Source: Desulfobulbaceae bacterium (lineage in GTDB: Bacteria > Desulfobacterota > Desulfobulbia > Desulfobulbales > Desulfocapsaceae). From it: 35,811 nucleotides of DNA. Position 1 is the stretch's first letter. The number at the start of each line of letters is the position of its first letter. The stretch spans positions 1-35,811 of the forward strand of contig QZLB01000059.1 in NCBI GenBank assembly GCA_004796425.1, given 5' to 3'. Positions 1 through 35,811 of this stretch are shown one piece after another. Under the pieces are notes generated by a model that saw only the letters and a list, made by a program, of their open reading frames with translations, did no database searches and had not been told where the DNA came from. A program made the translations under genes and the position numbers.

Positions 1-714
1 CATCTCGATTTTGTTAGGGGAGCCGGTCTTCTCGTTGCGTTGGCTGGTGCACTTGCTGCGGGACCAGGTCTGCTGCGTTCCGGTCTTGCCAGTCTGAGAT
101 TGGCCATACCAGTTGCCCTTATTGCTTCTTCATGCGCGATAGTTGGTGCCATGGTCGGTTTGGCTTTGCCGACCAATGTCGTGCAGATCTGCCTTGGTGT
201 GACCATTCTTGGTATCTGTATTTTGATGCTTACCGCTAAGAAATCCACCGTACCTGATGTTCCCAAGGCTGATAAATTATCCTCCATTCTGAAAATTTAC
301 GGTGTCTACCGTGAAGAAAGCACCGGTGAGACAATCAACTGGAAAGTTCACAGAACTCCCATTGGACTCGCACTCTTTGTCTTGATTGGTGTTATGGCTG
401 GTATGTTTGGGCTTGGCGCTGGTTGGGCCAATGTGCCGGTCCTCAACCTCCTGATGGGTGCACCACTGAAAATCAGTGTGGCAACCTCTAAATTCCTGCT
501 CTCCATTACGGATACTTCCGCAGCCTGGATTTATATGAACCAGGGTTGTGTAATTCCGATGATGGTAGTACCTTCTTTGGTAGGAATCATGCTGGGTTCA
601 TTCATCGGTGTACGGATTCTTAAGGTGATCAAGCCGACCTTCGTACGCTGGATGGTAATCGGAATCCTGGCTTTTGCAGGACTTAAGGCTTTGTCAAAAG
701 GACTTGGGTTCTAA
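1..714 (+). CDS. TauE/SafE family sulfite/anion exporter, 5' truncated
   Basis: The reading frame is open from base 1, so the gene begins outside the window; the TTG at 40 is just an internal codon. The visible 237 residues are hydrophobic, with about six membrane segments split by a hydrophilic loop (bases about 235-345). The second half carries the glycine-rich helix typical of TauE/SafE permeases (MFGLGAGWANVPVL, bases 400-441) and a matching repeat before it. The family moves small anions such as sulfite, sulfoacetate or taurine-derived sulfonates across the inner membrane. A DUF1634 gene follows 37 bp downstream, a frequent partner of this permease class. The substrate cannot be told from sequence; in a sulfur-cycling organism sulfite or sulfate is a reasonable inference. 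Family call secure, substrate not. Confidence 0.85.
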   Translation, partial: HLDFVRGAGLLVALAGALAAGPGLLRSGLASLRLAIPVALIASSCAIVGAMVGLALPTNVVQICLGVTILGICILMLTAKKSTVPDVPKADKLSSILKIYGVYREESTGETINWKVHRTPIGLALFVLIGVMAGMFGLGAGWANVPVLNLLMGAPLKISVATSKFLLSITDTSAAWIYMNQGCVIPMMVVPSLVGIMLGSFIGVRILKVIKPTFVRWMVIGILAFAGLKALSKGLGF

Positions 715-751
715 AGCCAAAGTTAATTGTATTATTTAAAGGAGAAAGACT

Positions 752-1180
752 ATGAGTCAGGATGATACTACGAAACTGGGACCGAGCCCCGAGCAGGTTC
801 TTTACGCGAATATACTGAACAAGGGTATGTTGGTTGGCCTTGTTGTATTGTTGATTACCTTTGCACTGTATGTGTTTGGCATTGTCAAACCCTACGTGCC
901 GCTTGATCAGTTGTCCAACTATTGGAATCTTGGAGTTGGTGACTATCTGCACGAGTTGGATATTCCCACCGGCTGGGCATGGCTTGGGCTGCTGAATTAC
1001 AGCGATTTTCTGAACTTTATCGGGATTGCATTACTGGCAGGCATTTCGATTATCTGCTATATCGCAATTATCCCAACCCTGCTGAAGAATGGTGACACCA
1101 TTTATGCAGTAATTGCGATTCTTGAGGTTATCGTGCTTACCCTGGCTGCTACCGGGATTTTTGGCAGCGGCGGCCACTGA
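752..1180 (+). CDS. DUF1634 family membrane protein (TauE/SafE partner)
   Basis: 142 residues with three clear membrane segments (roughly residues 26-46, 85-107, 112-137) and a short hydrophilic N-terminus. An AAGGAG Shine-Dalgarno lies just before the ATG. It follows the TauE/SafE permease by 37 bp and ends 29 bp before a strong terminator, so the two genes form the end of one transcript. DUF1634 proteins are commonly encoded next to TauE/SafE permeases and are presumed accessory subunits, but no biochemical role is established. The assignment rests on length, topology and context. Confidence 0.7.
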   Translation: MSQDDTTKLGPSPEQVLYANILNKGMLVGLVVLLITFALYVFGIVKPYVPLDQLSNYWNLGVGDYLHELDIPTGWAWLGLLNYSDFLNFIGIALLAGISIICYIAIIPTLLKNGDTIYAVIAILEVIVLTLAATGIFGSGGH

Positions 1181-1209
1181 TCGTTCAAATCAGTACATAC
1201 GAATAAATC

Positions 1210-1250
1210 GCAAAAAGCCCCTGGTCACTCGTTGATCAGGGGCTTTTTGC
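1210..1250 (+). terminator. Strong intrinsic terminator after the TauE/DUF1634 genes
   Basis: A 14-bp perfect inverted repeat (1210-1223 with 1237-1250) is extended inward by four pairs including one G-T, leaving a 5-nt loop. The right arm contains five Ts and the left arm five As, so it could work on both strands. It separates the permease pair from the fusA transcription unit. Confidence 0.85.
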
Positions 1251-1311
1251 GTCCTGAGGGATTGCGATTGTTCAGATACGGTTATGAAGAAAAGCTGCAT
1301 TCAAAAAACGT

Positions 1312-1340
1312 TTGCATTAATAGTTTGCAAGTGCTAATAT
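1312..1340 (+). promoter_or_regulatory. Candidate sigma-70 promoter of the fusA leader
   Basis: TTGCAT at 1312-1317 and TAATAT at 1335-1340 are 17 bp apart, and a TG one base before the -10 makes it an extended -10 type. The predicted transcript start is about 1347, giving a leader of about 210 nt before the fusA ATG. The -35 matches the consensus only partly, so the call is moderate. Confidence 0.5.
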
Positions 1341-1349
1341 AGACTGTTC

Positions 1350-1485
1350 TGCAATTGGTTTTTGACTTGCGTTCTCGGTCTACTTCCTGTGTACAGATCG
1401 TCGGTTATAAATCGACGACAGGATCTACCCGAGACTATATTGCATGTATAAGGGGCTGCAGAGAGCTGTAGCTCCTTCCTTTTTT
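1350..1485 (+). promoter_or_regulatory. Structured leader with intrinsic terminator upstream of fusA (attenuator or small RNA candidate)
   Basis: Nested complementary segments can fold into one long interrupted stem: 1350-1355 with 1439-1444, 1374-1378 with 1429-1433, 1386-1389 with 1419-1422, and 1398-1403 with 1413-1418. Directly after it, 1450-1461 pairs with 1466-1477 (12 bp including two G-T pairs, 4-nt loop), followed by CC and six Ts, a classic intrinsic terminator 72 bp before the fusA start. RNA polymerase starting at about 1347 would have to pass it to reach fusA. The layout suits transcription attenuation, or a 140-nt small RNA with some read-through. I do not recognise a known riboswitch class. 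The rest of the 1181-1557 gap shows nothing else. Confidence 0.5.
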
Positions 1486-1557
1486 CATATAATCCTCATG
1501 GATTGTGAGAGACCCTGATTAAAACCGGACCGTTGATACCGGTAGAGGAAAGTAGCT

Positions 1558-3642
1558 ATGAGTTATGATTTATCGAAGGTAAGAAATATAGGCATCAGTG
1601 CCCATATCGATTCGGGCAAAACGACCCTGACAGAACGTATCCTCTTTTACACGGATAAGATTCATGCCATACACGAGGTACGTGGCAAAGATGGTGTCGG
1701 TGCAAAAATGGACTCCATGGAACTTGAGAAAGAGCGGGGCATTACCATTCAGTCTGCCGCGACCTATTGCTCCTGGAAGGATATCGATATTAATATTATC
1801 GACACTCCGGGTCACGTTGACTTTACCATCGAAGTTGAGCGTGCGCTTCGGGTTCTCGATGGCGCGGTATTGATTCTCTGTTCAGTAGGTGGTGTCCAGT
1901 CTCAATCAATTACGGTGAATCGACAGATGACCCGTTATAAGGTTCCCCGAATTGCCTTTATCAACAAATGTGACCGTACCGGTGCCAACCCGGGACGCGT
2001 TACCAGTCAGCTCCGAGAAAAGCTCGAGCTCAATGCACATATGATGCAGATACCGATTGGCCTTGAGAGCGAGCTGGAGGGAGTTGTTGATCTGGTGACC
2101 ATGAAAGCGATTTATTTCGATGGTGATAACGGTGAAATTATCCGCGAAGAGAGTATTCCTGATGTGCTGCTTGATGAAGCCCAGAGCAAGCGCGAAGAAC
2201 TGCTGGAAGAGATTTCAATGTTCTCCGAGGAATTGATGGAGGCATTACTCGAAGGTGGAGATATTGATACCACCGTTATTTATGACGCCGTGAGAAAGGG
2301 AACCCTGGACCTGGAATTCACCCCGGTATTCATCGGTTCTGCGTATAAAAATAAAGGAATTCAAACACTGCTTGATGCAGTTGAAGCATATCTGCCGTGT
2401 CCCACTGATGTCGTGAACAACGCGCTTGATCTTGCCAAGGATGAGGAAGAATTCCCTGTTACTAATGATGCTGATGACAAGTTGATCATGCTCGCCTTTA
2501 AACTTGAAGATGGCAGATATGGTCAGCTTACCTATGTCAGAACCTACCAGGGTGTACTGACCAAGGGAGATACTGTTTATAACAGCAGGACCGGAAAGAA
2601 GGTAAAAATCGGCCGGTTGGTTCGTATGCACTCCGATGAAATGGAAGAGATTGAATCATGCGGTCCTGGCGATATCGTCGCGCTGTTTGGAGTGGATTGC
2701 GCATCAGGTGATACCTTTACGGCAGAAGGAATGACGGTTTCCATGAGTTCCATGCACATTCCAGAGCCGGTCATTTCGCTGGCAGTCATTCCGGTTGATA
2801 ACAAAGCCCAGACCAACATGTCCAAGGCGCTCAATCGATTCACCAAAGAGGATCCGACGTTCAGAACCTTCGTTGATCATGAGACCGGTGAAACCATTAT
2901 TTCCGGTATGGGCGAACTGCATCTTGACGTTTATATCGAGCGCATGAAGCGTGAATATAAAGCAGCGGTTGAGGTTGGTGCACCTCAGGTTGCCTATCGT
3001 GAGACCATCGCCAATCGTGCTGACTTTGATTACACCCACAAGAAACAGACCGGTGGTTCTGGTCAGTACGGCCGGGTGGCAGGATATATCGAACCACTGG
3101 AAGAGGGCGAATACGAATTTGTCGATGAGATTGTGGGCGGTGTTATCCCCCGCGAATTTATTTCATCGTGTGACAAAGGTTTCAAGAAGAGTCTTGAAAA
3201 AGGTTCACTATGCGGTGCGGCAATTACCGGCGTACGTTGTGTTATTAACGACGGAGCAGCGCATTCGGTCGACTCCTCGGATGTTGCCTTCCAGCTTGCC
3301 GCAGCTGGCGCCTTCAGGGAAGGATACATGAAGGCCAAACCGATTATCATGGAACCGATCATGAAAGTGGCCGTGGAAGGGCCTTCTGAATTCCAGGGAG
3401 CCGTGATGGGTAGTCTGAACCAGCGTCGTGGTATGATTATTGGTACCGTTGAAGAAGGTAATTATACGGTGGTGGAGGCTGAAGTGCCACTGTCTGAGAT
3501 GTTTGGGTATTCTACCAGCTTGAGATCTCTGACCCAGGGTAAGGCTGAGTTTACCATGGAATTTGCTACCTTCAAACAGGTTCCGAAAAGTGTCAGTGAA
3601 GAGCTGATTAAGAAATACCAGGAAGAAAAGAATAAAGACTGA
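1558..3642 (+). CDS. fusA: Elongation factor G, spd/mitochondrial EFG1 type
   Basis: 694 residues, full length. EF-G is the GTPase that drives tRNA-mRNA translocation on the ribosome. Visible G-domain motifs are the P-loop AHIDSGKT (residues 15-22), DTPGH (82-86) and NKCD (136-139), followed by domains II to V. The P-loop has Ser where ordinary bacterial EF-G has Ala, and the segment [19 protein letters not shown] (40-58) closely resembles human mitochondrial EFG1 as I remember it. These traits place it in the spdEFG1 group known from spirochaetes, planctomycetes and some deltaproteobacteria, the sister group of mitochondrial EFG1. The gene stands alone, not in a str operon (rpsL-rpsG-fusA-tuf), which also suits this paralogue. 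It is preceded by a structured leader and followed 93 bp later by an ATPase gene. Confidence 0.95.
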
Positions 3643-3735
3643 TCCTCAGTCATGAGATAACGGGGCACGGCTCAGGAATCATAAGCGGGTTTCGGCTGCT
3701 CCGAGAAAAATTAAGACCAAAAGAGGTTAGCTGCC

Positions 3736-4431
3736 ATGGCAAAAGAAGAACTTATTTCCAGTAACCCCCTCAGGGTTTTGGGGATTGATAGAAAGGCAGA
3801 GGAAGGAACCCAGAGTCTGGGGTTGGTAATGGCCCGCGCCGGGCTGGGAAAAACAGCGATACTGGTACAGATTGCTCTGGATTCAATGCTCAGAGGCAAC
3901 CGTGTGCTTCATGTGGCGATCGGAGAATCCATTGAGAAGACCAGAGAACGATATGATGATATTCTGGCCTTAATGGCTGAAGATGCAAAAATAAGCGATT
4001 TGGATGAGGTTGCCCAGAATCGGATGATCATGACCTTCAAAGAGGGTGTGTTCAGCAGGGCGGTTCTTGAGGAGCGGCTGAAAGATCTGATTCAGCAGGA
4101 TATTTTCAAACCGGACTGTCTGATCATTGACGGGTATGATTTTGATGGGAACGGTCGTCAGGCAATGGAAGATTTAAAAACGTTGATGGCTGATCTGGGT
4201 GTTGCTGTGATCTGGTTTTCGGCGATCAGCCACCGGGACGATACCCGAGTCAGTGCAGACGGAGTTCCGGCACCCTGTCATACCATTGACGATCTTTTTG
4301 AAGTGGTTTTACTGATTAAACCTGATGGCAACGTGATGAACCTTGATATTCTCAAATGCGCTTATTGTGAGGTGGAACCGGGAACCACGCTGCTGCTTGA
4401 TCCTTCAACCATGCTGATAAAACGTTCGTAA
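3736..4431 (+). CDS. RecA/KaiC-like P-loop ATPase, function unknown
   Basis: 231 residues. Residues 33-40 read ARAGLGKT, which fits Walker A with Ala in the first position, and DCLIIDGYD (127-135) is a Walker B strand ending in Asp. The fold around them (early P-loop, then a strand-helix leading to 'RGNRVLHVAIGES') resembles RecA/RadA/KaiC-type ATPases more than AAA+ proteins, but no oligomerisation or DNA-binding extension is evident. An AAGAGG Shine-Dalgarno precedes the ATG. It sits 93 bp after fusA on the same strand with no terminator between, so co-transcription is likely. I do not recognise a named family. Confidence 0.65.
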   Translation: MAKEELISSNPLRVLGIDRKAEEGTQSLGLVMARAGLGKTAILVQIALDSMLRGNRVLHVAIGESIEKTRERYDDILALMAEDAKISDLDEVAQNRMIMTFKEGVFSRAVLEERLKDLIQQDIFKPDCLIIDGYDFDGNGRQAMEDLKTLMADLGVAVIWFSAISHRDDTRVSADGVPAPCHTIDDLFEVVLLIKPDGNVMNLDILKCAYCEVEPGTTLLLDPSTMLIKRS

Positions 4432-4477
4432 ATCAGTTGGTTGAAAATCCGCAACTACATGATTTTACACAATAACA

Positions 4478-4511
4478 GGCGGGTTCCGAAATGGGACCCG
4501 CCTTTTTTTTT
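4478..4511 (+). terminator. Intrinsic terminator abutting the hisA ribosome binding site
   Basis: A 10-bp stem (4478-4487 with 4493-4502, one G-T pair) with a 5-nt loop is followed by nine Ts (4503-4511). The AGGAG of the next gene starts directly after the T tract and its ATG is at 4524. It ends the fusA-ATPase transcript. Its contact with the next gene's initiation region also makes it a possible attenuator of hisA. Confidence 0.85.
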
Positions 4512-4523
4512 AGGAGCATGATC

Positions 4524-5303
4524 ATGAAGTTTCGTCCCTGTATCGATTTGCATGAGGGAAAGGTAAAACAGATTGTTGGCTCAACCTTGCGTGAACAGAG
4601 CCCTGCCAGTTTGCAGACCAATTTTGTCGCTGACCAACCACCCGCATACTATGCCGGATTATACAAAAAAGACGGGCTTGACGGAGGTCATGTCATCATG
4701 CTTGGTCCTGGGAATGAAGATGCAGCGATCGAAGCACTTGGTGCATTTTCGGGTGGGTTGCAGATTGGAGGAGGGATTAATGATGAAAATGCACCGTTCT
4801 GGTTGCGTAAAGGGGCCTCTCATGTAATTGTCACTTCCTGGGTATTTCGCGATGGTATGGTTGATGTTGCACGTTTGCACCGTTTGGTTGAGGTGATCGG
4901 AAAATCCCGGTTGGTCCTGGACTTGAGCTGCAGGAAGAAGGACTCGGATTATTATATTGTCACCGACCGCTGGCAGAACTTTACCGAAGTAAAAATAGAT
5001 GCGTCGACACTGTCAGAGCTCAGTGAATATTGCGATGAATTTCTTGTTCATGCAGCCGATGTTGAGGGAAAATGTGAAGGGGTTGAAGTCGAACTGGTAA
5101 AAATTCTTGGTGCATCATCGCCAATTCCGACCACCTATGCGGGAGGTATCCGAGGGATAACAGACCTTGAGCTCGTCCATAAATTCGGACAGGGACAGCT
5201 CGATTTTACCATCGGCAGTGCACTCGATTTATTTGGTGGTACCCATATCCGTTATGCTGATGCGGTTTCTTTTCATAACCGGCACGCTCAAAGCCATGCA
5301 TAA
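4524..5303 (+). CDS. hisA: HisA, eukaryotic-type ProFAR isomerase
   Basis: 259 residues. It is predicted to catalyse the fourth step of histidine synthesis, the Amadori isomerisation of ProFAR to PRFAR, in a TIM barrel. The N-terminus CIDLHEGKVKQIVG, the strand-end GGGIND, VTSWVF, LDLSCRK, HAADVEG and the phosphate-binding YAGGI and GSALDLFGG all resemble yeast His6, the eukaryotic HisA subfamily, rather than the usual bacterial HisA. Likely catalytic aspartates are D8 and the one in HAADVEG. The start at 4524 is preferred because AGGAG at 4512-4516 is 7 nt upstream; the ATG at 4518 is too close and the one at 4491 lies inside the terminator loop. No other his gene is in the window. Confidence 0.9.
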   Translation: MKFRPCIDLHEGKVKQIVGSTLREQSPASLQTNFVADQPPAYYAGLYKKDGLDGGHVIMLGPGNEDAAIEALGAFSGGLQIGGGINDENAPFWLRKGASHVIVTSWVFRDGMVDVARLHRLVEVIGKSRLVLDLSCRKKDSDYYIVTDRWQNFTEVKIDASTLSELSEYCDEFLVHAADVEGKCEGVEVELVKILGASSPIPTTYAGGIRGITDLELVHKFGQGQLDFTIGSALDLFGGTHIRYADAVSFHNRHAQSHA

Positions 5304-5320
5304 TCTCTTGGAGACTGGTA

Positions 5321-5497
5321 ATGCAGACAGACGAAAAATCTCCAGAATCATTAGCCGAGATAAAACTCCTGGTTCCTGAGTCGCTGGCTGTGGCCTGGCA
5401 GCGATGTAGTTGGGTTCTGGTCGACGAAACCGGTAAGGATCGCAAGAAAATCATGGAAGAGATGGTTTATGACTTTCTGGTCAAACATGGTTGTTGA
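5321..5497 (+). CDS. Small hypothetical protein, 58 residues
   Basis: An ATG at 5321 preceded by TTGGAGA opens a 58-codon frame ending in TGA at 5495-5497. It is acidic to neutral, with a Pro-Glu-Ser N-terminus, a central QRCSWVLVD segment and a C-terminal helix ending in KHGC. It starts 17 bp after hisA and is probably co-transcribed with it. The Cys residues and Trp in the middle look like conserved-protein composition rather than random ORF. I do not recognise the family. Confidence 0.5.
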   Translation: MQTDEKSPESLAEIKLLVPESLAVAWQRCSWVLVDETGKDRKKIMEEMVYDFLVKHGC

Positions 5498-5549
5498 TCC
5501 AAGGTCATTTTTCAGCTTGTAGTTCCGTTGTTTTTGTTTTTCCGGTTTG

Positions 5550-5616
5550 CCATATCGTGCCATTTTACACTCCCGATATGGAGAAAATCTCAGATCAATT
5601 TCAGTTATTCTTGACA
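5550..5616 (+). promoter_or_regulatory. Inverted repeat and -35 box upstream of the mrp operon
   Basis: CCATATCG (5550-5557) is repeated inverted as CGATATGG (5574-5581), a perfect 8-bp arm with a 16-bp spacer. It lies 30 bp upstream of a perfect TTGACA (5611-5616), the best -35 candidate for the mrp operon; the matching -10 (TTACCT near 5634) is poor. A weak promoter needing an activator bound at the inverted repeat would explain this, but that is inference. Confidence 0.35.
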
Positions 5617-5725
5617 TCAGATTATTGAAAATGTTACCTAAATAGCATTTGTGCCTATCCATGCAGATCAATGGATTGGTACTACTCTTCTATACACTCA
5701 TCGTTCTATTTCGGAGGGGATTGAG

Positions 5726-6196
5726 GTGCGGCACGCTCTAGCAATGTCTACACTGCTTGCTGTTTTCTGGTTGATCAATTCTGGTCACTACACACCACTC
5801 CTGCTTTTTTTCATGATCGTTTCCGTCTTGTTTGTGGTGACGTTATGTCGTCGGATGGACGTTGTCGATAAAGAGTCCCAACCTCTAAATCTCACTTTTA
5901 CCATTCCCGGATACTGGCTCTGGCTGATCAAAGAAGTGGTGGTTGCAAACATTGCAGTTGCGCGTTGTGTCTGGCAGGGCAACCACAGTATTAATCCCCA
6001 AGTCATTAAAGTTACTGCTCACCAGAAAACAGACATTGGCAAGGTGATTTATGCCAATTCGATTACCCTGACTCCGGGGACCGTCTCCATCGATCTTCAG
6101 GACAATATCATTTCAGTCCATGCCCTGACCGAAGAATCGGCGGCAGATCTGCTGACGGGTGAGATGGATCGCCGTGTCTGTAAGGTGGAGGGGTAA
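5726..6196 (+). CDS. mrpE: Na+/H+ antiporter subunit MrpE
   Basis: 156 residues with membrane segments near the N-terminus, then IPGYWLWLIKEVVVANIAVAR, typical of MrpE, and a soluble C-terminal half with a TPGTVSIDLQ segment. The family averages about 160 residues. The start is GTG at 5726: CGGAGGGG at 5712-5719 sits 6 nt upstream. A longer frame from GTG 5651 lacks a ribosome site and adds non-family sequence. It is the first gene of the nine-gene mrp operon and its stop overlaps the mrpF start by one base. MrpE is part of the multi-subunit membrane antiporter exchanging Na+ (or K+) for protons. Confidence 0.85.
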   Translation: MRHALAMSTLLAVFWLINSGHYTPLLLFFMIVSVLFVVTLCRRMDVVDKESQPLNLTFTIPGYWLWLIKEVVVANIAVARCVWQGNHSINPQVIKVTAHQKTDIGKVIYANSITLTPGTVSIDLQDNIISVHALTEESAADLLTGEMDRRVCKVEG

Positions 6197-6471
6197 TGTT
6201 TGCCTTAACCGCTATCACGCTGCTGGTGGTAATGTCCATGGCACTCATCCGTGCCTTCAAGGGTCCCACCCTGTATGATCGAATTCTGGCGGTTAATAAT
6301 TTTGGTACCAAAACAGTGCTGCTAATCGCAGTCATAGACTTCCTAGCTGGCCGGCCGGATTTTCTTGATATTGCGATTGTTTACGCATTGATAAACTTTA
6401 TCAGTGTTATCGGTATATTGCGCTTTTTTGAGTATTCCGATACCAAGCGCGATCTAAGTGAGGAATCCTGA
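6196..6471 (+). CDS. mrpF: Na+/H+ antiporter subunit MrpF
   Basis: 91 residues with three membrane helices. The segment RAFKGPTLYDRILAVNN after the first helix and DIAIVYALINFI in the third are hallmark MrpF sequences. Start and stop each overlap a neighbour by one base (TAATG with mrpE, TGATG with mrpG), indicating translational coupling. Small integral subunit of the Mrp complex, homologous to archaeal MbhB. Confidence 0.9.
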   Translation: MFALTAITLLVVMSMALIRAFKGPTLYDRILAVNNFGTKTVLLIAVIDFLAGRPDFLDIAIVYALINFISVIGILRFFEYSDTKRDLSEES

Positions 6472-6818
6472 TGGAACTGGTTCTTGACATCATCAGCTGG
6501 ATATTTTTAGTGACCGGTTGTTTTTTTTGCCTGACGGGGGCGGTCGGTCTGCTTAGATTCCCTGATTTCTTTTCCCGAATCCATGCCGCAAGTATCACCG
6601 ATACCTTGGGTGCCGGCCTCATTCTGATCGGCTTAATGTTTCAGTCAGGTGGTTGGGGACTGGTCATGCCCAAACTTGTGTTGATCCTGTTATTTTCGTT
6701 GCTGGCCAGTACCACAGCCAGTCATGCGATTGCCAAAGCGGCCCTGAAGAGCGGTTTGAAGCCGGAAGTTTCAAGTGCAGATGAACCTTCAGAAGGAGAA
6801 TCGTCATCGAAACTCTGA
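6471..6818 (+). CDS. mrpG: Na+/H+ antiporter subunit MrpG
   Basis: 115 residues with three membrane helices and the MrpG signature GLLRFPDFFSRIHAAS followed by DTLGAGLILIGL. The C-terminal 25 residues are Ser/Glu/Lys-rich and cytoplasmic-looking. The end of this gene contains the AAGGAG that serves the next gene, mrpB. Homologous to archaeal MbhC. Confidence 0.9.
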   Translation: MELVLDIISWIFLVTGCFFCLTGAVGLLRFPDFFSRIHAASITDTLGAGLILIGLMFQSGGWGLVMPKLVLILLFSLLASTTASHAIAKAALKSGLKPEVSSADEPSEGESSSKL

Positions 6819-6871
6819 TAGACTTTGTCTTACTCTCTTTTCTGGCGTTAACAGCCATTGCCGTCACCCGT

Positions 6872-7798
6872 ATGAGCGACCTGTTTGCCGTAGTCATGCT
6901 GTCCGGTATATACAGTCTGATTTCAGCAAGCCTGTTTCTCGACCTTGATGCGGTTGATGTCGCGTTTACTGAAGCCTCGGTGGGAGCGGGTATCTCAACA
7001 CTGTTGATGCTTGCCTCGCTCAAGCTGGTCAGTCGCTATCAAAAGAAAACCCGCTACAAACCGATTCTCGCCTTTTTTGTGGTGGTTACGACCGGGGCAA
7101 TGTTGATCTATGGCACCCTTGATATGCCACATTTTGGAACCGCAGATGCACCGGTTCATACCCATGTTGCACCACGCTATCTTAATGAATCAATGGGTGA
7201 GATCGGTGTACCCAATGTGGTAACTTCAGTACTGGCCAGTTACCGTGGCTATGATACCCTGGGGGAGACGCTGGTGATCTTTACTGCCGGCATTGGGGTA
7301 ATGGCCCTGCTGATGGTATCTAAACAGACCAAACAGGAGTCGAAAAAACTGATACCGGCTGATATGCAGCAGCAGATCATTCTGAGAATCGTCGCCAAGA
7401 TGATGATCCCGCTGATCCTTATGTTTGCACTTTATGTTCAATTTCATGGCGATTATGGACCCGGTGGCGGCTTCCAGGCTGGGGTGATCTTTGCTGCGGG
7501 AATCATTTTATACACAATGTTGTTTGGTCTCTCCACTTCTCAAGAGGTGTTTAAAGCGACTACAATCGAATTATTTACCGCCGCCGGAGTCCTGCTCTAT
7601 GGTGGTGTCGGAGTGGTATGTATGCTGCTTGGGGGTAATTTTCTGGATTACGACTTCCTCAAACACGATCCAGTTCACGGGCAGCACCTGGGCATCCTCC
7701 TGGTTGAACTGGGTGTCGGTATCACCGTTGCATCGGTGATGATGATCATATTTTTTAAATTCACCTGGCGGACGGTTAAGCACAAATATAAGAAATGA
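6872..7798 (+). CDS. mrpB: DUF4040-MrpB fusion subunit of the Mrp antiporter
   Basis: The protein fuses a DUF4040 module (ending with the DVAFTEASVGAGIS signature, which corresponds to the MrpA C-terminus or MbhD) to an MrpB/MnhB module with YGPGGGFQAG (about residues 195-205). Coordinates are given from the first canonical start, ATG 6872. The real N-terminus is almost surely upstream: the same frame encodes another 20 or so hydrophobic residues completing the first DUF4040 helix, and AAGGAG at 6793-6798 fits initiation near 6803-6806. No ATG, GTG or TTG exists there; the codons are GTC (6803), ATC (6806) and CTG (6815). The stop overlaps mrpC as ATGA. Confidence 0.85.
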   Translation: MSDLFAVVMLSGIYSLISASLFLDLDAVDVAFTEASVGAGISTLLMLASLKLVSRYQKKTRYKPILAFFVVVTTGAMLIYGTLDMPHFGTADAPVHTHVAPRYLNESMGEIGVPNVVTSVLASYRGYDTLGETLVIFTAGIGVMALLMVSKQTKQESKKLIPADMQQQIILRIVAKMMIPLILMFALYVQFHGDYGPGGGFQAGVIFAAGIILYTMLFGLSTSQEVFKATTIELFTAAGVLLYGGVGVVCMLLGGNFLDYDFLKHDPVHGQHLGILLVELGVGITVASVMMIIFFKFTWRTVKHKYKK

Positions 7799-8220
7799 AT
7801 ATCCTCGGCTTATATAATTACTGGATCGTAGTGGTGCTGATGCTGATCGGCTTCTACATCGTCATCGCTCACGAGAACCTGATTAAAAAACTGGTCGGGC
7901 TCTCCATTTTCCAGACTTCGGTATTTTTCTTCTATATCAGTATGGGAAAGATCACCGGTGCAACCGCCCCGATCCTCGATGAAAAGTATGAGCTCTATTC
8001 TAATCCGCTGCCCCATGTACTGATTCTGACCGCGATCGTGGTTGGCATCGCGACCACCGCCCTCGGCCTTGCTCTGGTCGTGCGTATTCAGGAGGCATAC
8101 GGGTCAATAGAGGAGCGGGATATACAGGAACAGGACGCCCATGACCAGCTTGAATGTCAGTTGGAGGCATATGGTCCAAGTTCCATGGAAATTTCAGACG
8201 AACAGGAACAAGACGAGTGA
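7795..8220 (+). CDS. mrpC: Na+/H+ antiporter subunit MrpC (NuoK-like)
   Basis: 141 residues. Three membrane helices with the NuoK/MrpC pattern: NLIKKLVGLSIFQTSVFFF in the second helix and DPLPHVLILTAIVVGIATTA-like sequence (here NPLPHVLILTAIVVG) in the third. A charged Glu/Gln-rich C-terminal tail of about 35 residues extends past the usual end. ATGA overlap with mrpB and GTGA overlap with mrpD. Homologous to MbhG. Confidence 0.9.
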   Translation: MNILGLYNYWIVVVLMLIGFYIVIAHENLIKKLVGLSIFQTSVFFFYISMGKITGATAPILDEKYELYSNPLPHVLILTAIVVGIATTALGLALVVRIQEAYGSIEERDIQEQDAHDQLECQLEAYGPSSMEISDEQEQDE

Positions 8221-9704
8221 CCACACACCTCCCCATTCTGCAGGTTATTATCCCACTGCTGGCGGCGCCATTCTGCATTTTTCTGCGAATACCGCGACTG
8301 GTTGGCATTTTTGCGATACTGGTGAGTGCGGCCGCCTTCCTGGTTAGCTGCGGTCTGCTGCAGCAGGTTATCACTGCCGGTACTATTTCCTATAAGTTGG
8401 GTGGCTGGCCGGCACCGTGGGGAATTGAGTACCGAATCGATATTTTGAATGTCTATCTCCTGCTATTGGTCTCTGCAATGAGCACCATTGTTCTGGTCGC
8501 CGCCCAGACGAGTATAAAAAAGGAGCTGCCGGAAGACCGGCATGTCTTTTTTTATACCTCTTTTCTGCTCTGTCTCACTGGCCTGCTCGGTATCCTGGCT
8601 ACCGCTGATGCCTTTAATGTCTTTGTTTTTCTTGAGATATCGGCATTATCAACCTATACGATGATTGCCCTGGGGACTGATCGAAGGGCGTTGACCGCCT
8701 CATACCAGTATCTGATTATGGGAACCATTGGAGCAACGTTCATCATTATTGGCGTTGGGTTGATGTACATGATGACCGGTACCCTGAATATGTATGACCT
8801 GGCCGAGCGATTACCGGAAGTGAATACTTCCCGAACGGTACTCAGTGCCTTTGGCTTCTTTATCGTCGGGGTATGTCTGAAACTGGCCTTGTTTCCGCTC
8901 CATCTCTGGCTGCCGAACGCATACGCGTTTGCGCCATCAATCGCCACAGCCTTTTTGGCGGCTACCGCGACAAAAGTAGCGGTTTATCTGCTGATCAGGT
9001 TGGTTTTTTCCATCTTCGGCATCGAGTTTGTGGTAACAGTCCTGCCCATGCAGGAAATTTTCATGGTTCTTGGTCTGGCCGGTATTTTTGCCGCTTCAGT
9101 TTCGGCAATCTATCAGCTTAATATCAAAAGACTTTTTGCATATTCAAGTGTGGCACAGATCGGCTACATGATCCTAGGGTTGGCTATTGGTACTAAGCTT
9201 GGACTGGTGGCGACACTGGTTCACATGTTTAACCATGCTTTGATGAAAGCCGCTGTTTTTCTGGCAATCGGTGGTGCCGTTTATCGAATACACAGCGCCC
9301 AGTTGATACATTTCGCCGGTCTTGGCCGCAAAATGCCGCTCACGATGGCTGCAATCGTCATCGGCGGGCTGAGTCTTATTGGGGTTCCCTTGACGGTTGG
9401 TTTCGTCTCCAAGTGGTATCTGGTATTGGCACTGCTGGAGAATGGCTGGTGGCCGGTGGCCATACTGGTATTAATGAGTTCGCTTCTCGCCGTTATGTAC
9501 GTCTGGCGAACTGTTGAATGGATTTATTTTACCCCTCCACGCATCAATATTGATGATGTGACCGAGGCGCCGCTCAGCCAGCTAATCCCGATCTGGATTC
9601 TGGTGCTGGCCAATATCTATTTTGGTTTAAATACGTCACTGACCGTCGGTTTGAGTAAAATGGCGGCTGAGAGTCTCTATGGCATATTCGGGGGGGTCTT
9701 GTAA
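8217..9704 (+). CDS. mrpD: Na+/H+ antiporter subunit MrpD (first NuoL/M/N-like subunit)
   Basis: 495 residues, about 14 membrane helices, proton_antipo_M family. Key charged residues of the proton path are present: E140 in FVFLEIS, K222 in CLKLALFPLHLWLP, K253, H340 and K344 in FNHALMK. The start is GTG 8217, overlapping the mrpC stop; an upstream ATG in the same frame (8154) would place 21 non-family residues at the front. Homologous to MbhH and to NuoN/NuoM. Confidence 0.88.
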   Translation: MTTHLPILQVIIPLLAAPFCIFLRIPRLVGIFAILVSAAAFLVSCGLLQQVITAGTISYKLGGWPAPWGIEYRIDILNVYLLLLVSAMSTIVLVAAQTSIKKELPEDRHVFFYTSFLLCLTGLLGILATADAFNVFVFLEISALSTYTMIALGTDRRALTASYQYLIMGTIGATFIIIGVGLMYMMTGTLNMYDLAERLPEVNTSRTVLSAFGFFIVGVCLKLALFPLHLWLPNAYAFAPSIATAFLAATATKVAVYLLIRLVFSIFGIEFVVTVLPMQEIFMVLGLAGIFAASVSAIYQLNIKRLFAYSSVAQIGYMILGLAIGTKLGLVATLVHMFNHALMKAAVFLAIGGAVYRIHSAQLIHFAGLGRKMPLTMAAIVIGGLSLIGVPLTVGFVSKWYLVLALLENGWWPVAILVLMSSLLAVMYVWRTVEWIYFTPPRINIDDVTEAPLSQLIPIWILVLANIYFGLNTSLTVGLSKMAAESLYGIFGGVL

Positions 9705-11191
9705 TGGCGCTCTCTGCTGAAATGATGCTGATACTCACCATGGTGGTTCCGCTTATTGCGGTCGGCGGTATTGCTGCAGCCCACAAGTATCCCAATCTTC
9801 GTGAAGCAGTGACGATTACCGCGAGTCTGATCCTGATTTATCTGGTTTCCAGTCTCTATGGTATCACCAAGGCAGGAGGTGTGGTAAGCGTTCAGGGAGC
9901 GGAGTTGTTTTCCGATCTTGCCCTCAGCTTTCGCATAGAACCGCTGGGTATGATTTTTTCCCTGGTAGCCGGATACCTGTGGCTGGTTACCACCATCTAT
10001 GCGATTGGCTATATGCGCGGGCACCACGAGAAAAACCAGACCCGGTTCTATTGCTGTTTTGCTATTGCCATCTCATCTGCAATGGGTATCGCTTATGCCG
10101 ATAACCTTTTTACCCTGTTTATTTTTTATGAAGTCCTGACCCTTTCTACCTACCCGTTGGTTACCCATGCCGGTACCAAAGAGGCAAAAAATGGTGGACG
10201 GGTATATCTCGGTATTTTACTGTCGACCTCGGTCATTTTCCTGCTGCTCGGGATCATCTCCACCTGGTATGTAACCGGGACGCTAGATTTTCGGGCTGGG
10301 GGGATCTTTGGCGAAGAACATCGTAAGGCAGCGGCAATTCTTCTGCCGCTCTTTATCTTCGGTATCGGTAAAGCGGCAATCATGCCGTTTCACCGCTGGC
10401 TGCCATCTGCCATGGTTGCCCCGACACCGGTCAGTGCCCTGTTACACGCAGTAGCGGTTGTAAAAGCCGGTGTGTTCACCGTGCTGAAGGTTTGTACCTA
10501 CACCTTCGGGATTGATCTGCTGGTTTCACTGCCAACCAGGGATTTTCTGCTCTATCTGGGATGTGCATCGATTATCCTGGCCTCACTGGTTGCCATGCGA
10601 AAGGACAACCTCAAGGCACGACTCGCCTATTCAACAGTCAGTCAGCTCAGTTATATAACGGTCGGAGCTCTATTGGCGACCGGTTCGGGAGCGCTCGGTG
10701 GAGCCATGCATATCGCAACCCATGCCTTCGGTAAAATTACCCTGTTCTTTTGTGCTGGTGCGATCATGGTCGCCTCTCATAAAACTGAAATCAGCCAGAT
10801 GAAAGGGTTGGGCAAACATATGCCGATTACCATGACCGCTTTTTTCATCGGCAGCCTCAGCATTATCGGTCTTCCTCCGTGCGGTGGTACCTGGAGTAAG
10901 TGGTATCTGATGGTCGGTGCGGCGGATACTGGAAAGTGGCTGGTGATGGCGGTACTGATGGTCAGTTCGTTACTCAATATTGCCTATCTTCTGCCAATTC
11001 CACTGAAAGCATTTCTGAGTGAAGACGGGGTAGAGAAAGACCGATCGTTCCAGCTCAAAGAGGCACCCTTGCCGTGTCTTATTGCCCTTTGTTTTACTGC
11101 ATTCGGCTGTCTTGTACTGTTCTTCTATCCACAGCCGCTGTATGAGATTGCACGAGCTTTTCTGGAGGCATCGGGGAATTATGTCAGGTAA
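9704..11191 (+). CDS. Second NuoL/MrpA-N-like proton-translocating subunit
   Basis: 495 residues, about 14 helices, proton_antipo_M family. E143 in FIFYEVLTLS, K223 in FGIGKAAIMPFHRWLP, H248 and K254 in LLHAVAVVKAG match the proton channel of NuoL/MrpA-N. The motif APTPVSALLHA is closer to NuoL/MrpA than to MrpD. There is no C-terminal extension of the kind found in MrpA (about 800 residues), whose tail is supplied here by the DUF4040-MrpB gene. Overlaps mrpD by one base and the next gene by 11 bp. Confidence 0.85.
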   Translation: MALSAEMMLILTMVVPLIAVGGIAAAHKYPNLREAVTITASLILIYLVSSLYGITKAGGVVSVQGAELFSDLALSFRIEPLGMIFSLVAGYLWLVTTIYAIGYMRGHHEKNQTRFYCCFAIAISSAMGIAYADNLFTLFIFYEVLTLSTYPLVTHAGTKEAKNGGRVYLGILLSTSVIFLLLGIISTWYVTGTLDFRAGGIFGEEHRKAAAILLPLFIFGIGKAAIMPFHRWLPSAMVAPTPVSALLHAVAVVKAGVFTVLKVCTYTFGIDLLVSLPTRDFLLYLGCASIILASLVAMRKDNLKARLAYSTVSQLSYITVGALLATGSGALGGAMHIATHAFGKITLFFCAGAIMVASHKTEISQMKGLGKHMPITMTAFFIGSLSIIGLPPCGGTWSKWYLMVGAADTGKWLVMAVLMVSSLLNIAYLLPIPLKAFLSEDGVEKDRSFQLKEAPLPCLIALCFTAFGCLVLFFYPQPLYEIARAFLEASGNYVR

Positions 11192-11468
11192 AAAACAGTA
11201 CTTCTTCGACAAACCGAAAAATGTAAAACTAGTGCTCTACAGTCTTTATGCGAGCTGCGGAGTACTTCTGGTCGTTGATTTTGTTGTCCATCGACATATT
11301 ATCCACCAGTGGGAACAGCTGCTGGGCTTTTATTCAATTTACGGCTTCATCGGTTGTACTGCTATTGTCCTGGGTTCCAAGTGGCTTCGCTCCATCGTTG
11401 AGCGGGAAGAAGATTATTATGACAAAGATGAATTAACGCAAAACAGCGGTGATGATGATGTGGCCTGA
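11181..11468 (+). CDS. Small two-helix membrane protein of the mrp operon
   Basis: 95 residues starting at ATG 11181 with GGGGAA just upstream; a longer frame from 11082 lies within the previous gene and is rejected. Two hydrophobic helices (about residues 16-36 and 48-65) are followed by an acidic tail (EREEDYYDKDE). It overlaps the preceding gene by 11 bp and the next by 20 bp. Not one of the standard Mrp subunits; probably an accessory or assembly subunit of this operon type. Confidence 0.7.
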   Translation: MSGKKQYFFDKPKNVKLVLYSLYASCGVLLVVDFVVHRHIIHQWEQLLGFYSIYGFIGCTAIVLGSKWLRSIVEREEDYYDKDELTQNSGDDDVA

Positions 11469-13164
11469 TCAACTACCGGCGTTTGTACCATTCTTTCTGG
11501 CAGCGGCCCTGGCCCTGGTAACACGGGGAAGAGTCCGTTCTGTGTTGATGATTGGCGCAGTGGTACTGAGCGGCCTGCACCTGTGGCTGCTCTCATCAGA
11601 CATCACGGTGAGTTTTCGTTTTCTGGAGTACGAGTTGACCCCGTATCGGGTAGACAAAATGTCGCTGCTGTTCGGTTACGTATTTCACCTGGCTGCGCTG
11701 ATGTCTGTGCTTTTTTCTCTGCATGTTGAGGATACCACACAGCATGTTTCAGGGCTGCTTTATGCCGGTAGCGCTATTGGTGCAGTTTTTGCCGGAGATT
11801 TACTGACCCTTTTTGTCTTTTGGGAGTTGCTCGCGGTAACCTCGGCCTTTCTGGTCTGGGCGAAGCGAACTGAACGCTCTTATCAGGCCGGGATGCGCTA
11901 TCTCATTATACAGGTGCTCTCCGGTGTTATTTTACTGGGCGGTATTGTGATTCATCTAAATACAACCGGCTCCATTGCCTTTGATTTCATTGGCATCGAC
12001 AGCCTCGGCGGCTGGTTGATTCTGATTGCCTTTGGCTTCAAGGCGGCCTTTCCGCTGCTTCATACCTGGCTCACCGATGCGTACCCTGAGGCCACCTCGA
12101 CCGGTACAGTATTTTTAAGCGCTTTTACGACAAAGACCGCGATTTACACTCTGGCCCGCGCCTATCCGGGTACCGAGCTGCTGATATATGTGGGTGCAAC
12201 CATGGCCTGTTTCCCGATCTTCTATGCGGTGATCCAGAATGATCTGAGGCGGGTCCTTTCTTACAGTCTGATCAACCAGCTTGGTTTTATGGTGTGTGGT
12301 ATCGGTATTGGTACTGCTCTGGCTGTTAATGGTGCGGTGGCCCATGCCTTTGTTCATATCATCTACAAAAGCCTGCTGTTCATGTCCATGGGTGCGGTCC
12401 TCTATATGACCGGCAAGATTAAGGCAACCGATATCGGTGGACTTTACAAGACCATGCCGAAGACTGCCATACTCTGTATTATCGGGGCCGCATCGATTTC
12501 GGCGTTCCCGCTCTTCAGTGGGTTCGTTGCCAAATCTCTGATTATGGCAGCGGCGCTCAAGGAAGGATATGAATGGATCTGGCTCGTCCTGTTACTGGCC
12601 TCGGCGGGTGTACTCAAACACGCCGGTATACAGATTCCATATTTTGCGTTCTTTGCCCACGATTCAGGTATCAGGACTTCAGAACCTCCCCGGAACATGT
12701 TGCTGGCGATGACTATTGCGGCATTTTTCTGTTTGGCAATCGGTATCTATCCTGCGATGCTCTATCGACTCCTGCCCTTTGATGTCGCCTATAGCCCGTA
12801 TGATCTCACCCACGTACTGGCGCAAACACAACTGCTGTTCTTTGCAATGCTGGCCTTTGTTTGGCTGAATATCCAAGGGGTTTACCCACCAGAAGTCCGT
12901 GCGGTGAACGTGGATGCTGAATGGTTTTATCGAAAATTGTTCCGCAGAATATCCGCCTCCTTGTTCGGTTGGCTGTGGCGCACTGATACGGATTTCAGGA
13001 AATGGGCATTAAAGAAAATTGACGACATCACCGTCTATTTTGCAAAAATTCATTCATCGACCTCGGGAAAAGCCTCAATTATCCGGCCAACCGGGTACAT
13101 GGTTATCTGGGTGGCCATATTACTAGCAGCCTATCTCTGGCTTCTACTAAGCTTTCCGCATTAA
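11449..13164 (+). CDS. Third NuoL/M/N-like antiporter subunit
   Basis: 571 residues, about 15 to 16 helices, proton_antipo_M family. E126 in FVFWELLAVTS, K198 in FGFKAAFPLLHTWLTDAYPEA and K229 in TTKTAIY mark the proton path. The C-terminus carries about 70 extra residues with a final membrane helix after an amphipathic stretch. The start is uncertain among GTG 11449 and three consecutive ATGs (11452, 11455, 11458); no strong Shine-Dalgarno decides it. It is the last gene of the mrp operon; 13182-13197 forms a 6-bp hairpin after the stop but has no T tract. Confidence 0.85.
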   Translation: MMMMWPDQLPAFVPFFLAAALALVTRGRVRSVLMIGAVVLSGLHLWLLSSDITVSFRFLEYELTPYRVDKMSLLFGYVFHLAALMSVLFSLHVEDTTQHVSGLLYAGSAIGAVFAGDLLTLFVFWELLAVTSAFLVWAKRTERSYQAGMRYLIIQVLSGVILLGGIVIHLNTTGSIAFDFIGIDSLGGWLILIAFGFKAAFPLLHTWLTDAYPEATSTGTVFLSAFTTKTAIYTLARAYPGTELLIYVGATMACFPIFYAVIQNDLRRVLSYSLINQLGFMVCGIGIGTALAVNGAVAHAFVHIIYKSLLFMSMGAVLYMTGKIKATDIGGLYKTMPKTAILCIIGAASISAFPLFSGFVAKSLIMAAALKEGYEWIWLVLLLASAGVLKHAGIQIPYFAFFAHDSGIRTSEPPRNMLLAMTIAAFFCLAIGIYPAMLYRLLPFDVAYSPYDLTHVLAQTQLLFFAMLAFVWLNIQGVYPPEVRAVNVDAEWFYRKLFRRISASLFGWLWRTDTDFRKWALKKIDDITVYFAKIHSSTSGKASIIRPTGYMVIWVAILLAAYLWLLLSFPH

Positions 13165-13247
13165 CAGATTCAGGGATCACCCCCGCTTTTGAGCGGGATG
13201 AGCCTGCCCCAAGATGTCGGGTTTTTCCGTTTTAGTTTTCTGTATCC

Positions 13248-13276
13248 TTGACCTCCCTACTTTCTTTCGATACAAT
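13248..13276 (+). promoter_or_regulatory. Sigma-70 promoter of the HDOD gene
   Basis: TTGACC (13248-13253), a 17-bp spacer and TACAAT (13271-13276), each one mismatch from consensus. Predicted start about 13283, 56 bp before the ATG. Confidence 0.75.
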
Positions 13277-13338
13277 TAGCATGGTGGTACTGTAACTATC
13301 TGATCTGCAAGGATTGTTTCCCTAAAAGGATAAACTGC

Positions 13339-14196
13339 ATGCTCGACCCTGATTACCAGCGTAAACAGATAATACGCTTTATTAACAAAATGCCGAGTCT
13401 TTCAACGACCGTGGGCAAAGTGATGGAGATCTGTTCACGTGTTGATGCATCACCCAATGAGTTGAACAAGGTTATTTCGCTTGATCCGGTACTCACTGGA
13501 CAGGTTTTAAAACTGATTAATTCGGCTTACTACTCACTGGTCAACAAGGTAACCTCGCTCACCAGGGCAATCACGATGCTGGGACTTAATACGGTCAAGA
13601 ATATGGCCTTGTCCACCGCAATTATCAAATCGGTGTCCAGTGCCAAAAAGTCCAGGGCACTGCCAACCTCCAAATTCTGGGCCCATTCGATCAGTGTCGG
13701 GGTCAGTGCTAAACTTCTTGCAGCGACACAGGATATTCCTATTCTAGAGCGAGAAGAATATTTTATTTCCGGGCTGCTCCACGATCTGGGCAAAGTACCT
13801 TTTGGGGATGAATATATCGATGTACTGGATCACGCCAAAAACGAACAGATACCACTAATAATGGCTGAACGCGACCTGATGGGGATTGATCATCAGGAAG
13901 TAGGGCAGATGATTGCTGAGAAATGGAAACTCAATGAATCAATTACCGCCTGTATCGAAAGCCATCATGAACCGGAATTGCTCGAAGATGAGCTGCAAAA
14001 AAAGGTTGCATTTGTAGCGCTTGGTAACGTCTACTCAAACATTTACGATATCGGATTTGCCGGCAATCATTTTCCATCAGAAGATGAGTTGGCAAAGCTG
14101 CTGGAGCTGACTGGTGTGAGTACCGAGGATTTTGCCGATATCAGAAATGATATTGAGGATGAAATTCACCGGGCTCAGATATTTCTGCAAATCTAA
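13339..14196 (+). CDS. HDOD domain signalling protein
   Basis: 285 residues, almost entirely one HDOD domain (about 13-215). The N-terminal part has the LP.L...V.K.M pattern and DPVLTGQVLKLINSAYY, and the middle has ITMLGLNTVKNMAL. It keeps an HD-like set: H in FWAHSIS, HD in LLHDLGK, DHQEVG and ESHHEPE. HDOD proteins act in signalling, often with kinases or second-messenger systems, and most are not shown to be enzymes. AAAGGA lies 8 nt before the ATG. The next gene is 21 bp downstream on the same strand, so the pair is likely co-transcribed. Confidence 0.88.
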   Translation: MLDPDYQRKQIIRFINKMPSLSTTVGKVMEICSRVDASPNELNKVISLDPVLTGQVLKLINSAYYSLVNKVTSLTRAITMLGLNTVKNMALSTAIIKSVSSAKKSRALPTSKFWAHSISVGVSAKLLAATQDIPILEREEYFISGLLHDLGKVPFGDEYIDVLDHAKNEQIPLIMAERDLMGIDHQEVGQMIAEKWKLNESITACIESHHEPELLEDELQKKVAFVALGNVYSNIYDIGFAGNHFPSEDELAKLLELTGVSTEDFADIRNDIEDEIHRAQIFLQI

Positions 14197-14217
14197 AATT
14201 ATCTGTGGAATGTTTCT

Positions 14218-15147
14218 ATGCTGAAGGCAAAATTCTGGGGGGTTCGAGGGTCAATTCCGGTACCGGGTGCCAATACGACGAAATATGGTGGGAATGGAGC
14301 CTGTCTGGAAATATGTGTCGGTGGCAGAGATAAGATTATCATCATAGACGCCGGTTCAGGGATCAGGGAACTCGGCACCCATATCATGAAAACCCACCTC
14401 CCTAAGGGGTCGCTTGATATCGAGCTGTTTCTCTCCCATACCCATTGGGATCACATCATGGGGTTTCCTTATTTCACGCCGATTTATATACCAGGAACAA
14501 AATTGAAGGTGTATGGACCGGTAACCTTTGAGGACGATCCGCTTGAAGATGTCGTCGGCGGCCAGATGAAGTATCGTTATTTTCCAGTAAACGTAGGGGA
14601 ACTTGCTTCTGATATCGAATATATTCGCTTAAAGGAAGACCCCTCGATCGATCTTGGCGATGGCTTGATGCTCTCCACTAAAATATTGAACCACCCAATC
14701 ACCGCATTGGGATTTCGTTTTGAATACCAGGGAAAAAAGATTGTAACCTGTTACGATACCGAACCATTCAGGAACCTGTTTATAACTGATCCCGACCACC
14801 CGGAGTATGATGAGGCGATGGCCTATGAAGGTGAGCTGGTTGCAGAAGAGCAGAACCGGGTCATTGAAGAGTTTTTTGCCGGTGCAGATCTGCTCATTCA
14901 TGACGCGCAATATACTGAGGAGGAATATGCCACCAAGGTAGGATGGGGGCATACGACTTATGAGTATTGCATTGGTGCGGCAAACCGGGCTGGAGTTAAA
15001 AAATTGGCCCTCTTTCACCATGACCCGGATCGGACTGATTCTCAGATTGATGAGCTAGCCAAAATGTATTGTGAACCTGGCCGATATGGGGAAACAGAAA
15101 TCTTCTTTGCCCGGGAAGGAATGGAAATTGATGTTATGGACGGGTAG
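14218..15147 (+). CDS. Metallo-beta-lactamase-fold hydrolase
   Basis: 309 residues. The zinc motif HTHWDH lies near residues 74-79 and is preceded by the D of IIIDAGSGIRELG. Further ligands are probably H in LNHPI, D in DTEPF or HDAQYT, and H in FHHDP at the C-terminus. The opening KFWGVRGSIPVPG is typical of the group of MBL proteins annotated as cyclic-nucleotide phosphodiesterase-like or phosphoribosyl phosphodiesterase-like. The substrate is unknown. It pairs with the HDOD gene, suggesting a signalling role. The stop is only 3 bp from the stop of the opposing exonuclease gene. Confidence 0.82.
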   Translation: MLKAKFWGVRGSIPVPGANTTKYGGNGACLEICVGGRDKIIIIDAGSGIRELGTHIMKTHLPKGSLDIELFLSHTHWDHIMGFPYFTPIYIPGTKLKVYGPVTFEDDPLEDVVGGQMKYRYFPVNVGELASDIEYIRLKEDPSIDLGDGLMLSTKILNHPITALGFRFEYQGKKIVTCYDTEPFRNLFITDPDHPEYDEAMAYEGELVAEEQNRVIEEFFAGADLLIHDAQYTEEEYATKVGWGHTTYEYCIGAANRAGVKKLALFHHDPDRTDSQIDELAKMYCEPGRYGETEIFFAREGMEIDVMDG

Positions 15148-15150
15148 ACA

Positions 15151-15978
15151 TCAGTAATTGGCCTGTTTAATTTTCCTAACGGTTTCCAGATCGGGTACAT
15201 AAAGCAGCGGGGGAGGGTTCGGATAGTCCAGCTCAAGCGAAGGTTCCCGTTCCAAAAGTCGAATATTGCGATTGTACGCTTCAACCAGTAGCCTCTCCAG
15301 GTTCACCGTGTCTTCAATATTATAGGCCAGCAGCGTTTCCAGTGCCCGACGATCGTTATAGCGTTCAAATTCCCGCCAGAGTAAAACCGCAAACGCTCCG
15401 TCAATACCATCGAGTGTGCCACGATTAATCCCTGCCAGCTTTTCACACCCTTTCAACCCGCCACGAAATCCCAATTGGGCGAGAATAAATCTAAGGTCTA
15501 ATTGAGCCTGTGTTAGACGGGTACGGAAGTGTCGTTCGATGAACGGCACATCAAATGAGATTCCGTTATAGGTGACCATCACTTTGAACTGATCAACATC
15601 ATTTAGGAAATCTTCCAGATTCTCACCGTTGATATAGGTGCGCACCTGTTCACCATCATACAGGGCGATGGTGGTTATCTCGGCGTCTTCTCGAAGCCCC
15701 GAAGTTTCAATATCTAAAAAGCAGGTAACATGCCGAAAGTGGGGGAAGAGCCGCCAGCTGTCCCGGGTTTTCAGGTTCTGAGTGAAATAAGTGGGGTTAT
15801 CAGCAGCCAGTGCCTCAGCAGACAAGTGCAAAACGTTTTCAATTTCGTGGGGAGAGACCCGACTGATCCGGTCCCTGCATTCGAGCAATCGTTGCCAGCT
15901 GTCGATACCTTCGTTCCAGAGTTTTTTCTCGGTACTGTAGCCGATGCCTGGTATATGGCAAAAGGTTGAATAGAGCAT
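15151..15978 (-). CDS. DEDD-family exonuclease, YprB-like
   Basis: 275 residues. N-terminal residues 8-33 look like a helix-hairpin-helix (HIPGIGYSTEKKLW). The RNase H-like exonuclease core has all three motifs: DIETSGL (D89, E91), YNGISFD (D143) and YNIEDTVNL (D223). This matches the YprB/RNase H-like protein family, putative 3'-5' exonucleases of unknown substrate. It is followed on the minus strand side by nothing nearby, and arfB and pyk lie upstream on the same strand. Confidence 0.8.
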   Translation of the reverse strand: MLYSTFCHIPGIGYSTEKKLWNEGIDSWQRLLECRDRISRVSPHEIENVLHLSAEALAADNPTYFTQNLKTRDSWRLFPHFRHVTCFLDIETSGLREDAEITTIALYDGEQVRTYINGENLEDFLNDVDQFKVMVTYNGISFDVPFIERHFRTRLTQAQLDLRFILAQLGFRGGLKGCEKLAGINRGTLDGIDGAFAVLLWREFERYNDRRALETLLAYNIEDTVNLERLLVEAYNRNIRLLEREPSLELDYPNPPPLLYVPDLETVRKIKQANY

Positions 15979-16005
15979 TTCCGTTGGGATCAGATGATAA
16001 TCGGA

Positions 16006-16425
16006 TTAATCGAACTTTGATACTTTTGCTCGAAGTGATTTGATTCTGGATTGTTTTTTCTTGGACTCGAGCCTTCTTTTTTTGGCGGCCTTGGTCGGCC
16101 GGGTCGCTTTTCTTGGTTTCTTCCTGAACGAAGCCAACTTGATCATGTCAGCCAGTCGATTGAGTGCATCTGTTTTGTTCTTTTCAAAACTTCTGAACGA
16201 CTGGGCTTTGATGATGATAACCCCTCCTTCGGTAAGCCGACGGTCTCTTGAATGGAGGAGTTGATTTTTAAGATCCTCGGATAGTGAAGATGCCCTGACG
16301 TCAAATCGAAGATGCACAGCACTTGAGACCTTGTTGACATGCTGGCCTCCCGGGCCGGATGAACGCACCTGGCTGAACTCTATTTCATTGGGGTGCAGGC
16401 TGATGGAGTTGGTAATCTGGAACAT
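16006..16425 (-). CDS. arfB: Alternative ribosome-rescue factor B (ArfB/YaeJ)
   Basis: 139 residues. The catalytic loop SSGPGGQHVNKVSS carries the GGQ that hydrolyses peptidyl-tRNA, and the Lys/Arg-rich C-terminal tail (last about 40 residues) is the part that enters the mRNA channel of stalled ribosomes. Length and layout match E. coli ArfB (140 residues); the separate codon-recognition domain of true release factors is missing. It lies 24 bp after pyk on the same strand. Confidence 0.92.
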   Translation of the reverse strand: MFQITNSISLHPNEIEFSQVRSSGPGGQHVNKVSSAVHLRFDVRASSLSEDLKNQLLHSRDRRLTEGGVIIIKAQSFRSFEKNKTDALNRLADMIKLASFRKKPRKATRPTKAAKKRRLESKKKQSRIKSLRAKVSKFD

Positions 16426-16448
16426 GATCGAAAAGCGTGCGGTGCTCG

Positions 16449-18197
16449 CTATGATGGATCGGATTCACCGTAGGTGATAAGACCCGACTCACTGTTTAAG
16501 GTGACGAACTGACCGTTTGACAATAACTTCATACCATCAACCACTCGTCCGATGATTGGTAGTGAATGTGAGGTGATCAAATCAATCGAGGTTGCTTCAT
16601 CCAGGCTTTGTTCGCAGATGATGCCCGCCGCCTGTTTCAGGTGAGGCTGCATATCCGCCAGAATCCGTGGTACGACAAATACCGGATGAGGTGGTGGATT
16701 CAGCCAGTCTTTCTCGTCCCGCACCACACGGATAATGCCGGAGGATTGATTATTGCCAAGACCTGCACCTTGCATTTTACCAAAAGAGATTGTCCGGACT
16801 TTCATCATGTTGGTCGTACCACTGGTCTGCAATGGCATGCCTGCGGTTATTACCACCAGATCACCACTGACGAGAAGCCCAGCGCCGATTGCCGCTCCGA
16901 TGACATTATTAATCTGTTCATCCATGGTGGTCGCAGGGTCACAGGGCAATGGGATAACCCCTCGTATCAATTGCAGTTTACGCAGACTGCTCAGGTGTGC
17001 ACTGACGGCGATGATTGGCGTTTTGGGCCGATACCGGGCGACTCGAAGGGCGGTTGAGCCGCTGGTTGTTGCGGTAACAATTGCCGTGGCTGAAAGATCC
17101 GCTGCTGTGGCACAGGATGCATAAGAGATCGCATCGGTTACGATGGGTTTTCGATGTTTCAAACCTTCTGCCAGGATGGAATCGTAATCCAGGGCCGCCT
17201 CACTGATTTGGGCGCAGGTGGCCAGGAACCGAACGGCTTCCAGCGGATAGGATCCCACGGCAGTTTCACCGGAGAGCATGACCGCATCGGTTCCATCAAA
17301 AATTGCATTGGTCACGTCTGAGGCTTCAGCCCGCGTCGGGCTGGCACTGTGTATCATGGATTCGAGCATCTGGGTTGCGGTGATGACCGGCTTGCCCGCC
17401 CTGTTTGATGCGTTGATGATGTGCTTTTGGATCACCGGTACCTCTTCTGCCGGCATCTCAACCCCGAGATCCCCCCGTGCCACCATCAAGCCATCTGCCG
17501 CTCTGATAATTTCGTCGAGGTTATCAACCCCCTGTCTGTTTTCAATTTTGGCAATGATAGACTGGTTACCTCCCGCCCGCTCAATAACTTCTCGCACCGC
17601 ATGCACATCTTGTTTTTTGCGAACGAACGATACGGCTATAAAATCGACTTCCTGCTGGACGCCAAAAATAATATCTGATTCATCCTGATCGGTAATTGAA
17701 GGTAAATTTACTTCAATATCAGGGAGGCTTAAACGTTTTCGTGAGCTGAGATGCCCCCCGACGGTCACCTCTGCGACTACTTCCTCACCATCTATCTCTG
17801 AGACCCGGAGCCGAAATTTCCCGTCATCAAGCAGCAACGTGGTCCCCACTGAAACATCTTCAGTAAGTGCATGATAATTTACTGGAATTGTCCCTGGAGC
17901 TTGTGGTGAAAAACCGAGCCGAATAATCTGGCCGGGTTCCAGATCAATGCCCGAGCCGAGTTCACCAACCCGTATTTCAGGCCCTCGTGTATCGAGCAGT
18001 ATGGCGGTGTGCTTGCCTGATTTTTGGCGCGTATTTCGGACAGACTCTATAAATGCAGCATGACCCTGGCGATCACCGTGGGACAAATTGATCCGGGCTA
18101 CATTCATGCCCGCTTCCACCAGGGCGAGAATCTGTTGCTCGGTTTGACTCGAGGGGCCCAGTGTTGCTACTATCTTAGTTTTATTTATTGCATCCAT
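16449..18197 (-). CDS. pyk: Pyruvate kinase, long form with C-terminal swivelling domain
   Basis: 582 residues. Converts PEP and ADP to pyruvate and ATP. The N-terminal KIVATLGPSS, the substrate motif DTRGPEIRVG, IIAKIENRQG (the family signature with catalytic Lys), VARGDLGVE and TRAEASDVTNAIFDG are all present. About 100 residues beyond the usual end (after VVITAGMP) resemble the PEP-utilising swivelling domain found in Bacillus-type pyruvate kinases of about 585 residues. The ATG at 18197 has no good Shine-Dalgarno. Three AGTAAAT repeats lie 93-128 bp upstream. Confidence 0.95.
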   Translation of the reverse strand: MDAINKTKIVATLGPSSQTEQQILALVEAGMNVARINLSHGDRQGHAAFIESVRNTRQKSGKHTAILLDTRGPEIRVGELGSGIDLEPGQIIRLGFSPQAPGTIPVNYHALTEDVSVGTTLLLDDGKFRLRVSEIDGEEVVAEVTVGGHLSSRKRLSLPDIEVNLPSITDQDESDIIFGVQQEVDFIAVSFVRKKQDVHAVREVIERAGGNQSIIAKIENRQGVDNLDEIIRAADGLMVARGDLGVEMPAEEVPVIQKHIINASNRAGKPVITATQMLESMIHSASPTRAEASDVTNAIFDGTDAVMLSGETAVGSYPLEAVRFLATCAQISEAALDYDSILAEGLKHRKPIVTDAISYASCATAADLSATAIVTATTSGSTALRVARYRPKTPIIAVSAHLSSLRKLQLIRGVIPLPCDPATTMDEQINNVIGAAIGAGLLVSGDLVVITAGMPLQTSGTTNMMKVRTISFGKMQGAGLGNNQSSGIIRVVRDEKDWLNPPPHPVFVVPRILADMQPHLKQAAGIICEQSLDEATSIDLITSHSLPIIGRVVDGMKLLSNGQFVTLNSESGLITYGESDPS

Positions 18198-18289
18198 GAC
18201 AATTCACACGTCGGTTCAGTACCATTGACCAGTGGTTGGCAAAATGAAGATCTCAGCGACACACTACCAGAACAAACCATAAATGGAAG

Positions 18290-18325
18290 AGTAAATTACC
18301 CAGAGTAAATCGTACTGAATTTACT
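18290..18325. repeat. Three AGTAAAT repeats upstream of pyk
   Basis: AGTAAAT occurs at 18290-18296 and 18304-18310 (direct, 14 bp apart, with two more shared bases AG in front) and inverted at 18319-18325. They sit in the 319-bp gap between pyk and the chemoreceptor gene, where they could be an operator for either. AT-rich sequence makes chance repeats possible. Confidence 0.35.
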
Positions 18326-18375
18326 TCAAAAATTAGTTCGTCTGACAACATTCATCAGAAAAAATGATGCCTTCC

Positions 18376-18405
18376 TTGACTTAAGGTTTTGCTTAAACAT
18401 ATAAT
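18376..18405 (+). promoter_or_regulatory. Sigma-70 promoter of the chemoreceptor gene
   Basis: TTGACT (18376-18381), 18-bp spacer, perfect TATAAT (18400-18405). Predicted start about 18412, leaving a 105-nt leader before the ATG at 18517. An ordinary sigma-70 promoter, not a sigma-28 type, drives this gene. Confidence 0.8.
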
Positions 18406-18516
18406 GAAATAACGCTTTTGAATGCAGGTATACATCCATCTGGTGCGACACAGTGGTATGGCGTAGGTTGGGTTGAACCTACCCAGATGAATCTGATTTT
18501 CTACAAGGAGAACCTC

Positions 18517-20673
18517 ATGTCCATTCGAATGAAAATCCTGGCAGCCACGATCCCGTTTTTTATCCTGTTTGGCTTGGTTGCCATGTTCATGTCCGTAAGC
18601 TCGCTTCATAAATCAGAAGAGCTCAGTCTTTCCAGCCTTGAACAGTTGATGCTCGACGGGAAAAATGAGAAGCTCAATGACCTGGTTCGCAACACCTTCG
18701 AAATTATGGCCTCTCAATATCGGGCAGCCCATGATCCGGTGCAGGTGGCAAAAGCCTACGAGAAGGAATTGCAATCGGTGGTTAATCTGGCCTTTACCGC
18801 GATCGAGGGGGTCTATAAAGATAATTCGCTGACCGAAGATCAGAAAAAGCAGCGTGCTCTTAAAGTTGTCGAGGCTATGCGCTATGAGGGTGGAAATTAT
18901 CTGTGGATCAATGATATGGGCCCCACAATGGTGATGCACCCGATTAAACCTTCGCTCAACGGCAAGGATATTTCGAATCTTAAGGATCCTAAAGGTAAGC
19001 GTCTGTTTATTGAAATGGTTGAGGTATGTCGGAAGGACGGGCAAGGGTTTGTTGATTATCTCTGGCCAAAACCAGGAGAAGAGGAGCCGGTCCCCAAATT
19101 ATCTTTCGTCCGGCTTTTTAAACCATGGAATTGGGTGATTGGCACGGGGGTGTATCTGGAACTCGCGGAGGAACGATTCAAGGAGGAAGCGCGTAAGCAG
19201 ATCGGTAATCTCAGGTTTGGCCCGGATAATAAGGATTATTTTTTCATCATCGATACCGATGTCAAAATGGTGATGCATCCGATCAAGCCGGCCCTGGATG
19301 GCAAAGATATGGCTAACTTTGAAGATCCAGAAGGCAAAAAACTTTTTTCAGAGATGGCGAAGGTTACAAAAGCCAGTGGTCAAGGATTTGTTACCTATTT
19401 GTGGGCAAAACCGGGTGAGGAAAAACCGGTGCCCAAACAGTCGTTTGTCAAACTCTTCAATGAATGGGGATGGATTGTCGGGACCGGTATCTACATCGAC
19501 GATATCGACAAAGCGATGGCAGAGCAAGAGGAAAACTTCAGCCAGGTTATTGGTAAATCAAGGCTCTGGATCATCATGGTTACCGTGGTGATGATAGGGG
19601 TTGTGCTGATCGTCATGGTTTTTATTGCCGCCCGTATTGCCTCGCCTATCAATAAAACAGCCGAGATGCTCAAGGACATCGCTGAAGGTGAGGGTGATCT
19701 GACCCAGCGATTGATCACGACGACCAAAGATGAACTTGCCGAAATGGCCAAATGGTTCAATGTCTTTGTGGAAAAGTTGCAGGGAATTATTGCTTCCATT
19801 GCCGATGATGCTGAAAAAATTAAGGATTCAGCCGGAAATCTAGGCTCCATTTCCTCAGAGATGGCCGATAGTGCCTCCAACACCTCCGATAAAGCTGATT
19901 CGGTGGCGGCTGCGGTGGAGGAAATGTCCACCAACATGAATAATGTCGCTACCTCAATGGAGGAGACGGCAGCAAATGTTGACATGGTGGCGGCTGCCGT
20001 TGAGGAAATGACCTCGACCATCAATGAGATTGCAGAGACCAGCGAAAAAGCACGGAGTATAACCGACGAGGCGGTTTCACAGGCATCGACTGCGTCCCAA
20101 CAAGTCGATGAACTGGGTACCGCAGCGCAGGAAATTTCCAAAGTACTTGAGACAATTTCTGATATCTCCGATCAAGTCGATTTGTTAGCCCTCAATGCGA
20201 CTATCGAGGCGGCACGGGCTGGAGAAGCGGGTAAGGGATTTGCTGTTGTGGCCAGCGAGATCAAGGAGCTTGCCAAGCAGACTGCGGATGCCACCGATGA
20301 GATCAAGGAGCGCATCGAGGGTATCCAGAAAACTACCGGTGCAACGGTTTCTGAAATAGAAAATATCAGCCGCGTCGTCGGTGAAAACAGTGAAATCGTC
20401 AATACCATTGCGACAGCCGTTGAAGAGCAGTCGGTGACCGCTACAGAGATTTCTCAGAATGTGGCCCAGATTTCCAGCGGCATGCAGGAGATCAATGTCA
20501 ATGTTGCCGAGAGTTCCCAGGTTGCGACGGAAATTGCCGAGGATATTGCCAGCGTCAACCAGGCCTCTACCGAGATGAGTGATGGGTCCCAGGTAGTCAG
20601 TTCAAACGCCGGATCACTCAATAAGCTGGCCATCCAGTTCTCCAAACTGGTGTCGACGTTCAAAGTCAGATAA
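18517..20673 (+). CDS. Methyl-accepting chemotaxis protein with tandem Cache domains
   Basis: 718 residues starting at ATG 18517, with AAGGAG 6 nt upstream; the longer frame from 18418 lacks a start site and overlaps the promoter leader. Order: N-terminal membrane helix (about 7-27), two consecutive single-Cache modules in the periplasm (about 120-220 and 238-330), second membrane helix (350-373), HAMP domain, then the cytoplasmic signalling coiled coil with the hairpin-tip [16 protein letters not shown] near 563-578. The two Cache modules share the same landmarks (VMHPIKP, then G-K-D, then YLW.KPGEE.PVPK.SFV, then W.IGTGVY). It would sense a small ligand and signal to CheA/CheW. No C-terminal CheR-binding pentapeptide is present. 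Confidence 0.93.
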
Positions 20674-20688
20674 ACCTTTACAACCTCC

Positions 20689-20731
20689 CTCGGGCCGGTT
20701 CTGCATTTGAACGAACCGGCCCGAGCCTTTT
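20689..20731 (+). terminator. Intrinsic terminator after the chemoreceptor gene
   Basis: A perfect 13-bp GC-rich inverted repeat (20689-20701 with 20713-20725, 11-nt loop) followed by CCTTTTC. Confidence 0.8.
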
Positions 20732-20863
20732 CATCCCTTTACTTCCAGACAAAGACGTTGTAGGGTCTTCTACTCATTGGCCGAACAGTAGTGCAGTTGA
20801 GCTACTTGTGTCGATATCATAATTAATTAAATTATTTAAACATTATTGCATAAAGGAGCAGCT

Positions 20864-21289
20864 ATGTCAGCACAGCAGGGCGATACGGTGAAAATTCATT
20901 ACACGGGGTCACTTGATGACGGAGAGGTATTTGACAGTTCTGAAGGAAGAGATCCGTTTACTTTTACCATTGGCAGTGGCCAGGTGATTCCCGGTTTTGA
21001 TGACGCCGTACTTGGTATGGAAGTCGGCGAGGAAAAGGACGTCGTTATCCCCGTTGACCGGGCTTACGGAGAGCGAAAAGATGAGCTGGTTATTGTCGCT
21101 CCCGTGGAGCATATTCCACCCGATCTCGAACCGGAAATTGGCCAGGAACTTGAAGTTGGGGGCGCGGCCGGAGAAATATTGCGGGTGCGAGTTGTGGGAC
21201 TTGATGAAAAACATATCACCCTGGATGCAAATCCGCCCCTGGCTGGTTTGGAGCTCCATTTCAAAATCAAGCTGCTCGAGGTGGCCTAG
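20864..21289 (+). CDS. FKBP-type peptidyl-prolyl isomerase, SlyD-like without metal tail
   Basis: 141 residues from ATG 20864, with AAGGAG upstream; the ATG at 20846 in the same frame is too early. FKBP core: TVKIHYTGSLDDGEVFDSS, GSGQVIPGFDDAVLGMEVGE, and NPPLAGLELHFKI at the end, with the insert-in-flap domain between (about 70-125) as in SlyD/SlpA chaperone-isomerases. The His/Cys-rich C-terminal tail that binds nickel in E. coli SlyD is absent, so it resembles short SlyD or SlpA/FkpB. Cytoplasmic; no signal peptide. Confidence 0.9.
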   Translation: MSAQQGDTVKIHYTGSLDDGEVFDSSEGRDPFTFTIGSGQVIPGFDDAVLGMEVGEEKDVVIPVDRAYGERKDELVIVAPVEHIPPDLEPEIGQELEVGGAAGEILRVRVVGLDEKHITLDANPPLAGLELHFKIKLLEVA

Positions 21290-21298
21290 CCCTCAACT

Positions 21299-22852
21299 TC
21301 ATCTGTCAGCTTGGGCGCGACGATTACGTACTTGATACCCCTCGGTGAAAAACGGTGCATGATTTGAGGTGAAATGGGGTGGGTCATTCTGTAGGATCTT
21401 AGATATACGTTCATTTCGTCTAAACTGGGAGTGAATAAAGCGCCTGATTTTTTGCCGGTCCCAGCCATGAGGGTGGGTGAAGTGCTGATAGAGTGAGAGA
21501 TCTTCTTTGCGCATCCTGTCATAGGGAAAAGCGGCTGGGTTGCTGTCCAGCACCATATTGAAAATAGCCAGGTTCAGGTAGGAAATGTGGTTGATATTTT
21601 GCTCTATAAACTGAGATGTTTGCCACGCCTGGTGCTCTGTTTCATATGGTGTCCCAAAAAGCAGGTACACATAGGTGCCGATTTTCGCTCGATTGAGATT
21701 TTCCAGGATCTGTCTGACGTTCTCAACGATCGTTCCTTTTCTCATCTGGTCCAGTACCTGCTGGGAACCTGATTCAACTCCGATCTTCAGCATTACACAA
21801 CCAGAGGCTGCCAATCCCATACAGAACGAACGATCAAGCAGTAGCTTCTCAGCTCTGACAAAGCCGTACCATGCAGGTCCCGGCGGGTCTGCAGCGAGTC
21901 CACGAAGTGTTGCGGGTGGTATGGCATTATCCAAGAAATGCAGCAGGTGGGGCTGATATAGTCGGTGCAGTGCATGTGTTTCAGTCTGTACCGTGGTTGG
22001 GGGAAGTGGCTCATAGGGGTTGTTTTCTACCTGATCGGGACAGAATTTACATTTATTCCAGTAACAACCATCGGCACTGCTATAGGGAATGATCACCCCG
22101 GGGGAGAGATAGTCTGCAAGGTGAAAATCTGAATAATCAGGAAGACATTTTACTGGTCCTGTTTGATCTGCATTGAGGTACTTCAGTAATGGTTTTTCCC
22201 CGCACCCTCCTATGCAGTGATCAAAGAGTGTGTGAAATGGATCGGACCAGTCCGGTTTGTGTAACCAGGAATTTATCAGACCGCCGCCGGCGATAATCTT
22301 CAGGTGCGGGTAGGTGGTGCGAAGAAATCCAGCGATGGCAAACCCGGTAAGCGCTTGACTCAAATAATTAATTGATATTCCAACATAGTCGTAATGAGCG
22401 AGGGATAGCTCTTGGGCAAGAATCTTGCTGAAAAACGGGTAGTAGATATTACGCGCAAACTTTTTGCTGGCGACCATCAGATCTTTGCTGGATAATGGCG
22501 AAAGCGCCGGATCGGCGTAATTGGCAAGCGACAACTCTATGCCAGCAGCTTGCCCGGCCATCTCCAAAATGCGGTTAAGATCATTTACCATTCGAACATA
22601 GGTGGCAAACGATCGAGCCCCTTTGCCTGATCTGAGTGTCTGGAAGTGACGCTGACGATTTTTACCCGCTCGCTGACTCCAGGTATCGTCGGGAACAACT
22701 GCCTGCTGCAGCAAATCCAGGGTACATTGCAGGTTAAGATCAAGTCCTTTCACTTCGATTCCACGACTTTTCAGGGTGCCGATCAGCCTGGCAATACCAG
22801 GTGGTGGTTCTGAGGCTTTCGCAGCCGGGGGGTAGAGGAGCAACAAAGACAT
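21299..22852 (-). CDS. B12-binding-like radical SAM protein
   Basis: 517 residues. The N-terminal region (about 1-215) resembles cobalamin-binding radical SAM proteins: LLLLYPPAAKASEPPPGIA, then YVGISINYLSQ and IIAGGGLINS. A classic DxHxxG cobalamin ligand motif is not seen. The iron-sulfur motif is CYWNKCKFC, with cysteines spaced CX4CX2C instead of CX3CX2C. Later strands show FLDNAIPP and KIGVESGSQQVLDQMRKGT, as in RimO/MiaB-like and related radical SAM barrels. The substrate is unknown. Its stop is 9 bp from the stop of the opposing slyD-like gene. Confidence 0.82.
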   Translation of the reverse strand: MSLLLLYPPAAKASEPPPGIARLIGTLKSRGIEVKGLDLNLQCTLDLLQQAVVPDDTWSQRAGKNRQRHFQTLRSGKGARSFATYVRMVNDLNRILEMAGQAAGIELSLANYADPALSPLSSKDLMVASKKFARNIYYPFFSKILAQELSLAHYDYVGISINYLSQALTGFAIAGFLRTTYPHLKIIAGGGLINSWLHKPDWSDPFHTLFDHCIGGCGEKPLLKYLNADQTGPVKCLPDYSDFHLADYLSPGVIIPYSSADGCYWNKCKFCPDQVENNPYEPLPPTTVQTETHALHRLYQPHLLHFLDNAIPPATLRGLAADPPGPAWYGFVRAEKLLLDRSFCMGLAASGCVMLKIGVESGSQQVLDQMRKGTIVENVRQILENLNRAKIGTYVYLLFGTPYETEHQAWQTSQFIEQNINHISYLNLAIFNMVLDSNPAAFPYDRMRKEDLSLYQHFTHPHGWDRQKIRRFIHSQFRRNERISKILQNDPPHFTSNHAPFFTEGYQVRNRRAQADR

Positions 22853-22943
22853 CGCAGACTATCCATCGATAAGGAAATAAGGCTAATACAAAGACGTCAG
22901 CTATAAAAACATAGATCATTGTTGAATGCACGCTGAATCAAAA

Positions 22944-22973
22944 TTGACATCCATTGAAAATTGGCGATATAGT
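22944..22973 (+). promoter_or_regulatory. Sigma-70 promoter of the hybrid kinase gene
   Basis: Perfect TTGACA (22944-22949), 18-bp spacer, TATAGT (22968-22973). Predicted start about 22980, 80 nt before the ATG. Confidence 0.75.
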
Positions 22974-23059
22974 TATAGATGAACGGTTAGGCAGTCTGAC
23001 TAGCTTTTGCAACGTAATCAGTTGTGTAATTTCCAGATGGTAAGCCATCGAAGGTTGCA

Positions 23060-25207
23060 ATGCAGGAATCTCTCAAAAAATCCCAAGCACCTGATATCCA
23101 GGAAAAAAATCCGGTCATTTTAACCATTGATGATGAGCCGGATGTGCGCAATTCCATCCAGGCGTACCTCGAAGATTTCGACTATGTTGTCTACGGTGCG
23201 GCAAATGGTAGGGAAGGGCTTTCTGTTTTCCAGGAAAAGCCGATCGATCTGATCCTGGTTGATCTCAGAATGCCGGAAATGGATGGGCTGGAGGTGCTTG
23301 CCAAAGTACGTGAAATCAACGAGAACATGCCAATTATCGTTATTTCCGGTACCGGTGAGATCAGTGACGTGGTAGAGGCGTTGCGCAGGGGCGCCTGGGA
23401 TTATCTGCTCAAACCGATCAATGATCTGTCAATACTGATTCATGCCATTGAAAAAGGGTTAGAGCGGGCCCGGCTCAGGCGTGAGAACCGGAGCTACCAG
23501 AAACGGCTCGAGAACAAGGTTGACGAGACAACTGATGAATTGATCCGGGTTAATCAGCGTCTCAAAGATGTGGTTGAGAGTACCAAAAAGCTTTTGGGTT
23601 GTGGTGAGCTCCAGGAGAGTGGCCAGGTTATTCTGGAGGAGTTCGGGAAACACATGAACGCCAAAGGCGGCTCTATTTACCAGGTAGTGACAGACGGCCT
23701 TGATTTGCTCTATAGTCTGGATCCTGGTCATGCCAATGAGTTTTTACCCTTTCCACTGAAGAAAAACAGTCCGTTTGATAAAGCCCTGCAGTCTTCTGAG
23801 CCCTTCTACGTCATCGATATCGAAAAGAATGATTCGATCGAGACCAGTGGCTGGAAGCACTATAGTGACAATTCAACCCTGATTTTACCGATCATAGAAC
23901 GATCCGGGAAAACCATCGCCATTATTGCCCTGCACAGCAAAGGTGAACCCTTTATCATGCAGGACAAGGAAATTGGGACGATCCTCGCATCGTACGCCAG
24001 TGAAGTGATGCAGACTGCCCAGGCCGAAGCGGCATTGCAACGCAACGAAGAATATCTGCGGCAGGTCCAGAAAATGGATGCGATTGGAACGCTCGCCAGT
24101 GGGATTGCCCATGATTTTAATAATATCCTGTCAGCGATTGTTGGCTATACCGACCTGAGTATGTTCAGTGGTGATCTGTCGCCAGCCATTGAAAAGAATC
24201 TGCAGCAGATCAAAAAGGCGAGTAATCGCGCACGGGATCTGGTCCAGCAGATACTCTCATTTAGCAGAAGTGATTCGTTCGAAGAGTCTGCCGTTGATAT
24301 CGGTCCGATCATCGAGGAGGTGCTGAAGTTATTGCGGGCCATCATTCCAAGCTCGATTGCTATCGAACATGATGTCCCCATAGGGCTAGGCAAAACCATT
24401 ACCGATCCAACCCGGGTGCATCAGCTCCTGATGAACCTCTGTACCAATGCGGCCCAGGCGATGAAAGCTGGCGATGGGTTGATCAGGATCACCTTTGAGA
24501 GACTGGCACGTGCTGAGCTCCCCGATGATGTTACTGAAATGGGCAGTGACTTCTGCCTACGACTTACGGTGGAAGACAACGGGTGTGGTATTGAAGGCTC
24601 AGAAGTCTCGAAAATATTCGACCCCTATTATACAACCAAACAAAAAGGGGAAGGAACGGGTCTCGGGTTGGCAGTTGTGCATGGCATCGTGACCAAAAGT
24701 GGCGGGGCAATACGGCTGAGCAGCGAGGTTGGGATTGGCAGTACGTTTCAGATTTATTTTCCCGCAATTGATACGGTAGTGACCAAGGTGGAACCTCAAC
24801 CGGAACCGCTGATGCCCCGGGGTGATGAACGCATTTTATTTGTTGATGACGAGACGACACTGGCAGATGTGGTTGGGGAAATGCTGACAACGCTCGGGTA
24901 TCGCGTAGATATCATGACCAGCAGTGTAGATACTCTGAAGCTGCTGCGAAACGCACCGGATGACTACCACCTGTTAATCACCGATCAGACCATGCCGGTA
25001 CTCTCCGGTGTGGAGCTTTCCCGGGAGGCCTTGCAAATCAAACCTGATCTGCCGATTATTCTTTTTACCGGATTCTCCACGGCGATAGACCATGAATCAG
25101 TGCAGGAAATCGGTATCAAAGAGTTTTTGATGAAACCGCTGAGCATGAATCGACTGGCGGCAGTCATCAGAGACGTGCTTGACGATTCACAGGGCGCCCG
25201 CCTCTGA
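23060..25207 (+). CDS. Soluble hybrid histidine kinase: REC-GAF-like-HisKA-HATPase-REC
   Basis: 715 residues with no membrane helix. Order: receiver domain (about 17-135, phospho-Asp D68, Lys118), coiled coil (130-175), a GAF-like sensor region (about 175-325), dimerisation helix with phosphoacceptor H351 in GIAHDFNNILSAI, HATPase domain with N box NLCTNAAQAM, DNGCGI and GTGLGLAVV, and a C-terminal receiver (about 590-710, phospho-Asp D642). The H-box HDFNN is of the NtrB/HPK4 type. The N-terminal receiver suggests it is fed by another kinase, and the C-terminal one gives an internal relay. No partner regulator is adjacent. Confidence 0.93.
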   Translation: MQESLKKSQAPDIQEKNPVILTIDDEPDVRNSIQAYLEDFDYVVYGAANGREGLSVFQEKPIDLILVDLRMPEMDGLEVLAKVREINENMPIIVISGTGEISDVVEALRRGAWDYLLKPINDLSILIHAIEKGLERARLRRENRSYQKRLENKVDETTDELIRVNQRLKDVVESTKKLLGCGELQESGQVILEEFGKHMNAKGGSIYQVVTDGLDLLYSLDPGHANEFLPFPLKKNSPFDKALQSSEPFYVIDIEKNDSIETSGWKHYSDNSTLILPIIERSGKTIAIIALHSKGEPFIMQDKEIGTILASYASEVMQTAQAEAALQRNEEYLRQVQKMDAIGTLASGIAHDFNNILSAIVGYTDLSMFSGDLSPAIEKNLQQIKKASNRARDLVQQILSFSRSDSFEESAVDIGPIIEEVLKLLRAIIPSSIAIEHDVPIGLGKTITDPTRVHQLLMNLCTNAAQAMKAGDGLIRITFERLARAELPDDVTEMGSDFCLRLTVEDNGCGIEGSEVSKIFDPYYTTKQKGEGTGLGLAVVHGIVTKSGGAIRLSSEVGIGSTFQIYFPAIDTVVTKVEPQPEPLMPRGDERILFVDDETTLADVVGEMLTTLGYRVDIMTSSVDTLKLLRNAPDDYHLLITDQTMPVLSGVELSREALQIKPDLPIILFTGFSTAIDHESVQEIGIKEFLMKPLSMNRLAAVIRDVLDDSQGARL

Positions 25208-25215
25208 TAGAGCTA

Positions 25216-25343
25216 TCAAGCGCTTGACACTTCTTCATCCGCTTCCTCATTATACTATTCCAACGATATACAACGCTTCGATTTGGTTATTGTCGCACTA
25301 CCGGGTACTGAAAAGTTGACATTGCAGCTGATGAACACATAGT
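25216..25343 (+). promoter_or_regulatory. Candidate promoter and palindrome upstream of pdxH
   Basis: A perfect 12-bp palindrome, TCAAGCGCTTGA, occupies 25216-25227 and overlaps a TTGACA at 25224-25229, whose nearest -10 (TATACT, 25251) is 21 bp away and too far. A second TTGACA at 25316-25321 has CATAGT at 25338-25343 with a 16-bp spacer and is the better pdxH promoter (start about 25350). The palindrome could be an operator. Confidence 0.4.
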
Positions 25344-25451
25344 GCTAGTGGCACCAGGTTGTGGTGGTGTATTTTGTCCGGGAGAAAAGTTTACACGTGT
25401 ACGCGCACCAATTGAGCGGTGAGCTTGCAATAATCGCAGGAAATAAAAGCA

Positions 25452-26090
25452 ATGGATATCAGCAATTTTAGACGTGAATACCTGAAGAACGGATTGAACA
25501 GGAAGGATCTTAAGGACAATCCGGTGGACCAGTTTGCCCTCTGGTTTGAACAGTCCCGGGTAACGGATATTCCGGATCCGACCGCGATGATCCTGGCCAC
25601 TGTCGACAAACACGGACAGCCAAGTCAGCGCACCGTATTGCTCAAATATTTTGATGAGTCGGGGTTCGTCTTCTTCACCAACTATGGCAGCCGTAAGGCT
25701 CATGAAATAAAAGAGAACAGTCGTGTCGGTCTGTTGTTCGTCTGGCTTGATCTGGAACGACAGATCATGATCAATGGTGAAGCTGAGAAAATTTCTGCCG
25801 CCGATTCTGCCAAATATTTTATGAGCAGACCGAAGGATTCACAGGTCGCGGCGTGGGTCTCAAGCCAGAGTAGCGGTATCTCATCACGGGCGGCATTGAT
25901 GCAGAAATTTGGTGAAATGAAACGAAAATTCGGTGAGGGAAAGATCCCGCTTCCTTCCTTCTGGGGTGGATACCGGGTGGTTCCCCATGAGATCGAGTTC
26001 TGGCAGGGTCGGGAGAGCCGGTTACATGACCGTTTTCTTTATCGAAAAAATGAGGATCAGAGCTGGACCATTGAACGGTTGATGCCGTGA
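25452..26090 (+). CDS. pdxH: Pyridoxamine 5'-phosphate oxidase
   Basis: 212 residues, close to the E. coli enzyme (218). FMN-dependent oxidation of pyridoxine/pyridoxamine phosphate to pyridoxal phosphate. Family landmarks seen: RKDLKDNPVDQFALWF near the start, AMILATVDKHGQPSQRTVLLKYFDESGFVFFTNY-type core (given here in parts), SRKAHEI, WLDLERQ, and the C-terminal GGYRVVPHEIEFWQGRESRLHDR with the RLHDR substrate-binding end. AGGAA lies about 10 nt before the ATG. Its stop is 4 bp from that of the convergent rtcB gene. Confidence 0.93.
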   Translation: MDISNFRREYLKNGLNRKDLKDNPVDQFALWFEQSRVTDIPDPTAMILATVDKHGQPSQRTVLLKYFDESGFVFFTNYGSRKAHEIKENSRVGLLFVWLDLERQIMINGEAEKISAADSAKYFMSRPKDSQVAAWVSSQSSGISSRAALMQKFGEMKRKFGEGKIPLPSFWGGYRVVPHEIEFWQGRESRLHDRFLYRKNEDQSWTIERLMP

Positions 26091-26094
26091 TTCA

Positions 26095-27270
26095 CTAACC
26101 CTTGATCACTGCCAGCGGTTCGAGCTGCTCCTCTACCTCAACCAAATCCTGCTGTTGCCGGATCACCAGTTCTATATTCTTGTAGGCACCAGCCGCCTCA
26201 TCCAGATCGCTTTTCCCTCTGATGGAGTGAATAATTCCTTTTTCCTCGAGTTTTTTCCGTTCCAGCTGCAGGTCAAGTGATTTCCGAGCCTGTTTTCGGC
26301 CCAATCTTCTGCCAGCTCCATGTGAACAGGAACAAAAGCTCTCGGGATTTCCTTTGCCCCGGACGATATAGCTACTGCTTCCCTGGGAACCGGGAATAAT
26401 TCCATGCTCACCAGTTCGGGCTCGGGTTGCGCCTTTGCGATGCACGATCACCTCAGTATCAAAGTGGGTTTCACGGGCCGCATAATTATGGGCGATCGTT
26501 ATCGGTTCCTCTGCCGTGAACCCTTCGGGGATGTGATTTGCAAAAGCTTCATGAACGCAAGCGCTCATCTGGAGTCGGTTCTGGTCGGCAAAGGCCAGAC
26601 AATATTCCATTTCCTCCAGATATTGTTGGGCCAGTTGCGTTTCAAGTTCCAGTCCTGCGAGCTGCCAGGAGGAGGGGAGTGGCCTTTGCTTCTTTTTGTT
26701 GAGTTGAGTGGCAATTTTATTGTAGTGGTCTGCAACCTGGTAACCAAGGTTTCTGCTGCCGGAATGGATCATATACCAGATCGATCCATCCGAACCCCGT
26801 TGGATTTCTATGAAATGATTACCTCCTCCAAGGGTACCGACTTGCGTCCTGGCTTTTTCATACTCACGTTCGACGATTTCCAAATTCACAGCCGTGCGTG
26901 CGGAGTGATCCGGCATCTTATCGTGTGGCTGTTTCCGTTTATGATGCTTGAAGCCCAGCGGTATCATTTTTCTGATATCTTGCATAATTGCTTTAAGTGT
27001 TTCCGGTGAAAGGGAAGACACAGAGGTTTTGACCGCTGCGACACCGCAGCCGATATCAACACCAACACCATTGGGGATAACGTGATCAGTGGTGGCAAGT
27101 ACTCCGCCAATAGGCATACCATAGCCGAAATGAGCATCCGGCATGACAGCAATATGGTGAAAGGCATCGGGAAGATTGGCCAGATTTTTTGCCTGCTGGA
27201 GTGCGTCCCCGGTCAGATCATCAAGCCAAAGCAGGATTGGCAGCCGCTCTGTTTCGAGTATTGTTACCAT
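26095..27270 (-). CDS. rtcB: RNA-splicing ligase RtcB
   Basis: 391 residues. RtcB seals 2',3'-cyclic phosphate (or 3'-phosphate) and 5'-OH RNA ends using GTP and Mn2+. All catalytic residues are visible: D72 and C75 in GVDIGCG, H152 in GGGNHFIE, H169 in HSGSRNLG, H261 in AHNYAARE, and the guanylated H317 in CSHGAGR. The protein is a little shorter than the E. coli enzyme (408). No RtcA, RtcR or archease gene is adjacent, so the substrate context (repair or tRNA) is unknown. An ATG at 27270 without a clear ribosome site is used. Confidence 0.95.
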   Translation of the reverse strand: MVTILETERLPILLWLDDLTGDALQQAKNLANLPDAFHHIAVMPDAHFGYGMPIGGVLATTDHVIPNGVGVDIGCGVAAVKTSVSSLSPETLKAIMQDIRKMIPLGFKHHKRKQPHDKMPDHSARTAVNLEIVEREYEKARTQVGTLGGGNHFIEIQRGSDGSIWYMIHSGSRNLGYQVADHYNKIATQLNKKKQRPLPSSWQLAGLELETQLAQQYLEEMEYCLAFADQNRLQMSACVHEAFANHIPEGFTAEEPITIAHNYAARETHFDTEVIVHRKGATRARTGEHGIIPGSQGSSSYIVRGKGNPESFCSCSHGAGRRLGRKQARKSLDLQLERKKLEEKGIIHSIRGKSDLDEAAGAYKNIELVIRQQQDLVEVEEQLEPLAVIKG

Positions 27271-27364
27271 GAGAAATCGATGGGATCGTCGTTTTGTCCA
27301 GATTTTGGATCATTTCTTACCACTATAACACAGACCAGAGGCTGTCGAAATCTGATTTGTGGGA

Positions 27365-28018
27365 CTAGAACGGGGGTGTGGAAGAGAAGACTACCGGTGA
27401 GCCCGAGCGTGGATGCATGAATTTTAAACACGTGGCATGAAGCAGCATCTGGTCCCCATCATTTCCCGTCCCGTAGAGATAATCACCGACGATTGGCGCA
27501 TTCAGACCACGTGGATGGGCAGCGTGAAGCCTGATCTGGTGGGTCCTGCCAGTAAGTGGGGTGAACTCAATTCTGGTGCCGCGACGTTCTCTGGTCAATT
27601 TTCTCCATTTGGTTATGGATTTTTTGCCATGGATCGGGTCATAAATCTGTAACGGTCGGTTATCAGGATCAAGACGGAAGGCGAGTTCAATGGTCCCACT
27701 GCCATCTGTAACGTCACCTTCGATGATTGCTTCATACTGTTTTTCGACCTGTCGGTTTTGAAATTGCTTTGACAGCTCACTATGGGCTGTTTCCGTTCGG
27801 GCCAGGATCATCAACCCGGAGGTGTGCAAATCGAGGCGATGGACAGCAGGTTGTGGCGGTAGATCGGGAAATTGTTTGCGCAACCGATTGACCAGACAAT
27901 CCTGTTTGGTCGGGCCCCGTCCCGGAACAGAGAGCAAACCACCAGGTTTTTCCACTACCAGGAGCGACCTATCCTGATAAATCACTGCAATCGCGGGAGG
28001 TTGGCGAGTCGTATTCAT
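27365..28018 (-). CDS. rluA: RluA-family pseudouridine synthase
   Basis: 217 residues from ATG 28018. Isomerises uridine in 23S rRNA and possibly tRNA, as RluA does. Catalytic D63 is in AVHRLDLHTSG. Other landmarks: VVEKPGGLLSVPGRG, QFQNRQVEKQYEA and TPLTGRTHQIRLHAAH. It has no S4 domain, like short RluA proteins. The start overlaps the stop of the upstream gene (ATGA), so translation is coupled. A longer frame to 28060 is possible but lies within the neighbour. Confidence 0.88.
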   Translation of the reverse strand: MNTTRQPPAIAVIYQDRSLLVVEKPGGLLSVPGRGPTKQDCLVNRLRKQFPDLPPQPAVHRLDLHTSGLMILARTETAHSELSKQFQNRQVEKQYEAIIEGDVTDGSGTIELAFRLDPDNRPLQIYDPIHGKKSITKWRKLTRERRGTRIEFTPLTGRTHQIRLHAAHPRGLNAPIVGDYLYGTGNDGDQMLLHATCLKFMHPRSGSPVVFSSTPPF

Positions 28019-28782
28019 ACTGATGCACCGCAGAGCATATAGCCAAGAATCGGTGCGCACTTGTCAGTGCAGGGTGGATAGCAATAGCCATGTTTTCGGG
28101 TTTCGGATCTGTTCTCCCTGCCAAAGTAAAATTCCACCAGAGAGATTGGTGTCAGTTGCTTTATGGCCGCTTGGTTGAGTAGCTTCGGGGCACAGCAGTC
28201 CCCGGTTCCGGTTGGCATTCCACCCGAGAACTCGTGAAAGACTGATTCGAGTGAAGTGCTGTCACGGTGGAAATTGTGAACCTGGTAGAGTTGGTGAATT
28301 TCCTTCATAAGATGCTGTGAAAGTGTTTTTCTCTTCTGGTGCAGGGTGCGCTGCTTAATAGGGTCATTCTGCTCAGCCAGGTTGGCACCGATTGCTTTGA
28401 TCTCTTTTTCAATGGGGTCATTTAGGGCGTAAAAACAATCGACATCAAAAAGAGGCGGGCACCAGCCGTTAACCTGCCACCTGCCAGCATACTGTCCCGA
28501 AAAGGCATAGAGGTATTCCACCTGATTTTTGGTTGTTCGGCATTTCAGGACACCGAACATTTTACCTCGTTCCTCGCCAAAAAGACGCGCGGTTGCAAGG
28601 GCTTTATCAGAAGCGTCCGGACCAAAAATATCTATGCTTTTCTGCTGCTCCAATCTTTTCAGCAGCAGTTGAGCTTCAGGCAATGCCTCCTCGAAGGGCA
28701 GGGTGTGGTAAGATGCACATCGATTGCAATAGGCACGCCACTCAAGCGGTTTATGAGTTGATATTCTTGATAATAATTCCAT
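28015..28782 (-). CDS. Cys-rich uncharacterised protein coupled to rluA
   Basis: 255 residues if started at ATG 28782; a TTG at 28800 would add six residues and neither has a good ribosome site. Cysteine clusters: CNRC at 19-22, GTGDCCAPKLL, YCYPPCTDKC near the C-terminus. The central part has GKMFGVL and YLYAFSGQYAGRWQVNGWCPPLFD. These segments match, from memory, the N-terminal half of long (about 550-residue) RluA-family proteins of Vibrio and Shewanella, in which this domain is fused to the pseudouridine synthase. Here it is a separate gene overlapping rluA. The role is unknown; a zinc-binding RNA-recognition or substrate-specificity role is a guess. Confidence 0.7.
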   Translation of the reverse strand: MELLSRISTHKPLEWRAYCNRCASYHTLPFEEALPEAQLLLKRLEQQKSIDIFGPDASDKALATARLFGEERGKMFGVLKCRTTKNQVEYLYAFSGQYAGRWQVNGWCPPLFDVDCFYALNDPIEKEIKAIGANLAEQNDPIKQRTLHQKRKTLSQHLMKEIHQLYQVHNFHRDSTSLESVFHEFSGGMPTGTGDCCAPKLLNQAAIKQLTPISLVEFYFGRENRSETRKHGYCYPPCTDKCAPILGYMLCGASV

Positions 28783-28852
28783 GGTTATTACAGTAGACAA
28801 TGGCAGATTGTGAATTGACAGGAACCATAGCGTATTTTGCAGGGGAATACCA

Positions 28853-29830
28853 TTGAAGAGAAAAGCGCCATTTGCGAATTTGCATCCAGATCGTGTCTTG
28901 AATTGTGTGGAGCAGGCGCTGGGACGGGATTTTCAGAATATTTGCAGACCCCATTCCAGCTACATAAACAGGGTTTTCGAAGTTCAGGATCACCAGGGTG
29001 ATTTCTTCGTCGCCAAGTTTTATCGGCCGGGCCGTTGGTCAGAAGCGGCGCTTGTTGAAGAACATGATTTCGTCAACCAATGTGCTGGGCAGGAGATACC
29101 GGTGGTACCATCACTCCAGTTGGCAAATGGCACCTGGATCGAGCGGTATGATGATATGTTTTTCACCCTATCAGCAAAATGCGGTGGGAGGATCGTTGAT
29201 GAGTACACAGAGGAACAGCTCCTTGAGTTGGGACGACTGATTGGTCGAGTCCATCTGGTCGGTCAGTCGGATGGTGCCGCAAACCGACCGGTGATTCATC
29301 CATTACGTAACACCAGTAATCAGATTCGCTTTATCACCGAGCTCAAGATTATTCATCCACAGCTTGAAAAAGAATTCCTCACCATTGCTGAAACAATCAT
29401 AGAAACTATTGCCCCCTGTTTCAATGAGTCAGAATTTATACGAATCCATGGTGATTGCCATATGGCAAATCTGATTCATCGACCCGGGGAATCGTTTTAC
29501 CTGATAGACTTTGATGATATGGCTGTCGGCCCGCCAGTTCAGGATCTTTGGATGCTGCTACCTGGAGAGTTGGATGAATCGGGTTATGAACTGGAGCTTT
29601 TGCTGGAGGGGTATGAGACGTTCAAACCGTTTAACCGTGGTTCGCTCAAACTCATTGAACCGCTTCGCGCCATGCGTTACCTGCACTATATCAGCTGGTG
29701 TGGCTGGCAATATGTTGAGGATGGTCAGACCATGATCAGCGATAGTTTTGGGAGTTATGAATACTGGCAGAAGGAAATTGGTGATCTCAAAGATCAGTTG
29801 AACGTCATTCGTGAGAAAGTAGTGTGCTGA
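28853..29830 (+). CDS. srkA: Stress response kinase A (SrkA/YihE-like)
   Basis: 325 residues versus 328 in E. coli. A Ser/Thr-type kinase of the aminoglycoside phosphotransferase fold, linked to envelope and oxidative stress. Nucleotide Lys K55 in VAKFYRPGRW, catalytic loop HGDCHMANL (H199 to N206, D201) and metal-binding DFDD (219-222) are all present. The start is TTG 28853, with AGGGGAA 5-8 nt upstream; no ATG is placed better. Divergent from the Cys-rich/rluA pair; its stop is 4 bp from the stop of the opposing gene. Confidence 0.9.
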   Translation: MKRKAPFANLHPDRVLNCVEQALGRDFQNICRPHSSYINRVFEVQDHQGDFFVAKFYRPGRWSEAALVEEHDFVNQCAGQEIPVVPSLQLANGTWIERYDDMFFTLSAKCGGRIVDEYTEEQLLELGRLIGRVHLVGQSDGAANRPVIHPLRNTSNQIRFITELKIIHPQLEKEFLTIAETIIETIAPCFNESEFIRIHGDCHMANLIHRPGESFYLIDFDDMAVGPPVQDLWMLLPGELDESGYELELLLEGYETFKPFNRGSLKLIEPLRAMRYLHYISWCGWQYVEDGQTMISDSFGSYEYWQKEIGDLKDQLNVIREKVVC

Positions 29831-29834
29831 ATCC

Positions 29835-30632
29835 TTAATGGAAGAGACGGCCAAGCCTCTGGTAAACTGAAAAATTATGCTTGAGCCCTTGGTTGATGAT
29901 CGGTTTGAAATCGATTGAAAAACGTTTGCTGGCTGAGGATATGACCGCGTTCCGCAAGCGCAAAAGGTGAGGTCTGGTGAGACTGTCACTTGCCAGGCAG
30001 ATGACATTGCCGCGATTGTATACCGGAAACTCGAGCAGACAATTGAAGTCATTCTCCACCAGTGCTCTGATTTCTATCATCTTGTCCTGGTTTCCACTCC
30101 AGAGATTAAAGCTAACCAGTCCGGTATCCACCAAGACTTTTTTCAGTTGACGAAGATAGGACTGATTATAGATATTGGCGGCCATTCCACGATGATCAAA
30201 TGCGTCGATTATTACCAAATCATAGGTTTTGTTGGGATGGGCCCGGATAAAATCATATCCATCGGCACAATGGATCGTTACCTGTGAGTTTTCCGGAAGG
30301 GAAAAATAACCGCGGGCGAGCTCGATAACAAGCTCAGCGTGTTCTACTACATCAATTCGGGAATCAGGGTAATGGTGATGGAGAAAGTGAACCATCGAGC
30401 CTGCGCCGAGTCCCACCATTAATATATTTTGCGGAGCGGGTTTAAAAAGCAGACCGCTCATCATGTACCTGGTGTAGCTTAAATACAGGCGATGTGGCGC
30501 TGAGAGGTCAATAGAAGACTGAAGAACATTACCGCCAAAGTAGAGCGTTCTGGTTTTGCCCTGATCAATAATCTCAACCAGCACACTGTTCCAGTGTCCA
30601 CGATAAACCACTGTTCTTTTTGCTTTGTTCAT
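29835..30632 (-). CDS. Spermidine-synthase-like methyltransferase-fold protein
   Basis: 265 residues. The Rossmann core has VGLGAGSM (motif I, about 73-80), E97 at the end of the second strand in VVEHAELV, CADGYDFI (D124) and IIDAFD (143-146). The DxxD of spermidine synthases is kept, but the following Pro and the Ser/Cys-Thr pair are not, so true aminopropyl transfer is doubtful. Proteins of this type are usually annotated 'spermidine synthase family' and may be methyltransferases. It is not next to a speD gene. Confidence 0.75.
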   Translation of the reverse strand: MNKAKRTVVYRGHWNSVLVEIIDQGKTRTLYFGGNVLQSSIDLSAPHRLYLSYTRYMMSGLLFKPAPQNILMVGLGAGSMVHFLHHHYPDSRIDVVEHAELVIELARGYFSLPENSQVTIHCADGYDFIRAHPNKTYDLVIIDAFDHRGMAANIYNQSYLRQLKKVLVDTGLVSFNLWSGNQDKMIEIRALVENDFNCLLEFPVYNRGNVICLASDSLTRPHLLRLRNAVISSASKRFSIDFKPIINQGLKHNFSVYQRLGRLFH

Positions 30633-30872
30633 AGTTTTGGAGTGTGATAGTTCAGGTTAACACTCATAGTAACGTTGGCTGCAATTATTTCAAAATTATA
30701 ATTTCAGATCTTGATGATCTTTGTTCAAAGTGGTGGATTTTATCGAGAAGATTCGATGTTTTTTTTTAGAAATCAGATTATTGTTTAGATAGAAAATGAC
30801 AATGCTCAACGGTTTTTTAACTCGGCATGTTGTTGGTTTCAGTAGACCGAATGAGAATCATGTAATATCCCA

Positions 30873-31349
30873 ATGACGATGCTCTCAAAGATAATTTCAG
30901 GTGGTCAGACCGGTGTGGACCAGGCTGCCCTTGATGCAGCAATCAGCAGTGAATGTGCTTATGGCGGCTGGTTACCCGCGGGCAGGAAAACTGAGGCAGG
31001 ACCACTCAGCACGAAATATCAGATGGAAGTGATGGGTTCAGCCAACTATGCTGATCGGACGAAAAAGAATGTCCAGGACGCGGATGCGACACTCATTATC
31101 TCTAATGGGCCACTCACCGGCGGCTCTGCCTTGACTGAGAGGATAGCCAGGGATTTGAGTAAGCCGTGTATGCATATTGACTTCACTCAATTTCAAGGAG
31201 ATCACTCATTGAAGCAGGTTGCTTTATGGTTGGCAGCTGAGGATGTTGCAGTACTAAATGTGGCAGGCCCCCGGAGCAGTTCAGACCCAGGGATTTACCA
31301 GCGAGCTCGGTCGTTCATAGAAAAACTTCTTGCTGAGGGAGCTTCATGA
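30873..31349 (+). CDS. YpsA/SLOG-type putative molybdenum carrier protein
   Basis: 158 residues. The start has IISGGQTGVDQAALDAA (about 7-23) and GGWLPAGRKTEAGPL (32-46), signatures of the YpsA/'putative molybdenum carrier' group in the SLOG superfamily, relatives of lysine decarboxylase-like LOG proteins and DprA that bind nucleotide-like ligands. ATLIISNGPLTGGSALT supplies the glycine-rich loop. The molybdenum label comes from weak similarity and is unproven. No ribosome site is evident near the ATGs at 30873 or 30879. Overlaps the next gene as ATGA, so the two are coupled. The 240-bp region upstream is AT-rich; I see no clear promoter in it. Confidence 0.8.
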   Translation: MTMLSKIISGGQTGVDQAALDAAISSECAYGGWLPAGRKTEAGPLSTKYQMEVMGSANYADRTKKNVQDADATLIISNGPLTGGSALTERIARDLSKPCMHIDFTQFQGDHSLKQVALWLAAEDVAVLNVAGPRSSSDPGIYQRARSFIEKLLAEGAS

Positions 31350-32704
31350 TGGGGAAGCAGCAGAAGGTCCCGCGAATCAATCATCAGCAGTGTACAAGAT
31401 GTGGTCTTTGTGTGGAGATTTGTCCAGACCGCGTATTACACCTTGAGGCCGACCTACCTGTCATGTTGCTCGATGAACACTGTATGGGGTGTAACCACTG
31501 TTATGCGGTTTGTCCAGTAAATGCAGTGGTTCTCAGCAACCCGGAATCGATGCTCAGATTCAGGACTTTTGAACGAAAAACACTCCCCACACCTACCAGA
31601 CAGACAGTAACGACCGCAGAGCTCGCCTTACTTATGGAACTGAGACGGTCCTGTCGCAAGTTCAAAGCACAACAGGAGGTAGAGATCTCCGTGCTCTCCG
31701 ATCTGATATCATTAGGTACCACTGCTCCATCTGGTACCAATAACCAGGGCTGGCAGTTTATCATCATTCCAGAGCGAAAGGATGTGATGGCTTTGGGTGA
31801 GGCGACCGCGACCTACTATCGTCAATTAAATAATCGTGCAGCCTCGCCATGGTGGAGGTTTCTGGCCAAACTTTTTGCCAAAGATGGGTTGTCCCACTAT
31901 TATCAGAATTATTATCAAACCATCGAGGAGGGTTTGCGTGTCTGGCAGCAGGATGGCACCGACCGGTTGTTTCATGGTGCCCCGTCTGCCATTGTTGTGG
32001 CTGGTGATATTGAAGCAAGCTGCCCAGCGGAAGATGCCTTACTGGCTACCCAAAACATCTTGCTCGCTGCTGAAACCATGGGCGTGGGGACCTGTCTGAT
32101 TGGTTTTGTCGTGGAAGCGGCACGTCGGGATAAAAGGATCAGAAAACTACTTCGACTGGCGGCAAATGAGCAGATATACAGTGTCATTGCATGTGGCTAT
32201 CCTGCTATCACCTTTCAAAGAGCGGCAGGAAGAGCAAACTATAATCCCCGGGTATTGAGATTGAGTAAAAGTGCTATGAAAAAAGATGATTCAACACAGA
32301 ATGTTGCCAGTGACGGTGAGGAAAAACGGGTAAGCCTGGTGGTTTATTCCTTTGGCTTTAAGCATGGGGTGCCGGTTGATGCGAACATGGTTTGGGATGT
32401 GAGGTTCCTGCCCAACCCCTACTGGCAGGAAGAGCTCAGACCGATGAGCGGCCAGGAGCAGCCGGTGGCAGATTTTGTCATAGAGAGTGAACAGGGACAG
32501 AAGTTTCTGGAGCTATTGAAGCCGATGCTCGAGTTCCTGATAGACAGTAATTCAAAGCTGGAGAAGAAGAATCTACGGTTTGCCGTGGGGTGTACCGGTG
32601 GTCGGCATCGATCGGTGGCAATTGTTGAAGAGATCAAACGATTCCTGACAGAACGTGATGTCGATTTAACCGTGTTCCATCGGGATATGGAGCGGGAGTC
32701 CTGA
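31346..32704 (+). CDS. Ferredoxin-nitroreductase-RapZ C-terminal domain fusion
   Basis: 452 residues in one unbroken frame with three parts. (1) Residues 10-60: two [4Fe-4S] motifs, C16/19/22/26 and C46/49/52/56. (2) Residues 95-300: an FMN nitroreductase domain with RRSCRKF and APSGTNNQGWQF. (3) Residues 328-452: a domain matching the C-terminal half of RapZ (YSFGFKHGVPVD, DVRFLPNPYW, GCTGGRHRSV at 415-424, HRD at 445-447). The linker is hydrophilic (305-327). RapZ's own N-terminal Walker A ATPase domain is missing. In E. coli that C-terminal domain binds glucosamine-6-phosphate and small RNA. The first two parts are a known bacterial architecture; the third is not a combination I know. The gene overlaps the SLOG gene by 4 bp. 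Confidence 0.85.
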   Translation: MMGKQQKVPRINHQQCTRCGLCVEICPDRVLHLEADLPVMLLDEHCMGCNHCYAVCPVNAVVLSNPESMLRFRTFERKTLPTPTRQTVTTAELALLMELRRSCRKFKAQQEVEISVLSDLISLGTTAPSGTNNQGWQFIIIPERKDVMALGEATATYYRQLNNRAASPWWRFLAKLFAKDGLSHYYQNYYQTIEEGLRVWQQDGTDRLFHGAPSAIVVAGDIEASCPAEDALLATQNILLAAETMGVGTCLIGFVVEAARRDKRIRKLLRLAANEQIYSVIACGYPAITFQRAAGRANYNPRVLRLSKSAMKKDDSTQNVASDGEEKRVSLVVYSFGFKHGVPVDANMVWDVRFLPNPYWQEELRPMSGQEQPVADFVIESEQGQKFLELLKPMLEFLIDSNSKLEKKNLRFAVGCTGGRHRSVAIVEEIKRFLTERDVDLTVFHRDMERES

Positions 32705-32716
32705 AAAACAGAGATC

Positions 32717-32998
32717 TCAGTAGGGAAAACGAAGGTGGGATCCGCAGGCGGTGAGCAGTACATAGGAGACCACCATGCAAAGCGTGATGGCCGCCGCGAC
32801 TGCCATGAGCAGGTAAAAAAATACAAAAACAGTTCCCCGCAGGGCCCAAGAGATAAGAAAGCGGGAAATGAGCCATCCCATCCTGAGGATTACCGTCGGA
32901 ACAAAAACCAGAAGAAAGAGAATACGGCGCACGTCCCAGATGTCCTGGAACCCGCTTCCTGGCTGTGGGCGATTTTGTGTGAAGTGAGTCGTATGCAT
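32717..32998 (-). CDS. Small membrane protein, unrecognised
   Basis: 93 residues from ATG 32998 on the minus strand; the frame stays open further upstream to 33103 but that part has no protein-like composition. Two strongly hydrophobic helices (about residues 24-50 and 57-85) follow a polar N-terminus with HTTHFTQNRPQPG. A plausible two-helix membrane protein, but no ribosome site is visible and no family is recognised. A frame on the plus strand (32735-33082) is highly polar and rejected. Confidence 0.45.
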   Translation of the reverse strand: MHTTHFTQNRPQPGSGFQDIWDVRRILFLLVFVPTVILRMGWLISRFLISWALRGTVFVFFYLLMAVAAAITLCMVVSYVLLTACGSHLRFPY

Positions 32999-33190
32999 AG
33001 TAATTTCGTCGGTAACGTTGAATACCCGACTGCAAATCCGAGACCATCTGAGTCCACAAACTCCCCTCGCGTGATGAAATGATAGTGCGATGGCGGCTAT
33101 CACGCTGTAGTTCCGGCCAGGATTTATTCGTTTTGATAGAAAAGGCGCACCCGTACCCGATCTGCAAAAGGCAGGCTGGAGTCATGATCT

Positions 33191-33292
33191 GATGGTTTCG
33201 CTCCATCAACTGTGTGTTTTTTCCCACACTTTGAGATGGGAAATTATTACTCCGCCCCTCGTGTGCAGCGGGTAAAAATTACCCGATACACG
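33191..33292 (+). promoter_or_regulatory. Palindromic upstream activator region of the zraP-like gene
   Basis: A large interrupted palindrome spans 33260-33292: CGGGTAA (33269-33275) pairs with TTACCCG (33279-33285) across three bases, and CGTGT (33260-33264) with ACACG (33288-33292). Its centre (33277) is about 120 bp upstream of the predicted sigma-54 start, the usual place for an enhancer-binding protein. Two smaller inverted repeats (33191-33207 and 33212-33229) precede it. An NtrC-type activator such as ZraR is the expected ligand; none is encoded in the window. Apart from these sites and the promoter, the 32999-33454 gap shows nothing. Confidence 0.6.
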
Positions 33293-33372
33293 ATAGCTCA
33301 CGTCTCCTATTACGTTATGTGGATATTGGAAAGTTCTTTAAATTTTAGGTGTTTGTGTGGTTTTCTTTCGAG

Positions 33373-33388
33373 TGGTACAGGTGTTGCA
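33373..33388 (+). promoter_or_regulatory. Sigma-54 (RpoN) promoter of the zraP-like gene
   Basis: TGGTACAGGTGTTGCA matches the -24/-12 consensus TGGCAC-N5-TTGCA with one mismatch. The invariant GG (33374-33375) and GC (33386-33387) have the required 10-bp gap. Predicted start about 33399, 56 bp before the ATG. E. coli zraP is also sigma-54 dependent. Confidence 0.8.
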
Positions 33389-33454
33389 AATTAAGAAGCA
33401 AAGACCTTACGGGTCACATTCAATTAATGAGTAACCAATACCAGGAGGATAACC

Positions 33455-33925
33455 ATGAAAAAGAAAATAATCGTATCAGCGCTTGTTTTATCACTAATGA
33501 CCGCAGGATTTACCAGTGCTCAGGCTCGCTGGGGAAACCGGGGAGCAAATGTCAATAACTGTCCCTGCGCAACAGGTCAGGTGAGCCAGGTTGACGCGGC
33601 GACTCAGGAAAAACTTGAAGCATTCTACAACGACACGTTGGACATCAGAAAGCAACTCACCATGAAACGGGCTGAAAAGCAGGCACTGCTCCGAAGTGAA
33701 ACCCCTGATCCTGCAGCCATGAGCAAGATTGCCGGTGAGATGTTTGATCTCAGGCAAACTCTGCAACAGAAAGCTCAGGAGGCTGGTGTAGATTCGATCG
33801 CCGGGGCCGGATTCGGTCGGGGACAAGGTTTTGGAAATGGTGATGGAATGGGCGGAGGCCGAAAGGGCAAAGGAGGCGGCCGTCAGATGATGCAAGGTAA
33901 CGGCTATGGTCAGGGCCGTTTCTAG
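33455..33925 (+). CDS. ZraP-like periplasmic protein
   Basis: 156 residues. A signal peptide (1-24, cleavage after SAQA) leads to a periplasmic protein. The core (about 48-110) has the ZraP/CpxP-family helical pattern: YNDTLDIRKQLTMKRAEKQ, then ALLRSETPDPAAMSKIAGEM, as in E. coli ZraP, a zinc-responsive chaperone. The tail (from about 117) is rich in Gly, Arg, Met and Gln. There is no histidine in the whole protein, unlike the metal-binding His of E. coli ZraP; a CPC pair at 36-38 is the only evident metal-ligand candidate. CAGGAGG is 8 nt before the ATG. The gene has its own sigma-54 promoter and palindrome upstream. Confidence 0.8.
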   Translation: MKKKIIVSALVLSLMTAGFTSAQARWGNRGANVNNCPCATGQVSQVDAATQEKLEAFYNDTLDIRKQLTMKRAEKQALLRSETPDPAAMSKIAGEMFDLRQTLQQKAQEAGVDSIAGAGFGRGQGFGNGDGMGGGRKGKGGGRQMMQGNGYGQGRF

Positions 33926-33958
33926 TAATCTGAATTAATCTTTATTTCTTTTCTCTCC

Positions 33959-33980
33959 CGGGGCTCTTTTTAGAGCCCCG
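33959..33980. terminator. Hairpin between convergent zraP-like and AKR genes
   Basis: A perfect 9-bp stem (33959-33967 with 33972-33980) with a TTTT loop lies between the two stops. It lacks a proper T tract on either side, so it is a likely but not certain terminator, possibly serving both strands. Confidence 0.6.
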
Positions 33981-33985
33981 ATCTG

Positions 33986-35167
33986 TTATACCTTTTGCTC
34001 CGAGGCGAATAGTGTGTGAGCCTTGCACAGGAGCTCGGACAGCTTCTCAGGTGTGAGGCCGGAGATTCCCTTCAAGGCAGAAAAATCTGTCCTCTCAGCC
34101 CGGGCCCCATTGTTTCCCGGCACCCATGCAGATCCCCCTGCCAGTTTGTCATAGCGTTCGCGGCTATAGGTTTCAAGCCCCCAGCAGGTGGCAAGGTTAT
34201 AGAGCCAGAGGATCATTCGGATATTAATGTTGCCGGGAGCCTGATCCCATGGTGGCAGCTGGTCCCAGAAATGGTCGGGACGTTCGTAACCACTCCATGC
34301 GCTCATCCTCTGCCTCAATCGTGCATCAATTTCGTCAACCGGACAGGGTTGATCTGCATCGAGATACTGCATCACTTTGAGATGTTCATCAAAGTGATGT
34401 GGCTCTGAGGCACCAAGGCTGATGGTGCAGACACCCGGTTGATTCAGGCAGTACAGATCATTAAAAAGCATGGGTGACAAGGGGCTACAGAGCTCAACCA
34501 TGGTCGATGACGGGGTATGGAGATAGCCGCCCTTGTCCGAAGGGCTGATGATAAAAATACCGATATCGCGTTCCTTGCCATATTCAATGGCTGCCCGGTT
34601 TGCATCAAAAATGTAGTACCAGTGGACATTGGCAAAATCGAAACCGCCATACTCATCAAACTTCATGGCTTCGATGATTACATCGGTGGGGCCGTGGCCG
34701 GAAAAGCCGATGTGGCGCACCTTTCCCTGATCTTGGAGTTTTCGGGCAGCTTCCAGACAACCGCCTTTCCGGCAACTGTACCAGAGCGAACGGTGATCAT
34801 TTATACCGTGCAGGGCCAGGAAATCAAGGGAGTCGGCCTGGAGTCGATCCAGAGAGCGGAGTACCTTGCTGGTGAATAGCTCACTATCCTCGGCAGGAGA
34901 TACCTTGGTCTGCAGATAAAACTGGTCACGTTTAAGCTGTGGCAGGATGGTACCGAGCTGGGCTTCGGAAGATCCATAACCATGGGCCGTCTCGATATGG
35001 TTAATGCCATGGGCAAGGGCTGTCTCAAGAAGGGTTTTGAGGTTGGCGGTGGAGGCGGCGGGGATTGAGTCAAGAGCGATGTCGTCCCAGGAATGCATAC
35101 TTCTCATGCAGCCAAAACTCAGTACTGAGATCTCCACCTCGGTTTTACCGAATCGTCGATATTTCAT
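33986..35167 (-). CDS. Aldo/keto reductase with cysteine-free ferredoxin-like tail
   Basis: 393 residues. Aldo/keto reductase barrel: RFGKTEVEISVLSFGCM at the start, HIETAHGYGSSEAQLG, LQTKVSP and LALHGIND contain the usual Tyr, Lys and His of the catalytic tetrad. The Asp of the tetrad, normally in an 'FDTA..YG' motif, is replaced by Glu (IETAHGYG). The C-terminal 90 residues align in order with the region that in related proteins carries a [4Fe-4S] ferredoxin-like domain (LWLYNLATCWGLETYSRERYD, WVPGN), but its cluster cysteines are absent (WDQLPPWDQAPGNINI). NADPH or another electron donor is therefore likely. Convergent with the zraP-like gene. Confidence 0.82.
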   Translation of the reverse strand: MKYRRFGKTEVEISVLSFGCMRSMHSWDDIALDSIPAASTANLKTLLETALAHGINHIETAHGYGSSEAQLGTILPQLKRDQFYLQTKVSPAEDSELFTSKVLRSLDRLQADSLDFLALHGINDHRSLWYSCRKGGCLEAARKLQDQGKVRHIGFSGHGPTDVIIEAMKFDEYGGFDFANVHWYYIFDANRAAIEYGKERDIGIFIISPSDKGGYLHTPSSTMVELCSPLSPMLFNDLYCLNQPGVCTISLGASEPHHFDEHLKVMQYLDADQPCPVDEIDARLRQRMSAWSGYERPDHFWDQLPPWDQAPGNINIRMILWLYNLATCWGLETYSRERYDKLAGGSAWVPGNNGARAERTDFSALKGISGLTPEKLSELLCKAHTLFASEQKV

Positions 35168-35296
35168 GATAATTCATTGAATGAATGGATTTCAGGTTTA
35201 TATATTGTTAACGAAGGACTGCGACTCTTCTGCGAACAGCGTGTCCGATATTCTGGCTAAAAAAACACTCACGTGCACCATAATTGGAGATTTATG

Positions 35297-35811
35297 ATGA
35301 ACACCATTATTGTACCCTGCCTGTTTGATAATTTCTCCTACATTGTTCGGGATGAGCAATCTCAAACGGCTGTTGTCGTTGATCCTTCGGAAGGATGGCC
35401 GGTAATGAAAGTGCTGGAAGAGCATAGGCTCACGCTTGCAGCGGTATTGTGCACCCATCACCATGCGGACCATCTGGGAGGCTTGGATGACCTGCGGGAT
35501 GAATATCAGGGAGTCGCGGTTTACGGGTCTGATCAGGAGCAGCGGATCAGTTCGTTGACCCATCGTTTCAGCCCGGGTGAAACCTTGGCCATTAACAACA
35601 TACGGGTCAGGACCACCTCCACCCCGGGACATACCCTGACCAGCGTCGTATATCAGATCGATGATATGATGTTTACCGGTGATACCCTCTTTGGCGCCGG
35701 GTGCGGGCGACTCTTTGAGGGCAGTGCTGCTCAGATGTTTGACTCACTTAAAACCATTAACCGGGAAGATTCGCAAACCAAGGTTTACACCGGACACGAA
35801 TACACTTTGAC
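35297..35811 (+). CDS. gloB: Hydroxyacylglutathione hydrolase (glyoxalase II), 3' truncated
   Basis: 171 residues to the window end with no stop. Zinc motif THHHADHLGG, the STPGHT His, TGDTLF with the bridging Asp and the final TGHEYT His are all those of glyoxalase II, which hydrolyses S-lactoylglutathione to lactate and glutathione. The start is ATG 35297, with GGAGA 6 nt upstream; the ATG at 35294 is closer to it and less likely. Divergent from the AKR gene. Confidence 0.92.
   Translation, partial: MNTIIVPCLFDNFSYIVRDEQSQTAVVVDPSEGWPVMKVLEEHRLTLAAVLCTHHHADHLGGLDDLRDEYQGVAVYGSDQEQRISSLTHRFSPGETLAINNIRVRTTSTPGHTLTSVVYQIDDMMFTGDTLFGAGCGRLFEGSAAQMFDSLKTINREDSQTKVYTGHEYTL

Follow-up and report, generated by a model that had tools for sequence, protein, structure and literature searches.

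The frame at 31346–32704 (forward strand) is a genuine reading frame that carries an intact RapZ C-terminal domain (RapZ_C) behind a ferredoxin-nitroreductase. In the preferred reading, to which a probability of about 45% is assigned, it arose as a natural, lineage-private fusion of two genes from the conserved string cpYpsA – ferredoxin-nitroreductase – stand-alone RapZ_C, and RapZ_C would be a ligand-binding partner acting on the reductase. More generally, the join appears to expose a conserved partnership in which a truncated RapZ accompanies an electron-transfer enzyme. The coding features concerned, located in the window (the whole analysed stretch of 35,811 nucleotides), are:

30873–31349, forward strand: cpYpsA (SLOG superfamily) gene, 158 aa (Pfam PF12694, 9.3e-54)
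31346–32704, forward strand: fused ORF, 2[4Fe-4S] ferredoxin – nitroreductase – RapZ_C, a single open frame of 452 aa
31373–31528, forward strand: 2[4Fe-4S] ferredoxin domain, residues 10-61 (Pfam Fer4_21/Fer4; two CxxCxxCxxxC motifs)
31643–32200, forward strand: FMN nitroreductase-fold domain, residues 100-285 (Pfam PF00881)
32333–32692, forward strand: RapZ C-terminal domain, residues 330-449 (Pfam PF22740, 6.7e-42; 5o5s, 3.6e-29)
32591–32614, forward strand: CTGGRHRS loop, residues 416-423, the RapZ pocket loop (residue alignment; PMC5737377, PMC9841335)

The original prediction of one unbroken frame with two [4Fe-4S] motifs, a nitroreductase domain and a full RapZ_C is borne out, with Pfam matches to PapZ_C (the RapZ C-terminal domain, 6.7e-42), Nitroreductase (3.1e-26) and the 4Fe-4S dicluster family Fer4_21 (2.7e-10) that all exceed the curated cut-offs. 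The two CxxCxxCxxxC motifs begin at residues 16 and 46, and the solved structures nearest to the RapZ half are those of E. coli RapZ and its isolated C-terminal domain (CTD), with 5o5s matching at 3.6e-29. Both halves, which are separate genes elsewhere, are under purifying selection when compared with relatives; since non-synonymous divergence is low (pN 0.20-0.36) and synonymous divergence saturated (pS 0.75-0.85), the domains of the fused ORF are not a product of chance. The source genome holds a single RapZ_C, that of the fusion, with no second copy in a genome search, and a domain search of the same genome returned no RapZ N-terminal domain, so that the predicted lack of the N-terminal ATPase holds for protein and genome alike. 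The NCBIfam RapZ equivalog model scores the fused protein at 151, below its cut-off of 244, and a scan of the genome's contigs gave one distant nitroreductase and no more. Structure prediction of the fused protein, run without an alignment, gave a mean pLDDT of 34.8 and no usable fold.

Giardia GlNR1 is a ferredoxin-nitroreductase protein. An N-terminal 2[4Fe-4S] ferredoxin followed by an FMN nitroreductase domain is common to the window protein, to GlNR1 (named in PMC6039359 and related papers) and to many bacterial 2[4Fe-4S]-nitroreductases; unlike these, the window protein continues into RapZ_C. A literature search, with most subscription papers outside its scope, retrieved no paper joining RapZ and nitroreductase, nor any on cpYpsA.

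The reductase and RapZ_C as neighbouring genes

The reductase subfamily is found at high similarity in 32 genomes of the family, 30 of which, that of the window included, are assessable for linkage, the reductase of G092 and G093 lying at a contig end. RapZ_C lies downstream of the reductase on the same strand in 30/30 assessable genomes, which span eight genera, usually within about 150 bases; the distance is about 205 in G095, about 264 in G081 and about 684 in G013, where one gene intervenes. The genes flanking the pair differ from genus to genus and the linkage is kept, so conservation is stronger for the pair than for its surroundings. Within the order but outside this family, the neighbours of the reductase vary, with no adjoining RapZ_C in the flanks read, and RapZ_C is also present in family members without this reductase. 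Neither of the two strictly needs the other, therefore, as each occurs without its partner.

Upstream, the stop of cpYpsA overlaps the start of the fused ORF by 4 nt (ATGA at 31346-31349), and the order cpYpsA then reductase is common to several relatives. Other genes recur around the RapZ_C of the family, with varying insertions; in the window they lie within 28853-35167 and comprise an APH-type kinase, a divergent spermidine-synthase-like gene, a Metal_resist (Spy-like) gene and an aldo/keto reductase. Beside them, at 28015-28800 on the reverse strand, is a 261-aa ORF that has several cysteines near its C-terminus and no Pfam match at 0.001. A plasmid comparison gave no match.

A second fused protein was sought among 93 family, 258 order and 395 phylum genomes, and none was found, so the original expectation of homologues with the same fused order was not realised. 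Reductase and RapZ_C are separate, neighbouring, same-strand ORFs in 29 family genomes. In eight of these relatives (G076, G080, G079, G028, G011, G077, G025 and G098) only one stop codon parts two ORFs of the same frame, so that a single substitution would fuse them; G095 and G096 also have both ORFs in one frame, at a clear distance from each other; in the remaining unfused relatives the frames differ. The original prediction had named in advance separate genes in different frames as the case that would speak against a stable fused architecture, and many relatives present it. This refutes an established fused family but does not prove an artefact: the fusion is private to this genome and looks like a one-off merger of neighbouring genes. 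Long open frames in G095 and G096 were considered as further fusions and resolved into two separate ORFs each, and those that surround RapZ_C in G003 and G032 seemed to be uninterrupted frames without coding content.

Another one-off fusion of RapZ_C to an upstream neighbour occurs in the same family, in G012 (L081:2645-3568, contig G012:C39), where cpYpsA is joined in frame to RapZ_C in a protein of 307 aa. It differs from that of the window in its partner, a SLOG protein with no nitroreductase, and in having a strong Shine-Dalgarno (SD) sequence, GGGAGGGG, ahead of an in-frame internal TTG, from which RapZ_C alone may still start. This second event supports the functional proximity of the genes in the string cpYpsA – reductase – RapZ_C.

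The fusion might also be incidental, a stop having been lost between co-transcribed genes so that independent domains are merely tethered. Its single occurrence among the 258 genomes of the order, the frequency in relatives of a shared frame with one stop, and the purifying selection acting on both halves as separate genes elsewhere are all consistent with such an accident. However, the strict linkage of the pair over eight genera suggests a shared task, and we regard an incidental origin as somewhat unlikely.

The RapZ_C pocket and its possible action on the reductase

The window protein is homologous to E. coli RapZ across the whole C-terminal domain PF22740, and the anion/GlcN6P pocket loop CTGGxHRS, K170, R184, H276 and R277 are conserved in it. 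It differs from E. coli RapZ in that the N-terminal kinase-like domain is absent, both from the source genome and from the family, and in being fused to a flavoenzyme. This N-terminal Walker-type domain is needed for the tetramer and for the action of RapZ on RNase E. Its Pfam family (PF03668) was detected in 0/37 family genomes sampled and in 6/21 other genomes of the order; it is missing from the other 15/21, yet many genomes retain RapZ_C. Across the whole phylum the picture differs: the frames holding the best RapZ_C matches mostly run to about 290 residues or more, as a full RapZ would. The RapZ_C of the family is, by all appearances, a remnant or specialised form of RapZ, descended from it by loss of the N-terminal kinase-like half.

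The E. coli CTD dimerises and binds GlcN6P without the rest of the protein (PMC7073468, PMC5737377), and its sulphate/malonate pocket is formed by T248, G249, H252 and R253, with C247 nearby (PMC5737377, PMC9841335). The pocket residues are invariant in the RapZ_C proteins of the family, as are the neighbours C247, K170 and R184 (E. coli numbering), and the C, T, G, G, H, R and S of the CTGGxHRS loop are invariant in 66/66 aligned RapZ_C sequences. The predicted sugar-phosphate/anion pocket has thus been kept, and binding of an anion or phosphosugar by RapZ_C is plausible. The pocket residue H190 is replaced by Tyr in the window, and full-length RapZ proteins of the phylum mostly have Tyr or Phe there. 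The loop at 32591-32614 also fits the CX5R(S) anion-loop pattern as found in Cys-based phosphatases, a resemblance of motif only.

According to the preferred reading, the ferredoxin domain would accept low-potential electrons and supply them to the FMN in the nitroreductase domain, where a small molecule would then be reduced. The RapZ_C dimer would hold an anion or phosphosugar, which in E. coli is GlcN6P, in the conserved CTGGxHRS pocket and would act on the reductase by protein-protein contact, made permanent by the fusion. Nitroreductases form homodimers that bind FMN where the two subunits meet. Because the RapZ CTD is dimeric as well, a fused dimer is sterically reasonable. The strict linkage of the two genes within the family lends some weight to the idea that a metabolite may gate the reductase; against the preferred reading stand the single draft genome, the Tyr at the position of H190, and the occurrence of reductase and RapZ_C without one another. 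A wider proposal, which is speculative and rather unlikely, holds that throughout the order RapZ has often been cut down to a metabolite-binding module without the kinase-like half or RNA, and that one family rewired this module to control a ferredoxin-driven flavin reductase. The supply of envelope precursors (GlcN6P or a related phosphosugar) would then gate electron flow, and the window would hold the hard-wired form.

RapZ_C could instead serve as an enzyme rather than a sensor: its CX5R anion loop, which contains a Cys, would act on a phosphorylated metabolite, and cpYpsA (SLOG), reductase and RapZ_C would form a short metabolic pathway with two steps tethered here. The fit of CTGGRHRS to CX5R(S) and the invariance of its key residues are in line with this, and so are the SLOG neighbour and its fusion to RapZ_C in G012. 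Furthermore, when the E. coli CTD was crystallised with GlcN6P, the authors interpreted the density as probably that of a chemically altered product (PMC9841335). However, the motif match is short, the fold has been described as phosphofructokinase-like (PMC5737377), and catalytic activity of the domain is not reported in the literature cited here; such a role is considered improbable. The family may help to decide between sensor and enzyme as the role of the CTD, the fate of GlcN6P in the pocket having been left open by the structural work (PMC9841335).

The junction between the two halves

At the position of the junction, the reductase gene of homologues ends in a stop and RapZ_C has its own start, accompanied in most of them by a ribosome-binding site. 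The corresponding features of the window are:

32258–32323, forward strand: junction or linker, residues 305-326, which connects the typical end of the reductase (PRVLRL) to the core of RapZ_C
32276–32278, forward strand: in-frame internal ATG, a possible former or weak RapZ_C start (SD pairing -3.0 kcal/mol, at background level)
32310–32322, forward strand: GTGACGGTGAGGA, a possible relic of the RapZ_C ribosome-binding site (pairwise DNA alignment with G002)

The SD pairing of -3.0 kcal/mol at the internal ATG is close to the background median of -2.9; 29 unfused homologues have a median of -7.4, though each of their values is that of the best among several candidate starts, a bias in their favour; a few unfused homologues, such as G025, G098 and G081, also have weak RapZ_C sites. 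With respect to G002, which has the nearest homologue of the RapZ half at 68% identity, the window keeps the stretch GTGACGGTGAGGA resembling the G002 leader, and a 6-base gap replaces the G002 start codon; as this gap rests on one pairwise alignment in a divergent spacer, it counts as moderate evidence. The RapZ half would be expected to lack its SD sequence and start codon after a genuine fusion, as it seems to do here. A frameshift at the A6 run at 32279-32284, after the internal ATG, was also considered: one additional A ends the reductase soon after and leaves RapZ_C without a good start, which is no better fit.

An assembly or sequencing error that joined two separate genes is quite improbable, although the source assembly is a draft of 330 contigs, the fusion is seen in this one genome, and the genes are separate in all relatives. 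The second gene lacks both the ribosome-binding site and the start codon of its intact homologues, and the sequence argues against an artefact because a single-base error would not remove the two together. Moreover, gene order is normal on both flanks of the join.

Basic residues and RNA binding

The original prediction had also allowed a role for the RapZ half in sensing a small RNA and in linking the redox state with RNA metabolism. In E. coli the CTD dimer alone binds GlmY/GlmZ and its pocket touches the RNA backbone (PMC5737377, PMC9841335), and in the window K170, R184 and R196 are kept together with the pocket. However, alanine at K270, K281, R282 and K283 together abolishes RNA binding by E. 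coli RapZ (PMC7073468), and the window has V, R, E and S at these positions, so that the basic RNA-binding tail of the E. coli protein is lost. The net charge of the domain is -5 in the window vs +5 in E. coli, GlmZ was not found in the source genome, and an Rfam search of the whole window gave no match. RNA sensing is not supported, since the basic RNA-binding residues are replaced and GlmZ was not found, and it is very unlikely. RapZ has been studied as a two-domain RNA adapter, and a family in which a half with an intact pocket is linked to an electron-transfer enzyme offers a natural test of the CTD without an RNA role. As a caveat on the argument from the tail, the full-length RapZ proteins of the phylum are tail-less as well.
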